From: Chloroflexus sp.
GTDB lineage: Bacteria; Chloroflexota; Anaerolineae; Anaerolineales; Villigracilaceae
Assembly: GCA_020723995.1 (NCBI GenBank)
Contig: DYHT01000010.1
Span: 1 to 52,208 of the forward strand
Reading direction: 5' to 3'
DNA: 52,208 nucleotides
Shown here: piece after piece, positions 1 to 52,208 of the stretch
How the letters are laid out: each line of letters starts with the position of its first letter
How positions within the stretch are numbered: the stretch's first letter is position 1
The notes under the pieces: model-generated
The model's database searches: none
Seen by the model: only the letters and a program-made list of their open reading frames with translations
Told to the model about the DNA's origin: nothing
Translations under genes and position numbers: made by a program

Positions 1-40
1 CCTGTTGAGGTATTCTTAGAACAGTCTGTTGCACTTACAA

Positions 41-59
41 GTTGAATCCAAGTTTCAAC
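41..59 (+). promoter_or_regulatory. Dyad upstream of the first BMP gene
   Basis: The sequence GTTGAA at 41-46 is mirrored by TTCAAC at 54-59 with a 7-nt spacer. It could be an operator. A weak -10-like GATAAT lies at 77-82, just before a strong ribosome binding site (AAGGAGG) for the start at 99. The window begins too close upstream to judge a complete promoter. Confidence 0.25.
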
Positions 60-98
60 CTAAACATCCGTTTCTAGATAATCGCGAAGGAGGAAGCA

Positions 99-1391
99 AT
101 GAAGCAGAAAAAGTATTTTATTCTCGCGGCTATGCTCCTGATAGCCAGTATGACGTTTGGTTCTTGCGCCCCCACAACGCCTGCAGTTGTGCCCACAACG
201 CCTGCAGTTGCGCCCACAACGCCTGCAGTTGTGCCGCCAACAGCTGTGGAAGCGAAGACGGTTACTTTGGCGATTGAACATTTCAGCGTTATTGCAGGGA
301 CAACCTGGTCTGGAGCCCAAGATCGCGCGGGAAAACGAATCGCTGAGAAATATCCAAACGTCACATACATCTTCAGAGAGAATGTAGGACCTGATCAATC
401 AGTTCCTTTCGCCGAGGAGATGATCGCACAAGGGGCAAATATCGTCATTGGCAATGCGGAGTTCATGGGACTGCCCTTGATTGATATCGCAGATAAATAC
501 CCTGACGTTTATTTTGCATCCGTCATTGCCAGCGATCTGACCACGAAGCCGAATTTCATTCGATTCTTCCCCAGGCAATATCAGGCTCTGTACCTGGAAG
601 GGCTCATCGCTGGGGCTTTGACTCAGACAGGCAATATCGGCATCGTCTCGGCATTCCCCTGTGTTCAGGTGATCAGGCGCCAGGCCGGTTTTATCCTTGG
701 AGTGCAGGAGGCGGCAGCATTACTCGGTAAGGATATCAAGGTCTACGTCAAGTACTCCGGCGACTGGTATCTACCCCAGGAAGAGCGAGATATCGCAGCG
801 ACTTTGGTGGATACATACAACGTTGATGTCCTAACCCAGCAAACCGACTCGGGTTCCACCCTGGACGTTGCCAAAGAAAAGGGCGTCTGGTTCGTGGGGA
901 AGGATATGGACACTGTCGGGGAATACGGCTGGTCGGACACGAAGACCGTAGCCGTATCATTCGACACTCGCTGGGAAGTCATCTTCGAGAAGATCGTTCA
1001 GGATTATATGGCTGGCAATAAGACTCCTGAAACGGTACTCTACCCTGGCATGGAAACTACAATGACCCTGGCTGACGGCACGGTTGTCCCGACCATTGAC
1101 CTCATGAACGACGGCAAAACTGGTATTGATGCCATCAGCCCAACTGCACTTCCATTGATCCCAGACCAGATCATACAGCTCGTGAAGCAGAGAAGAGAGC
1201 AGATGATGAAGGGTGAGTGGGATCCATTCACTGAGCACGCGCTTGTGAGCAATGGAACAGGCCTGGCCATGGAAGGATTGCCGATTCCAGCGGCAGGCAC
1301 AGTGGTCAAACCTGCTGGTCAGGCTCCAACCGTTGAGTGGTTGCTTTCCAAGTTCAACTTCGACCTGCAAGGCACGACCATCTTGAAGTAA
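99..1391 (+). CDS. BMP-family ABC transporter substrate-binding lipoprotein (set 1)
   Basis: This is a solute-binding lipoprotein of the BMP/PnrA family, whose characterised members bind nucleosides or related bases for a membrane ABC importer. The N-terminus is a lipoprotein signal (basic start, hydrophobic stretch, lipobox ending at Cys23). A Pro/Thr/Ala linker of three 7-residue repeats follows, then the two-lobe BMP domain to the C-terminus (430 aa, slightly long for the family). The start is supported by an AAGGAGG ribosome binding site. It heads the set-1 importer genes 1780-5314 but is separated from them by about 390 bp that hold a hairpin and a palindromic repeat, which may uncouple expression. 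It is only distantly similar to the second BMP lipoprotein at 13361. The substrate is inferred from family and context (purine-like or another N-heterocycle), not shown. Confidence 0.9.
   Translation: MKQKKYFILAAMLLIASMTFGSCAPTTPAVVPTTPAVAPTTPAVVPPTAVEAKTVTLAIEHFSVIAGTTWSGAQDRAGKRIAEKYPNVTYIFRENVGPDQSVPFAEEMIAQGANIVIGNAEFMGLPLIDIADKYPDVYFASVIASDLTTKPNFIRFFPRQYQALYLEGLIAGALTQTGNIGIVSAFPCVQVIRRQAGFILGVQEAAALLGKDIKVYVKYSGDWYLPQEERDIAATLVDTYNVDVLTQQTDSGSTLDVAKEKGVWFVGKDMDTVGEYGWSDTKTVAVSFDTRWEVIFEKIVQDYMAGNKTPETVLYPGMETTMTLADGTVVPTIDLMNDGKTGIDAISPTALPLIPDQIIQLVKQRREQMMKGEWDPFTEHALVSNGTGLAMEGLPIPAAGTVVKPAGQAPTVEWLLSKFNFDLQGTTILK
171..233 (+). repeat. Three 21-bp tandem repeats encoding the PTTPAV linker
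   Basis: Three near-identical 21-bp units (171-191, 192-212, 213-233) differ at one base in the middle copy. They encode PTTPAV plus one residue each, directly after the lipidated cysteine. They act as a flexible spacer between the membrane anchor and the binding domain and could vary in copy number by slippage. Confidence 0.9.
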
Positions 1392-1434
1392 AAAAGTCTA
1401 CATCGTTCGCATTGATGTATGACACCTAACAAAA

Positions 1435-1484
1435 AATGAGGCTCTCGTCCTTGATGGGTAACCCTCAGGGGAGAGAGCCTCATT
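1435..1484 (+). terminator. Strong hairpin after the first BMP gene
   Basis: A perfect 12-bp stem (AATGAGGCTCTC at 1435-1446, GAGAGCCTCATT at 1473-1484) is preceded by an A-run and followed about 14 nt later by a T-rich stretch (1498-1502). It may be a partial terminator or an mRNA-stabilising intercistronic hairpin. Confidence 0.55.
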
Positions 1485-1605
1485 CCTAACAACTGTTCTT
1501 TTTCAAATACATATTGTCTTGAGCGCTAACCTTGGAAAATTGTGCGCGATGTTTCTGTGGGATAAATGCTGCCCCCTCATCCCTGATAAGAGAATATAAT
1601 AAATT

Positions 1606-1738
1606 GGTAACTACTCAGGCTTGTCATGCTGAGCGGAGCGTTCGTTGCGGAGCGAAGCATCTCGGCCTGCTTTGAGAGAGATTCTTCGCCGCTGGAAGAG
1701 CACCAGCGGCTCAGAATGACACTCGGCTGAGTAGTTAC
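1606..1738. repeat. MITE/REP-like palindromic element
   Basis: The ends are perfect 12-bp inverted repeats (GTAACTACTCAG at 1607-1618, CTGAGTAGTTAC at 1727-1738). Further inside, GTCATGCTGAGC is matched by the reverse complement of GCTCAGAATGAC. The interior contains the GCGGAGCGAAGCATCTC type of repeat common in many bacterial draft genomes. There is no ORF or transposase inside. It lies just upstream of the set-1 ATPase gene and fills most of the non-coding gap 1485-1779. Confidence 0.6.
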
Positions 1739-1779
1739 ATAAATTGATGATAAATCAGGAAGAAAGACAGGTAGATAAT

Positions 1780-3309
1780 ATGATCCTGAAAGATATTAAA
1801 CGCGGTGATACGGTCTTAGAGGCGAGAGGAATCACAAAGAGATTCCCAGGGGTCGTCGCTAATGACCATATAGATTTCGGGATAAAAGCAGGTGAGATTC
1901 ATGCCATCCTCGGTGAGAATGGGGCTGGGAAAACCACATTAATGAAAATCCTGTTTGGGTTGGTACAACCCGACGAAGGCGAGATTTACGTTCACGGTGA
2001 GAAGGTTAACTTCAGATCACCACTGGATGCCATTCACTTTGGTATTGGGATGGTTCACCAAAACCGTAAACTGATTCCCGCTCATACGGTGATCGAAAAT
2101 ATCATCCTCGGACACCCAAAGTCGGGGAATATTCTGAACTTGAAGAGAACAGGAGAAGAGATTACCGAGCTTTGTGATAAATATGGCTTCAATATTGATC
2201 TCAAGGCCAAGGTCTGGCAGCTTTCGGAAGGGGAAAAGCAGGTTGTGGAGATCCTGAAAGCCCTGTATCGAGGCGCCAAAATTCTCATCTTGGATGAGCC
2301 GACTTCTGCCCTCGCGCCTCCTGAAACTAAGAAACTCTTGGCTTCGATCAAAATCATGACCGGAGATGAACTTGCCATAATCCCGTTCATCACACATAAA
2401 CTTCCTATCGTGTTAACGGTTAGCGAAAGGGTGACGGTTCTCAGGCGTGGGAAAGTTACTGCTCGCTTAAAGACAGCAGATGCAACGGAGAGCAACTTAG
2501 CAAAGGAGATGGTAGGGAGAGAAGTAATTTTCAGGCTGGAGCGGGTAGAAGTAGGGAAAGGCAAACCGATTCTCCAGGTAGAAAACCTTTCCGCTCTCAA
2601 CGATAAAAGAGTTTTGGCTTTGAAAGGTGTATCCTTTTCTGTGCATGAAGGTGAAATCTTTGGAATCGCTGGAGTTTCCGGGAATGGACAACAAGTTTTA
2701 GCTGAAGTCCTCGCTGGACTTAGAAAGGCGGTAGGAGGTAAAGTATTGACTGATGGCATCAACATTACACATTACACCAGTTTAGAAAGATGGCAAAAAG
2801 GCATAGGATACATCCCCTCAGAACGAATAGATGTGGGTTCAATCGGTGATTTTTCCCTTGTAGATAATGTCTTCATGAATTATTACTTTGACGACGAATT
2901 CTCCAAGTGGGGAATCATTGATTCCAAAAAAATTCGGAAACTTACCAAAGAGATCATATCCGAGTACGCTGTAGCAGCCCCAAGTTCAGATATAACTGCA
3001 AAAAGCTTATCCGGTGGGAATCTCCAGAAACTTATCCTGGCTAGAGTACTTTCACGTAAACCGCGGCTCATCATTGCTAATTTGCCTACCCAGGGACTTG
3101 ATGTAGGGGCAACGGAGTTTGTCCAAAACAAGCTCATGGAGGCGAAGAAGGAACGAGCTGGTATTCTTCTCATCTCTGAGGACCTCGACGAGATTTTATC
3201 GTTGAGCGATCGAGTGGCGCCGATATACGAAGGTGAGTTTATGGGCATCCTCCCTGGTGAGCAAGCCACGAGAGAGAACGTAGGGGCTATGATGGCAGGT
3301 TTGAAATAA
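1780..3309 (+). CDS. ABC transporter ATPase, two nucleotide-binding domains (set 1)
   Basis: This is the energy-coupling ATPase of a BMP-type importer, with two fused ABC domains as in the RbsA/NupO group. Domain 1 has Walker A GENGAGKTT (about residues 45-53), signature LSEGEKQ and Walker B ILILDEPTSAL. Domain 2 has a degenerate Walker A (GVSGNGQQ), signature LSGGNLQK, and a Walker B in which the acidic pair is lost (ANLPTQGLD). This asymmetry is usual in the family. In-frame TTG/ATG codons at 1744/1747 would add 11-12 residues, but they sit against the palindromic repeat without a ribosome binding site. The ATG at 1780 follows ACAGGTAG and fits the family start better. The permease genes follow 14 bp downstream. 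The gene is visibly AT-richer than the paralogue at 14429. Confidence 0.9.
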   Translation: MILKDIKRGDTVLEARGITKRFPGVVANDHIDFGIKAGEIHAILGENGAGKTTLMKILFGLVQPDEGEIYVHGEKVNFRSPLDAIHFGIGMVHQNRKLIPAHTVIENIILGHPKSGNILNLKRTGEEITELCDKYGFNIDLKAKVWQLSEGEKQVVEILKALYRGAKILILDEPTSALAPPETKKLLASIKIMTGDELAIIPFITHKLPIVLTVSERVTVLRRGKVTARLKTADATESNLAKEMVGREVIFRLERVEVGKGKPILQVENLSALNDKRVLALKGVSFSVHEGEIFGIAGVSGNGQQVLAEVLAGLRKAVGGKVLTDGINITHYTSLERWQKGIGYIPSERIDVGSIGDFSLVDNVFMNYYFDDEFSKWGIIDSKKIRKLTKEIISEYAVAAPSSDITAKSLSGGNLQKLILARVLSRKPRLIIANLPTQGLDVGATEFVQNKLMEAKKERAGILLISEDLDEILSLSDRVAPIYEGEFMGILPGEQATRENVGAMMAGLK

Positions 3310-3323
3310 AAGGTGGCAGAGAT

Positions 3324-4439
3324 ATGAAATTTGGCAGCTATAAAGTGAAACTCGAAAAAAAGGTGAATTTAACCGGGTGGCAGGCAGCGATGATCTCGAT
3401 CCTGGCAATAATATTTGCCTTGGTGCTGGTCAGTTTTATATTTCTCCATGCTGGGGTCAATCCGCTGGTCGGATATAAGGAGATCTTTTCCTATGGATTC
3501 GCAAATGCGTTTGGCCTACCATTGACGATCAACAAATCCATTTTCATTTTGCTGTGTACATTTGCTTTTATCGTCCCAATGAGAGCTGGACTTTGGAACA
3601 TTGGTATGGCAGGGCAGCTTTACGCGGGGGCGTTGGGCGCTTTTGCAGTCGCGTTTGCCTTCGGTGCAAAGGGGTCTCAAAGTATAGATCTATCGCCGGG
3701 TATTGTTATCCCATTGATGCTGGTCGGGGCGTCCTTGGGTGGTGCAGCGAGTGGAGCAATTGCTGGCTTTACGAAAGGGAGATTCAATACCAACGAGATC
3801 GTGGTAACCATGATGATAAACTTTATCACTTTCTGGTTGGTTGCTCATATGATCAAAGAGGGAGGACCCTTCATGGGTTCCGGCGGAGAAGGTGAAGGTT
3901 TTAAGCTGCCCCCATCTATTCAAGCGCCTATAATTAATAATGTCCCCTTCACGATCTTGATCGCTCTTGGATTGGCCGGGCTACTGTACTTTTTGTTTGC
4001 CAAAACCAAGATCGGTTATCAAATCAAGGCGTATGGTCTTTGTCCAGCGGCGGCCAAATATGCTGGGATAAGTCCATTCAAGATACCGCTCTTGGTGTTT
4101 GTCATAGGGGGGCTGATAGCTGGTTTGGCTGGATATCATTATTTCGCCGCGGTCCCCGGCGTCTTTAAAATTACCAAGAATTATGGGGATTTCGGTGATC
4201 TGGCTTTCTATGGGATAATCTGTGGACTGATTTCCCAAAACAACCCCTTAGCGGCAATTCCAATCGCATTACTCTTTGGAGGATTGACCAATGGAGGCAG
4301 GTTTGTCCAAGGAAAACTCAACTTAGGCTTTGGCATAGATTATGCCCTGCTCGGAGTTTTAATGATTACTCTGGTCGCTTTTCAATTCTTTTTTCGGTAT
4401 AAGATCGTTTGGAAGAAAATAGAGAAGGAGAAGTTATGA
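3324..4439 (+). CDS. ABC transporter permease, set 1, subunit 1
   Basis: This integral membrane permease of the BPD_transp_2 family is one of two dissimilar permeases that form the channel of a BMP-type importer. The 371-aa product starts with a short basic cytoplasmic segment and then has about nine hydrophobic segments. The motif GLWNIGMAGQLYAG around residue 90 is characteristic of the family. A GGTGG ribosome binding site precedes the ATG. Its stop codon overlaps the next permease start by ATGA, so the two are probably translationally coupled. Confidence 0.9.
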   Translation: MKFGSYKVKLEKKVNLTGWQAAMISILAIIFALVLVSFIFLHAGVNPLVGYKEIFSYGFANAFGLPLTINKSIFILLCTFAFIVPMRAGLWNIGMAGQLYAGALGAFAVAFAFGAKGSQSIDLSPGIVIPLMLVGASLGGAASGAIAGFTKGRFNTNEIVVTMMINFITFWLVAHMIKEGGPFMGSGGEGEGFKLPPSIQAPIINNVPFTILIALGLAGLLYFLFAKTKIGYQIKAYGLCPAAAKYAGISPFKIPLLVFVIGGLIAGLAGYHYFAAVPGVFKITKNYGDFGDLAFYGIICGLISQNNPLAAIPIALLFGGLTNGGRFVQGKLNLGFGIDYALLGVLMITLVAFQFFFRYKIVWKKIEKEKL

Positions 4440-5314
4440 TGTGGGAGTTCTTTGCTAGAAGTTTAAATGCTTCGACGATTTTCACTTTTGCCGCTCTGAG
4501 CGAACTTATTGGACAACGCTCAGGAGTTCTCAACGTTGGTATCGAAGGTGTGATGCTTTTCGGTGCCACCTTGGGTTTCATCGTTGCTCAATCCACTGGG
4601 AGCTACTTGCTCGGCTTCTTGGCAGCAATTGTCATTGGAGGCGTTATTGGCCTTCTCCATGGATTCTTTTCTATAACGCTGGGGGGCAACCAGGTTGTGA
4701 ATGGGATGGGTATCTGGATCCTTGGTTTCGGCCTCACCGCATACATCGGTTACCCATACACAGGGCCTTTGGGAATGAAAAGGATTCCAGATATCATGGG
4801 GCTTTCCCCGTTCTTTTTTGTCGGAATTGCATTAATTATTATTACTTGGCTCGTGCTTTCCAAGACGAGTTTGGGACTGAGGATAAGATCGGTGGGAGAG
4901 AATCCATCGGTCGCGGAAGTTTCAGGCATAAACGTCACCAAAACTCGCTATCTCAGTGTCATAACCAGTGGGATGCTCATGGGATTTGCAGGGGCGATCT
5001 ACTCTCTGGACTACAATCCGGTTTGGAACTATAACTTCATCATGGGTTGGGGTTTCATTGCGCTTGCTCTGGTCTTTTTCTCCATGTGGAATCCTTTGAT
5101 TCTGCTTGGCGGCTCGATGCTTTTTGGTACCCTGTGGCAACTCTCGCTCAACCCAGAATTAGTGCTCCCCGGTGTTCTGTCCAGGTATATCTGGAGGACT
5201 GTTCCCTTTGTCATCACCATTGGAGTTTTGATGCTTATGTCAACGAAGTGGTTTAGTACCAAATGGGGTGCAGCCAAGCCTGAAGCACTCGGACAACCCT
5301 ATGAAAAAGAGTGA
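4436..5314 (+). CDS. ABC transporter permease, set 1, subunit 2
   Basis: This is the second BPD_transp_2 permease of the set-1 importer, about 292 aa and mostly hydrophobic, with the typical early motif RSGVLNVGIEGVMLFGA. The start is set at the ATG overlapping the previous stop (ATGA), preceded by AAGGAGAAG. An in-frame ATG at 4409 lies inside the preceding gene and is unlikely to be used. The molybdenum hydroxylase genes begin within a few bases of its stop, which ties uptake to the oxidation enzymes. Confidence 0.9.
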   Translation: MMWEFFARSLNASTIFTFAALSELIGQRSGVLNVGIEGVMLFGATLGFIVAQSTGSYLLGFLAAIVIGGVIGLLHGFFSITLGGNQVVNGMGIWILGFGLTAYIGYPYTGPLGMKRIPDIMGLSPFFFVGIALIIITWLVLSKTSLGLRIRSVGENPSVAEVSGINVTKTRYLSVITSGMLMGFAGAIYSLDYNPVWNYNFIMGWGFIALALVFFSMWNPLILLGGSMLFGTLWQLSLNPELVLPGVLSRYIWRTVPFVITIGVLMLMSTKWFSTKWGAAKPEALGQPYEKE

Positions 5315-5319
5315 CTATT

Positions 5320-6213
5320 ATGACCATAAACACTCATCCAGCGCTCCCCGAATTTGAATATTTCCGACCGGAGACACTGGTCGAAGCCAGTGAATTTCTG
5401 GCGCGCTACCACGGTGAGGCGCGTCCGTTCCTGGGAGGAACAGATGTTTTTGTCCGTATGCGGGATGGATTTTTAGCACCCAAATTCCTGGTTGACGTGA
5501 AAAACCTGGACGGGACGAATGACCTGTACTTCGAGCCTCAGGCTGGTCTGACCCTCGGGGCTGCGGTCAACATGAACCGGGTGATCGCCTCCCCCGAAGT
5601 GCAGGCACATTATCCCTTGTTGGCGGAGGCCTGCCGTTCGGTTGCCAGCTATCAACTGCGCACCCGCGCTACCGTTGTCGGCAACATCTGCAACGCTTCC
5701 CCCGCCGGGGATACTATCGGAGCATGCCTGACCTTTGATGGGGTGCTGAACATCCATGGGGTAAGTGGCCCGCGCCAGGAACCGCTGGCGGCGTTTTTCC
5801 TCGGCCCCGGCAAAACCACGTTGAAACCCGGCGACGTTGTGACAGCGATCCACCTCCCCCTCCCGCCAGAAGGTTGCGCGGGGACATATCTCAAGCTGGG
5901 ACGTAATAAATTGAGCGACCTGTCTATTGTTGGAGTAACGGCGTTAGGCTACCCGGATCCCAGTCGCCCGTCGGGCTATCGCTTCCGCCTCGCTCTCGCC
6001 TCCGTTGCTCCTGTGCCCCTCGTACCGGCGCAGGCTGAAACATACCTGGCAAACGATACTATCACGCCCGAATCCATTCGCGAAGCTGCCCGTCTGGCCG
6101 CCGAGGACTGCTCGCCAATTGACGATGTGCGTGGCAGCGCCCGATATCGTAAACAGATGGTAAGGAATTTATCCGCAAGAGCGCTGACCGAAGTTTGGGA
6201 AAGACTGAAATGA
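5320..6213 (+). CDS. Molybdenum hydroxylase, FAD-binding medium subunit
   Basis: This is the FAD-binding subunit of a xanthine dehydrogenase-family molybdenum hydroxylase (CoxM/XdhB-like). It passes electrons from the 2Fe-2S subunit to FAD and on to an acceptor. The N-terminal FAD-binding PCMH domain shows FLGGTDVFVRMRDG and VGNICNASPAGDT, and a CO_deh_flav_C domain follows. At about 298 aa it is standard length. The ATG at 5320 is preferred, although a GTG at 5311 overlapping the permease stop is possible. It is encoded with the FeS (6257) and Mo (6725) subunits, in the medium-small-large order typical of heterotrimers. Confidence 0.9.
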   Translation: MTINTHPALPEFEYFRPETLVEASEFLARYHGEARPFLGGTDVFVRMRDGFLAPKFLVDVKNLDGTNDLYFEPQAGLTLGAAVNMNRVIASPEVQAHYPLLAEACRSVASYQLRTRATVVGNICNASPAGDTIGACLTFDGVLNIHGVSGPRQEPLAAFFLGPGKTTLKPGDVVTAIHLPLPPEGCAGTYLKLGRNKLSDLSIVGVTALGYPDPSRPSGYRFRLALASVAPVPLVPAQAETYLANDTITPESIREAARLAAEDCSPIDDVRGSARYRKQMVRNLSARALTEVWERLK

Positions 6214-6256
6214 CAGGCCGCGCCTCGATTGGATTAGCAAATATTCGGAGGATGAT

Positions 6257-6721
6257 ATGGCATTTCACAAAATAAGCGTCACCATTAACGGTGAACTCGA
6301 ACAGGTCGCCGTTCCCTCGAATATGACCCTCATGCGTATGCTGCGTGAAAGCCTGGCGTTAACTGGCACGAAAAATGGCTGCTCTGCCGGTGAATGTGGC
6401 GCCTGCACCGCATTATTGAATGGGGAACCGGTCAACAGTTGTATGGTGTTGGCTGTCGAATGTGACGGGGCTGAAATCATCACGGTGGAGGGCCTGGCGG
6501 GTGATAAACAGCTCGACCCAATTCAGGAAGCCATGATCCAGGAGGGAGGAGTGCAATGTGGCTTTTGTACACCCGGTGTACTGATCTCCTCCTATGCGCT
6601 GCTCAAGCGCAATCCGCATCCAAGTGAGAATGAAATACGTGAAGCATTGGTCGGGAATTTGTGCCGCTGCACCGGATACGTGCGCATCATCGAAAGCGTA
6701 AAGGCAGTCGCCAGGAGGTGA
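6257..6721 (+). CDS. Molybdenum hydroxylase, 2Fe-2S small subunit
   Basis: This 154-aa CoxS/XdhC-type iron-sulfur subunit carries both expected clusters. The plant-ferredoxin-like cluster uses Cys42, Cys47, Cys50 and Cys62. The C-terminal helical-bundle cluster uses Cys101, Cys104 (CGFCTPG) and Cys136, Cys138 (CRCTGY). It relays electrons from the molybdenum centre in the large subunit to FAD. A GGAGG ribosome binding site precedes the ATG. The next gene starts 3 bp after its stop. Confidence 0.95.
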   Translation: MAFHKISVTINGELEQVAVPSNMTLMRMLRESLALTGTKNGCSAGECGACTALLNGEPVNSCMVLAVECDGAEIITVEGLAGDKQLDPIQEAMIQEGGVQCGFCTPGVLISSYALLKRNPHPSENEIREALVGNLCRCTGYVRIIESVKAVARR

Positions 6722-6724
6722 CTT

Positions 6725-9079
6725 ATGGCAAAGGTTGTTACGCAAAACATCCCCAGCCCCATCGGCGAGAGCAAACCCCGTATAGATGCCCGCGAAAAAG
6801 TAACCGGAGCCGCAATTTATGCGGATGACCTCCAATTTGGGAATGCACTGCTGCATGCACGCATCAAACGCAGCCCATATCCCCACGCGTTCATCAAGAA
6901 AATTGACATCACGAAGGCGCGCGCGTTACCCGGTGTAAAAGCCATTGTAACCGGCCAGGATTTCCCCGGTTATATTGGGTTGTACCTGCAAGACCGGTAC
7001 ATCTTCTGCCGTGACCGCGTGCGTTACGTGGGCGATCCGGTCGCGGGGGTGGCCGCCATCAGCGCAGAGATAGCCGAAAAAGCCCTGAGTTTGATTCAAG
7101 TTGAGTATGAAGTCCTGGAGCCAGTACTCGATCCCGAGTTTGGCGCCAGTCCCGAAGCACCATTAATCCATCCCGACCTCGGCCAGTATGTGGTAGCCAA
7201 CTTCATTTTTCCTCAGCCGGGAACAAATATCTCCAACTACTTCAAAATTCGCAAAGGTGATGTAACTGGCACTTGGAAAAAATGTGCGGCGATCGTCGAG
7301 CGCAAGTACCGGATTCCCCACATCCAACATGTGCCTATCGAACCGCACGTGGCAATTGCTAGGGTTGACGAAACTGGAGAGATCACACTCTGGGGAAGTT
7401 CGCAATCGCCATTTGCGCAGCGCAATCTCATTGCCCAGTCAATGGGAATATCTCAGAGTGATATGCGGGTGATCGCGCCATTTGTGGGTGGAGGCTTCGG
7501 CAGCAAGGCCGGTGTTAGCATGGAGTCGCTGGCGGTTGCAATTGCTACGAAAGTTAAGGGGCATCCAGTGAAGCTGTTGCTAACCCGCGAAGAGGAATTC
7601 TTCACAGCTTTTGTACGCCAAGAATTGGTGGCTTACTTCAAGATGGGGTGCGATGAAAATGGCAAGCTCCTGGCTATGGAGAATAAATTTTATTGGGGTG
7701 GCGGAGCCTATACGGAATATGGTGTGAATGTCACCCGCGCCTCGGGCTACAGCAGTAGTGGGCCTTACGAAGTGCCTAATGTCAAGACGGATAGTTATTG
7801 CGTATACACGAACCACCCCGTCGGTGGTCCAATGCGAGGCTTTGGTATGCCCGAGATGCATGCCGGGTTGGAGCAGTGTATTGATGAACTTGCCCTCCAG
7901 ATAGGGATGGATGTAGTTGAATTTCGCAAACTCAACTGCTTGAAAACGGGCAGTATCCTGGTGACTGGCAGCAAGATGCACCCGACAGGCTTACTACAGT
8001 GCGTTGAGAAAGCAGCCGCAGCAATTGGGTGGGGAAAGAAAGCCCCCCCGAGTGCCCCCAACAAACGCCGTGGCAAAGGTATTGCACTCATGTGGAAAGC
8101 CCCTGCGATGCCGCCCAATGCCGGCTCGAGCGCCTGGGTCGAATTAGCCGAAGACGGTACGCTGAATGTGGGTGTTGGCGGTCAAGAACTCGGCCAGGGA
8201 GTGTTTACAGTGGCCGCCCAAATGGCTGCCGCAGCCCTCGGCGTTCCTTACGAATCGGTTCGTGTCGCAACTCCGGTTGATACACGCTACAGTCCATACG
8301 AGTGGCAAACTGTAGCCAGCCGTCTTACCTGGAGCATGGGGAATGCCATCGTCAGCGCCGCCAAAGATGCCCGCCGGCAAATCCTGGAAATGGTGGCTGA
8401 AGCCTGGGGAGAAACACCCGAGGACCTGGATATTGTCAACGGTGTGGTGGTTTCGTTCAAGAGCGAGAAAGAAATCTCGTTGAAGAATCTTGTGATTTAC
8501 GGTTTGCCAAAGCCGGATGACCAGGGCTGGAGAGGTGGTCCCGTGATTGGGCGCGGCAACTTCATGCCCACTTACGTAACCGGCCTGGATCCCAAAACCG
8601 GACAGGGAGAACGGGCCGTGGTACATTACACCACCGGAGCCCAGGCCGTCGAACTGGAAGTGGATTTGGAAACTGGCTGTATCGAGATCATCAAGGGTGT
8701 ATCTGCTTTTGACGTTGGCAAAGCCATTAACCCGGAAATGGTAAAAGCACAAATGGAAGGCGGCTTTGTCCAGGGGATGAGCTCGGCGCTATTTGAGCGC
8801 CTTCAATTGAAGGATGGCGTGGTGCAAAATCCCAGTTTTGTTGATTATCGTATCGCCACGTCTGCAGATATTCCCATGGATCTGCAAGCCTTCATTGTCG
8901 AAATGCCACAAGACGACGGCCCCTGGGGGGCACGCGGCATCGGTGAGCACTCGATGGTGCCCACCATCCCGGCGATTGCGAATGCTATCTGTGACGCCAT
9001 CGGCCTCCGTTTCGAAGGGCCACCTTTCACGGCAGAAAAAGTTTACCTGGCCATGCTGGATGCCGGTATTGTGAAGTGA
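6725..9079 (+). CDS. Molybdenum hydroxylase, molybdopterin-binding large subunit
   Basis: This catalytic subunit (784 aa) of a xanthine dehydrogenase/aldehyde oxidase-family enzyme hydroxylates a carbon next to nitrogen in heteroaromatic rings or oxidises aldehydes. The N-terminal hammerhead domain is followed by molybdopterin-binding regions with GGGFGSKAG, PMRGFGMPEM and, near the C-terminus, GARGIGE, which holds the catalytic glutamate. The CO-dehydrogenase loop AYXCSFR is absent, so it is not a form I CO dehydrogenase. It forms a heterotrimer with the two preceding subunits. The neighbouring importer and deaminase-like gene suggest a purine, pyrimidine or other N-heterocycle as substrate. 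The exact substrate cannot be read from the sequence. Confidence 0.92.
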   Translation: MAKVVTQNIPSPIGESKPRIDAREKVTGAAIYADDLQFGNALLHARIKRSPYPHAFIKKIDITKARALPGVKAIVTGQDFPGYIGLYLQDRYIFCRDRVRYVGDPVAGVAAISAEIAEKALSLIQVEYEVLEPVLDPEFGASPEAPLIHPDLGQYVVANFIFPQPGTNISNYFKIRKGDVTGTWKKCAAIVERKYRIPHIQHVPIEPHVAIARVDETGEITLWGSSQSPFAQRNLIAQSMGISQSDMRVIAPFVGGGFGSKAGVSMESLAVAIATKVKGHPVKLLLTREEEFFTAFVRQELVAYFKMGCDENGKLLAMENKFYWGGGAYTEYGVNVTRASGYSSSGPYEVPNVKTDSYCVYTNHPVGGPMRGFGMPEMHAGLEQCIDELALQIGMDVVEFRKLNCLKTGSILVTGSKMHPTGLLQCVEKAAAAIGWGKKAPPSAPNKRRGKGIALMWKAPAMPPNAGSSAWVELAEDGTLNVGVGGQELGQGVFTVAAQMAAAALGVPYESVRVATPVDTRYSPYEWQTVASRLTWSMGNAIVSAAKDARRQILEMVAEAWGETPEDLDIVNGVVVSFKSEKEISLKNLVIYGLPKPDDQGWRGGPVIGRGNFMPTYVTGLDPKTGQGERAVVHYTTGAQAVELEVDLETGCIEIIKGVSAFDVGKAINPEMVKAQMEGGFVQGMSSALFERLQLKDGVVQNPSFVDYRIATSADIPMDLQAFIVEMPQDDGPWGARGIGEHSMVPTIPAIANAICDAIGLRFEGPPFTAEKVYLAMLDAGIVK

Positions 9080-9125
9080 TTGGGGATAGAGGGAATGAAC
9101 CCTATCTCTTGCAACGGAGGAAAAG

Positions 9126-10400
9126 ATGTCAGAAAAATTCGACATTCTCATCAGAAACGCCCAGCTTCGAGGCCGGTTAGACAAATTCTTTTGCGCAGCA
9201 GGCACAGCCCCCTGCGGGCATTTCGTGCAGATCGGTATCGCCGATGGGAGAATCGCTGCCATCGAGGAGTCTATTGACGGCAAGGCGGTGGTCGAGATTG
9301 ACGCCCACGGAAATCTGGTGACCGAGTCCTTTGTCAATCCTCATCTCCACCTGTGCAAGGTGTATACGCTGCAAATGATGGACGAGGCAGCCCTGCGGGA
9401 TTACCACGCGGCCGAGATGGGCAAAGCCATGACGGCCATCGAGCTGGCTGCCCGCGTCAAGGAAAATTATGACGAATCTTGGATCATCAAAAACGTGCGC
9501 CGCGCCATCGCCCAGGCAGCCCTTTTTGGCTGCACCCACGTGCGGGCATTTGCCGATGTGGATAAAAAAGCTCGTCTGGAAGGGGTGAAGGCTCTTATCC
9601 GCGCGCGGGAAGAATTCAAAGGCATTGTGGACATCCAGGTCGTCGCTTTTGCCCAGGATGGTATCGTGCGCGAGCCGGGGGCGGCCGACTTGGTACGGCA
9701 GTCCATGCTGCTCGGAGCAGATGTGGTTGGCGGCATCCCCTGGATCGAATATACAGAAACGGACATTGCCCAACACGTCAAAGAAATTTTTGATATTGCG
9801 TTAGAATATGGGAAGGATGTTTCCATGCTGGTGGACGACGCTGGCGATCCGGGCTTGCGTTCGCTGGAAATGATGGCGGTCGAAACCATCCAACGTGGCT
9901 GGCAGGGCCGCGCCTTAGCCCACCACGCCCGCGCCATGTCGCTCTATCCAAAGCCCTATTTCCAAAAGGTCGCCGCACTGCTGAAGAAAGCGGACATGGG
10001 TGTGGTAAGCGATCCACATACTGGCCCGTTACACGCCCGAGTCCGGGAGCTTCTAGAAGAAGGGGTACTGGTCTGCCTGGGTCAGGATGACATCTCAGAT
10101 GCTTACTACCCCTATGGCCGCAATAACATGCTGGAAGTGGCTTTCCTGGCCTCCCATTTGCTGTGGATGACCACCTCGACCGAGATGGAAACGCTGTATG
10201 ACATGATCACCGTGCGGGCTGCCCAGGCTATAGGTCTCAAGGATTATGGATTGCGGGTCAGTGCTCCGGCGCATCTCGTCGTTCTCAATGCACCCAGTGT
10301 GTTGGAAGCGCTGCGTTCTCACGCTGCACCCATCTGCGTCATCAGCCACGGCAAGCTAGTGGATTATGATAAAATGAGAACAATGTCAGTATCAATTTGA
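9126..10400 (+). CDS. Amidohydrolase, cytosine deaminase-like, with an altered metal site
   Basis: This 424-aa member of the amidohydrolase superfamily aligns along its length with bacterial cytosine deaminase. Shared features are the metal-binding NPHLHL, the conserved Gln in VVAFAQDGI, a His in AHHARAM and the Asp in GQDDISDAYYP. Two key positions differ. Where CodA has HCDE (metal-ligand His and catalytic Glu), this protein has LVDD. CodA GHDD is here GQDD. The enzyme may therefore use one metal differently, act on another substrate, or be catalytically changed. A GGAGG site precedes the ATG. It lies between two Mo hydroxylases, so a role in deamination or ring hydrolysis of the oxidised heterocycle is likely but inferred. 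Confidence 0.8.
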   Translation: MSEKFDILIRNAQLRGRLDKFFCAAGTAPCGHFVQIGIADGRIAAIEESIDGKAVVEIDAHGNLVTESFVNPHLHLCKVYTLQMMDEAALRDYHAAEMGKAMTAIELAARVKENYDESWIIKNVRRAIAQAALFGCTHVRAFADVDKKARLEGVKALIRAREEFKGIVDIQVVAFAQDGIVREPGAADLVRQSMLLGADVVGGIPWIEYTETDIAQHVKEIFDIALEYGKDVSMLVDDAGDPGLRSLEMMAVETIQRGWQGRALAHHARAMSLYPKPYFQKVAALLKKADMGVVSDPHTGPLHARVRELLEEGVLVCLGQDDISDAYYPYGRNNMLEVAFLASHLLWMTTSTEMETLYDMITVRAAQAIGLKDYGLRVSAPAHLVVLNAPSVLEALRSHAAPICVISHGKLVDYDKMRTMSVSI

Positions 10401-10438
10401 GGTAGAAGATCAAATAGGCTGGATTCGGGTGAAGCAAA

Positions 10439-13225
10439 TTGGCCGCCAAAATCAACATCCAGTTCATCGTCAACGGCCATGAAGTAAGCGCAGCGGTGCC
10501 CTCAGACTTGAGCCTGATGCGCTTCTTGCGCGATGAATTGGCCCTGACCGGGACGAAGAACAGTTGCAACAGCGGCCACTGCGGCGCCTGCACCGTGATC
10601 GTGAACGACAAGGTAACGCGTGCCTGCCTGGTGCGCATGTCGAAGTTGAATGGCGCCAACATACAAACCATCGAAGGGTTGGCTCAAAATGGGAATCTTC
10701 ATCCCATCCAGTTGGCATTCATCGAGCACGGCGCCGTCCAGTGTGGGTTTTGCACCCCCGGCATGATCATGGCGACCAAAGCCCTGTTGGATGCCAACCC
10801 TCACCCCACGCGTGCCGAAATCAAAAAGGCTCTCACCCAAAATAACAACCTGTGCCGCTGCACCGGCTACGTAAAAATCCTGGATGCTATCCAGGATGCC
10901 GCCGAACGCCTGGCCTCCGGTGTGCACTATGCTCCTCCTCCCAAAGAGGAGGGTGCACAGGCCGTGCTCAGCCGTGATGCGGTGAGTCTGGTGAGTGGCG
11001 GCACCCGTTTTGGTGACGACTTTCGCATCGAGGGGATGTTGCATGGGAAAATCCTGTGGGCTGCTCATCCCCATGCCGAGATTCTCAATGTGGACGCCGC
11101 TGAGGCGGAAGCCATGCCGGGCGTCGCGGTGGTGATCACCGCCCGGGACGTTCCCGGTAAAAATCAGGCCGGCATCCTCATCCGTGACCAACCGGCTATT
11201 GCCTACGACAAGGTGCGTTACATCGGCGATACGCTCGCGGCAGTCTTTGCCGAGACACCTGAACTCGCTGCAGAAGCGCTGAAGAAAATCCGCGTGGATT
11301 ACCGCCTCCTGCCAGGCGTGTTCTCGCCGGAGGAAGCCGCCCAGCCTGGCGCTCCCCGTCTCCACAGCAAGGGAAATCTGCTGCACCACCATGCCATCCA
11401 GCGCGGCGACGCAGTGGAGGCTTTTTCGCGCTGCAGTGTGGTCGTCGAGGAGACATATACCACGCCGTTCATTGAGCACGCCTTTTTGGAGCCAGAATCG
11501 GGCATTGCCTTCCCCACGCAGGACGGCGGTGTTATGATTCAAATGGGCACCCAGTGCGCCTTCGACGACCGCGCTCAGCTTTCGGAAATTTTGGCCCTGC
11601 CGGAGGACAAAATTCGCGTCGTACAATTACCGATGGGCGGCGCTTTTGGTGGTAAAGAGGACATGATCCTTCAACAGTACCTCTCTCTGGGGGCGCTGCG
11701 CACCGGGCGTCCGGTGAAGATGGTGCTGACACGCGAGGAGTCGCTGCGTGCCCATCCCAAACGTCATGCGGCAAAGATGCGCTTCAAGACTGGGGCGGAC
11801 CGTGAGGGGCGCGTTCTTGCCCTCCAGGCGAATATTACCCTCGACACTGGCGCTTATGCCTCTCTCGGCAGTGACATCCTGGAAAACACCCTGGTCTTTG
11901 CCGCCGGCCCTTATTACGTCCCTAACCTCGAGCTTGAAGGTTGGGCGTGGTACACGAACAACATGCCGGCCGGGGCGATGCGCGGCTTTGGCGTCAACCA
12001 GGTTGCATTCGCCCTGGAGCAGCAAATGGACGTCATGGCGCGTGCCCTGGGGATTGACCCCTTCGAGTTCCGCCTGCTCAACGCCCTGGACGTGGGCCTG
12101 CCCACCGCGGCCGACCACATCCTGGAAGAAGGCGTGGTCTCCATCAAGCAGACTATCCGGGCGGCGCGCGAAGCCTTTCAACAGGCGCGCCTGCCGGCCA
12201 ATGATGGAAAGAAGATCGGCGTGGGTGTGGCCTGCGCGGTGAAGAACATTGGTTATGGGCACGGCATTCACGAAGAGGCGGGAGCGATCGTCGAGCTTGA
12301 CTCGGATGGTTGTTGCCGGCTGCGCGCCAGCCAGCACGATTATGGCCAGGGCGCGCGGGCTGCACTGGTGCAACTGGTAGCCAGCGAGTTGAACCTGCCG
12401 GTGGAACGCATCGAAATCATCGGGCCGGACACGGCGCTCACGCCGCCCACCGGTCCCACCACGGCTTCACGCCAGACTTTCCTCACGGGCAATGCAGTAG
12501 TGAAAGCCTGCCGCGTCCTGAAGGAGCAGTTATTTCACCAGGCGGCTGATATCCTGGATACCGCGCCCGAGCATCTCGAGCTACGCCAGGATCGGGTGGT
12601 AGACCCGGCGACAGGGCAAGAAGTCCCGCTGACGAGGTTGGGAGAACGTTTCGTCGTCGAAGAAATCTATTCAGCCCCGCCTTCTGCTCCCTTGCTGAAG
12701 GGCGAGACCAGCCATTATGGCAAGCCCGGTTTCGAAACGCGGCCAACACACTGGTGCTACGCCTACAACACCCAGGTCGCTGTAGTGGAAGTGAATGAAG
12801 CCAGCGGAGAAGTGAAGGTGCTTACGGTCGTGTCGGCCAACGATGTCGGCAAAGCCATCAACCGGTCGGCTATCGAGGGACAGATCCACGGCGGTGTGAT
12901 GATGGGCCTGGGTTTTGCCTTATCCGAGCAGTTTGTGGTGGAACAAGGTGTCAACCTCACCGACTCACTTCATAAGTGCCGGCTGCCCCTGGCTGAGCAG
13001 ACACCGGAGATCATCCCAGTAATAGTAGAAGTTCCACATCCTTACGGCCCGCATGGCGCAAAGGGTTTTGCCGAAGCCCCTTCGCTGGCTACCGCTCCGG
13101 CAATCCTGAATGCCATCTACGATGCCGTCGGCGTTCGGATTACGTCGTTGCCGGCGGATAAACACAGGGTCAAAGCAGCTCTCCATGCAACCTATCCCCG
13201 GCCAGTAGACATCGAAAGGAGGTGA
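10439..13225 (+). CDS. Fused 2Fe-2S / molybdopterin hydroxylase
   Basis: This single 928-aa chain joins a 2Fe-2S subunit (Cys43, 48, 51, 63; CGFCTPGM; CRCTGY) to a full molybdopterin-binding subunit. The latter shows GGAFGGKEDM, GAMRGFGVNQ and the C-terminal GAKGFAEAP with the catalytic Glu. There is no FAD domain, so it must share the medium subunit at 5320 or donate electrons elsewhere. The start is TTG at 10439: an in-frame TGA at 10430 excludes an earlier start, and GGGTGA lies about 6 nt upstream. The gene is 38 bp after the amidohydrolase. Similar FeS-Mo fusions are annotated as xanthine dehydrogenase or selenium-dependent hydroxylases; no in-frame TGA occurs here. The second transporter follows. 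Confidence 0.88.
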   Translation: MAAKINIQFIVNGHEVSAAVPSDLSLMRFLRDELALTGTKNSCNSGHCGACTVIVNDKVTRACLVRMSKLNGANIQTIEGLAQNGNLHPIQLAFIEHGAVQCGFCTPGMIMATKALLDANPHPTRAEIKKALTQNNNLCRCTGYVKILDAIQDAAERLASGVHYAPPPKEEGAQAVLSRDAVSLVSGGTRFGDDFRIEGMLHGKILWAAHPHAEILNVDAAEAEAMPGVAVVITARDVPGKNQAGILIRDQPAIAYDKVRYIGDTLAAVFAETPELAAEALKKIRVDYRLLPGVFSPEEAAQPGAPRLHSKGNLLHHHAIQRGDAVEAFSRCSVVVEETYTTPFIEHAFLEPESGIAFPTQDGGVMIQMGTQCAFDDRAQLSEILALPEDKIRVVQLPMGGAFGGKEDMILQQYLSLGALRTGRPVKMVLTREESLRAHPKRHAAKMRFKTGADREGRVLALQANITLDTGAYASLGSDILENTLVFAAGPYYVPNLELEGWAWYTNNMPAGAMRGFGVNQVAFALEQQMDVMARALGIDPFEFRLLNALDVGLPTAADHILEEGVVSIKQTIRAAREAFQQARLPANDGKKIGVGVACAVKNIGYGHGIHEEAGAIVELDSDGCCRLRASQHDYGQGARAALVQLVASELNLPVERIEIIGPDTALTPPTGPTTASRQTFLTGNAVVKACRVLKEQLFHQAADILDTAPEHLELRQDRVVDPATGQEVPLTRLGERFVVEEIYSAPPSAPLLKGETSHYGKPGFETRPTHWCYAYNTQVAVVEVNEASGEVKVLTVVSANDVGKAINRSAIEGQIHGGVMMGLGFALSEQFVVEQGVNLTDSLHKCRLPLAEQTPEIIPVIVEVPHPYGPHGAKGFAEAPSLATAPAILNAIYDAVGVRITSLPADKHRVKAALHATYPRPVDIERR

Positions 13226-13360
13226 TCAACTATCCAAATGTTATTACTCCGCCTGCCTGCGGCGGCGAATGAAATTTGCCTAAATGATAGGCGAGTCGCT
13301 GACCAGTCAGGCACGGACATTCTATCCAAGATAAGACAACCCTTGAAGGAGAGAAATACC
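13226..13360 (+). other. Leader before the second BMP gene
   Basis: This 135-nt gap holds a small GC hairpin (CCGCC and GGCGG at 13249-13264) and short dyads around 13278-13312, then the GAAGGAGAG ribosome binding site. In-frame codons upstream of 13361 give no credible signal peptide. No known riboswitch fold was recognised. Confidence 0.3.
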
Positions 13361-14377
13361 ATGCGTAAACCTTCTATTCTTCACACTTTGGTCACCTGCG
13401 CCCTGCTGCTGGTGATATTTACCGTCGGATGCGCGCCGAAACCGACCGAGGCCGGCCCGACCAAGCTGCTTGTATTCGGCGCCTTTGCCACACCCATCGA
13501 GGAGCCATGGGACGGCGTCATCCATGCCGCCCTTTTGAAAGCCGAGGCAGAAGGGAAGATTGACTACGAATATACAGACAATATTGGCTACGCCGGTGAC
13601 ATGGAACGCGTGCTGCGTGAGGTGGCTGATCAGCAGAAACCTGCCATCATCATCGGCGATGCCTTTGGCAACGAAGAGGCTGCGCGCCGTGTGGCAGCGG
13701 ACTATCCTAACATCGCCTTTGCTTTTGGCTCTGGCCTTGGTCCCTCGGAGCCGAACTTCTCGGTCTTCGACAACTGGATCCATGAGCCGGCTTACCTGTG
13801 CGGTATGCTGGCCGGTGGGCTGACCAAAACCAACACCATCGGTGTGGTCGGCGGCTATCCCGTGCCAGAAGTCAACCGTCTCACCAATGCCTTCATCGCC
13901 GGGGCGAAGGAAGTTAATCCCAACGCCAAGGTGCTGGTGACCTTCATCAACAGTTGGTTTGACCCGGCTGCTGCGAAAGAAGCCGCCTTGGCCCAGATTG
14001 ACGCTGGCGCTGACGTGCTGTATGCCGAACGCTTTGGCGTGATCGAGGCCGCTAAAGAGAAAGGCTTGTTTGCCTTCGGCAACATGAGCGACCAGAACGA
14101 GCTGGCGCCCGACCTGGTGGTGAGCAGCCCGGTGTGGAACATGAATCCCACGGTCGAGTATCTAATCAAGCAGGTGGCAAGCGGCGCCTATACCGCCCAG
14201 GACCTGAAGGACTTCAGCATGGTCGCCAAGGGCGGCGCCAACCTGGCCCCCTTCCACGCCACGGAGAGCAAGATCCCCGCCGATCTGCTGGCGAAGGTGC
14301 GCGAACGCGAGCAGCAGATCAAGGATGGCCTCTTCCGCGTGGACATCAATGAGCAGCAACCGGCACCAGTCAACTAA
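13361..14377 (+). CDS. BMP-family ABC transporter substrate-binding lipoprotein (set 2)
   Basis: This 338-aa lipoprotein of the BMP/PnrA family has its signal peptide ending in the lipobox TVGC, with the lipidated Cys at 24. The mature part has the two alpha/beta lobes typical of the family. The ATG at 13361 follows GAAGGAG at good spacing; an open frame from 13238 only adds a non-signal extension. It heads the set-2 importer. A perfect GC-rich hairpin follows its stop, as after the first BMP gene. It is clearly diverged from the protein at 99, so the two importers probably bind different ligands. Confidence 0.9.
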   Translation: MRKPSILHTLVTCALLLVIFTVGCAPKPTEAGPTKLLVFGAFATPIEEPWDGVIHAALLKAEAEGKIDYEYTDNIGYAGDMERVLREVADQQKPAIIIGDAFGNEEAARRVAADYPNIAFAFGSGLGPSEPNFSVFDNWIHEPAYLCGMLAGGLTKTNTIGVVGGYPVPEVNRLTNAFIAGAKEVNPNAKVLVTFINSWFDPAAAKEAALAQIDAGADVLYAERFGVIEAAKEKGLFAFGNMSDQNELAPDLVVSSPVWNMNPTVEYLIKQVASGAYTAQDLKDFSMVAKGGANLAPFHATESKIPADLLAKVREREQQIKDGLFRVDINEQQPAPVN

Positions 14378-14387
14378 TTTTCCACGT

Positions 14388-14415
14388 CTGGGGCGGTGGG
14401 TGCTCGCCGCCCCAG
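14388..14415 (+). promoter_or_regulatory. Intercistronic GC hairpin
   Basis: CTGGGGCGG at 14388-14396 pairs perfectly with CCGCCCCAG at 14407-14415 (9 bp, 10-nt loop). There is no T-tract and it ends just before the AAGGAA ribosome binding site of the ATPase. It probably protects the upstream mRNA or reduces downstream translation, giving more binding protein than ATPase. Confidence 0.6.
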
Positions 14416-14428
14416 CAAGGAATGAAAC

Positions 14429-15940
14429 ATGTTAGCGATCCAGATGCGGGGCATCACCAAGCGCTTCGGCCCCGTGCTTGCCAACGATCGCATTGATTTC
14501 TCCCTGGAACAAGGCGAGATTCATGCCTTGTTAGGCGAGAACGGCGCGGGGAAGACCACCCTGATGCGCATCCTCTACGGTCTGTATCACGCCGACCAGG
14601 GCGAAATTTTGGTTGATGGACATCTGGCACATATTCCCTCACCCAAAGAGGCGATTACCCTGGGGATCGGGATGGTGGCACAGCATTTCACCCTGGTGCC
14701 TCCCTTGAGCGTGGCCGAGAATGTAGTGCTGGGTTATACAAAGGGCCTCCGCTTCGATCCAGGCGCGGCGCAGCAGCACGTCGCCGAGGCCGCAGCCCGT
14801 TTCGGGATCAAGACCGACCCGGCAGCGATAGTGCGTCATCTGTCGGTCGGCGAGTGCCAGCGCGTCGAAATCCTCAAAGCCCTCTATCGGAACGTGCGCG
14901 CCCTGATCATGGATGAGCCAACCTCTGTTCTTGTCCCTCAGGAGGTGGATGTTCTATTCGAGACGCTGGAGCGGCTGCGAGGGGCAGGGCTTTCGGTCAT
15001 ATTTATCAGCCACAAGCTCAATGAAGTGATGGCTGTGTGCGACCGGATTACTGTGCTCCGCCAGGGGCGGGTGGTGGGGACAGTGGACAAAGCGGCCACC
15101 TCCCAGATTGAACTGGCGTGCATGATGGTTGGGCGGGAAACCTTCGGCGTCACCCGGCGTGGGGAGTCCCCTCAGGGCGAGGCGCGCTTGCGCCTCGAGA
15201 GCCTCAGCGCCCTGGACAGGAAAGGTTTACCGGCGTTGAAGGAGGTGTCGTTAGAAGTGCGTGCTGGCGAAATTTTAGGCCTGGCGGGCGTCTCGGGCAA
15301 CGGCCAAGCGGAACTTGCCCGCGTCCTGGCCGGTACGCTGAAGCCGACCGGTGGACGCATCCTGGTTGACAACCGGGATCTGACCGGCGCTGATCCAACC
15401 TGCTTCCTGGTCGCTGGCGTGGGTCGGATACCGGAGGAGCGGCACGAGAGCATGATTGGTGAGCTTAGCGTCGCAGAAAACTTGGTTCTCGAATGTCTGG
15501 ACGAATTCACCCGCAACGGTTTGCTGGATCGTCGCCGCGTCCGCCAGCACGGGGAACAGTTGATCGCCGAGTATCAAATCAAAGCTCAGCCGACCGACCG
15601 CATGCGCACACTCTCCGGAGGCAACGTCCAAAAAGTAGTTCTGGCGCGCGCCCTGTCGAGCAAACCGCGCGTTATCTTGGCTTCACAGCCGACGCGCGGC
15701 CTGGACGTGGGCGCCACCGAGTACGTGCGCGACAAGCTGTTGGAGCAGCGCGACCAGGGCGTGGCCGTGTTGTTGATATCCGAAGATCTGGACGAAGCCC
15801 TGGCCCTCTCGGATCGAATTGCCGTGATCTATGAAGGACGCATCATGGGTGTGATCCCGGCCGGGGAAGCCAGCAAGGAACAACTAGGGATGATGATGTC
15901 CGGTGCTTGGGAGGTGACTCGTGGCGAAACTGAGAATTGA
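14429..15940 (+). CDS. ABC transporter ATPase, two nucleotide-binding domains (set 2)
   Basis: This 503-aa dual ABC ATPase is homologous to the protein at 1780. Domain 1 has GENGAGKTT, LSVGECQR and LIMDEPTSVL. Domain 2 has GVSGNGQAE, LSGGNVQK and a Walker B lacking the usual Asp-Glu (ASQPTRGLD), as expected for the family. The ATG has AAGGAA seven bases upstream. The next permease start lies inside the 3' end of this gene (20-bp overlap), indicating coupled translation. Its GC content is visibly higher than that of the set-1 copy. Confidence 0.92.
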   Translation: MLAIQMRGITKRFGPVLANDRIDFSLEQGEIHALLGENGAGKTTLMRILYGLYHADQGEILVDGHLAHIPSPKEAITLGIGMVAQHFTLVPPLSVAENVVLGYTKGLRFDPGAAQQHVAEAAARFGIKTDPAAIVRHLSVGECQRVEILKALYRNVRALIMDEPTSVLVPQEVDVLFETLERLRGAGLSVIFISHKLNEVMAVCDRITVLRQGRVVGTVDKAATSQIELACMMVGRETFGVTRRGESPQGEARLRLESLSALDRKGLPALKEVSLEVRAGEILGLAGVSGNGQAELARVLAGTLKPTGGRILVDNRDLTGADPTCFLVAGVGRIPEERHESMIGELSVAENLVLECLDEFTRNGLLDRRRVRQHGEQLIAEYQIKAQPTDRMRTLSGGNVQKVVLARALSSKPRVILASQPTRGLDVGATEYVRDKLLEQRDQGVAVLLISEDLDEALALSDRIAVIYEGRIMGVIPAGEASKEQLGMMMSGAWEVTRGETEN

Positions 15941-17036
15941 ACGGGCGGCCGCGCCGCTCTGGGTGCGCCCGTTGATACCGGTCATCGCAGCGGTGATCAC
16001 CCTGGCGCTGACAGCCACACTGGTGGTGCTGGCAAAGGCCAACCCGTTCGAAGCTTACTATTACTTCCTGGTCGTCCCCCTCTCCAGCTGGGTGAGCGCC
16101 ATCGAAGTGCTGGTCAAGTCTACACCGCTATTATTGACCGGGGCGGCTGTGACCTTTGCCTTCTCGGCCGGGTATTGGAATATTGGCGCCGAAGGCCAAC
16201 TCTACGCCGGTGCTATCGCCGCCGCCTGGCTGGGCACCGTACTCCACGAAGCCCCTGCTCTGGTGGCCATCCCAATCATGCTGCTCGGTGGCTTTGTGGC
16301 CGGGATGCTGTGGGCGCTGCCTCCAGCATTACTCAAAGTCAAGCTGGCGGTGGACGAGGTGGTGACCACCCTGTTGTTGAACTCCGTCATCCTGTTCGTT
16401 GTCAGTTATCTGCTCAATGGTCCATGGCGGGACCCGGTCTCCGGCTGGCCGCAATCACCCGAAATCGCCGCCAGTGCTATATTACCCAAGCTGCTTCCCC
16501 GGGCGCGCCTGCACCTCGGTTTCATCGTCGGTCTGTTGATCATCCTAGCATTATGGTTCGTTCTCTCCCGCACGAGCCTGGGGCTGAAGATGCGTGCCAC
16601 CGGTCTGGGGATGGAAGCCGCTCGTTACGCCGGGGTGAACGTCGGCCGCGCGATCTTGACGGCTGCGCTGATCAGCGGCGGCATCGCCGGGATAGCAGGT
16701 GTCAGCGAAATTGCGGGCATCCACTTTCACCTGATTGATGCCATCTCGCCCGGTTATGGATACACCGGCATCATCATTGCCATGCTGGGCGGTCTCAACC
16801 CGTTTGGCGTGGGCCTGGCCGCGCTGTTCGTCGGACTGTTGAGCATTGGCGGGCAGACCGTAAGCCGCGCCCTCGGCGTACCGGCCTACCTGGGCGACGT
16901 GGTGCAGGCTGCTCTTCTATTGGTTACGCTAGGTGCATTCATCTTCCAGAATTATCGCATCCGCTGGATCGCCGATGAACCCAGATCTTTACCCCCGCTT
17001 CCCGCCAGCGCGGAGAACGATCTGGAAACGAATTAG
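15921..17036 (+). CDS. ABC transporter permease, set 2, subunit 1
   Basis: This 371-aa BPD_transp_2 permease starts with GTG at 15921, preceded by GGAGGTG inside the ATPase gene. It has about nine hydrophobic segments and the family motif GYWNIGAEGQLYAG. It pairs with the permease at 17067 to form the channel of the second BMP importer. Length and motif match the set-1 permease at 3324. Confidence 0.9.
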   Translation: MAKLRIERAAAPLWVRPLIPVIAAVITLALTATLVVLAKANPFEAYYYFLVVPLSSWVSAIEVLVKSTPLLLTGAAVTFAFSAGYWNIGAEGQLYAGAIAAAWLGTVLHEAPALVAIPIMLLGGFVAGMLWALPPALLKVKLAVDEVVTTLLLNSVILFVVSYLLNGPWRDPVSGWPQSPEIAASAILPKLLPRARLHLGFIVGLLIILALWFVLSRTSLGLKMRATGLGMEAARYAGVNVGRAILTAALISGGIAGIAGVSEIAGIHFHLIDAISPGYGYTGIIIAMLGGLNPFGVGLAALFVGLLSIGGQTVSRALGVPAYLGDVVQAALLLVTLGAFIFQNYRIRWIADEPRSLPPLPASAENDLETN

Positions 17037-17066
17037 ATTCTCGCACAAAGAGCAAGGATTTTCGTC

Positions 17067-17978
17067 ATGGAAGTTTTCCTCATTGGCTTGATTGCCGCTA
17101 CGCTCCGCGTGGCCACCCCGCTAATCCTGGGGACCCTGGGTGAACTATTTGCCGAGCGGGCGGGAATCCTGAACCTCGGCATTGAAGGTACCATGTTCTG
17201 TGGAGCCTTCGTGGGCTTTGTCGTCGGCGGAGCGACCGGAAATCTGTGGTTGGGTGTACTGGCCGCCATCGTCGCCGGAATCCTCGCAGGATTGCTGATG
17301 GGACTGCTGTCGGTTCGGTTGGGTGTGAGCCAGCACGTATCGGGCTTGGGAATCACCCTCTTGCTGACGGGTCTATCCCTGTTCGGATTCCGCCTGATCT
17401 TCGGCGAGCCGCGCATCCCCCCGTCCATCGCACCTTTCGAGAGGCTGCCTATCCTGAGTCAGGTACCTATTCTAGGCGAGATTTTGGGGCAATATGCCCT
17501 GACCTATATCGCGCTGGCCCTGGTGCCGGTATGCTGGTGGATGCTGTATCGCACTAACTTCGGCCTGCAAATCCGGGCCGTAGGTGAAAACCCAGAGGCG
17601 GCTGACGCGGCCGGGGTCAATGTGTTCCTCACCCGCTACCTGGCGCTGGCGATTGCCGGCGGGTTGATGGCGGCCGGGGGTGCCTTTCTCTCGCTGGCCC
17701 AGTTGGGCGCGTTTACTTATGGTATCATCGCCGGGCGCGGTTGGGTGTGCATCGCGTTGATAATCTTTGGCAACTGGCAACCGGTGAGAGTGTTGTGGGG
17801 AGCGCTACTCTTCGGCGGCGTCTCTGCCCTCCAGTTGCGCCTGCAGACCACCGGATTGGACCTTCCCTACGAAATGTTCCTGGCGTTGCCTTATCTGGTG
17901 ACGATCGCCGCTCTGGCAGTAGCCGGGCGCAACGCCACATATCCAGCGGCGCTGCTAAAGGCATATAAACGCGAATGA
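17067..17978 (+). CDS. ABC transporter permease, set 2, subunit 2
   Basis: This 303-aa second permease of importer set 2 has the early motif RAGILNLGIEGTMFCGA and repeated membrane-spanning segments. It is separated by 30 bp from its partner permease. Its stop (TGA) overlaps a possible ATG of the next gene at 17975, so transporter and catabolic genes are joined in one transcription unit. Confidence 0.9.
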   Translation: MEVFLIGLIAATLRVATPLILGTLGELFAERAGILNLGIEGTMFCGAFVGFVVGGATGNLWLGVLAAIVAGILAGLLMGLLSVRLGVSQHVSGLGITLLLTGLSLFGFRLIFGEPRIPPSIAPFERLPILSQVPILGEILGQYALTYIALALVPVCWWMLYRTNFGLQIRAVGENPEAADAAGVNVFLTRYLALAIAGGLMAAGGAFLSLAQLGAFTYGIIAGRGWVCIALIIFGNWQPVRVLWGALLFGGVSALQLRLQTTGLDLPYEMFLALPYLVTIAALAVAGRNATYPAALLKAYKRE

Positions 17979-17995
17979 ATAAAAGGAAACTACCC

Positions 17996-18877
17996 ATGAA
18001 ATTTCTCGACCTCACCATCCCCCTCGGCATCGCCACCCCGCCCTGGCCCACCTATGAGCCGCTGCAGGTCAAGTATTTCAAGCGCCTGGCGCCCAACGGG
18101 GCCAATGGGCAGGTGGTCACCCACTCCAACCATCTCGGCACCCACCTGGATGGCGAAATCCACTTCCACACCCCTGGCAAGGACATTGCCTCGCTCAATA
18201 TGGATTACCTCGTCCACGAGGCGGCCGTCGTGGATTTGAGCGACATCTGCGGCGACTACGACGTGTATACCAGCAAAATGGTCGAAGAGCGCGTCGAAGT
18301 CCGCCAGGGTGACATCCTCATCATCCACACCGGCTATCACCACTTCGGCTGGGACATGCCCACCGCCGACGAAGTGCGCTACATGGTCAAGCACCCCGGC
18401 CCCGACCGCGAGTTCGCCGAGTGGGCCAAGGCCAGAAAACTGCGCTGGATTGGCGTGGACTGCGGCAGCGCCGATCACCCGATGAACACCATCATCCGTG
18501 ACTGGATGCCGCGCCAGGCCCGCCAGGCCGACAAAGTCTTCAAGAAGAAATACGGTATGCCGCTGGCCGATTACTTCGACGACAGCAAGTACCAGCTCAT
18601 GCACCTGGAGATGTTCCCCTATGGCATCGTCCACGCCGAGTGCATCGGCGGCGAGATTGACCTGCTGGTCAACCGCCGTGTTACAATCGGATTCTTCCCC
18701 TGGCGCTTCGTGGACGGAGAATCGTGCATCGGGCGCTGCGTCGCAATGCTGGAAGACGCCGAGTATAATACGCTGATGGCCAAGAAAGCCGCCCTGCCCA
18801 AGACCAGATTCGGCGATGCGTACGATGCGCTGCACGTAGAGCAGATCAACGTTCTGACCAAGGCGAATTTGGAATAA
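17996..18877 (+). CDS. Cyclase-family metal-dependent hydrolase (kynurenine formamidase/isatin hydrolase fold)
   Basis: This 293-aa member of the cyclase family (PF04199) includes enzymes such as kynurenine formamidase and isatin hydrolase that hydrolyse amide or lactam bonds with a metal ion. The signature HLGTHLDGEIHFH carries the metal ligands. The ATG at 17996 has AAAGGAAA at correct spacing; the ATG at 17975 overlaps the permease stop and lacks a site. Within this operon it may open a hydroxylated heterocycle ring (inference). Residues 136-196 recur, about 77 % identical, in the chimeric remnant at 22352-22624, so a second member of this family exists or existed in a related genome. Confidence 0.85.
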   Translation: MKFLDLTIPLGIATPPWPTYEPLQVKYFKRLAPNGANGQVVTHSNHLGTHLDGEIHFHTPGKDIASLNMDYLVHEAAVVDLSDICGDYDVYTSKMVEERVEVRQGDILIIHTGYHHFGWDMPTADEVRYMVKHPGPDREFAEWAKARKLRWIGVDCGSADHPMNTIIRDWMPRQARQADKVFKKKYGMPLADYFDDSKYQLMHLEMFPYGIVHAECIGGEIDLLVNRRVTIGFFPWRFVDGESCIGRCVAMLEDAEYNTLMAKKAALPKTRFGDAYDALHVEQINVLTKANLE

Positions 18878-18945
18878 TCAATCCACCGATCTGCGTTAAG
18901 CTGCGCCGATGGGTGGAAGAATCTTGTTCGACGAGGAGTCTACTT

Positions 18946-19635
18946 ATGCCTTTAGATATGGAACTCGAGGCCGTCTTGCGGCCAACACAATATCCTATGG
19001 CGCCCTACCCGCCCAAGACCATCACCCTGGCCAACGGCAAGGTAATGGTGGTGCGCCAGGCCGCCCGCGAGGATGTACCGGCGATCCTCAAGTCCGTCCA
19101 CCCCTGCCTGTTCATCGAGCGGGACTATTACGACATCGTCAGCGCCCGACTGTACGGCGAGCTGCTGGCCTGGTACCGCTACCGCGTGAAAAGCGAATAC
19201 TGCCTGTTGGGGCAGGTAGATGGCTACTTGGTGGGCATCGTCAACGGGCGGATGGAGAACGAGAAAGTCGGGATGAGCTACCACACCCTGGCGATTGACC
19301 GCGGCCTGCGCATCGGCTCGCACCTGTTCGCCGCCAAGATGGAATACCACATTGAATACCTGGGCCAGGACGAGGTGTTGATCGTGGCCGAAAGCCCGAT
19401 CGGTTTCCGGCGCTGGATGATCGAGTACCCCCTGGAATTGACCCACATCCCACACGAGCTGGGTGGCGGCGATTCGTACCGCCTGGCGCGGGAAATTTAC
19501 CTCAAAGCCAAGCCTCGCCTGGTAGTGGGCGACCGTCCGGTGCCGCGGGAACTGCTCGAGGAGGCCGAGGCGGAAATCAAGTTTGCTGATGACGACACGA
19601 TCCGCGAGCGCATCGCCGGGCTGAAAGGGAGATGA
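18946..19635 (+). CDS. GNAT-like acetyltransferase domain protein
   Basis: This 229-aa protein has a GNAT-like layout: a substrate-binding first half with VRQAAREDVPAI, a central strand pair (YLVGIVNGRM), then a segment resembling the acyl-CoA pyrophosphate loop (RGLRIGSHLFAAKM). The match is by pattern only. The C-terminus is extended and charged. The ATG at 18946 is preceded by GAGGAG; an open frame from 18913 has no such site. It ends 4 bp before the thiolase-like gene, so it probably works in the same pathway. Its acyl acceptor is unknown. Confidence 0.6.
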   Translation: MPLDMELEAVLRPTQYPMAPYPPKTITLANGKVMVVRQAAREDVPAILKSVHPCLFIERDYYDIVSARLYGELLAWYRYRVKSEYCLLGQVDGYLVGIVNGRMENEKVGMSYHTLAIDRGLRIGSHLFAAKMEYHIEYLGQDEVLIVAESPIGFRRWMIEYPLELTHIPHELGGGDSYRLAREIYLKAKPRLVVGDRPVPRELLEEAEAEIKFADDDTIRERIAGLKGR

Positions 19636-19639
19636 GACC

Positions 19640-20830
19640 ATGAGAGACGTTGCGATTATCGGCGCCGGCATGATCCCCTTTGGCCGGCGCGACGAAGATA
19701 CATTGATGGACATGCTGGCCTACGCCTCCCTGAAGGCGCTGGATGACGCGGGATTAGGCGATAAATCCGTTGATGCGGTTTACGTCGGCAACATGGGCGC
19801 CGGGATGCTCCAGCACCAGTCGGCGATTGCCAGCTCGTTGGTGGATCGCCTGAACCTGCTGCCCGCGGCGGCCGAGACGGTGGAGAACGGCCCGGCTTCG
19901 GGCGGCTCTGCCGTTAAAAATGGGCTGCTGGCCGTGGCCTCCGGCTATTACGACTACGTGCTGGTGGTGGGCGGCGAGAAGATGCGCGAGGTCACCGGCT
20001 GGCGCGCCACCGATTTCGTTGCCACCATGACCCACCCGCAGGCCGAGTATCCCTATGGCATCACCCTGCCCGGCATGGCCGGCATGTTCACCCGCTTGTA
20101 CATGGAAAAGTACGGCGTGACCCGCGAGCACCTGCTAGCCATCTCCCTCAAGAACCAGGAGATGGGCACGTTGAATCCCTACGCCCACGTCGAGATGGCG
20201 CTGGATCGCGATGGCATCTTCGACAGTCCGCACGCCATCGTCAACAATCCCGTATCAGCCGATCCACTGCACCTGTACGACCTCTGCCCGGTCAGTGATG
20301 GGGCGGCTGCCATCATCCTTTGCCCGCTGGAGATGGCCAAGAAACTGACCAAGCCACCCGTGCTGATCGCTGGCTTCGGTCAGGCCACCGACACGCAGAC
20401 TCTCCAGGAACGCGACGACCCGACCGATTTGAAAGCCGTTACCCTGGCAGCCCAGAAGGCCTTCGAGATGGCCAAGCTCAAACCGGGCGACATTCACGTG
20501 GCCGAATTGCACGACGCCTTCACCATCCTGGAGATCGCCGAGAGCGAGCACGTTGGCTTCTTCAAGAAGGGAGAGGGCGGAAAAGCGGCCACGGCCGGCA
20601 AGACCCGCCTGGGGGGTCAGATCCCCATCAATCTCTCCGGCGGGCTGAAGGCGCGCGGCCACCCGGTGGGCGCGACCGGCGTAGCCCAAGTTGTGGACAT
20701 CGTCTATCAACTGCGCCACGAGCTGCCCAAGAACCGGCAGGTGCAAAAAGCCGAGAATGGCCTGACGGTCAACTTCGGCGGCTTTGGCAACAACGTGCTG
20801 GCCTTCGTGCTCCGGAGGGTACAATTATGA
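19640..20830 (+). CDS. Thiolase-fold enzyme lacking the nucleophilic cysteine
   Basis: This 396-aa thiolase superfamily protein (SCP2/archaeal-type) has the C-terminal catalytic region: HDAFT, and GGLKARGHPVGATG with its histidine. In true thiolases the nucleophile lies in a CASG motif. Here the aligned site reads NGPASGG, with Pro85 in place of Cys. The final Cys-Gly-Gly region is also changed (NFGGFGNN). Cysteine-less thiolase-fold proteins that pair with DUF35 partners include retro-aldolases such as Ltp2, so C-C cleavage by an aldolase mechanism is more likely than thiolysis (inference). The stop overlaps the DUF35 gene by ATGA. Confidence 0.82.
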   Translation: MRDVAIIGAGMIPFGRRDEDTLMDMLAYASLKALDDAGLGDKSVDAVYVGNMGAGMLQHQSAIASSLVDRLNLLPAAAETVENGPASGGSAVKNGLLAVASGYYDYVLVVGGEKMREVTGWRATDFVATMTHPQAEYPYGITLPGMAGMFTRLYMEKYGVTREHLLAISLKNQEMGTLNPYAHVEMALDRDGIFDSPHAIVNNPVSADPLHLYDLCPVSDGAAAIILCPLEMAKKLTKPPVLIAGFGQATDTQTLQERDDPTDLKAVTLAAQKAFEMAKLKPGDIHVAELHDAFTILEIAESEHVGFFKKGEGGKAATAGKTRLGGQIPINLSGGLKARGHPVGATGVAQVVDIVYQLRHELPKNRQVQKAENGLTVNFGGFGNNVLAFVLRRVQL

Positions 20831-21183
20831 AAAAAGAAATCGCCATCACAGCCTACAAATGCAAGAAATGCGGCAAGCTCCACTACCCCTATCACGATCG
20901 CTGCCTGGCGTGCAAAAGCCGCGAGTTCGAACAGATAAAACCCCAGGGGAACGCCAAGCTGCTCACCTACACGGCCATCTTCAATCTACCGTGGGGCTTT
21001 GACCAGCGTTTCCTCCTCATCGGGGTCGCCGAATTCGAAAACAAGATCAAAGCCATGGGACAGATCAAAGCCGATTCGGTTGACCAGTTGAAAGTGGGGA
21101 TGAAGGTGAAACCCAGTTGGGAGCCGATCCGGGTGCAATATGGTGAGGATGTGTATGGGCTGAAATTCGAGCCAATCCCCTGA
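20827..21183 (+). CDS. DUF35 zinc-ribbon/OB-fold protein, partner of the thiolase-like enzyme
   Basis: This 118-aa protein has an N-terminal rubredoxin-like zinc ribbon (Cys12, Cys15, Cys26, Cys29) and a C-terminal OB-fold (DUF35). Such proteins form tight complexes with thiolase-fold enzymes and help bind acyl-CoA. The ATG at 20827 overlaps the thiolase stop and has GGAGGG upstream; the longer open frame from 20320 is only a shadow of the thiolase gene. Adjacency and overlap strongly support complex formation with the protein at 19640. Confidence 0.9.
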   Translation: MKKEIAITAYKCKKCGKLHYPYHDRCLACKSREFEQIKPQGNAKLLTYTAIFNLPWGFDQRFLLIGVAEFENKIKAMGQIKADSVDQLKVGMKVKPSWEPIRVQYGEDVYGLKFEPIP

Positions 21184-21280
21184 AGACCGGGGACACGTGG
21201 AATAGGATCGTTGCGCGACGAGAAAGGACATGGCCTAGGTGAATCTCTCCCAGGCCATTTCTTCACGGAAGAAGCAACTT

Positions 21281-22177
21281 ATGTACCTTGAGGCAATATC
21301 GGTCGGTTATGTGGTACCGCGCGCAGACTTCGATGCCCGCGTCCACAGCGTTTTCCAGTCCGCCGCCAATCTGCGGCCGGCAAGGGAGAGCAGGCTGCTC
21401 ACCCTGCTCGCAGCCAGCCAGGCCGATCTGCCCCAGGGGATTCGCCTGGAGGCCCCCCAGGGTTTCTCCTTTGAAAGATTGAACGTAAGTGAACAAGTGA
21501 CCGGCCGGGACGGCCTCCTGCGTTTCGAGAGTTCGTCATTGACGATTGAACTGCGCGGAGCTAGTCGCTGGAAATGCGATTTGCCAAGCCTGGATGCAGA
21601 CATGACGGTCCCGGCTGTGGCAGCCGCCTGGGAGTGTGTCGGGCAGGCGCTGAACAAACGGCAGATGCTCATGGGGTCTGAAAGCCTCGCGGGGGATCTG
21701 TTCCGCCCGGACGAGACGGTACGGGCTGGCCTGCCTCGGCAGGTAGGAGAGACCATGCGTGACCTTGTCGCTGCCACACGACGCTATGACCTGACTGCTG
21801 CCTCTGCAGTCGGCGTGCTGATCGGCCTCGGCCCCGGCCTGACGCCCGGCGGTGACGATCTTCTGGTTGGCTACCTGGCGGGACTTTGGTGCACAGTTCG
21901 GGATAGAAGTGAACGCTCGCAATATATCTCAGCCCTGGGAAAAGCAGTCATCCGTCTCTCGCGGCGGACGAATGATATCAGCCGCACCTACCTTTACCAT
22001 GCTGCGCACGGGCAAGTATCGAGCCGCTTGGCGGCCCTGGCCGAGGCGATCTGCCGGGGGGAGAACCCTGATTCCCTTCTGGCTGCCGCCGAAGCTGCCA
22101 TGCGGGTCGGCCACACCTCCGGCATGGAGGCGGTCGCCGGTCTGCTGATCGGGCTTTCCGCCTGGGACGGGAAATAG
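21281..22177 (+). CDS. DUF2877 protein (AllH/YlbF-like)
   Basis: This 298-aa protein has the DUF2877 hallmarks: LGPGLTPGGDDLLVGYLAGLW and, near the end, VGHTSGMEAVAGLLIGL. The family includes E. coli YlbF (AllH), part of the oxamate carbamoyltransferase set of anaerobic purine/allantoin degradation. Its presence therefore fits a purine-type catabolic operon, but the partner genes fdrA (allF) and ylbE (allG) are not in the window. The ATG at 21281 has GGAAGAAG upstream; a GTG at 21239 would add 14 unlikely residues. It is the last intact gene of the + strand island. Confidence 0.8.
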   Translation: MYLEAISVGYVVPRADFDARVHSVFQSAANLRPARESRLLTLLAASQADLPQGIRLEAPQGFSFERLNVSEQVTGRDGLLRFESSSLTIELRGASRWKCDLPSLDADMTVPAVAAAWECVGQALNKRQMLMGSESLAGDLFRPDETVRAGLPRQVGETMRDLVAATRRYDLTAASAVGVLIGLGPGLTPGGDDLLVGYLAGLWCTVRDRSERSQYISALGKAVIRLSRRTNDISRTYLYHAAHGQVSSRLAALAEAICRGENPDSLLAAAEAAMRVGHTSGMEAVAGLLIGLSAWDGK

Positions 22178-22351
22178 CCGAGAAATGCGGAGAGCTTGCC
22201 ATTTTGGGAAAGCGAACCCAGCTTCTTTCCCTGGCTGCGGCAGGAGAAGTTCTTCTCGGCCAAGTTCGTGTATGAAGGGGAGGCGATGAGGGTATTCTAC
22301 CCGACAGGCTGAAGGATAATTTCGCCAGACACAGTCCCAAAGGAGTGAGCC
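22178..22351 (+). other. Non-coding/decayed stretch with a short remnant frame
   Basis: In the frame of the preceding gene, a stop-free stretch of about 44 codons (22178-22309) ends at TGA near 22312. It is rich in aromatic residues (for example PFWESEPSFFPWL) and looks like the C-terminus of an unidentified gene without a start. It sits directly before the chimeric remnant at 22352, so this is probably a deletion/recombination scar. Confidence 0.3.
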
Positions 22352-22624
22352 ATGTACGACCGCCAAAAACTCGACCAACTGCGCCAATCGCTGGAAACGT
22401 GGGAGCAGAACAGCCTGCACAAGATGCTGGCGAATATGCCAGATCGGGAATTTGCAGAGTGGGCCAAGGCCAAAAAACTGCGCTGGATAGGCGTGGACTG
22501 TGGCAGCGCCGATCACCCCATGAACACGATCGTGCGTGACTGGATGCCTCGTCAGGCTCGTGAGGCTGAAATCTTCTTCCAAAAGAAATTCGGCAAATCT
22601 TTGACGGAATTCTTTGATGGATGA
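22352..22624 (+). pseudogene. Chimeric remnant: mutase N-terminus joined to a cyclase internal fragment
   Basis: The 90-aa frame starts with about 30 residues that look like the N-terminus of a methylmalonyl-CoA mutase catalytic subunit (LETWEQNSLHKMLANMPDR; compare [18 protein letters not shown] in the mutase at 28272). From 22439 it is a copy of residues 136-196 of the cyclase at 17996 (47 of 61 residues identical by hand count, no gaps). The join falls where both parents have Pro-(Asp/Glu)-Arg. Many differences from the local cyclase are silent, so the fragment came from a diverged functional relative rather than a recent local copy. An AAAGGAG site precedes the ATG, so it may still be translated. 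A functional protein is unlikely. Confidence 0.6.
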
Positions 22625-22646
22625 TAAATACGCATTCACGTGATTT

Positions 22647-24488
22647 TCATCGGCGTAGCTTCAACTTATCGAACCCGGCGCAAGCCTTCGCCAGCGCAGC
22701 CGGGTCTCTCCATCGCATAGGCACTTTCAACTTCAACTCGCCATGCGCCTCCTGCTGGCGGATGTGATAGTAGTGGATCTTTTTATCCGGCACGCCGTAT
22801 TCAATCTGGAACATTTTTATGAAAGATTTCACCTGTCCTTCAATTCGTTCCGGTTCAGCCGGGCGATAGACAATGCCACTTTCCCGGCAGAGCGTGCCTT
22901 TCTCACACCAGCAGTTCACCGCAATCCCCTCCTCAGTCAGTTCCCACGCCCGTGCGGCGAGTTCGCGCTTTTTGACCATCACATAAGCGGTGATGATGCC
23001 CTGCGCCGGGTCGGAATAGATATTCATGTAGTCGCCGGTAACAGATGGGCTTTTCATCCAACTGGTTTGAGGGCGGGATGTCTTCGCTTTGGGCGTTTCC
23101 CGTTTCGGGGCGGATTTCCGTCCCGTAGTTTGTCCCGTTTTCGGGCTGGACACGAGCGGGGCCGCGCCGGCATCCGCTAAAGGAGATTTCTCCTCGCTCC
23201 GGGCGCGGCGCGGCGCTCCATCTTCAGCGTGACATTCGTTCAGATGCTGGTGACAGGTCGCGCGCCCGCACTCCGGGCAGCGCGCCAGGCTGTGGACGCA
23301 CACCGGGCGGTCGCACACGGCGCAGGTTTGCACGCTTTCGGCGCATTTCTGGCAGTAGGTGCGTTTGCATTCTACGCACTGCGCAGCCAGGCACTCGCTA
23401 TGCGCCAGGTGTCCATTTTCGCATAGGGATAAGGGCTTGCCCGGCTGGCCGCATACATCGCAGACCAGCGCTTCGACCGCGTGGAACAGTGGGTCCCACG
23501 TCACCAGCCGTTTCACCGAGACTGTGCGCTTGCGAATTTCCACTGACAAATCGAGTTTGGGCTGGGCGATGATGGCCAAGTTGATCAATTCCAACTGGAC
23601 GCGCAGGCGATATTTCTGTTCCACATCCTCCAACTTGGACTGGCGTTCAGCCGCGATGGCGGTCAGTTTGGCTTCCAGCGCCGGACGACGCTCCTCATCA
23701 GCTTTTTGAAGGCGGCGTTCGGCGTCCTTGAGCAGGTCGGTGTAATACTCGTTCAGGCGGGCGCGGTCGAGTTCCAAAAAGTGGCGCAGACGTTTTTGCA
23801 GGCTTGCCAGGGTATCGCCCAATTCACTGGCGACGGAATGGCGGGCGCGTTCCAGCAGGGATGCAAGCACTTTCGGGGCGAAGCCATTCGTTGTGGCGAG
23901 CGGCTCGCCATCCATCCAGCGCGGTAGGGCAGGGTCGAGCTGCCGGAATTGATTCTCAACATCCAGAATCGCCTGCCGTTCAATTTCACTTCCCTTAACC
24001 GCGTATCCGCCCTGCAAGTCCATCCAGATTGGCAGAATTAACTCGCGTTTTTCATCGGCAATCAGGCTGACTTTGAAATTGAAGCGCGCGTAGTGGTGCA
24101 GATGCGCCTGTTCCGCTGCGCCCGGAACGGGGAACAGTTTTGCGTTGGAAACCGAAATGGCTTTTTCGATGACGGCATACAGTTTGGGTTTTTCGAGGCG
24201 CACGTTACTAATGAAAAACAATCCATTGGCCGTTTGCAGGCGCAGTTCGTTGACGATGGTTTCTACCAGCGCGTGGCCGTAGTGCAGAAAGGTGGCGTAG
24301 CCATTCGTTGTGGCGTTATCCGCCTCGGCTGAAAAGGTGAATCGCTGATGGGCGTCCATGCCCCAGCGGGCAGCCACCTCGTCTGGAAGAAGCACCTCGT
24401 AAATCCCGTAGGCGGGCGGTTCCACCAGTCCATCCACCTGGCGACAGTAGCCTAAAACCAATTCCTGAAGGGAGGTATCATCAGACAT
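22647..24488 (-). CDS. Coiled-coil and zinc-finger protein encoded with a SNF2 helicase
   Basis: This 613-aa protein was not assigned to a named family. Residues 1-210 form a mixed alpha/beta region. Residues 215-320 are strongly charged and heptad-like (coiled coil). Residues 350-430 are cysteine-rich with several CxxC pairs (CDVCG, CVECKRTYCQKC, CAVCDRPVC, CPECGRATC), suggesting two or three treble-clef or B-box-like zinc sites. A Lys/Pro/Ser-rich linker and a C-terminal globular domain with CWCEKGTLC follow. It starts 3 bp after the helicase stop without its own ribosome binding site, so translation is probably coupled. The likely role is as the substrate- or protein-recognition partner of the helicase; defence or repair functions are possible but unproven. 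Confidence 0.7.
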   Translation of the reverse strand: MSDDTSLQELVLGYCRQVDGLVEPPAYGIYEVLLPDEVAARWGMDAHQRFTFSAEADNATTNGYATFLHYGHALVETIVNELRLQTANGLFFISNVRLEKPKLYAVIEKAISVSNAKLFPVPGAAEQAHLHHYARFNFKVSLIADEKRELILPIWMDLQGGYAVKGSEIERQAILDVENQFRQLDPALPRWMDGEPLATTNGFAPKVLASLLERARHSVASELGDTLASLQKRLRHFLELDRARLNEYYTDLLKDAERRLQKADEERRPALEAKLTAIAAERQSKLEDVEQKYRLRVQLELINLAIIAQPKLDLSVEIRKRTVSVKRLVTWDPLFHAVEALVCDVCGQPGKPLSLCENGHLAHSECLAAQCVECKRTYCQKCAESVQTCAVCDRPVCVHSLARCPECGRATCHQHLNECHAEDGAPRRARSEEKSPLADAGAAPLVSSPKTGQTTGRKSAPKRETPKAKTSRPQTSWMKSPSVTGDYMNIYSDPAQGIITAYVMVKKRELAARAWELTEEGIAVNCWCEKGTLCRESGIVYRPAEPERIEGQVKSFIKMFQIEYGVPDKKIHYYHIRQQEAHGELKLKVPMRWRDPAALAKACAGFDKLKLRR

Positions 24489-24491
24489 GGG

Positions 24492-26366
24492 CTACTCTGC
24501 CGAAAAATCGTCGCCGAACAGGGCTTCGTCGTATTCTTGGGTTTTCTGGTACGCCTGGCGCGCCTGGATGAGCGTCTCGCCCAGCCGGTTGAACCCGCTT
24601 TGCAGTTCTTCGGCCGATTGCGCCTGCACCCAGATGTCGAGCAGTAAATCTTCGAGGTCGCGCTCGTCCGAAAGATGGCCCAGGATCATGTCCATTTCAC
24701 CGATAACCAGTTCGAACATGTTGAGTTTCTGATCAAGGATTTCGAGCAGATAGTCTTCGACCGTGCCGCGTGCCGAAAGGTTGTAGATGCGCACGTCGCG
24801 CCGCTGGCCGATGCGATGGATGCGCCCGACACGCTGTTCGATGCGCATGGGATTCCAGGGAATGTCGAAATTGACCATCGTGCGGCAGAACTGGAGGTTA
24901 CGCCCCTCTCCGGCGGCTTCGGTCGAGAGCAACACCTGGGCGCGCTGTTCAAAATCTTCGATGGCCTGATTTTTGGCCTGGATGTTCATTTGGCCATGAT
25001 AGACGACGAATGAAACGCCCATCGCCCCCAAGCGCTCGGCCAGCCGGTCGAGTGTGCGGAGGAAGTGGGTAAAAATGATGACCTTTTCGGCCGGGTCGTG
25101 CAGAAGAGAAATCAGCAATTTTTCGAGCGCGTCGGCTTTGGCCCAGGTCTGGATGCGGGTGGACTGCTCGGCGAGCGAGAGCAGTTCGCGGCGGCGATCG
25201 GCGCTGTGGGCGCGTTCGGCCAGCGAGCGCAGGGTCGGTTCGGCGGATTGGGGGCTGCTGCCAATTTCACGCTGGAGGGTTAGCAGGGCAAAACGATCTA
25301 CCTGGCGGATGCCCTCACCCATGCCCCCACCCCCGACCCCTCTCCCATTTTTACCCCCTTCGGGGAAGCTACGCGAGGAGAGGGGGTTGGGGCCTGCCCT
25401 GAGCGCAGTCGAAGGGGTGAGGGCTGCGCGCACGTAGTTGCTGACAGCCTGGTAAAATTCGGTTTCATCCGCAGAAAGGTGCAGACGGATGGTATTGGCC
25501 TGGCGCGGCGGCAGCTTGATGTTCACCTGGCTGCGGGTGTGACGCACCATTACATCGCCCAGCAGGTCGCGCAACTGCCCGCGATTTTTGGGCAGGCGCG
25601 GGTCGCCGCTGACCACAAATTGTTTGCGGAATTCACGCGGGGTCTTCAACTGACCCGGCTTGAGCAGGGTGATCAGGTTATACAGTTCATCCAGGTTGTT
25701 TTCCACCGGTGTGGCGGTGAGCAAAAGGATGTACTTGCGCTGCAAGTCGTTGATGAACTTCCACGAAGCGCTGTTGCGGTTTTTGAGATGGTGTGCTTCG
25801 TCTACGATGAGCAGATCATAAGGGAGCCGGGCAATGTGGGCGCGATGTTCAGCGCGGCGGGCGGTGGCAAGCGAGGCAATCAGCAGGGGGAAGTGTTCCC
25901 AGGCGTCTGCGCCGGCGGCGCGGAACTCGGCGTCGGCGCTGGTGACGAAACCGGCCAGCCCGAATTTGATCGCCAGTTCCTCCCGCCATTGTTCCACCAG
26001 GGCAGCGGGAGTCACCACCATCACACGCTGGACAACGTTGCGCGCTAAATATTCTTTGAGTACCAGCCCGGCTTCGATGGTCTTTCCCAGGCCAACTTCG
26101 TCGCACAACATGCCGCGTCCCCGAAAACGGCGCAGCATGATTTGGGCGGCGCGCACCTGGTAATCAAAGGGGGCAAAATTGAGCAGGTCGAGGCAGACCA
26201 GTTCATCGAACCCGCTGACCAGCAGCGCATGTTCGGCCTGCAAGCGTAGACGGTATAGTTCGCGGCTGGCGAAACGGCTTGCGCTGATGCTTTTTAGCAG
26301 CGCTTCGGAAACTGGTAACAGTTGGATATCGGTTTCGGAGAGGTTTTTTAATGGGTTGGATACCAT
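24492..26366 (-). CDS. SNF2-family (RapA-like) DEAD/DEAH helicase/translocase
   Basis: This 624-aa SNF2-type ATPase has a first RecA domain with CDEVGLGKTIEAG (Walker A), DEAHHLKN (DEAH box) and LLTATPVENN. The second domain has VVYHGQMN, STEAAGEGRNLQFC and the arginine-finger motif QRVGRIHRIGQ. The region between YVRAAL and RQVDRFALLTLQRE holds an in-frame, low-complexity Gly/Pro/Ser/Arg insertion of about 35 residues, encoded by a palindromic GC repeat (25311-25424). Relatives lack this, so it probably forms a surface loop. No nuclease domain is present. It forms a two-gene operon with the zinc-finger protein at 22647. Confidence 0.9.
   Translation of the reverse strand: MVSNPLKNLSETDIQLLPVSEALLKSISASRFASRELYRLRLQAEHALLVSGFDELVCLDLLNFAPFDYQVRAAQIMLRRFRGRGMLCDEVGLGKTIEAGLVLKEYLARNVVQRVMVVTPAALVEQWREELAIKFGLAGFVTSADAEFRAAGADAWEHFPLLIASLATARRAEHRAHIARLPYDLLIVDEAHHLKNRNSASWKFINDLQRKYILLLTATPVENNLDELYNLITLLKPGQLKTPREFRKQFVVSGDPRLPKNRGQLRDLLGDVMVRHTRSQVNIKLPPRQANTIRLHLSADETEFYQAVSNYVRAALTPSTALRAGPNPLSSRSFPEGGKNGRGVGGGGMGEGIRQVDRFALLTLQREIGSSPQSAEPTLRSLAERAHSADRRRELLSLAEQSTRIQTWAKADALEKLLISLLHDPAEKVIIFTHFLRTLDRLAERLGAMGVSFVVYHGQMNIQAKNQAIEDFEQRAQVLLSTEAAGEGRNLQFCRTMVNFDIPWNPMRIEQRVGRIHRIGQRRDVRIYNLSARGTVEDYLLEILDQKLNMFELVIGEMDMILGHLSDERDLEDLLLDIWVQAQSAEELQSGFNRLGETLIQARQAYQKTQEYDEALFGDDFSAE
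25311..25424. repeat. GC palindromic repeat inserted in frame in the helicase gene
   Basis: Its outer ends GCCCTCACCC (25311-25320) and GGGTGAGGGC (25415-25424) are perfect inverted repeats. Inside are C-rich and G-rich runs and the CCTGAGCGCAGTCGAAGG type of sequence. It shares the GGGGTGAGGG core with copies at 34961-34998 and 39307-39347. The insertion keeps the helicase reading frame. Confidence 0.75.
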
Positions 26367-26471
26367 AGTTGCATTTCAGGAGTTTACCGTGAGGTGGTGG
26401 GACAAATTGACTGCGGGGTATTATACCTGTAGTTTCTGTTGCGATGAACGCATTTGATAGCATCTCCCCAA

Positions 26472-26550
26472 CACACCTCTGAGCGGTTTGCAAATCTCTC
26501 CAAGTGTGATGTCGTTTTCAAAGCATTCGATGAAAAGGTGCCTGAGATTC
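26472..26550 (-). pseudogene. Copy A of the methylmalonyl-CoA mutase 3' end
   Basis: This 79-nt segment aligns without gaps to the 3' end of the mutase gene (28302-28380), about 77 % identical by hand count. On the - strand it still reads [10 protein letters not shown] followed by a close match to LRGV. It lies just downstream of the PIN toxin gene at 26562 and is too short to be a gene. It is one of three same-strand copies. Confidence 0.8.
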
Positions 26551-26561
26551 TCCACTCTCCA

Positions 26562-26951
26562 CTACCAAAGTATTTCAACATCATCATAATGCCGGAAATC
26601 TCCATCTGCTGTAATGATGGGCAGGGACTCCAACTGACTCTGGGCAATCAAGAGGCGGTCGAATGGATCGGCATGGTGAGGCGGCAAATCGTAGATATGC
26701 AGCGCGTGGCTGACCTGCACGGGCAATGGTCGAATTCGGTACAAACTCATGCGATTGGGGATATAAAGTGACGGGGATTCCGGTAAAACCAATCTCCCTT
26801 TTGCTGCTTTGATGGCAATCTCCCAAACACTGGCGACGGAGAGGAAAATTTCGTTTTTCCCATCCGAGATGAAATCGCGGGCGCGCGGCGATAACTGAGG
26901 GTCGTCTGTATTCCACCAGAGAAAGGTGTGCGTATCAAGCAACGCTCTCAT
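26562..26951 (-). CDS. PIN-domain toxin (VapC-like)
   Basis: This 129-aa PIN-domain ribonuclease has the conserved acidic residues visible as LLDTHTFLWW near the N-terminus, WEIAIK in the middle, and DPFDRLLIAQ plus ITADGDF near the C-terminus. It is the toxin of a type II toxin-antitoxin pair and its start overlaps the stop of the antitoxin gene at 26948 by 4 bp. Targets of such enzymes are usually tRNA or rRNA; none can be predicted here. The module is bracketed by copies of the mutase 3' end. Confidence 0.9.
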   Translation of the reverse strand: MRALLDTHTFLWWNTDDPQLSPRARDFISDGKNEIFLSVASVWEIAIKAAKGRLVLPESPSLYIPNRMSLYRIRPLPVQVSHALHIYDLPPHHADPFDRLLIAQSQLESLPIITADGDFRHYDDVEILW

Positions 26952-27169
26952 ACATCGAATTCCGTCAGCGGAGCATCGAAATCGGGCATAATGATTACTT
27001 TGTCTTTGTCAATGCCAGGTTTGCGCGGAGAGGTATCTTCCTTAGTAAAAGGTAAAATTCGCGCCAATGGCTTGCCCGCTTTGGCAATGACGACTTCTTC
27101 TCCGCACAACACGCGCTCAAGTAGTTTCGAGAAGTGGGTTTTGGCATCGTGGATGTTATATACAGTCAT
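26948..27169 (-). CDS. Phd/YefM-family antitoxin
   Basis: This 73-aa antitoxin has the Phd/YefM N-terminal fold (VYNIHDAKTHFSKLLERV, then EEVVIAKAGKPLARILP). The C-terminal tail is acidic/hydrophobic and probably wraps the PIN toxin. It is translated before the toxin and overlaps it by 4 bp. Such antitoxins usually repress their own promoter. GGAGGTG lies upstream of the start on the - strand. Confidence 0.9.
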   Translation of the reverse strand: MTVYNIHDAKTHFSKLLERVLCGEEVVIAKAGKPLARILPFTKEDTSPRKPGIDKDKVIIMPDFDAPLTEFDV

Positions 27170-27288
27170 CTTTCACCTCCACGAACATTATAGACTAAGT
27201 AGTGGACTAAGTCAACCTAAAATATCAGCGATTGGTATTCGCCCCACCCCCACACTGAAGAACACAGTGCAGGCAGAACGGGGGCAGG

Positions 27289-27367
27289 CACGCCGCGGAG
27301 CGTGTTGCAAATCTCGCCGAGCGTGATGTCGTTTTCGATGCATTCGCTGAAAAAGGGCATAAGATTC
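27289..27367 (-). pseudogene. Copy B of the methylmalonyl-CoA mutase 3' end
   Basis: This 79-nt gapless match to 28302-28380 is about 81 % identical by hand count, and equally close to copy A. Its - strand frame reads [19 protein letters not shown] then NTLRGV, closer to canonical mutase tails in its first residues than the local gene. It lies between the two toxin-antitoxin modules. The rest of the gap 27170-27377 shows no gene. Confidence 0.85.
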
Positions 27368-27377
27368 TCTGGGTGCG

Positions 27378-27770
27378 TCAACCAATTGTTTTTACGGATG
27401 GATAATCAAGAATTCTTTCGTCCGCCGTCACCAGCGGGCAATCATGGACTCTGGCAGTAGCCACAATGATCTGGTCGGCAGGGTCGCGGTGAAATTCCCC
27501 TGGCAGGCGCGTGGATTCGATGGCGATCTCAGGCGTAAGTTCGAGGATGCGAATACCGGGGTAACTCAGGGCTTGTTCAAACCATTTTTCGAGCGGGACA
27601 GGCAGCTCCAATCGCCCGCGTTCCACCAGCTTGGCGATTTCCCAGCACGAGATTGCGCTGACCCCGATGGTGTCTGTCTCATTCGTCTGGATCGCATCTA
27701 ACTGATTGGCGGTTAACTGCTCGTCGTCATGCACCCACCACACCCAAGCGTGCGTATCCAGCAGGATCAT
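27378..27770 (-). CDS. PIN-domain toxin, second module
   Basis: This 130-aa PIN-domain protein has LLDTHAWVWW, SCWEIAKL, DPADQIIVATA and VTADERIL carrying the acidic active-site residues. The start is the ATG at 27770, which overlaps the antitoxin stop by ATGA; an upstream in-frame codon at 27785 lies inside the antitoxin gene. It is only moderately similar to the PIN protein at 26562, so the two modules were acquired separately rather than duplicated locally. Confidence 0.9.
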   Translation of the reverse strand: MILLDTHAWVWWVHDDEQLTANQLDAIQTNETDTIGVSAISCWEIAKLVERGRLELPVPLEKWFEQALSYPGIRILELTPEIAIESTRLPGEFHRDPADQIIVATARVHDCPLVTADERILDYPSVKTIG

Positions 27771-27982
27771 TTCAGGGCTTCCCAATCTTCAGCGGCAACG
27801 CCCGCAAATGGTTCATGATAGACGACAGGTTTCCCACGCAGGGGATATTTCTCCGCGTTTTTCATTTGCTTTTTGCCACGCACGGTCACTTCCACTGATT
27901 CGCCAGGCTGGAAAGGCAAACCCTTGATGAAAAGCCTCCCGCCTTTCGAGACGATGGTTTTTACGCGATACATTTGTTGCAT
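27767..27982 (-). CDS. Antitoxin of the second PIN module
   Basis: This 71-aa basic protein has an N-terminal beta-rich segment (YRVKTIVSKGGRLFIKGLPF) and a C-terminal tail with YPLRGKPVVYHEPF. Small proteins of this pattern are regularly found directly before PIN toxins and serve as antitoxins. The assignment rests on this pattern and on the ATGA overlap with the toxin gene. Confidence 0.75.
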   Translation of the reverse strand: MQQMYRVKTIVSKGGRLFIKGLPFQPGESVEVTVRGKKQMKNAEKYPLRGKPVVYHEPFAGVAAEDWEALK

Positions 27983-28031
27983 AGCACACCTCGGAATCGT
28001 ATTTTACAACAAAATTGAGATTCTCCCCTAC

Positions 28032-28240
28032 CTATTCCACAGTATCCTTCTCCCCCGAAGCGCGGTGCGCCAGCCATTCCTGTAAAATGGCGCGGTCTTC
28101 CTGGTCTTCCAGGCGTTCGATCAACCGCTCCCAGGCTTCGAGCAGTTTTTGCCAGGTTTCGAATGGGATGACCACATCAGTTCGATTGCCTTTGGGGTTT
28201 ACCACGCAACGAGCAGATTCGAGAGTTTCGAGATTTTCAT
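28032..28240 (-). pseudogene. Frameshifted antitoxin-like gene
   Basis: On the - strand an ATG at 28240 has TTTGGAGG upstream, but its frame hits TAA after 13 codons. A second frame continues to TAG at 28032-28034 and encodes a typical small antitoxin (LETLESARCVVNPKGN, VVIPFETWQKLLE, LQEWLAHRASGE). One extra A in the AAAA run right after the ATG would join the two frames into about 69 aa. It is either a real frameshift (slippage at the A-run), a sequence error, or a shorter protein from the GTG at 28205 (57 aa). No cognate toxin is adjacent. Confidence 0.6.
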
Positions 28241-28271
28241 CACGGCCTCCAAATCGGATTATACCTTTGAT

Positions 28272-29924
28272 TCAAAACCCCTCCGCGACATACTCGCCCC
28301 ACACGCCTCTCAGCGTATTACAAATCTCGCCGAGGGTGATATCGTTTTCGACGCATTCGATGAAAAGCGGTATCAAGTTCCAGGTTCCATGTGCCACGTT
28401 ATCCAACCGACTAAGTAACTGATTTACTCGTTCCTGATCCCTGGTTTTCCGCAACGCCTTCAACTTCGCCTTTTGAGCAATTTCAATCGTGGGGTCAACC
28501 TTCAAACGTTCCAGCGTCATCTCTTCATCCACCTGGAATTGATTGACGCCCACCACGATCTGCTCTTTTCGTTCGATTGCCTGTTGCGCGGCGTAGGCGG
28601 CGTTCTGAATTTCGTTCTGCATGTAGCCGCGTTCAATGGACTGCAACGCGCCGCCCATCTTGTCAATCTTGGCGATGTAGTCGAGGGCGCCTTTTTCGAT
28701 CTCGTCGGTGAGATGTTCGATGAGATACGAACCCGCCAGCGGATCAACCGAATCAGCCACGCCTGATTCGTAGGCGATGATTTGCTGGGTTCGCAATGCC
28801 ACGCGCACGGATTTTTCGGTGGGAAGCCAGAGCGCCTCATCCATTGAATTGGTATGCAGACTTTGCGTACCGCCCAACACCGCCGAAAGCGCCTGCAACG
28901 AAACACGCACCACGTTACACTCTGGTTGTTGCGCGGTGAGCGTGGAGCCAGCGGTCTGCGTGTGGAAACGCAATTGCCAACTGGCAGGCTTTTGGGCTTT
29001 GAAGCGTTCGCGCATGATCCTTGCCCACATGCGGCGCGCCGCGCGGAATTTAGCCACCTCTTCCAGAAGATTATTGTGCGCGTTGAAGAAGAACGAGAGC
29101 TGCCCCGCGAAGTCGTCCACTTTGAGACCCGCCTTGCGCGCGGCTTCCACATACGCAATTCCATTTGCGAGCGTAAATGCGACTTCCTGCACGGCGGTCG
29201 AACCGGCTTCACGGATGTGATAGCCCGAGATCGAGATCGTGTTCCAATACGGCACTTCCTGGGTGCAGAACTGGAAGATGTTGGTGATCAGCCGCATCGA
29301 AGGCGCGGGCGGGAAAATATACGTGCCGCGCGCCACGTACTCTTTGAGAATGTCGTTCTGGATCGTGCCGCGCAGTTTATGAATATCCGCACCCTGACGC
29401 TTCGCCACCGCGATGTACATCGCTAGCAAAACGCCCGCGGGCGCGTTGATGGTCATCGAAGTCGAAACCTTGTCGAGCGGGATCTGGTCGTACAACTGCT
29501 CCATATCGTGAATGGACGAGATCGAAACGCCCACCTTGCCCACTTCGCCCTGCGCGATCGGGTCATCCGCATCGTAACCGATCTGCGTTGGCAGATCGAA
29601 CGCGACCGATAAGCCCGTCTGCCCCTGTTCGAGCAGGTAGCGGAAGCGGCGGTTGGTCTCCTCGGCGCTGGCGTAACCGGCGTACTGGCGCATCGTCCAC
29701 AGCCGCCCGCGATACATATTCGGCTGGATGCCGCGCGTGAACGGGTATTCGCCAGGGAAACCCAGTCTTTCGAGGTAATCAGGATCAGGGTCCGGCGGGA
29801 GCGCCACGCGCGGGACCTCGATGCCTGCCGAGGTCTCGAAGCGCGTTTTCCGCTCTGGAGATTTTTCCAATGATCTCTTGAGCATGTTTTTTTGCCAGCG
29901 GGAATATTGGTCTTGGAGAGTCAT
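28272..29924 (-). CDS. mcmA: Methylmalonyl-CoA mutase catalytic (large) subunit
   Basis: This 550-aa acyl-CoA mutase catalytic barrel of the split type lacks the C-terminal B12-binding domain, which must come from a separate small subunit not in the window. Recognisable segments are [57 protein letters not shown] (substrate-site His) and [15 protein letters not shown]. The reaction is the interconversion of methylmalonyl-CoA and succinyl-CoA; an isobutyryl/ethylmalonyl-type mutase cannot be excluded. The ATG at 29924 follows GCGAGG; the longer frame to 30023 is encoded by an interspersed repeat. The last 79 nt or so of the gene have two diverged copies downstream that flank toxin-antitoxin modules. 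Confidence 0.9.
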
Positions 29925-29938
29925 GTCAGCCTCGCAGT

Positions 29939-30003
29939 GATTCACCACAAAGACTCCAAGACACCAAAAAAACTTTGTGACTTCGTGCCTTCGTGGTTCG
30001 TCT
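29939..30003. repeat. Interspersed low-complexity repeat (CACGAAGGCACGAAG type)
   Basis: Read on the - strand this contains repeated ACGAAG/ACAAAG units ending in GTCTTTGTGG. It is the type of dispersed repeat often mis-annotated as coding. It separates the mutase gene from the divergent antiporter gene and produces the false N-terminal extension of the mutase frame. Confidence 0.55.
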
Positions 30004-30087
30004 TGACTCAAGTATACAGCCAACTTTCACCACACGGAGGGGAGAACTGGTCACTACCCTTCTCTTGTGATAAACTTTCACCCAACT

Positions 30088-31371
30088 ATGTCGCCCTTCC
30101 TGCAATTCGCCTTTCTACTCGCTGTCATCCTGCTGGCTGCAAAACTGGCCGGCTATCTGAGCATCCGCCTAAGCCAGCCTTCGGTGCTGGGCGAACTCAT
30201 CGTTGGCATCCTGCTCGGCCCTTCGCTGATCAATCTGCTGCATCTGCCGATCATCCACGAAGAGACACTCTCCGAGATGATCCATCTGCTCGGCGAAATC
30301 GGCGTGCTGCTGCTGATGTTCATCGCCGGCCTCGAACTGCACTTCGACGAACTGCGCCGCAACACGCGCGTTTCGGCGCTGGCTGGTACAATGGGGGTAA
30401 TCGTCCCTGTGGCGCTGGGTTGGGGCGTGGGCCTGCTCTTCAACCTGGAACAGTCGGATGCCGTCTTTCTGGGACTGACGCTCGGCGCGACCTCGGTCAG
30501 TATCTCGGCACAGACGTTGATTGATCTTAAAGTCCTTCGTTCGCGCGTCGGCCTGGGGCTGCTCGGCGCAGCGGTGTTTGACGACATCCTGGTCATCCTG
30601 TTGCTCTCACTATTCTTCGCCATGGGCGATGGCAGCGGTGGGGCGCTGGACATCCTGGTTACATTTGGGAAAATGCTGCTTTTCTTCGCCCTGGTGATGA
30701 CTTTCGGCTTGTGGCTGTTGCCCCGCCTCGTTCGCTGGGTGCGCGAACTGCCCGTCAGCCAAAATGTGCTTTCGCTGGCCCTGGTCGTCACGCTGGGCTA
30801 TGGACTGGCGGCGGAACTGATTGGCGGTATGGCGGCCATCACCGGCGCGTTCCTGGCGGGTCTCATGTTCGCCCGCAGCCCCGAACGCGACAACCTGGAA
30901 CCGCGCATCTCCGCACTGGCGTATGGCTTCTTCGTCCCCATCTTTTTCGTGGGCATCGGCCTCTCGGTCAACATCGCCAGCGTGATGGCCGGGCTTGGCT
31001 TGACCGCAGTGGTTATTCTCGTCGCCGTCATTGGAAAACTGTTCGGCTCAGGGTTGGGCGCGCGCTGGGCCGGTTTTTCCTGGCTTGAATCCTGGCAACT
31101 AGGCACCGGCATGATTTCGCGCGGCGAGGTGGGACTGATCGTCGCCAGCGTCGGGATGCAGGCAGGATTGGTCGGCGATGTTGTTTTTTCAGCCATCGTC
31201 GGCATGGTTGTGGTCAGCACGCTGGTCACGCCACCGGCATTGAGAGCGTTGTTCAGATCAAAAACCATCCATTCCGAAACTGAAATCGCCAGGGAGACAC
31301 CCGATTCAAAGGGCAAACTTCCGCGTCCCGAGAAGGCGCTGCGTGAAGTACCTGAAAAGGAGAAAGTATAA
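30088..31371 (+). CDS. Kef/CPA2-type cation:proton antiporter
   Basis: This membrane antiporter of about 427 aa is of the monovalent cation:proton antiporter-2 family (Na_H_Exchanger domain), with about 12-13 hydrophobic segments covering residues 1-390. Typical patterns are LSQPSVLGELIVGILLGPS at the N-terminus, FIAGLELHFDELRR, and the core Asp pair in AAVFDDILVILL. The C-terminal TrkA-N/RCK domain of many Kef proteins is absent; a short charged tail ends the protein. Regulation may instead come from the P-II-like protein encoded 1 bp overlapping downstream. The ATG at 30088 is preferred; a GTG at 30067 adds seven polar residues and neither has a clear ribosome binding site. Confidence 0.88.
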   Translation: MSPFLQFAFLLAVILLAAKLAGYLSIRLSQPSVLGELIVGILLGPSLINLLHLPIIHEETLSEMIHLLGEIGVLLLMFIAGLELHFDELRRNTRVSALAGTMGVIVPVALGWGVGLLFNLEQSDAVFLGLTLGATSVSISAQTLIDLKVLRSRVGLGLLGAAVFDDILVILLLSLFFAMGDGSGGALDILVTFGKMLLFFALVMTFGLWLLPRLVRWVRELPVSQNVLSLALVVTLGYGLAAELIGGMAAITGAFLAGLMFARSPERDNLEPRISALAYGFFVPIFFVGIGLSVNIASVMAGLGLTAVVILVAVIGKLFGSGLGARWAGFSWLESWQLGTGMISRGEVGLIVASVGMQAGLVGDVVFSAIVGMVVVSTLVTPPALRALFRSKTIHSETEIARETPDSKGKLPRPEKALREVPEKEKV

Positions 31372-31739
31372 TGAGCATGATATTTTTCGTTCTGCATGAC
31401 CCCGAAAAATTGCTCGACTTGCTGGCCACCTGGCAGGAGACCGGCGTGAACGGCGCGACCGTGCTGTTCAGTACAGGACTCGGCCGGATTCATCCTAAAG
31501 AAGGCCTGCGCGATGACATCCCGCTCATCCCCACGCTGGAAGATTTCTACCCCGACCCCGAACATCTGAGCCGTACGATTTTCACGGTGATCAGCGATGA
31601 AAGCCTGATAGACAAGATAGTCGCTGCCACAGAAAAAATCGTCGGCAGCCTGAACGAGCCGAACACCGGCCTATTCGTTGTGCTGCCCACGCAGCGGGTC
31701 TATGGGTTGGAAAAGCGAAGAGATCAAGAGGGTGAATAA
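31371..31739 (+). CDS. P-II-like regulatory protein
   Basis: This 122-aa protein has the ferredoxin-like pattern of P-II and related trimeric regulators: FFVLHDPEKLLDLLATWQETGVNGATVL, a T-loop-like segment rich in charged residues and prolines, then TIFTVISDESLIDKIVAATEKIV. Similar P-II-like proteins are encoded beside transporters and control them in response to small ligands. AAGGAGAAA precedes the ATG and the start overlaps the antiporter stop (TAATG), so it most likely regulates the antiporter. The ligand is unknown. Confidence 0.7.
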   Translation: MSMIFFVLHDPEKLLDLLATWQETGVNGATVLFSTGLGRIHPKEGLRDDIPLIPTLEDFYPDPEHLSRTIFTVISDESLIDKIVAATEKIVGSLNEPNTGLFVVLPTQRVYGLEKRRDQEGE

Positions 31740-31774
31740 TGATGTCCAGCAGTTGAACTGCTGGACATCATTTA
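31738..31774 (+). terminator. Intrinsic terminator after the antiporter operon
   Basis: A 17-bp near-perfect stem (AATGATGTCCAGCAGTT against AACTGCTGGACATCATT) overlaps the stop codon of the P-II-like gene and is followed by TTATTTAT. It ends the antiporter operon. Confidence 0.8.
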
Positions 31775-32333
31775 TTTATGCCGAAATAGGGACGCACGGG
31801 GAAGATGCCCTCCTGCGTCGAGCGCGCTTCCTCTTTTGTGTTTATCCGTCAACCGTTTGGCAAATCCCGCTCGCGATCGAAATCCGCACTTCTTATCTTG
31901 CATCATCAGAGGCGCTGACTAGTCCCAACCCCTTCTCGTTGATGACAGACAGGATGCTGCCAATACGCTCCGGTACATCAACCGATGGGGAGTGCTGGCC
32001 TTGCTCGACGACGTAAGCGGGCTGATGAGTGTGCTGCCGGGCATCATCTATTTTGCGGAAACAGGCCGGGGGTGGGATTCAATCCCGCCCTACTTTCATT
32101 TTCCCTTGCGCCTGAACAACACAGATTATTGGCGTTGATGCAAAATATCCCGATTATGCCCGAAGTCGGGAGACTTCGGACTCCGTTCTTGACATGTTGT
32201 GCATGCATACAAGCCCCCTCTGCGCGAAGGTCTTAAAACCAAAAGTCTTAAAATCATTTGCCACGCTATTGAGAAAGTGCTACACTTACCCCAAATCCAA
32301 CGTATATCTTCTAGACTTTTTCGGAGGTGTCTT
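31775..32333. other. Intergenic region with a hydrolase-like remnant and small hairpins
   Basis: No intact gene is visible. On the - strand, from about 32035 to 31892, a stop-free stretch ends in TAA and reads PAYVVEQGQHSPSVDVPERI, which resembles the C-terminal His segment of alpha/beta hydrolases; the rest of such a gene is missing. A perfect 8-bp hairpin (CCGAAGTC, GACTTCGG) lies at 32160-32179. The last 100 bp probably hold the promoter of the gene at 32334, but no clear -35/-10 pair was found. Confidence 0.35.
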
Positions 32334-32729
32334 ATGAAATCAACAACCTGGATGTATATCGGTGCGGTAATTCTTCTTCTCCTGGCCGCTGCCGGTCTTT
32401 GCGTGGGAGGCTTTATTCTCCTTGGCGCTGTTGGCGGAGCACAGGGCGTAACAGAGGTTGGAAGTGCCGGAATGTGCATTGGCGCGATCGCGCTCGTGGC
32501 CGGAATCATTTTGATCGTTATGGCTGCCCGCAAAATAAAACAAGAGACGGCTCAGAACGTCACCCTCAAAGTGGACCTGCCCGGCGAAACCAGGATCGAG
32601 CAAATGAAGTGCCGTTCCTGCGGCGGGTCGCTGACAACCGATAACATTAAACTGGTCAACGGCGCACCAATGGTCTCCTGCCCTTATTGCAATACGGTTT
32701 ATCAAATAACCGAGGAACCGAAGTGGTAG
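32334..32729 (+). CDS. Small membrane protein with a C-terminal zinc ribbon
   Basis: This 131-aa protein of unrecognised family has two hydrophobic segments near the N-terminus (about residues 8-30 and 40-62), then a cytoplasmic tail with CRSCGGSL and CPYCNTVY, a typical zinc-ribbon pair. The ATG at 32334 follows TCGGAGGTG; the open frame from 32199 lacks a site. It immediately precedes the DUF2207/radical SAM cluster and may be its membrane-bound zinc-ribbon component (inference). Confidence 0.75.
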   Translation: MKSTTWMYIGAVILLLLAAAGLCVGGFILLGAVGGAQGVTEVGSAGMCIGAIALVAGIILIVMAARKIKQETAQNVTLKVDLPGETRIEQMKCRSCGGSLTTDNIKLVNGAPMVSCPYCNTVYQITEEPKW

Positions 32730-32792
32730 TTTACGTTTTACGCATTACGTTTTATGAGCATCGTGAAACGTAATACGTAACCGGAGGGAACT
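32730..32792 (+). repeat. AT-rich inverted spacer repeat
   Basis: Repeated TACGTTTTACGCATTACG units are followed by AAACGTAATACGTAA, which can pair back as an imperfect hairpin. It is a spacer repeat between two genes of the same strand, with no T-tract to suggest a full terminator. Confidence 0.45.
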
Positions 32793-34439
32793 ATGAAACG
32801 ACGCATTACTTTATTGCTCGTCACCATCCTGCTGCTGGTCACGACCACCACGGCCGCGGCGCAGTCATACTCGTTCAGCCTGGACCAGGAAGTCGTCCAC
32901 GTTTTCTGGAACAGCGACGGGACGCTGGCGCTGGATTACACCTTTGTCTTCAGCAACGATTCCGGGGCCAGCCCGATTGATTTCGTAGACGTGGGCATGC
33001 CCAACGGGAATTACGACTTCGACAGCATCTCCGCCTACGTGGACGGAAATCCGGTCACCATCTCGTCCGATTATTATGGGGATGGCGCGTACGGCTTCTC
33101 GGTGGACATGGGCGCGTACGCTATCCAGCCCGGCCAGCGCGGTACCGTCCGCGTGGTCGTCGGGCGCATCACCCGCATGATCTACCCCGACGACAACGAC
33201 GCCAATCTGGCCAGCGGCGAGTTTTCGCCAACCTGGTTCGGGTCCGCGTACGTGCACGGGACGACCGACCTAACCGTCGTTTTTCACCTGCCGCCCGGCG
33301 TTCAGCCCAGCGAGCCGCGCTATCACATCCCGCGTGGCGGCTGGCCCGGCAGTGACGTCCCCGAATTCGGCTACGATACCCAGGATCGCATCACCTACAC
33401 CTGGCGCAGCCCGGCCGCCAACGGTTACACCCAGTACACCTTCGGCGCATCGTTCCCGAAGCAATACATCCCGGCGGATGCTATCGTGACGACCCCGGCC
33501 TTTAGCATTGACATGGATACCATCATTGCCTGGGCGTTCTTCGGCTGCTTTGGCCTCATCTTCTTCGTCGCGCCGATTCTGGGCGTCATCAGCGAGCGCA
33601 GACGCAAAATGCAGTACCTGCCGCCCAAGATCGCCATCGAAGGACACGGCATCAAGCGCGGCCTAACTGCCGTCGAGTCAGCCATCCTCATGGAACAGCC
33701 GCTCGATAAGGTCATGACCATGATCCTATTTGGCGTGGTGAAGAAAAATGCCGCCGCGGTCATCACCCGCGACCCGCTTAAATTACAGGTAGTCCAACCC
33801 TTACCTGAAGGACTGCACGCGTACGAGAAGGAATTCCTGCAGGCTTTCAGTGACTCGAACAAGACCCCAAAAATCGGCCTGCAAGAGATGACTGTTAATC
33901 TGGTCAAATCCGTCAGCGACAAAATGAAGGGCTTCAGCCGAAAGGAAACGGCTGAATATTACAAAAACATCATGGAGCGCGCCTGGCAGCAAATCGAAGC
34001 CGCAGATACCCCGGAGGTAAAGAGTGAGATGTACGAGCAGTCCCTGGAATGGACGATGCTTGACCGCGATTACGACGACCGCACCCGCCGCGTTTTCACC
34101 GGCCCGGTCTTTGTTCCGATGTGGTGGGGCCGCTACGACCCGGCCTATAGCTCTCCCGCCGCCGGCGCGCCCAAAATGGCCTCGGTCATGCCATCCGCGC
34201 CTGCGGGACGCACCGCCTCCGTGCCTGGCTCGGCCTTTGCTGCTTCGGTGGTCACCAGCGTGCAGACCTTCTCCAGCAAAGTCATCGGCGATGTGGGCGG
34301 ATTTACGTCCAAAGTCACGGCCAAGACCAATCCGCCTCCCAAAGTCAGCAGCGGCGGCGGCGGACGCAGCAGGGGCGGCTGCGCCTGCGCTTGCGCCTGT
34401 GCGGGCTGCGCCTGCGCCTGCGCGGGAGGAGGAAGATAG
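32793..34439 (+). CDS. DUF2207 membrane protein with a C-terminal Cys-Ala repeat tail
   Basis: This 548-aa protein has a signal peptide (residues 1-23), an extracytoplasmic beta-rich DUF2207 domain (about 24-230), one or two membrane segments (about 235-265) and a cytoplasmic helical region. The tail is low-complexity: Gly/Ser/Arg, then CACACACAGCACACA (seven cysteines alternating with alanine) and GGGR at the very end. Many DUF2207 proteins end in plain glycine-rich tails; the dense cysteines here are striking. The next gene encodes a radical SAM/SPASM enzyme, a class that often modifies cysteine-containing peptides, so the tail is a candidate modification or metal-binding site (inference). 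GGAGGG precedes the ATG. Confidence 0.85.
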   Translation: MKRRITLLLVTILLLVTTTTAAAQSYSFSLDQEVVHVFWNSDGTLALDYTFVFSNDSGASPIDFVDVGMPNGNYDFDSISAYVDGNPVTISSDYYGDGAYGFSVDMGAYAIQPGQRGTVRVVVGRITRMIYPDDNDANLASGEFSPTWFGSAYVHGTTDLTVVFHLPPGVQPSEPRYHIPRGGWPGSDVPEFGYDTQDRITYTWRSPAANGYTQYTFGASFPKQYIPADAIVTTPAFSIDMDTIIAWAFFGCFGLIFFVAPILGVISERRRKMQYLPPKIAIEGHGIKRGLTAVESAILMEQPLDKVMTMILFGVVKKNAAAVITRDPLKLQVVQPLPEGLHAYEKEFLQAFSDSNKTPKIGLQEMTVNLVKSVSDKMKGFSRKETAEYYKNIMERAWQQIEAADTPEVKSEMYEQSLEWTMLDRDYDDRTRRVFTGPVFVPMWWGRYDPAYSSPAAGAPKMASVMPSAPAGRTASVPGSAFAASVVTSVQTFSSKVIGDVGGFTSKVTAKTNPPPKVSSGGGGRSRGGCACACACAGCACACAGGGR

Positions 34440-34485
34440 TTGCAGGTTACAGGTCGAAGGTTTATAAAGTAGAAGGTTTATGGGT

Positions 34486-35853
34486 ATGACATTCACTGAA
34501 ACCATCAAGACGGTTTTCAATCGTCAATCGTCAATCGTCAATCGTCAATTGCCAAGCCTGTATCACTACCTCCACGAAGGCAACGGCGAGAAAAGCCGCA
34601 TCCATCTGCGCCTCGATGCCGACGGCCACGGCACGTTGATTGTCAATGCCAATCGCATCCTGCATCTCAATCCGAGCGCAGCCCGGATGGCATATTTGCT
34701 TTTGGAAGGCACGGACGAAGCCGGAACAGTCCGCAGCATTCAAAAACAATACCGTGTAAATCGAAAACGGGCCATCGCAGACGTGCAAACGTTCAACCTG
34801 CAACTTTCCAACCTGCTCCGCCCGGATGGCGCTTGCCTGATCCACGATCTCGACCTGGAAACTACCGCGCCATTTTCCGCGCGGCCCTCCGCGCCCTACC
34901 GCATGGACCTGGCGCTGACCTACCGCTGCAACAACGACTGCACGCATTGCTATAACGTGCGTCCCCTCTCCCCCCGGGAGAGGGGTAGGGGTGAGGGCGA
35001 ACTCCCTATCGCCGACTGGAAGCGCATCCTGGACAAGGCCTGGGAACTGGGCATTCCGCACATCATCTTCACCGGCGGCGAGCCGACATTGAGAAACGAT
35101 TTAACTGAACTCATTTCGCACGCGGAACAGAATGGACAAATCACCGGACTGAACACGAATGCCCGCCGATTGAGCGACGCGCGCTACGTGGAATCGCTTG
35201 TCACCGCTGGCCTCGACCACGTGCAGATCACGGTCGAATCGCACGACGTTGAAATCCACGACCGGATGGTGCGCGCCAAAGGCGCATTTTCACAAACTAT
35301 TTCCGGATTGAAAAACGCCCTCACCACGCGGCTTTATGTCATGACCAACACCACCATGCTGCGCGATAATGTTCATACTATTCCGGCCACACTCGATTTT
35401 CTAGCCGAACTGGGCGTGCCGACCATTGGCCTGAACGCGCTGATTTACTCGGGGCGCGGCGCGACGGTTGGAACAGGATTAGCAGAAAGCGAATTGGCGC
35501 CGCTGCTCGAAATTGCCTGCACAAAAACCGAAGCGCGCGGCCAGCGCCTCATCTGGTATACACCCACACAGTACTGCAGCTTCGACCCGATATCGCTGGA
35601 TCTGGGCGTGAAGGGCTGCACTGCCGCGTTGTATAACATGTGCGTCGAACCGGATGGCAGCGTGCTGCCCTGCCAATCTTACTATAAACCGCTTGGCAAT
35701 CTGCTCAACGATACTTGGGATTCCATCTGGAATCATGAGTTATCGGTCAAACTCCGTGAGCGTCATGGATTGCCGGATAAGTGCAATGGCTGTGCCTTGT
35801 TGGCGGAGTGCGGCGGCGGATGTCCGCTTCAGTTCGAAAGTTTGAAGGTTTGA
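34486..35853 (+). CDS. Radical SAM/SPASM enzyme with N-terminal PqqD-like domain
   Basis: This protein of about 455 aa has a PqqD-like/RRE region at residues 25-120 (IHLRLDADGHGTLIVNANRILHLNP). The radical SAM core carries CX3CX2C at Cys148, Cys152 and Cys155 (CNNDCTHC), then FTGGEPTLRNDL. A C-terminal SPASM-type cysteine set follows (CVEPDGSVLPCQ, KCNGCALLAECGGGCP). It is likely a peptide- or protein-modifying enzyme. About 11 residues after the first cluster motif (LSPRERGRGEG) are encoded by the GC palindrome at 34961-34998, inserted in frame. Near the start, TCAATCG tandem repeats encode low-complexity sequence. The ATG at 34486 fits AGAAGG better than that at 34480. Confidence 0.87.
   Translation: MTFTETIKTVFNRQSSIVNRQLPSLYHYLHEGNGEKSRIHLRLDADGHGTLIVNANRILHLNPSAARMAYLLLEGTDEAGTVRSIQKQYRVNRKRAIADVQTFNLQLSNLLRPDGACLIHDLDLETTAPFSARPSAPYRMDLALTYRCNNDCTHCYNVRPLSPRERGRGEGELPIADWKRILDKAWELGIPHIIFTGGEPTLRNDLTELISHAEQNGQITGLNTNARRLSDARYVESLVTAGLDHVQITVESHDVEIHDRMVRAKGAFSQTISGLKNALTTRLYVMTNTTMLRDNVHTIPATLDFLAELGVPTIGLNALIYSGRGATVGTGLAESELAPLLEIACTKTEARGQRLIWYTPTQYCSFDPISLDLGVKGCTAALYNMCVEPDGSVLPCQSYYKPLGNLLNDTWDSIWNHELSVKLRERHGLPDKCNGCALLAECGGGCPLQFESLKV
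34516..34549 (+). repeat. Heptamer tandem repeat TCAATCG within the radical SAM gene
   Basis: About four and a half copies of TCAATCG lie inside codons 11-22. Because seven is not a multiple of three, loss or gain of one unit would shift the frame, so the 5' end is a possible phase-variable site. Related AATCG units fill the gap at 36276-36366. Confidence 0.6.
34961..34998. repeat. GC palindromic repeat inserted in the radical SAM gene
   Basis: CCCCTCTCCC (34963-34972) and GGGAGAGGGG (34976-34985) form a perfect 10-bp palindrome, followed by GGGGTGAGGG. It is the same family as at 25311 and 39307, and the reading frame is preserved. The homologous radical SAM-like protein at 36367 lacks this insertion. 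Confidence 0.7.
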
Positions 35854-35933
35854 AAGTTTTCAGGTTGCGTTTTACCTTTCACGCCTCACTCATCACTCAT
35901 CACTCCTCACTTATCACTCATCACGGAGACCCT
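35854..35933 (+). repeat. Low-complexity spacer (TCACTCA units)
   Basis: The spacer between the radical SAM gene and the PAS gene is made largely of TCACTCA/TCATCAC units (35886-35923), ending in the CGGAGA ribosome binding site of the next start. No hairpin terminator is seen, so the genes are probably co-transcribed. Confidence 0.45.
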
Positions 35934-36275
35934 ATGTCCACAATCCCCTGGTTCGACGAATTCCCCGGCGCCATCACCATCTGCGACGCCGAAGGCATCA
36001 TTCTCGACATGAACGACGCGGCTGCTGAAGTCTTTAAAGATGACGGCGGGCGCGCACTCATCGGCAAAAACGTGCTGGATAGCCGCCCCGAACCGGCGCG
36101 CGGCCAACTGGAACGCATGCTGGACAAGCAGCAGAAGAATGTCTACACCATCGAGAAGAAGGGCAGGAAGAAACTCATCTACTAGACGCCCTGGTACAAA
36201 GATGGTGTCTATGCCGGTTTCATCGAACTCTCGCTCGAAATTCCGTTCGAGATGCAACACTTCGTGAGAGATTAG
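35934..36275 (+). pseudogene. Small PAS-domain protein interrupted by an in-frame TAG
   Basis: The 113-codon frame encodes a single PAS domain: AITICDAEGIILDMNDAAAEVF at the front, then LIGKNVLDSRPEPARGQLERM. Codon 84 (36183-36185) is TAG, after KKGRKKLIY. The same frame continues without interruption as TPWYKDGVYAGFIELSLEI and ends at TAG 36273-36275, completing the last PAS strands. A CAG to TAG change explains it. The 83-aa product lacks the final beta strands and is probably unstable. CGGAGA precedes the ATG. In its intact form it would be a sensor or ligand-binding partner in the radical SAM cluster. Confidence 0.8.
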
Positions 36276-36366
36276 AGATTCGAGAATCGAGATTCGTCAA
36301 TCGTAAATCATAAATCGACAATCGCAAATCCTAACTCGCAACCCACGCCCCGAAAGGAGGCCGCTT
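36276..36366 (+). repeat. AT-rich AATCG-unit spacer
   Basis: Imperfect repeats of AATCGTA/AATCGCA/GATTCG fill most of this gap. It ends in a consensus AAAGGAGG ribosome binding site for the start at 36367. Confidence 0.45.
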
Positions 36367-37515
36367 ATGGCATCAGTCATCAACTTGATCCGTGAACGTT
36401 TCGCCCGCGTCCAGCCCTTACCCGCCGAGACACATCATTACCAATCCCCGCCGGATGAACCCGCCTACCGCCTGCACCTGCGGATGCAGAAAGACGGCTC
36501 CGGCATTCTCATTGTCAACGCGGCAACAGTCTTGCATCTTAATCCAACCGCCGCCGAATATGCCTATCACATGCTGAAAGGCACGCCGCCGGAGGAAGCC
36601 GCCAAACAGATCGCCAGGCGCTACCGCGTCAGCAAAGCGCTGGCATTGCAGGACTTTGTGGACTTCCGCGACCGCGTCCAGACCATGATCCATACCCCCG
36701 ACCTCGACCCGACCGCTTTCCTGGACTTTGAGCGGGTCGCGCCGCATTCTCAGGCTTTGACCGCCCCGCTGCGCCTGGACTGCGCCCTGACCTACCGTCT
36801 GCCGCACGGCGCAGACACGTCCGCCGCGCCGACCAAGCGCGTCGAGCGCGAACTGACCACCGAAGAGTGGCAGACCATCATGAACAAGGCCTGGGCCGTC
36901 GGCATCCCGCATGTCGTCTTCACCGGCGGCGAACCGACGCTGCGCGATGATTTACCCACTCTCATCACCCACGCCGAGAAGAACGGCCAGGTCTGCGGCC
37001 TGCTTTCGGACGGCTTGAAAATGGCCGATAAAAAGTACCTGCAAACGCTGCTGCAAACCGGCCTCGATCACCTGCTCTTCACCCTCCAACCGGATGAAAA
37101 AGAATCCTGGAAGGCGCTGGAAACAATCATGCCGGAAGACTTGTTCACCACCGTGCATTTGACCGTCACGCCGCAGAACGTCAAGAAGGGAAGGGAAATT
37201 CTCGAAAGACTGGCGAAACTGGAAGTCAAAAGCCTTTCTTTGAGCGCCTCCAATGCTTCGCTCAAAGATGATCTCGCCGGACTGCGCCAGCGCGCCGCCG
37301 AATTGGGCCTCTCGGTCAAATTCGACCTGCCGGTGCCTTACTCTGCCGATAACCCGGTGGCCCACGAAACCGCCGAGGATAGTGTCATTGATGGCGCGGG
37401 CAAGGCCTGGCTCTACGTCGAGCCGGATGGCGACGTGCTGCCCACGCAGGGCGAAGCGGACAAAATCCTGGGGAATTTCCTGCGGGATCCGTGGGAGCAA
37501 ATCCACAACCAATGA
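36367..37515 (+). CDS. Degenerate radical SAM-like protein without cluster cysteines
   Basis: This 382-aa paralogue of the enzyme at 34486 shares the N-terminal PqqD-like region (RMQKDGSGILIVNAATVLHLNP) and the core motif VFTGGEPTLRDDL. The CX3CX2C site is replaced by TYRLPHGADTSA, with no cysteines. The C-terminal SPASM cysteines are also missing: CVEPDGSVLPCQ becomes YVEPDGDVLPTQ, and the protein ends before the last Cys-rich segment. It cannot bind the catalytic 4Fe-4S cluster. With an intact frame and an AAAGGAGG site, it is more likely a maintained pseudo-enzyme partner (binding or scaffold subunit) than a decaying copy. Confidence 0.82.
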   Translation: MASVINLIRERFARVQPLPAETHHYQSPPDEPAYRLHLRMQKDGSGILIVNAATVLHLNPTAAEYAYHMLKGTPPEEAAKQIARRYRVSKALALQDFVDFRDRVQTMIHTPDLDPTAFLDFERVAPHSQALTAPLRLDCALTYRLPHGADTSAAPTKRVERELTTEEWQTIMNKAWAVGIPHVVFTGGEPTLRDDLPTLITHAEKNGQVCGLLSDGLKMADKKYLQTLLQTGLDHLLFTLQPDEKESWKALETIMPEDLFTTVHLTVTPQNVKKGREILERLAKLEVKSLSLSASNASLKDDLAGLRQRAAELGLSVKFDLPVPYSADNPVAHETAEDSVIDGAGKAWLYVEPDGDVLPTQGEADKILGNFLRDPWEQIHNQ

Positions 37516-37587
37516 CACGCTTATCGGTGGGGCTTCGCGAAGCACTCCCGAAGAGAGAAGCCCGCCGAAAGCGGAAGGAAGGAGTAA

Positions 37588-38763
37588 ATGACCCCCCGCC
37601 ATCCGCAAGCGTCTCGTTCAAATCAGTTTTGGATATTTTCAAAATTCTGCTCGTCTTTTGCCCTTTTCGCGTCTTTCGCGTTCAAGAAACCGCGAGTCAA
37701 AAATCGAAGATCGTTGATTGGTATCCTGCTCATTGCTCTTTTCGTCCTCACCGCCGCCTGCATCTGCATCCCCTACGTTCCACTCCAGCCTGACGCCCCC
37801 ACCCAGCCGCCAGTCATCGTCGAAAGCGCGACGCCAACCGCCACTGAGACCACCACACCCAGCCCCTCGCCCTCACCGCAGATCGTCTGTCCGAGCCTGC
37901 TAGCGGAAATGTTGGCGGCTTCGGAAGGAGGCGACGCCCCCTCGAAATCGCCCCGCCGCAGATTGCCAGTCATTAAAAACGTGAAAATTCTGGTTACTTA
38001 TCAGGTCGAGGGCGATCAATTGGCCAACCCCGAGCTGGATTCTGTCCCGGCGAGCCTGCGCTCTTACCAACAGGATGCCGCCACGCAGTGGGCCATCTGG
38101 GATTATTTCACTGCTATCATCCCAGCCGACCAGCGTGAGATCGTCAACCAATACATTGTCTTCACCGATGGCCGCGAGGAATTCCTGGCCGCCGTCGCAC
38201 AGGATGATTACGATCCGGCGCTTTGGTCGCTGAATGTGGACATCCTGGATTCTAGTGACCAAAAAGCCCTCGGCGCGACGCTCCTGCACGAGTTCGGCCA
38301 CCTGCTGACGCTGAACACCTCACAAGTCGTGACCGACATGAACGTCTACGAGGACCCGGACGACCAGCAGGCTTACGACCAGGCTGCGGCGGCCTGTCCG
38401 CAGTACTTCGCTGCAGAGGGTTGCAGCCTTCTAGATTCCTACATCAACCGCTTCTACCAGCGCTTCTGGCCCGATATCTACGCTCAATGGGAACAGATCA
38501 ACGCGATAGAAGACGATGATGCGCGCGACGAGCGCCTCTACGATTTCTACACAGCCAACCGAGATCAATTTGTGACCGACTACGCGGTGACCAGCCCGGA
38601 AGAGGACATCGCCGAGTCATGGGTGTTCTTCATCCTCGACCACAAACCGGCTGGCGATACCATCGCAGAGCAGAAAGTGCTGTTCTTCTATGATTGGCCC
38701 GAACTTGCCGGACTGCGTGACGAGATCATCAGCCGGACGTGCACCTACTTCAACCAGCCATAG
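37588..38763 (+). CDS. Putative lipoprotein zinc metallopeptidase (HEXXH)
   Basis: This 391-aa protein has an N-terminal hydrophobic stretch ending in a lipobox-like LTAAC (Cys58), a Thr/Pro/Ser-rich linker (about 66-98) and a C-terminal domain with LLHEFGHLLTL (zinc-binding HEXXH, residues 234-238). A downstream Glu in SPEEDIAESW is the likely third ligand, as in gluzincins. It is therefore a probable extracytoplasmic membrane-anchored peptidase. The ATG at 37588 has AAGGAAGGAG upstream, although the stretch before residue 40 looks like translated spacer repeat, so a later start (TTG near 37711) is possible. Its place after the two radical SAM-like genes makes a processing role conceivable. 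Confidence 0.72.
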   Translation: MTPRHPQASRSNQFWIFSKFCSSFALFASFAFKKPRVKNRRSLIGILLIALFVLTAACICIPYVPLQPDAPTQPPVIVESATPTATETTTPSPSPSPQIVCPSLLAEMLAASEGGDAPSKSPRRRLPVIKNVKILVTYQVEGDQLANPELDSVPASLRSYQQDAATQWAIWDYFTAIIPADQREIVNQYIVFTDGREEFLAAVAQDDYDPALWSLNVDILDSSDQKALGATLLHEFGHLLTLNTSQVVTDMNVYEDPDDQQAYDQAAAACPQYFAAEGCSLLDSYINRFYQRFWPDIYAQWEQINAIEDDDARDERLYDFYTANRDQFVTDYAVTSPEEDIAESWVFFILDHKPAGDTIAEQKVLFFYDWPELAGLRDEIISRTCTYFNQP

Positions 38764-39351
38764 ATGACCAACCTTGACCGTCCCACCCCCGCATCCTATT
38801 GGGTCGTGCCGGGCAGGCTGCTGGCCGGAGAGTACGCCGGCAGCCGGGATGAAGAGCAGACCCGCCAACGCCTGGCCGCCTTCCTCGAAGCCGGCTTCGA
38901 CACGTTCCTCGACCTGACGACCGAGGGCGAATTCCCCCCTTACCTGCCCATTTTGGAGGAAGCCTGTCATCTCGAACGGCGCGCCCACTATGGTAGCCCC
39001 ACAGGCTACCACTACCAGCGCTTCCCGATCCAGGATAAAGGTCTGCCGTCTGCGGATACGATGGCTGCCATCCTAGAAGCCATTGACACGGCCATCGCGC
39101 AGGGGTGCAAGGCATACATCCATTGCCATGGCGGCATCGGTCGCACCGGCACAGTCGCCGGCTGTTACCTGGCGCATCAAGGGCTGGACGGCGAGACTGC
39201 GTTACAACGCCTGAGGGAACTATACAGTTCCTCCGAGCAGTTCACTTTTTTCCCATTCGTGCCAGAGACCGACGAGCAGGTGGCGTTCGTGTTGAACTGG
39301 GGAGCACCCTCACCCCTGCACCTCTTGCCAGGGGAGAGGGGTGAGGGGTGA
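38764..39351 (+). CDS. Dual-specificity/tyrosine phosphatase-like protein
   Basis: This 195-aa cysteine phosphatase has the P-loop signature HCHGGIGRTG (CX5R) at about residues 120-129 and an upstream acidic loop region (FPIQDKGLPS). It would dephosphorylate a protein or small phospho-substrate. It starts directly after the stop of the metallopeptidase gene, without a clear ribosome binding site. The last 15 residues (SPLHLLPGERGEG) and the stop codon come from the GC palindromic repeat at 39307-39347, so the native C-terminus has been replaced or extended by the repeat. Confidence 0.82.
   Translation: MTNLDRPTPASYWVVPGRLLAGEYAGSRDEEQTRQRLAAFLEAGFDTFLDLTTEGEFPPYLPILEEACHLERRAHYGSPTGYHYQRFPIQDKGLPSADTMAAILEAIDTAIAQGCKAYIHCHGGIGRTGTVAGCYLAHQGLDGETALQRLRELYSSSEQFTFFPFVPETDEQVAFVLNWGAPSPLHLLPGERGEG
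39307..39347. repeat. GC palindromic repeat at a gene junction
   Basis: CCCTCACCCC (39307-39316) pairs with GGGGTGAGGG (39338-39347). It is the third member of the family at 25311 and 34961. It provides the 3' end of the phosphatase gene and, through GGTGAGG, the ribosome binding site of the next gene. Confidence 0.7.
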
Positions 39352-39356
39352 GGAAA

Positions 39357-40088
39357 ATGGATTGGCAGGCGCGCTTTTCCCAACAGGCGGGTTGGACGCG
39401 CGAACTGCGCGCGTATGCCTTTGACAAGGTAGGTCTGGCGGACGCCCGGCGCATTCTGGAAGTCGGCTGCGGGAGGGGGGCGCTGCTGGCCGAACTTCCT
39501 GCCCGCGCCGCCGTCCACGGGCTGGACCTGGAGCCGTTTCGCCTGGCCGAGGCTCGCATCCATGCTCCGGATGCCGTACTGACCTGTGGCGATGCGCTGG
39601 CTCTTCCCTATCCATCGGCTTCATTCGACATCGCCTTTTGCCATTTCCTGCTCTTATGGCTCACAGACCCAACCCAGGCGCTGCGTGAGATGAAACGCGT
39701 TACACAGCGCCACGGTTACGTGCTGGCGCTGGCCGAGCCGGATTACAGCCGGCGCGTGGACCGGCCAAAAGCGCTGACTGCGCTGGGGCGCTGGCAGGCC
39801 GAGTCCCTGCGGCGGCAGGGGGCTGACCCGCATCTCGGGCGCAGGCTGGCTGGGCTGTTTGCCGAGGCTGGGATAACGATCCTCGAAACGGGCAACCTGC
39901 GCGGGGTTGGAACGCATCCGCTGATGCCCGAAGAATGGGAACTGGAATGGGCTGTGCTGGAGGCCGATTTGGCGGGAAATGTCCCAGCCAGGCGCGTTCA
40001 GGAAATGAAAAAACTGGATGAGGCCGCCTGGCGGCGCGGCGAGCGCGTGCTTTACGTGCCTACCTATTTCGCCTGGGGTCGAGTTTGA
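39357..40088 (+). CDS. SAM-dependent methyltransferase (class I)
   Basis: This 243-aa class I methyltransferase shows the SAM-binding motif LEVGCGRGALL, the acidic HGLDLEPF, and the later motif DIAFCHFLLLWLTDP (Methyltransf_11-like). The substrate is unknown. The ATG at 39357 follows GGTGAGGAAA from the palindromic repeat; a GTG at 39348 is a possible alternative. The next gene has its own promoter overlapping the end of this one. Confidence 0.85.
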   Translation: MDWQARFSQQAGWTRELRAYAFDKVGLADARRILEVGCGRGALLAELPARAAVHGLDLEPFRLAEARIHAPDAVLTCGDALALPYPSASFDIAFCHFLLLWLTDPTQALREMKRVTQRHGYVLALAEPDYSRRVDRPKALTALGRWQAESLRRQGADPHLGRRLAGLFAEAGITILETGNLRGVGTHPLMPEEWELEWAVLEADLAGNVPARRVQEMKKLDEAAWRRGERVLYVPTYFAWGRV

Positions 40089-40096
40089 ATTTTCCC

Positions 40097-40125
40097 TTGT
40101 CTCCACCTCAAAGGGGTCTTATAAT
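40097..40125 (+). promoter_or_regulatory. Sigma-70-type promoter of the signal peptidase gene
   Basis: The -35 TTGTCT (40097-40102), a 17-bp spacer and a perfect -10 TATAAT (40120-40125) lie just after the methyltransferase stop. The expected start near 40132 gives a very short leader containing only the GGAGG site. Confidence 0.75.
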
Positions 40126-40143
40126 GCTTTGCGGAGGCAGAAT

Positions 40144-40731
40144 TTGACTGAAGTTTCTACTGAGATGACAACCCAGCTTGAGGCTGGTGCCGCGCCCACC
40201 AATTGGAAAAGTTTCCTGCTGGATATACTGGAAACGCTGGTTTTATCGGTTGTGTTATTCCTGGCGATAAACGCTGTTTCGGCGCGCGTGCGCGTGGACG
40301 GGTTCAGTATGCTGCCCACTTTAAATAACGGCGAGTATGTGCTGGTAAACCGGTTGGCTTATCGCTTCAGCCATCCAGTTCGCGGCGATATCATTGTCTT
40401 TCGTTTCCCCGTAAACCCCAAGGAAGATTTGATCAAACGCGTGATCGGCTTGCCCGGTGACGAGATCACCATTTCAGAAGGGCATGTCTACGTCAACGGA
40501 GCAGTGATAGAGGAAGCATACATTGCAGCCTCACCCAAGTACGCCGGTACGTGGGATGTGCCGGAGGATCATCTCTTCGTGTTGGGAGATAACCGTAATG
40601 ATTCCTCCGATTCACACAGTTGGGGTTTGGTGCCGGTCAGTAATGTAGTCGGCAGAGCCGTACTCGTGTATTGGCCGTTCAACAATTGGATGATCATCAA
40701 ACACGATCAATTAGTTCTCGCTGCGCCATAG
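40144..40731 (+). CDS. lepB: Signal peptidase I
   Basis: This 195-aa type I signal peptidase cleaves signal peptides from exported proteins at the outer face of the membrane. It has one N-terminal membrane segment (about residues 25-46), then the catalytic Ser55 in DGFSMLPTL, the general base Lys98 in LIKRVIGLPGD, and box E GDNRNDSSDSHSWG. The start is TTG at 40144 with GGAGG six bases upstream; an ATG at 40165 is also in frame but lacks a site. The longer frame from 40018 overlaps the methyltransferase gene and is not real. Confidence 0.92.
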   Translation: MTEVSTEMTTQLEAGAAPTNWKSFLLDILETLVLSVVLFLAINAVSARVRVDGFSMLPTLNNGEYVLVNRLAYRFSHPVRGDIIVFRFPVNPKEDLIKRVIGLPGDEITISEGHVYVNGAVIEEAYIAASPKYAGTWDVPEDHLFVLGDNRNDSSDSHSWGLVPVSNVVGRAVLVYWPFNNWMIIKHDQLVLAAP

Positions 40732-40738
40732 GAGCATC

Positions 40739-40882
40739 ATGCCTGACTCTATCGAAGAAATGCTGGTACTTGTAAAAACTTACGAATGGGAACTTCCTGC
40801 TCCGCTACAGCCACCGGCCGGATCAGTTGAGGCGGGGGCCAATACTCTGCGTGTAGCCGCGCTCCAGGAGCCTCAACAATGA
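40739..40882 (+). CDS. 47-aa small ORF before a YgiT-type zinc-finger gene
   Basis: This short frame starts at ATG 40739 with TAGGAGC upstream and stops at 40882, overlapping the next start by ATGA. The product is acidic/proline-rich (SIEEMLVLVKTYEWELPAPLQPP). No family was recognised. The ribosome binding site and four-base coupling to the next gene support translation. Confidence 0.5.
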   Translation: MPDSIEEMLVLVKTYEWELPAPLQPPAGSVEAGANTLRVAALQEPQQ

Positions 40883-41166
40883 ACGAAACAGCCAATAACC
40901 AAGCATATGCCTGCAAAGAATGTCCGGCAGGCATGATGCACTTGCAATACATTACCTACTTCACCTGGTTGAGCGACGAGCTGATCACCGTTCCCAACTT
41001 TCCAGCCTGGGTCTGCGACGTGTGCGGTCGCCGCGATTACGATGAACGCGCCATTGCCTGGTTGTCCATGCTGCTCAACCCGGATGCGGGCAAGTCCACC
41101 ACCCGCGCCCGCTGGCCGCGTCCACCGTTGGAGAAACGTGATTCCACCCGGCCATCGTTGGGATAA
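40879..41166 (+). CDS. YgiT-type zinc-finger protein
   Basis: This 95-aa protein has two CxxC pairs (CKEC near residue 12 and CDVCG near residue 46), with the spacing and the VPNFPAWVCDVCG pattern of YgiT-type (MqsA N-terminal-like) zinc fingers. Such domains occur in antitoxins, but no MqsR-like toxin is next to it and no HTH domain is fused. It is coupled to the 47-aa ORF upstream. Confidence 0.75.
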   Translation: MNETANNQAYACKECPAGMMHLQYITYFTWLSDELITVPNFPAWVCDVCGRRDYDERAIAWLSMLLNPDAGKSTTRARWPRPPLEKRDSTRPSLG

Positions 41167-41190
41167 ATTTCTCTTCTGGAACTCCAAAAG

Positions 41191-41730
41191 ATGCCTGAAC
41201 CTGCTTCGGTTACGCAACGTTCGATCGCCGCGGATTTCCTCACGCCGGGCTATCGCATCGTCGGTCATATCATGGCGCCGCGCAGCGGGTTGATGGGCTT
41301 GATGAATGATGTCACCACGAACTTCATGGAAGTGCAAGACGCCAAACTGGCGCGCTTGCACATGCCCACCAAGCTGGTCGGTGAATACAAATTAATTGAC
41401 CTGGTCAAGCCCAATGTCTTTGCCGTATGTCTCGCACGGCGCGAGGACGTTGGTCCGCAAGCGCTGACGCGCGGCGGCTACCAGACCTTGATCAGGTATC
41501 CCATCCGGGTCACGACCCAGGTCTACGAGCTGGTAGGGACGTTGGAATGGATTGGGCGCTTCGACTTCTCAACCGTCATGGTCAAAGGCACGCGCGACTT
41601 CGTCCCGCTCTTCGACGCGACCCTGACCGCCATCCTGATACCCAGCCTGCGCATCGAAAGCCCGGCGGTGCTCTTCAACCGCAAACAGGTGGACTTGCTG
41701 GCCCTGCTCTCTGATCGTAAGGAAATCTAG
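41191..41730 (+). CDS. Conserved hypothetical protein
   Basis: This 179-aa soluble protein was not recognised. It has an N-terminal GYRIVGHIMAPRSGLMGLMND segment and alternating strands with many hydrophobic/charged residues, and no Cys motif or membrane span. It follows the YgiT-like gene by 24 bp on the same strand and probably shares its transcript. A structural or regulatory role cannot be inferred. Confidence 0.6.
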   Translation: MPEPASVTQRSIAADFLTPGYRIVGHIMAPRSGLMGLMNDVTTNFMEVQDAKLARLHMPTKLVGEYKLIDLVKPNVFAVCLARREDVGPQALTRGGYQTLIRYPIRVTTQVYELVGTLEWIGRFDFSTVMVKGTRDFVPLFDATLTAILIPSLRIESPAVLFNRKQVDLLALLSDRKEI

Positions 41731-41844
41731 GCTGGCTTTCATCTGCCAATCTGCGCTGATCTGCGCGCAGGCCATCGGACAATTGGTGTAGATTGGCGAG
41801 GATTAGCGGATATACAAAAATCTCGCAAGCCATCAAGGAATTGC
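41731..41844. other. Spacer repeat upstream of the tRNA promoter
   Basis: This stretch contains AATCTGCGCTGATCTGCG and GATTGGCGAGGATTAGCGG, typical dispersed spacer units. No gene is seen. Confidence 0.3.
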
Positions 41845-41873
41845 TTGACCTGAGGTATGAGGGGTGGTAAAAT
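41845..41873 (+). promoter_or_regulatory. Promoter of tRNA-Glu
   Basis: The -35 TTGACC (41845-41850), a 17-bp spacer and the -10 TAAAAT (41868-41873) lie 35 bp upstream of the tRNA. The short repeat GCTTCGACAAGCTCAGC lies between promoter and gene. Confidence 0.7.
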
Positions 41874-41908
41874 CCCCCCGCTCATGCTTCGACAAGCTCA
41901 GCGCAAGC

Positions 41909-41981
41909 GCCCCCATCGTCTAGTGGACCAGGACGCAGCCCTTTCAAGGCTAAAACCGGAGTTCGAATCTCCGTGGGGGCA
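41909..41981 (+). tRNA. tRNA-Glu (anticodon UUC)
   Basis: This 73-nt cloverleaf has acceptor arm GCCCCCA paired with TGGGGGC and discriminator A. The anticodon loop CTTTCAA has TTC at 41943-41945, and the T arm is CGGAG/CTCCG around TTCGAAT. The outermost anticodon-stem pair is a C-A mismatch. CCA is not encoded. A T-rich terminator follows directly. Confidence 0.95.
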
Positions 41982-41988
41982 TAAAATG

Positions 41989-42017
41989 AACCGGCGCTTA
42001 GGCGGTTTTTTTTTGTT
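41989..42017 (+). terminator. Intrinsic terminator of tRNA-Glu
   Basis: A short stem AACCG/CGGTT around a 9-nt loop is followed by a run of at least eight T residues. Confidence 0.75.
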
Positions 42018-42039
42018 ACAACCGAATGCGGATTTTTTT

Positions 42040-42190
42040 GTTGGAAGATAAAAAACGAACCGCGAAATCAAACAAGGACACTTTGGCTTCGGGGGCAAAA
42101 GAGACCAGCACATCCATGTCGCTGTCGGGACGAAAATCAGCTGGGCTTGCGTGAACTGGGGCGGGCAGTAAAACCGGGTGGGCGAATTCT
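42040..42190 (-). pseudogene. Remnant of an MNT-type nucleotidyltransferase
   Basis: On the - strand the frame reads ADFRPDSDMDVLVSFAPEAK then VSLFDF, matching the DSDIDLLVEF active-site region of minimal nucleotidyltransferases (HEPN-MNT antitoxin type). The N-terminal GSRARG motif and the rest of the C-terminus are missing. The fragment ends near the tRNA terminator and has no start, so it is a broken gene. Confidence 0.55.
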
Positions 42191-42303
42191 CCTGCTGGAA
42201 CACACGCGCTCACCCATGCTGAGGGTATAATTGACTCGATGCACATTTTTCGAACCGCCTCACCACCCAACCGCCTAACTACCCGAATCCCCAACCACCT
42301 AAA

Positions 42304-43098
42304 ATGATCATCCCCACTGCTGAACCATTCTTCTTCCCTGGCAACAAAACGGGCATCCTCCTCACGCATGGCTTCACCGGCGCCCCCAAAGAAATGCGCT
42401 GGATGGGCGAGTATCTGAATCGCCAAGGTTACAGTGTGCTGGGCGTCCGCCTGGCAGGTCACGCCACGCGGCCTGAGGACATGATCCGCTCGCGCTACAG
42501 CGACTGGCTGGCCTCAGTCGAGGACGGCTACCATCTCCTGCGGGGTGTGGCAGAGCAAATCTTCCTCGTGGGACTCTCGATGGGCGGCATCCTGTCGCTC
42601 GTCACGGCGAGCAGGCTGCAGGTCTGCCCTGAGGACGCAGGACGAAGGGTGCGGGGAGTGGTCGCCATGTCCACGCCGTATAAGCTGCCCGACGACCCGC
42701 GCATCCGCTGGGCGAGGCAAATCTCCAGCTTCATCCCTTACGCGCCCAAAGGCAATGAGGCTCCTGGCGCGGACTGGTTCGACAAGGAGTCTTTCAAGCA
42801 GCACGTTTCGTATCCGCAGAACCCGATCCGCTCGGTGGCGGAGTTGAGCCAGTTGATGGCCGTGATGCACGACTCGCTGCCGAAGGTGCGTGTGCCGGTG
42901 CTGCTCATGCACTCACGCGCTGATGACTATGTGGTCAAGGACAGCATGGTGCGCATCTACGCGAGCCTGGGTTCGACAGATAAAAACATGTTGTGGATCG
43001 AGGGCAGCGGGCACGTTATCACTGAGGAGCCGCAGCGCGAGCGCGTTTTTAAGGCCGCGACGGATTTCATCGAACGCGTCGACAGAGTCGCTGCATGA
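42304..43098 (+). CDS. Alpha/beta hydrolase (carboxylesterase-like)
   Basis: This 264-aa alpha/beta hydrolase has the oxyanion region LLTHGFTGAPKEM, nucleophile elbow GLSMGG (Ser), acid in HSRADDYVV and final His in GSGHVITEEPQRERVF. It resembles small carboxylesterases and monoglyceride-lipase-like enzymes (Est30 type). A -10-like TATAAT lies at 42226-42231, without a clear -35. The stop overlaps the MFS gene start by ATGA. Confidence 0.88.
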   Translation: MIIPTAEPFFFPGNKTGILLTHGFTGAPKEMRWMGEYLNRQGYSVLGVRLAGHATRPEDMIRSRYSDWLASVEDGYHLLRGVAEQIFLVGLSMGGILSLVTASRLQVCPEDAGRRVRGVVAMSTPYKLPDDPRIRWARQISSFIPYAPKGNEAPGADWFDKESFKQHVSYPQNPIRSVAELSQLMAVMHDSLPKVRVPVLLMHSRADDYVVKDSMVRIYASLGSTDKNMLWIEGSGHVITEEPQRERVFKAATDFIERVDRVAA

Positions 43099-44222
43099 AC
43101 CTTGACCTGATCTGGCTGGCAGTCTCCCTCTTCACCTGGGGGGTGGGCGAGGGGATGTTTTTTTATTTTCAGCCGCTCTATTTGCAGCAACTGGGCGCGC
43201 AGCCGCTGGCGATTGGGGTGATACTCGGCGCAGCCGGCCTGGCGATGACCGTGACGCACATCCCGGCCGGTCATTTGGCGGACCGGATTGGGCGGCGTCC
43301 GATGCTGTGGGCGGCCTGGCTGATCGGCCTGCTCTCAGCCTGGCTGATGGCGCTGGCGCCGTCGCTGCCATTTTTTGTCGCCGGCCTGCTGCTTTATAAC
43401 GTGACGGCTTTTGTTTCCTCGCCGCTCAGCAGTTACGTGACCGCGGCGCGCGGTCGGTGGCCGGTCGGCCGCGCCCTGACACTCATCTCGGCGACCTTCA
43501 ACCTGGGCATGGTGCTTGGCCCGTTCACCGGCGGATGGATTGCAGATACCTTTACGCTGCGAACGGTTTACTTTGCGGCGGCCTGTTTCTTCGTCATTTC
43601 GACGGCACTGGTGCTGTTCCTGCGTTCCCAGCCGCGCGACGGCCACGACCCGGACGCGCCGCCGGTCAATCTGCTCTCGAACGGGCGTTATCTTGGTTTC
43701 TTGATAATTGCCTTTATCGCCATGTTTGCCATGTACCTACCGCAGCCGCTGGCTTCTAATTTTTTACAGAACGAACGCGGCTTGTCATTCAGTCAAATTG
43801 GTCTGCTGGGCACATTCGGCGGGCTGGGCAATGCCCTGCTCAGTTTGGGGCTGGGCGCGTTGAATGCCCGGCTGGGTTTTTTGCTCGGACAGATTTGCGT
43901 GGCCCTGTTCGCCTTCCTGATCTGGCGCGGCGCGGGCGTCCCGTTGTATGCGTTGGGCTATTTCCTGCTGGGCGGATACCGCGTGGCGCGTTCGCTGGCC
44001 GTCGCGCAGGCACGTGCACTGGTACACCAGTCGCAGATGGGGCTGGCTTACGGCATTATGGAGACGGTCAATTCCCTGCCCATCATCCTGGCTCCGCCGC
44101 TGGCCGGTTATCTCTATCATCTCAACCCGGAAACGGTTTATCCGGTCAGCCTGGCGGCGCTGGCGGTGGCTTTTCTCGTCAGCCTGCTCTTTACCCCGCG
44201 CCCCATGTCCACTGATAACTAG
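43095..44222 (+). CDS. Major facilitator superfamily transporter
   Basis: This 375-aa protein has about 11-12 membrane segments and the MFS loop 2-3 motif GHLADRIGRRPM. Its substrate is unknown; it is probably an efflux or solute permease. It overlaps the upstream hydrolase gene by four bases (ATGA), suggesting that the two act together, for example export or import of an ester-type compound. Confidence 0.88.
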   Translation: MNLDLIWLAVSLFTWGVGEGMFFYFQPLYLQQLGAQPLAIGVILGAAGLAMTVTHIPAGHLADRIGRRPMLWAAWLIGLLSAWLMALAPSLPFFVAGLLLYNVTAFVSSPLSSYVTAARGRWPVGRALTLISATFNLGMVLGPFTGGWIADTFTLRTVYFAAACFFVISTALVLFLRSQPRDGHDPDAPPVNLLSNGRYLGFLIIAFIAMFAMYLPQPLASNFLQNERGLSFSQIGLLGTFGGLGNALLSLGLGALNARLGFLLGQICVALFAFLIWRGAGVPLYALGYFLLGGYRVARSLAVAQARALVHQSQMGLAYGIMETVNSLPIILAPPLAGYLYHLNPETVYPVSLAALAVAFLVSLLFTPRPMSTDN

Positions 44223-44282
44223 AGTCGATCGGAAATAACAGTGTATGCTGATCACCAATCACTTTTCACTGTTCACTAAAAC

Positions 44283-44918
44283 ATGCCTCTCGAAATCCTC
44301 TCCCTCACTCTCGGTCCTGTTCAAACCAACGCCTACCTGGTTGCCGATTCCGAAACCGGCGAAGCGGCAGTCATTGACCCGGCCTGGGATGGTCATATCA
44401 TTCTGGCCGAAGCGCAGAAGCGCAACTGGCGCATCGGTCGAATGTGGTACACGCACGCCCACTTCGACCACATCGGTGGCGCGGCTGAAATCGCGGCCGG
44501 CCTCAATCCCCAACCGGTTGTGGCACTCCATTCGCTCGACCGCGACCTGTGGCAATTGCAGGGCGGCGCGCCGCTCTTCGGCTTCCACATTGATCCCGGC
44601 CCCGCGCCGACAATTGACCTCTTTCACGGCCAGGTCCTGCACCTGGGCAGCGTGACCTTCGAGGTGCGTCACACGCCGGGACACACGCCGGGACATTGTG
44701 TGTTTTACTGCGCCGAAGCCTCTGTCCTATTCAGCGGCGACCTCATCTTCCAGAACGGCGTTGGTCGCACCGATCTTCCCGGCGGCGATTGGGAGTCGCT
44801 GGTGAGGAGCATCCGCGCGCAGGTGCTCACTCTGCCCGACGAAACACGCCTGTTCTGCGGCCACGGCCCCGACACGACCGTGGGGGTGGAGAGGGCATAT
44901 AATCCGTTTATAAGTTAA
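44283..44918 (+). CDS. MBL-fold metallo-hydrolase (glyoxalase II-like)
   Basis: This 211-aa metallo-beta-lactamase-fold hydrolase has the metal site THAHFDHIGG, a second His in HTPGHTPGH, Asp in FSGDLIFQ and the last His in CGHGPDT. It ends in YNPFIS, like many glyoxalase II-related proteins (thiolester hydrolysis is the best-known reaction of the group). Fragments of related genes occur at 48127-48290 and possibly at 46273-46324. Confidence 0.88.
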   Translation: MPLEILSLTLGPVQTNAYLVADSETGEAAVIDPAWDGHIILAEAQKRNWRIGRMWYTHAHFDHIGGAAEIAAGLNPQPVVALHSLDRDLWQLQGGAPLFGFHIDPGPAPTIDLFHGQVLHLGSVTFEVRHTPGHTPGHCVFYCAEASVLFSGDLIFQNGVGRTDLPGGDWESLVRSIRAQVLTLPDETRLFCGHGPDTTVGVERAYNPFIS

Positions 44919-44973
44919 AAACCTGCCCAGTGTCCTTTCATACAACGGGCAGGCTTGTAAATCGAGTGGGATA

Positions 44974-45135
44974 CTAACTGTGCTCTTGGGAAAGCCGTTC
45001 CATCACCCACATCCGAATCAACGTCTGATACCCTACACCTTTGCACTGAGCAATTGTCCTCAATTCCTTGACGGTATCTGGTTCGAATCGAATGGCTACC
45101 TGAATTTTCCGGGGGCGCGCATCCGTGAAAATCAT
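44974..45135 (-). CDS. Orphan CopG/BrnA-type antitoxin
   Basis: This 53-aa protein reads RPRKIQVAIRFEPDTVKELR and then GVGYQTLIRMWVMERL, the ribbon-helix-helix pattern of BrnA/CopG antitoxins. It starts at ATG 45135 on the - strand. No BrnT-like toxin is found next to it. The region directly upstream is occupied by the palindromic element 45138-45257, so a toxin gene or the native promoter may have been lost by insertion. Confidence 0.7.
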   Translation of the reverse strand: MIFTDARPRKIQVAIRFEPDTVKELRTIAQCKGVGYQTLIRMWVMERLSQEHS

Positions 45136-45137
45136 AT

Positions 45138-45257
45138 GGGTGTGTTTCAAATGAGTTGAGAAAGAACGTCCCGCAGGTTCGATTGAGCAAATTTGACCGT
45201 CTTTTCAAAACCTGCGGGACGGTTTTGACCAGGTCTCAACTGCAATGAAACACACCC
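45138..45257. repeat. Palindromic MITE-like element
   Basis: The terminal repeats GGGTGTGTTTCA (45138-45149) and TGAAACACACCC (45246-45257) are perfect. Internal arms CGTCCCGCAGGTT (45167-45179) and AACCTGCGGGACG (45209-45221) are also perfect, with TTGAG/CTCAA between. The element has no ORF and could form a long hairpin in RNA from either strand. Confidence 0.7.
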
Positions 45258-45295
45258 AAATGGTTTTATGGTTTTGAACAATCTGGCGGAAATGT

Positions 45296-45314
45296 GACAT
45301 TGTCGAGTTATAAT
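45296..45314 (+). promoter_or_regulatory. Candidate operator/-10 region of the UPF0175-PIN operon
   Basis: GACATTGTC, part of a TGACA/TGTCA-type dyad (TGTGACATTGTC), is followed by a perfect -10 TATAAT (45309-45314), about 45 bp before the antitoxin start. No good -35 is present. The same 12-mer occurs upstream of the TPR gene on the other strand near 52170. Confidence 0.45.
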
Positions 45315-45357
45315 AGTCTCAAATCGCTTATCAGCAATAGCGCAAAGGAAAATTGCT

Positions 45358-45657
45358 ATGGTCACTCCACAATCTCTTGTACAGGCTGGTTTGTATCCCG
45401 ACGAGCAAGCTGTCATCCGGGAAGCCATGCAGGTATTCTGGCAGGAGCGCCCCCAGCTACGAATTGAATGGGCTATCTACCAGTACCGCACTCAAAGTAT
45501 TTCTCTGGCAAAAGCTGCCGCTATGGCCGGGGTCAGCTTCGACAGAATGAAAGAGGTATTGGTGCAGCGTGGCATTCAGCCAGCCCTCGGTCCTGAAACC
45601 ATTGAGGAGGCGCGCCAGGAGCTTCAAGTCGTCGAGCAGGCGTTGCAGAATCAGTAA
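45358..45657 (+). CDS. UPF0175-type antitoxin
   Basis: This 99-aa protein shows an N-terminal segment, then YRTQSISLAKAAAMAGVSFDRMKEVLVQRGI, the helix-turn-helix-like core of UPF0175 proteins. These are paired with PIN-like (DUF3368) toxins in many bacteria. The toxin gene follows 3 bp downstream. Autoregulation through the TGTGACATTGTC site is possible. Confidence 0.8.
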   Translation: MVTPQSLVQAGLYPDEQAVIREAMQVFWQERPQLRIEWAIYQYRTQSISLAKAAAMAGVSFDRMKEVLVQRGIQPALGPETIEEARQELQVVEQALQNQ

Positions 45658-45660
45658 GCC

Positions 45661-46179
45661 ATGACTGTCATAGCCAATACAACGATCATCTCAAACTTCG
45701 CTGCTGTGGGTCAATTGGATTTGTTGCGAACCTGTTGGAGCGCAGTCCATATTCCAGAACGGGTTTACGACGAGATCCAGAACGGCCTGTTGCAGGGATA
45801 TGAGTTCTACGCTGGCATAGACCGGTGGGTCTATCCTTTCTCCAATAATGGCTGGCTACGCCTGACAACAATAACTTCGCCAAAAGAGGTTCAACTGTTT
45901 GGAAAGCTTCTTGCATCCTTACATCCCGGCGAGGCAGCCTGTCTTTCAATCGCCCACTACCGGCGTTGGGCGTTTCTCTCAGATGACAAAGAAGCCCGGC
46001 GCGCTGGCGCCGGGCTTGGTGTACCGATAAGCGGCACTTTGGGCGTTCTGCTGTCATTGGTCAGGCGCCAAGTATTGGCACCGGCCAAAGCGGACATCAT
46101 CCTGCATCGTATGGTAGTCAACGGATATTTCTCGCCAGTTACTTCACTGAAGCAGATTCTTCAATACTCTGGCGAATAA
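45661..46179 (+). CDS. PIN-like (DUF3368) toxin
   Basis: This 172-aa protein resembles DUF3368/PIN-type nucleases: IANTTIISNFAAVGQLDLLR at the N-terminus, LHPGEAACLSIA in the middle, and LSDDKEARRAGAGLGV followed by SGTLGVLL. The usual first Asp is Asn here, so activity may be weakened. It forms a toxin-antitoxin pair with the UPF0175 protein just upstream. Confidence 0.8.
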   Translation: MTVIANTTIISNFAAVGQLDLLRTCWSAVHIPERVYDEIQNGLLQGYEFYAGIDRWVYPFSNNGWLRLTTITSPKEVQLFGKLLASLHPGEAACLSIAHYRRWAFLSDDKEARRAGAGLGVPISGTLGVLLSLVRRQVLAPAKADIILHRMVVNGYFSPVTSLKQILQYSGE

Positions 46180-46205
46180 ATCCAAATCTGTCATCCAGAT
46201 ATCCG

Positions 46206-46245
46206 AAGCCGGAGACGTGCAATCAGTGTCTCTGGCTTATTTTTT
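46206..46245 (+). terminator. Intrinsic terminator of the UPF0175-PIN operon
   Basis: The stem AAGCCGGAGAC/GTCTCTGGCTT (11 bp with one G-U pair) is followed by ATTTTTT. Confidence 0.85.
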
Positions 46246-46260
46246 CCCAAGGAGGTTACT

Positions 46261-46324
46261 TGTGCGACTCGAAGGACAAAGCAAGATGGGGAGTATCTGA
46301 ATCCGTTTTTCTCGAGAGTATAGC
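46261..46324 (+). pseudogene. Possible MBL-fold 3'-end remnant with an isolated ribosome binding site
   Basis: A consensus AAGGAGG precedes GTG at 46262 (frame of only about a dozen codons). In another frame the sequence reads GEYLNPFFSRV and stops, similar to the NPF ending of MBL-fold hydrolases such as that at 44283. The match is short and the interpretation is weak. Confidence 0.3.
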
Positions 46325-46366
46325 CAAATCACCGTGATACAATGTGATTAGACAAGGATAGGTACA

Positions 46367-47650
46367 ATGGCTGCTTCTCTACCTCGCCTGACCGAAAAAG
46401 ATGTCGAAGATTACCTCCCCGACCCGTACTTCCAGCGCGGCCGGAGTTACTACCACAGCGGGGCCATCTTCGACACCCTGCGCCGGGGCAACCGGATCGA
46501 AGGCTATTGCGAAGGATCAACCCCGCAGCCCTATCACGTCGTGGTTACGCTGGACGAGGAAGGCATCTGCGGCGACGAGTGCTCGTGTCCAATGGACGGC
46601 GGCTGCAAACATGTTGTCGCGCTGCTCCTGACTTGGGTTCACAAGCCCAAAGAATTCCCTGAGCGCGAGCCGGTGGACGCCGCGCTCGCAGGCAAGACCA
46701 AAGACGAACTGATCGCGCTCGTGCAGGCTATGCTCCAGCGCACCCCGGAATTGGAACGCCTGCTTGACCTGCCCATGCCCAATAAATCTGGGAAAGATGG
46801 GCAGCGCCGCACCCGCGTGGATCCCGAAACCTATCGCCGCCAGATCCGCTACGCCATGCGGGACGCCGGCGATTGGGAGGCGGTGTTCGGCATCGCGCGG
46901 GAAATCGGATCGGTGGTGGATATCGGCGACGGTTTTGCCGGGCAGGGTGATTGGGAGAACGCGCAGGTCGTCTACCAGGCCGTGCTGGATGAGTCGCTGC
47001 CGGACTATCTGGAAACGCAGGACGAAGGCGACATCGGCAGTGAGATCGGGCGCGCCGTGGATGGGTTGGGGGAGTGCCTGGCCGCCCGTGCCGGGGATAC
47101 GGAGACGCGGCAGGCGATCCTCGCGTCACTTTTCGAGGTGCTCAGATGGGATGTTGGCGAGGGTGGATTGGGCATGAGCGATGGCGTGCCGGAGTTGCTG
47201 CGTGAGCACGCCACTGCCGAAGACCGCGCAGAAATCCGCCAGTGGATCGCCGCTGCAATCAAAAACATAACCGGCAGTGAATGGAGCCAGAATTACCACC
47301 GCGAAGCCTGGGGCCGCCTGCTCCTCTTGTTCGCCGATGAAGAAAATGTGGACGAATTTCTGGAGCAAGCCGGGAAGCAGGGCCTCCACAAGCCGGTGTT
47401 CGCGAAACTCATCCAGTTGGGCCGCCTGGACGAGGCCCTGGAAGTTGCCCGGAAGCACCTCACCACCACCGGCTGGGAGCGCCTGCAGGCAGCAGAGTCC
47501 CTCTACGCCGCGGGCCGCAAAGACGACGCGCTGGCATTCGCCAAAGCCGGGCTTCCCGACAAAGACCTTCGGCTGGCTGAGTGGGTGGCCGAGGAGTACG
47601 CCAGGCGCGGCGACGCGGCCGGCGCGTTGGACCTTCAGTTGACGCGCTGA
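46367..47650 (+). CDS. SWIM zinc-finger protein, N-terminal part before an in-frame TGA
   Basis: This 427-aa reading frame begins with a SWIM zinc finger (Cys72, Cys74, Cys80, His82; CSCPMDGGCKH), then a long helical region of TPR-like repeats (RLDEALEVARKHLTTTGWERLQAAESLY). SWIM proteins of this type are of unclear function, perhaps DNA- or protein-binding. The frame stops at TGA 47648-47650 after LDLQLTR and continues in the same frame at 47651 as the rest of the same repeat domain (see 47666), so this is very probably one gene of about 587 codons with a premature stop. AAGGA precedes the ATG. Confidence 0.85.
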   Translation: MAASLPRLTEKDVEDYLPDPYFQRGRSYYHSGAIFDTLRRGNRIEGYCEGSTPQPYHVVVTLDEEGICGDECSCPMDGGCKHVVALLLTWVHKPKEFPEREPVDAALAGKTKDELIALVQAMLQRTPELERLLDLPMPNKSGKDGQRRTRVDPETYRRQIRYAMRDAGDWEAVFGIAREIGSVVDIGDGFAGQGDWENAQVVYQAVLDESLPDYLETQDEGDIGSEIGRAVDGLGECLAARAGDTETRQAILASLFEVLRWDVGEGGLGMSDGVPELLREHATAEDRAEIRQWIAAAIKNITGSEWSQNYHREAWGRLLLLFADEENVDEFLEQAGKQGLHKPVFAKLIQLGRLDEALEVARKHLTTTGWERLQAAESLYAAGRKDDALAFAKAGLPDKDLRLAEWVAEEYARRGDAAGALDLQLTR

Positions 47651-47665
47651 CAGGCCGCGCCGAGC

Positions 47666-48130
47666 ATGAAACTGTACGAGACGCTGGAGCAACTGGCGCA
47701 GAAGCTCGAGCAATGGAAGCCTCTGCGCCCGCGCCTGCTTGCCGGACTCGAAAAAGGCCCTCACGCCGTGCTGCTGGCCGACATTTTCCTGCGTGATGAG
47801 GAATGGGACGCTGCCTGGGCCGTGGCAGATAATGCCAGGACACCCATGCCAGCCTGGGGCTGGGACAATCTGCGCTTGCACGTCGCTCAAATCTCCGAGA
47901 AGCATCGCCCGGAGAAAGCCACCCCCGTCTACCTCGACGCCGCCGAGCGGCTGATCGCACAGCAGGGCCGGAAGAACTACGCCACGGCGGCTGGATATTT
48001 GCGCCGCGCCCGCGATCTATTCAGCGCCACGCAGAGAAGTGATGAATGGCAGAAAACCATCGCTGACCTGCGTGAGCGCCACCGCAACCTGCCGGCGCTG
48101 CAAGATGAGTTGAGGAAGGCCGGGTTATGA
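47666..48130 (+). CDS. SWIM zinc-finger protein, C-terminal part after the TGA
   Basis: This 154-aa frame is in the same phase as the SWIM protein upstream, separated only by TGA and five sense codons. It contains SMKLYETLEQLAQKLEQWKPLR and YATAAGYLRRARDLF, which continue the helical repeats. The ATG at 47666 has no ribosome binding site, so independent translation is doubtful. It is most simply the C-terminal half of an interrupted gene; a translational restart or readthrough remains possible (the stop context TGAC is leaky in some bacteria). Confidence 0.75.
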   Translation: MKLYETLEQLAQKLEQWKPLRPRLLAGLEKGPHAVLLADIFLRDEEWDAAWAVADNARTPMPAWGWDNLRLHVAQISEKHRPEKATPVYLDAAERLIAQQGRKNYATAAGYLRRARDLFSATQRSDEWQKTIADLRERHRNLPALQDELRKAGL

Positions 48131-48290
48131 GACGAGTGCGGAAAGACCCACCCGGCGGGGATTGGGATGCGCTGGTGGCAAGTATCCGCGAGCAGGTGTT
48201 TACGCTGCCGGAGGGGACGCGGATTTTATCGGGGCATGGAGCGGAGACGAAGGTGGGGGAGGAGACGAGGGGGGAATCCCTTTGTGGGAG
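48127..48290 (+). pseudogene. MBL-fold hydrolase fragment
   Basis: The frame beginning at ATG 48127 (overlapping the previous stop) reads PPGGDWDALVASIREQVFTL then GTRILSGHGAETKVGEE. This matches the C-terminal quarter of the MBL hydrolase at 44283 (PGGDWESLVRSI, TRLFCGHGPDTTVG). The metal-binding N-terminal part is missing and the frame runs on into unrelated sequence to 48405. It is a truncated gene copy. Confidence 0.75.
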
Positions 48291-48492
48291 GGTAAAAGAG
48301 ATGGCCTGTAGAGAACAGGCCATCGTTGGGTCGTGGCAGATGTACTTGTGTCAGGTAATAGGCACCTCCCATGGGGGATCGAGGGGCGGGCTGGCCAAGC
48401 CATGAAGAAGCCAATACCTCCTTTCGAGTAAGCAGACGGGCTGGCTAGGCCCTTTGGGGCCAGTGGTTCCTTTCTCCAAGAGTGTAACGAGG
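48291..48492. other. Intergenic region between convergent genes
   Basis: It contains the perfect hairpin GATGGCCTGT/ACAGGCCATC (48300-48324). Read on the - strand this hairpin is followed by TCTTTT, a good intrinsic terminator for the - strand gene 48493-49098. The rest holds G/C-rich short inverted repeats (GGGCTGGC near 48388 and 48430) and no gene. Confidence 0.55.
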
Positions 48493-49098
48493 TTAGCCTG
48501 CCAGAGGTAAGTTGTTGTATTGTTCCTTGCTCATCGAGGCCGGGTTACAGACAGCTTTCATGCGAGCTTCCATCAAGGCCGTGCTGCGGAACCAGCGCTC
48601 GTTAGCGCAGGCCATCTCGCGGCGATTGCGCCAGTATTGCTTTACTTCTTCATCGTTGACAACCTGCTGTGGAGCAGGCTGAATGGAACGGAGCATGAGT
48701 GCAGATTTTGCGAAGATGAAGACCAGGAAGCCGAGGCTGAAAACAGAACCAAAAACCAGCAGCAAGATGTCGCGCACCTTGATCCATCGATCGTAGGCAG
48801 TCAATTTCTTGGCATAGAGTTGTTCGATGTATTTCATTTCTTCTTCGAAACGCTTTTGCTCCGCCTCTTGCTGGCGCTGTATGGAGGCGATCTCGGCCTC
48901 GGTTTTGGCACTCTCCAATCGCTCCTGCAGTTCGTTCATAACTCCTTGATGCGTGGTCTCGGCTCGGACGCGGTCGGCCTCGGCCTGGCTGGTATTGGGG
49001 TTGAACAAATCGGTCCCGGCGGCGGAAAGCCCTGTAACCAGCCCCGCAACCAACAGGACAATCAAAACGGCTACGCTGATGGAATTGAATACGGACAT
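48493..49098 (-). CDS. Membrane protein with two TM segments and a coiled coil
   Basis: This 201-aa protein was not recognised. It has an N-terminal membrane segment (about residues 5-28), a charged coiled coil (about 38-100, QAEADRVRAETT to EEEMKYIEQLYAKKL), a second membrane segment (about 108-132) and a basic C-terminal tail. GAAGGAGAG precedes the ATG on the - strand. The layout suggests a membrane scaffold. It is separated from the radical SAM operon upstream by about 220 bp. Confidence 0.75.
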   Translation of the reverse strand: MSVFNSISVAVLIVLLVAGLVTGLSAAGTDLFNPNTSQAEADRVRAETTHQGVMNELQERLESAKTEAEIASIQRQQEAEQKRFEEEMKYIEQLYAKKLTAYDRWIKVRDILLLVFGSVFSLGFLVFIFAKSALMLRSIQPAPQQVVNDEEVKQYWRNRREMACANERWFRSTALMEARMKAVCNPASMSKEQYNNLPLAG

Positions 49099-49262
49099 TT
49101 GACACTCTCCTTCAAATCTTGAATTACGTGTGAAGTTTTGGCTGCATAGGATGTTGGCTTTGTTTGTAAGTCTGCTCTAACTATAACCATTTACCCTGTC
49201 ACGGTAAATCGCCAAATCTGGCAGCAGACAAAAATTATGCTGACAGACCACTTTTAAATCAC

Positions 49263-49292
49263 AAACGGGAAGGTGACTTTCCCTTCCCGTTT
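49263..49292 (-). terminator. Hairpin between the radical SAM operon and the membrane-protein gene
   Basis: AAACGGGAAGG and CCTTCCCGTTT form a perfect 11-bp stem with an 8-nt loop. On the - strand it lies about 30 bp after the radical SAM stop codon and probably ends that operon, although the following T-tract is weak. Confidence 0.6.
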
Positions 49293-49319
49293 TCTGTCAC
49301 AAAGATGTCAGATGACTGT

Positions 49320-50444
49320 CTAATTCAGGTAGCCGTTACATTTGAGCAAGCGTAATCCCTCCAAGCGAAGGGCAACAGGGAGCAAGGCTTTATAGATGCG
49401 GCAATTCGGGCTGGGAGCGTTCCATCGGCCACTGGCTTGATAGGTTTCCAATGGGCATCCCCCGGCGCAACAATAGCGATAAACACATTCCCAGCACACG
49501 TCCTTTTGCTCCACGGTTAAACTGTACACCGGGCCATTTTGAACTTGCTCCAAAAGGTCACCCTCCAATGTTCGGGACACCGGACGGTCGAGGAGCATTT
49601 GACATTGGACCGGGGCACCCTCGTGGGTTATAACAAGGTAAGATGAACCGACGCCACAGGCGTGGAGATGTCCTCCTACTTGAACGCGGTCCAGTAGTCC
49701 ATTGAGGAAGGGACGGCTGGGAAGCGCCTCCTCATAAACCTTGTAGGCCGCCAGCATCCCTTCAATGAGTGCATTTTCTTCGGCGGCGAGATCCAGCGGA
49801 GAGCCAGGCTTATGGCGATAAAAATTTAGACTTACATGCAAATCGCGTTCCAGCGCCCAGCGGACAGCGTCGGCCGCTCCCGCCGCATTCTGTTGGGTCA
49901 TTGTAATCGTCAGCAGGGGTAAAATCCCATGAGGCAACAAAATCTGGTCAATCGTCCGGGTGACCGCCTGGAACGAGCCTTTTCCGTTGCGATAAGGGCG
50001 CATTTGGTCATGAATCTCACTCACCCCATCTAGAGAAATCATAAGCCGCACGTTATTCTCAACCAGCCACTCAGCATCTTCGGGGTGGATATGGGTGCCG
50101 TTGCTGAGGACGACTTGTTCCAGGTTTATGTCGCTTCCTTCTGAAAGCGACCGAGCCCGAGCGGACAGTTTCTTGATTAGCCTAAGGTGCAGCGTCGCCT
50201 CTCCGCCAGCATATTTGACCTTGATGCCTTTGAACTGGCGTTTCTGCGCCGTTTGAAATATTTTTTTGATGGCTTCCAGGCCGGTGGCCTCGCTCATGGA
50301 AGCAGAAGATTTCCGCACGTAGCAATACGGACAATCTAGGTTGCAGGCGTTGGTGACGTGCAGCCAGACCGTGAGGGTTTCAGGATGGGGGGAACGGAGG
50401 CGAGGGGGAGCGCTTACCGGCACAATCAGGTATTGCTCCGCCAA
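49320..50444 (-). CDS. Radical SAM/SPASM peptide-modifying enzyme
   Basis: The frame gives 374 aa from TTG 50444. The radical SAM site is CNLDCPYCY (Cys34, Cys38, Cys41), then KYAGGEATLH and LSNGTHI. The C-terminal SPASM-type cysteines are in HACGVGSS, VQCQ, KDVCWECVYRYCCAGGCPLE and NCRIY, enough for auxiliary clusters. It is similar to maturases of ribosomal peptides. No ribosome binding site precedes TTG 50444. The same frame is open upstream to a TGA at 50502-50504, beyond which it encodes a PqqD-like domain (see 50502-50798). The protein therefore probably once began further upstream. Confidence 0.85.
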   Translation of the reverse strand: MAEQYLIVPVSAPPRLRSPHPETLTVWLHVTNACNLDCPYCYVRKSSASMSEATGLEAIKKIFQTAQKRQFKGIKVKYAGGEATLHLRLIKKLSARARSLSEGSDINLEQVVLSNGTHIHPEDAEWLVENNVRLMISLDGVSEIHDQMRPYRNGKGSFQAVTRTIDQILLPHGILPLLTITMTQQNAAGAADAVRWALERDLHVSLNFYRHKPGSPLDLAAEENALIEGMLAAYKVYEEALPSRPFLNGLLDRVQVGGHLHACGVGSSYLVITHEGAPVQCQMLLDRPVSRTLEGDLLEQVQNGPVYSLTVEQKDVCWECVYRYCCAGGCPLETYQASGRWNAPSPNCRIYKALLPVALRLEGLRLLKCNGYLN

Positions 50445-50501
50445 AAGGGAATCTACTGGCTGGGTGAGCGATCGCGGCTGGCTGAAACTCTGCCAGCGCT
50501 C

Positions 50502-50798
50502 TCACGCTGGGGCATTGAGGGCGCTTGGCCCCTGTGGAGCATAGGGGCTGAAGGCCAGTCGAAAGCCGTGAGGAAGGGAATCTACATAAACGCCCTCCGC
50601 CTGCCTGTAAAGACGGCTCTCAGTCGATTGCGCTGAAGGTGCACCCACCGACGCGGGACAGGCACAGTCATTTTCGATGACGGAGTCTTGATTCATGGCG
50701 AATATGCGCGGGCTATCGGGACAGGCGCAGTCATCGTCGAGCAAAGGATGCCCGTCGGTCAGCAATATCGGCGGTACGGGAGAACGGCTGTTGTCCAT
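50502..50798 (-). CDS. ORF with two DCACP motifs and a PqqD-like domain, ending at TGA
   Basis: This 98-aa frame starts at ATG 50798 (GAAGGA upstream). The first 60 residues contain two similar short motifs, LLDDDCACPDSP and VIENDCACPASV, like repeated cores or leaders of a modified peptide. Residues 61-98 (YRQAEGVYVDSLPHGFRLAF, LNAPA) look like the first half of a PqqD-like peptide-binding domain. The second half (ERWQSFSQPRSL) lies after the TGA, in the frame of the radical SAM gene. Either one gene is broken by TGA, or a precursor-like peptide and an enzyme are separated by it. It is coupled to the TPR gene (the frame overlaps its stop). Confidence 0.6.
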   Translation of the reverse strand: MDNSRSPVPPILLTDGHPLLDDDCACPDSPRIFAMNQDSVIENDCACPASVGAPSAQSTESRLYRQAEGVYVDSLPHGFRLAFSPYAPQGPSALNAPA

Positions 50799-50800
50799 AA

Positions 50801-52069
50801 TCAAGATCCTTCACCAAGCGGGCCAAAAGTGTTCAACAGGAATTCACCCAGGTTCCCCAAATCTGCGGTCTTTACTTTCGCGGTTTGAAAATGCCTGCGA
50901 GCCGCGCTTGCGTAACGGTGGAAGTCTTCCAACTCCGTCAAGTTGAATCCTTTCAGGTATTCGTAGAGAGAATCGTAGATGACGCTCAGGGCGCTGGAAC
51001 GCGGCGAGAGCAGTTGGGCATAGGCTAAGGCCAGCACGTAAGCCTCGGCGGCCTCTTTGAGACGTGCCTGGGCCGTTTTGTCCTCATGAATCAGATCGCG
51101 GCGTTTTTCCTTATCACTTTCAGCCTTCTTTATCTCTTCTACACGTTTGCTAAATTGCTCCAACCCCATCTGCCCGCGCAGCCCGTGCATCTTACTGAGC
51201 TGCTGGTAAGCGTAGAGGTCATCGCGTTCGGGTTGGGGCAAAGGTTCTCCTCGTTTGAACCAGCAATCGGCGGGCAGGAGCGTCTGGGCTTCCTCCACTT
51301 CCTTCAGAGAAGCCTTGGCTTGGTCAAACTTCCCGAAATGGTAATGCGCCCAGGCCATGTTCACGCGGGCATCTAGTTCTAGGCGTGTGTTTTCTTTCTC
51401 GTGCGCCAGATTGGCCGCCTGCTCGAGGTAATACAGGACATCTCGGTAGTGGTGTTGTTTTTGCTCTCCCGTTTCGCTGAAAAGAATCAGGTCGCGTTCC
51501 AGGCATCCTTTTTCAATCCAGGCCTCAAGGCGGCGAATCAGTTCGCCGGAGGCCGCTCCCTCCGTAAATAACTCTACCGCCTCATTGATAACACGTTCTG
51601 CGATTTCAAGCACCATCTCTGGTGGGTCGCCGCGCAGGTGATACGCTTCACTTTTCCTCTTTGCCATACGGCGCAGGGCTTCGCTCAACTGCAGCAATGC
51701 CAGTCCCAGCCCCCTTGGGTCTTCTGCCTTCCGGAAGTAGGCGACAGCAATCGCCGCTTCGATCCAAGCCAGGTCAGGGCGCATGTGGTCGTTGTCAATC
51801 AGGGCCAGGGTGTTGTAGGAATAAGCGATAGGCACTTCCGCCCCCTGGCACTTGCGCAACTCCAGCGCATCTAGGCAGAGGCGCCGGCCGCGAGCATGGC
51901 CGCGGTCGGAAAGCACTCTGGCGAGGTTGTTGCGGGTGGTCGGTTCCATGTGCGGAAATTCGACCTCACGCATGTAACGCAGCGCTTTGCCATATGCCTC
52001 TCTTGCTTTAGATGAGTATCCCTGTCCGGCATAGCCGTAAGCGCTATAGTTATAGTAAAGCGCTATCAC
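50801..52069 (-). CDS. TPR-repeat protein
   Basis: The 422-aa frame is composed of helical TPR-like repeats (AREAYGKALRYM, ARVNMAWAHYHFGKFDQAKASLKEVEEAQ), probably a protein-interaction scaffold. Its start is uncertain. The given start is GTG 52069; the same frame stays open upstream to a TAA near 52155 with no ATG, GTG or TTG, although the extra codons (FVFPEREERGFLGHPAESK) look coding. It overlaps the DCACP/PqqD ORF downstream and leads the radical SAM operon, so it may assist recognition or secretion of the product. Confidence 0.75.
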   Translation of the reverse strand: MIALYYNYSAYGYAGQGYSSKAREAYGKALRYMREVEFPHMEPTTRNNLARVLSDRGHARGRRLCLDALELRKCQGAEVPIAYSYNTLALIDNDHMRPDLAWIEAAIAVAYFRKAEDPRGLGLALLQLSEALRRMAKRKSEAYHLRGDPPEMVLEIAERVINEAVELFTEGAASGELIRRLEAWIEKGCLERDLILFSETGEQKQHHYRDVLYYLEQAANLAHEKENTRLELDARVNMAWAHYHFGKFDQAKASLKEVEEAQTLLPADCWFKRGEPLPQPERDDLYAYQQLSKMHGLRGQMGLEQFSKRVEEIKKAESDKEKRRDLIHEDKTAQARLKEAAEAYVLALAYAQLLSPRSSALSVIYDSLYEYLKGFNLTELEDFHRYASAARRHFQTAKVKTADLGNLGEFLLNTFGPLGEGS

Positions 52070-52125
52070 CCGTCGCAGTTTACTCTCGGCAGGGTGGCCC
52101 AGAAAACCTCTTTCTTCGCGTTCTG

Positions 52126-52174
52126 GGAAGACGAATTCCTCTTGAGTATATTGTAGTTTGACAATGTCACATTA
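52126..52174 (-). promoter_or_regulatory. Candidate promoter/operator of the TPR-radical SAM operon
   Basis: On the - strand TGTGACATTGTCA (a TGACA/TGTCA dyad) is followed by ACAATATACTC, resembling a -10. The 12-mer TGTGACATTGTC is identical to the site before the UPF0175 operon at 45294-45305. No clear -35 is visible. Confidence 0.35.
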
Positions 52175-52208
52175 AGTTGGCGCTGCTGCCTTGTGGCGAC
52201 GGCGCAGG

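Follow-up and report, generated by a model that had tools for sequence, protein, structure and literature searches.

A cysteine–alanine tail on a chromosomal membrane protein as the probable target of a dedicated radical SAM/SPASM enzyme

Introduction

Radical SAM/SPASM enzymes that carry an RRE are known mainly for short bioactive peptides and cofactors, and the substrates of the known sactipeptide and ranthipeptide maturases and of PqqE are short peptides, usually accompanied by export or leader-peptidase genes. A locus in the 52,208-nucleotide stretch of DNA analysed here as a whole (the window) raises the question of whether such an enzyme may act on the end of a large membrane protein. 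An enzyme gene follows the gene of a 548-aa membrane protein whose extreme C-terminus, as an earlier note on this DNA had pointed out, alternates seven cysteines with alanine (CACACACAGCACACA followed by GGGR, 4+3 Cys). The same note had proposed the tail as the substrate, and thus a large membrane protein rather than a short peptide. The genetics described here suggest that the radical SAM/SPASM enzyme has a large, resident membrane protein for its substrate, and it is probable that the locus is a dedicated protein-maturation system whose enzyme acts on the Cys-Ala tail. In the open-access literature covered, no description of a Cys-Ala or CHSAC system, nor of a DUF2207 protein with a radical SAM enzyme, was found.

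Results

From the start of the tail protein onwards, five genes share the + strand and encode the tail protein, the radical SAM enzyme, a PAS protein, a cluster-less paralogue and an HEXXH protein; translation bore out all the gene positions and the common strand given earlier, and the gene order is kept in relatives. The range noted earlier opens with an extra gene that had not been described and that is part of the gene set (32334..32729, + strand); it encodes a small membrane protein of 131 aa, with two hydrophobic segments and then a zinc-ribbon-like CxxC...CxxC domain predicted on the cytosolic side, and almost every relative has it adjoining the tail protein. The chromosomal neighbourhood of the system is conserved, and the systems are clustered vertically by family. 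The tail pattern was absent from viral contigs and the enzyme was unmatched in plasmids, and these negatives, together with the conserved chromosomal neighbourhood, led us to reject spread by phages or plasmids.

The tail-bearing protein (32793..34439, + strand), whose C-terminus reads GGCACACACAGCACACAGGGR, comprises a signal peptide, an extracytoplasmic β-sandwich (residues ~28-222), one TM helix (~241-273) and a cytosolic helical domain (~293-434). The proposed core, CACACACAGCACACAGGGR, forms its last 19 residues (34380..34436, + strand). No other of the 556 stop-to-stop frames that reach 50 aa or more in the whole window has five or more Cys among its final 20 residues. Of the related Chloroflexota loci, 75 can be read through to the 3′ end, and 74 of these close with the tail, two of them with 1-2 substitutions. 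At the DNA level, the 78 tails of the window and its relatives are 78 different sequences with synonymous changes at every codon, and 76 of them translate to CACACAGCACACAGGGR followed by a stop; this synonymous variation ruled out a DNA-repeat, low-complexity or chance origin. One locus, L034, was rejected as a tail-less case, its reading frame entering unrelated sequence near a contig end. Ahead of the tail lies a conserved leader-like segment (residues ~476-516; 34218..34340, + strand) of the pattern ..PG..FAAS..Q.FS.KVIG..FT..VT..TNPPP, in which P478, G479, A483, Q491, G499, F504, T505, T512, N513, P514 and P516 are invariant in 35 sequences and which may serve as the recognition element. 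K/R values rise from 0.3 ahead of the TM helix to 4.6 behind it, which suggests, by the positive-inside rule, that this segment and the tail sit in the cytosol.

The designation as a DUF2207 protein needed qualification: the window protein itself gives no match to the Pfam DUF2207 N-terminal domain (PF09972), and the link runs through homologues with a CHSAC tail, one of which passes the cut-off (25.4 versus 24.4 bits). For TIGR04222, the scores were 12.6 bits for the window protein and 33.8 bits for the CHSAC homologue against a cut-off of 43 bits. The fold of the extracytoplasmic domain resembles the β-sandwiches of Ost1/ribophorin I and M1 aminopeptidase (Z 16.9, rmsd 2.8, 184 aligned), a resemblance that gives no functional indication.

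The next gene (34480..35853, + strand) encodes the proposed tail maturase, an enzyme of 457 aa. Its naming as a PqqD/radical SAM/SPASM protein stood, with all three Pfam domains over their cut-offs (Radical_SAM, 89.8 bits; SPASM, PF13186, 39.3 versus 21.5 bits; PqqD, PF05402, 26.2 versus 23.4 bits). Twelve Cys are conserved in this enzyme type (type A), none of them missing from more than one of 61 relatives; all three Cys of CX3CX2C are present in 61 of 61, and the motif occurs in 35/35 type A and 26/26 type B enzymes of the tree. A SPASM domain was found in 35/35 type A enzymes, and the PqqD-like RRE was matched in 34 of them at E≤0.01. The nearest solved structures include SkfB (6efn, the best match at 5.6e-24), PqqE (6c8v) and SuiB (5v1q), all of them RiPP maturases.

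The earlier note had named co-variation of tail and enzyme as a check, and across 298 genomes of the class Anaerolineae it holds with almost no exceptions. The set of genomes with tail A is identical to that with its scaffold (39 of 298, the scaffold never occurring without the tail), and enzyme A is present in 39/39 tail A genomes versus 4/259 others (Fisher p ~1e-44), so that Cys-Ala tails without the enzyme, which were to speak against the proposal, occurred in 0 of the 39. Among the four tail-less genomes with enzyme A, three have it at contig ends, and the remaining one, G005, comes from a family with unlinked genes. In five genomes (G100, G173, G234, G254 and G059), the two genes lie apart and yet both are present, and within genera g2, g4 and g5 of family f1 tail and enzyme are absent jointly, in a few cases. 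Among the genomes searched, the class of G307 is represented by one genome only, G307 itself. The co-occurrence is partly phylogenetic, involving the same families, and p-values of ~1e-44, and of ~1e-38 for the second system below, overstate independence. It shows a functional link; catalysis on the tail would be a step beyond what co-occurrence tells.

A sister system pairs a homologous membrane protein, which carries a different, 50-residue tail of CHSAC repeats, with a second radical SAM subfamily (type B); it also has an analogous TM plus zinc-ribbon gene. The two scaffolds are homologous (hhalign 99.8%, E 6.6e-29), whereas tails and enzymes differ. Enzyme B was counted in 31/32 tail B genomes versus 2/266 others (p ~1e-38; 298 genomes), with the enzyme adjoining in the single genome missed and both extra ones lying at contig ends, and no cross-association of either tail type with the other type's enzyme was seen among the 298 genomes. 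Tail type and enzyme subfamily thus match one to one, and therefore the tail as enzyme substrate is strongly supported, by gene order and co-variation as well. The operon is conserved, the tail is near-invariant, and tail type and enzyme subfamily stay paired even where their genes are unlinked. A chance association is very unlikely because the second tail type has its own enzyme subfamily. An association that has no functional meaning and reflects ancestral linkage or common descent, as the chromosomal location and vertical clustering of the systems in families might suggest, is highly improbable, since it is at odds with the joint presence and absence within genera, the pairing of unlinked genes and the match of two tail types to two subfamilies. 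It is unlikely, too, that the tail is an unmodified, metallothionein-like element binding metal or Fe-S, with the enzyme serving the same pathway otherwise, for example on another molecule or a cofactor. The CxCxC spacing and the Cys and His of the CHSAC repeats resemble metal binding, and a zinc-ribbon membrane protein belongs to both systems, but this explanation predicts neither a separate RRE-bearing enzyme subfamily for each tail type, even unlinked, nor the strictly fixed GGGR end.

The paralogue (36367..37515, + strand; 382 aa) combines an RRE-like N-terminus with a barrel that has no Fe-S cluster Cys. It had been described as a PqqD-domain protein without cysteines: every cluster Cys is indeed missing, as in 58/58 relatives, but two other Cys are present, and the PqqD match of 19.3 bits stays below the cut-off of 23.4, although in the predicted fold the N-terminus forms the same element. 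In the tree the paralogues are monophyletic (support 100/100) and grouped within this enzyme family, and the structure model (pLDDT 82.9) has SkfB, PqqE and SuiB as its nearest folds. The paralogue is probably a leader- and substrate-binding partner of the enzyme. Between the two lies the gene of the small PAS protein (35934..36272, + strand), whose domain was recognised as reported but whose frame is broken by an in-frame TAG at 36183-36185. All 26 of 26 relatives have Gln there, and we read the TAG as a nonsense mutation or sequence error, simpler given this plain Gln than a suppressed or recoded codon.

Discussion

We propose that the DUF2207/TIGR04222-like protein would be inserted by its one TM helix, with the leader-like segment and Cys-Ala tail staying in the cytosol; the PqqD (RRE) domain of the enzyme would bind the leader-like segment, and the enzyme would modify the Cys-Ala core, with the cluster-less paralogue, which retains RRE and barrel, probably serving as substrate-binding partner. 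That the enzyme modifies the tail directly is our inference, as are the chemistry involved and a possible biological role. The product would most likely be sulfur-to-carbon thioether cross-links, because SkfB is among the nearest solved relatives of the enzyme and enzymes of this kind have Cys-containing cores as substrates; speculatively, lanthionine could arise by radical chemistry if the acceptor were the Ala β-carbon. The modified tail would remain on the protein as a functional element in the cytosol.

The fate of the tail could be different if it were a precursor core that a protease frees after modification, as such or as a small redox molecule, the membrane protein being a mere carrier. 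PQQ and mycofactocin derive from peptides, the enzyme resembles PqqE, and HEXXH putative proteases occur in many loci of both systems. This is nevertheless a rather unlikely course, slightly more so than plain metal binding, since the proteases look extracytoplasmic, across the membrane from the predicted cytosolic site of the tail, none of the conserved neighbours was recognised as an exporter, and the scaffold itself is highly conserved. In the window, the HEXXH gene (37588..38763, + strand; start codon uncertain) encodes, as noted earlier, a putative membrane-anchored metallopeptidase with an HEFGH motif, predicted to be extracytoplasmic and lipoprotein- or TM-anchored; the motif is kept in 21/21 relatives, Peptidase_Mx1/TIGR04549 matches are weak and below cut-off, and the gene is found in ~24/78 loci. 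That the peptidase is predicted outside the membrane and the tail inside counts against the proposed mechanism, which gives the peptidase no role.

Among known systems, the sactipeptide and ranthipeptide maturases (SkfB, SuiB, ThnB) and PqqE share with the maturation system proposed here an N-terminal RRE (PqqD; a partner protein for PqqE), CX3CX2C and SPASM auxiliary clusters, but the candidate substrate here consists of the 19 residues that close a 548-aa membrane protein, whose chromosomal operon also encodes a cluster-less paralogue. Instead of the short precursor peptide of a RiPP there is a 548-aa protein, with a leader-like segment and a core-like C-terminus. In the ACGX-repeat system (TIGR04340/TIGR04341), a radical SAM/SPASM enzyme goes with an Ala-Cys repeat target in a peptide family; the TIGR04340 score of enzyme B, 94.8 bits, falls far short of the cut-off of 400 bits, TIGR04340 is absent from the best 25 profile matches of enzyme A, and the target here is a membrane-protein tail. 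The paralogue resembles the TIGR04347 pseudo-SAM/SPASM proteins, by their name radical SAM paralogues lacking the catalytic cluster, but its match is weak (50 versus a cut-off of 525 bits) and it groups within the present enzyme family. For TIGR04222 membrane proteins with MNIO (DUF692) enzymes, a Cys-containing, Ser/Gly-rich C-terminal tail, periplasmic and diverse, has been proposed as RiPP-enzyme substrate (PMC12452194). The two share a multi-domain membrane protein with a Cys tail and a related helical domain (CHSAC protein 33.8 bits, below cut-off), whereas here the enzyme is a radical SAM protein and the tail is fixed and predicted cytosolic. Neither MNIO (PF05114) nor YcaO was found in this genome, which is 85% complete, and azole or MNIO chemistry was rejected for it on that ground.

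The system would be a further form of RiPP-type radical SAM maturation, one that acts on the end of a large membrane protein encoded in the chromosome, so that chemistry known from small antibiotic-like peptides probably finishes the end of a large, ordinary membrane protein. The wider proposal, which could equally prove right or wrong, is that certain chromosomally encoded membrane proteins form a class, with Cys-rich tails in the cytosol that dedicated RRE-radical SAM enzymes would convert permanently into a covalently modified element working in place. Such a class would have two or more tail codes, CACACAG and CHSAC among them, each read by a separate enzyme subfamily, with a cluster-less pseudo-enzyme as helper in the case of CACACAG; RiPP chemistry would then serve a resident protein rather than secreted peptides. 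If true, DUF2207/TIGR04222-like proteins would gain a testable function, cluster-less radical SAM paralogues a reason, and enzyme engineering two clear substrate codes. The tail is fixed enough for a direct mass spectrometry test, the CHSAC system is a natural replicate, and the cultured Longilinea arvoryzae KOME-1 (locus L078) carries the Cys-Ala tail system.

In genome G048, a Ser/Thr kinase-AAA protein (L102:990-4409) has the same C-terminal leader and tail and adjoins the enzyme; coming from a single MAG and possibly a chimera, it was not counted as evidence for a mobile tail module.

Gene content of the window

The genes of the candidate system all lie on the + strand, beginning with a TM and zinc-ribbon protein recognized from its translation (32334-32729) and the tail-bearing membrane protein (32793-34439), which ends in SRGGCACACACAGCACACAGGGR, has no Pfam match and occurs only once in the assembly (2.1 Mb, 85% complete). 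These are followed by the PqqD-radical SAM-SPASM enzyme (34480-35853; Radical_SAM, SPASM and PqqD supported by Pfam), a PAS gene (35934-36272), the cluster-less radical SAM paralogue, or pseudo-enzyme (36367-37515), and a HEXXH protein (37588-38763). The small PAS protein of the earlier note was borne out in its domain by Pfam, but its reading frame is interrupted by a TAG (36183-36185); Gln is found there in 26 of 26 relatives, and the TAG is a nonsense mutation or a sequence error in the MAG.

A palindromic repeat with six genomic copies (34965-35000; CTCTCCC..CGGGAGAGGGG..GGGTGAGGG) sits in frame within the enzyme gene, directly past CX3CX2C (PLSPRERGRGEGE), and the near relative L141 carries a different repeat-like insertion in the same loop. 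Intergenic short repeats of AATCGTCAATCG type (34525-34550 and 36280-36335) extend into the N-terminus predicted for the enzyme, whose true start may be further downstream.

The Cys-Ala tail and its locus are conserved

A GTDB genome scan with the whole tail protein as query, the tail itself being absent from the search words, yielded 78 loci, all in Chloroflexota and labelled nearly all Anaerolineae or plain Chloroflexi. The 3′ end was readable in ~75 of the 78 (L069 and L077 are cut), and every readable locus except L034 ends in CACACA..GCACACAGGGR, two of these having one or two residues substituted; L034 lies near a contig end, where the frame enters unrelated sequence. The 78 tails, paralogues and window included, are encoded by 78 distinct DNAs, and the last 17 residues are identical in 76, with three to five Cys in the first block and three in the second throughout the group. 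Judged by this sequence pattern, the tail is under extreme selection. In L102, a 1139-aa Ser/Thr kinase-AAA protein (990-4409) adjoining the enzyme gene carries the same leader-like segment and Cys-Ala tail C-terminally, possibly by module transfer or as an assembly chimera.

Gene order, which the earlier note had proposed to check across genomes, is kept across the loci: zinc-ribbon protein, tail protein, enzyme, optional PAS, pseudo-enzyme and optional HEXXH protein. The enzyme is present at 75 of 78 loci, the other three being L034 and two cut inside the tail protein, and the pseudo-enzyme at 65 of 78, most of the remainder being cut at contig ends; in L047 it was not found within 8.5 kb. 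The neighbourhood is conserved as well, with a divergent gene for methylmalonyl-CoA mutase and, downstream, genes whose sequences identify them as methyltransferase and signal peptidase, which marks the locus as stable and chromosomal rather than a mobile cluster; a search of viral contigs and plasmids gave no match.

At about eight loci an IS200-like (Y1_Tnp) transposase gene stands at a constant position between the tail and enzyme genes (e.g. L035:8277-8807, L075:11698-12231 and L015:5372-5899). A shortened tail-protein paralogue, comprising the N-terminal domain and TM and lacking the cytosolic half and tail, immediately precedes the full-length gene at L032:2603-3430, L046:4199-5038, L076:5954-6805 and L081:1985-2812. 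Between enzyme and pseudo-enzyme, a conserved 340-aa protein with a C-terminal TM and no confident Pfam or NCBIfam match is encoded at L044:13501-14523 and 25 other loci.

Tails and enzymes co-occur by type

In 298 genomes of the class, the scaffold profile and the tail DNA pattern matched the identical 39 genomes. The enzyme profile matched 39 of 39 tail genomes (E<=1e-130) versus 4 of 259 others, in agreement with the predicted co-variation, and a Cys-Ala tail without the enzyme, which would speak against the pairing, was seen in 0 of 39. Fisher's p for the association (~1e-44) is not to be taken literally because the samples share ancestry, and incompleteness of the MAGs is a further limit on these counts. 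Among the four genomes with enzyme and no tail, G006, G128 and G157 have it at contig ends, and G005 belongs to a family with unlinked genes. In G100, G173, G234 and G254 both genes are present on separate contigs with other neighbours, and in three genera (g2, g4 and g5) of the family to which the window belongs they are jointly present or jointly absent.

More distant enzymes (enzyme B; E 1e-70 to 1e-96) adjoin a further membrane protein of DUF2207-like type, whose tail differs in being built of CHSAC repeats. This tail is almost invariant across 18 proteins, of which 17 are 42-58% identical to the first. The order here is tail protein, enzyme B, coiled-coil protein, TM and zinc-ribbon protein, and HEXXH protease. 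Of the 298 genomes, 32 carry CHSAC arrays, with enzyme B in 31 and, in the remaining G118, adjacent; enzyme B without an array was found in two genomes (G024 and G225), near a contig end. No cross-association of either tail with the other enzyme was found in the 298 genomes, and G276 and G307 have both systems and both enzymes. Since residues 1-408 of the two scaffolds show homology (hhalign 99.8%, E 6.6e-29), the parts that have changed jointly are tail and enzyme. Tail 3+4 (CACACAGCACACACAGGGR), a third variant, goes with one enzyme clade (98/99) in families f23, f37 and f52. The Ala-Cys step is common to both tail types, with a spacing of two or four. Conservation, linkage, co-occurrence and tail-enzyme matching are established by these comparisons.

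Enzyme and pseudo-enzyme

In type A enzymes 12 Cys are each kept in no fewer than 60 of the 61 sequences: three belong to the radical SAM cluster and seven to SPASM, and the others are C119 and C366. At these 12 positions the 58 paralogues have no Cys; the window's own paralogue, described earlier as without cysteines, lacks every cluster cysteine but has two others. Anaerolineales-type pseudo-enzymes form one clade (100/100); f23, f37 and f52 have a second paralogue without CX3CX2C yet with SPASM-type Cys, so that pseudo-enzymes are present in both lineages. An RRE-like N-terminus and a barrel are seen in the model of the pseudo-enzyme (pLDDT 82.9), whose nearest folds are SkfB, PqqE and SuiB; the same three are among the nearest solved sequences of the active enzyme.

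Topology and proposed modification of the tail

In the tail-protein model, a beta-sandwich predicted with confidence (28-222) is followed by a single TM (241-273) and a helical domain (293-434), and the end is disordered. Lys/Arg averages 0.3 ahead of the TM and 4.6 after it, and the tail is therefore predicted to be cytosolic; it should thus lie in the compartment in which enzymes dependent on SAM and Fe-S operate. Directly ahead of the Gly/Ser linker, residues 476-516 form a conserved segment that fits a fused leader. Given a cytosolic tail and a leader-like segment, we propose RRE binding followed by radical modification, and infer binding, catalysis, thioether chemistry and function on this model: the RRE of the enzyme would bind the leader-like segment, the Cys-Ala core would be modified through radical chemistry, presumably with thioether formation, the pseudo-enzyme may assist, and the modified tail would be retained on the membrane protein. 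By a title cited in PMC6779426, the PqqD domain is required in the related maturase ThnB.

No paper joining DUF2207 with radical SAM was found in the open-access literature searched. In concept, the closest precedent is the TIGR04222 membrane proteins, whose Cys-containing tails were proposed as MNIO substrates (PMC12452194); in contrast, the window protein scores under the TIGR04222 cut-off, its tail is predicted on the other membrane side, and an MNIO gene was not found in its 85% complete genome assembly. The enzyme matches the type of sacti- and ranthipeptide systems, whereas the candidate substrate here is not a short precursor like theirs. The extracytoplasmic domain (32862-33467, residues 24-225) resembles the beta-sandwich of Ost1/ribophorin I and M1 aminopeptidase (Z 16.9).
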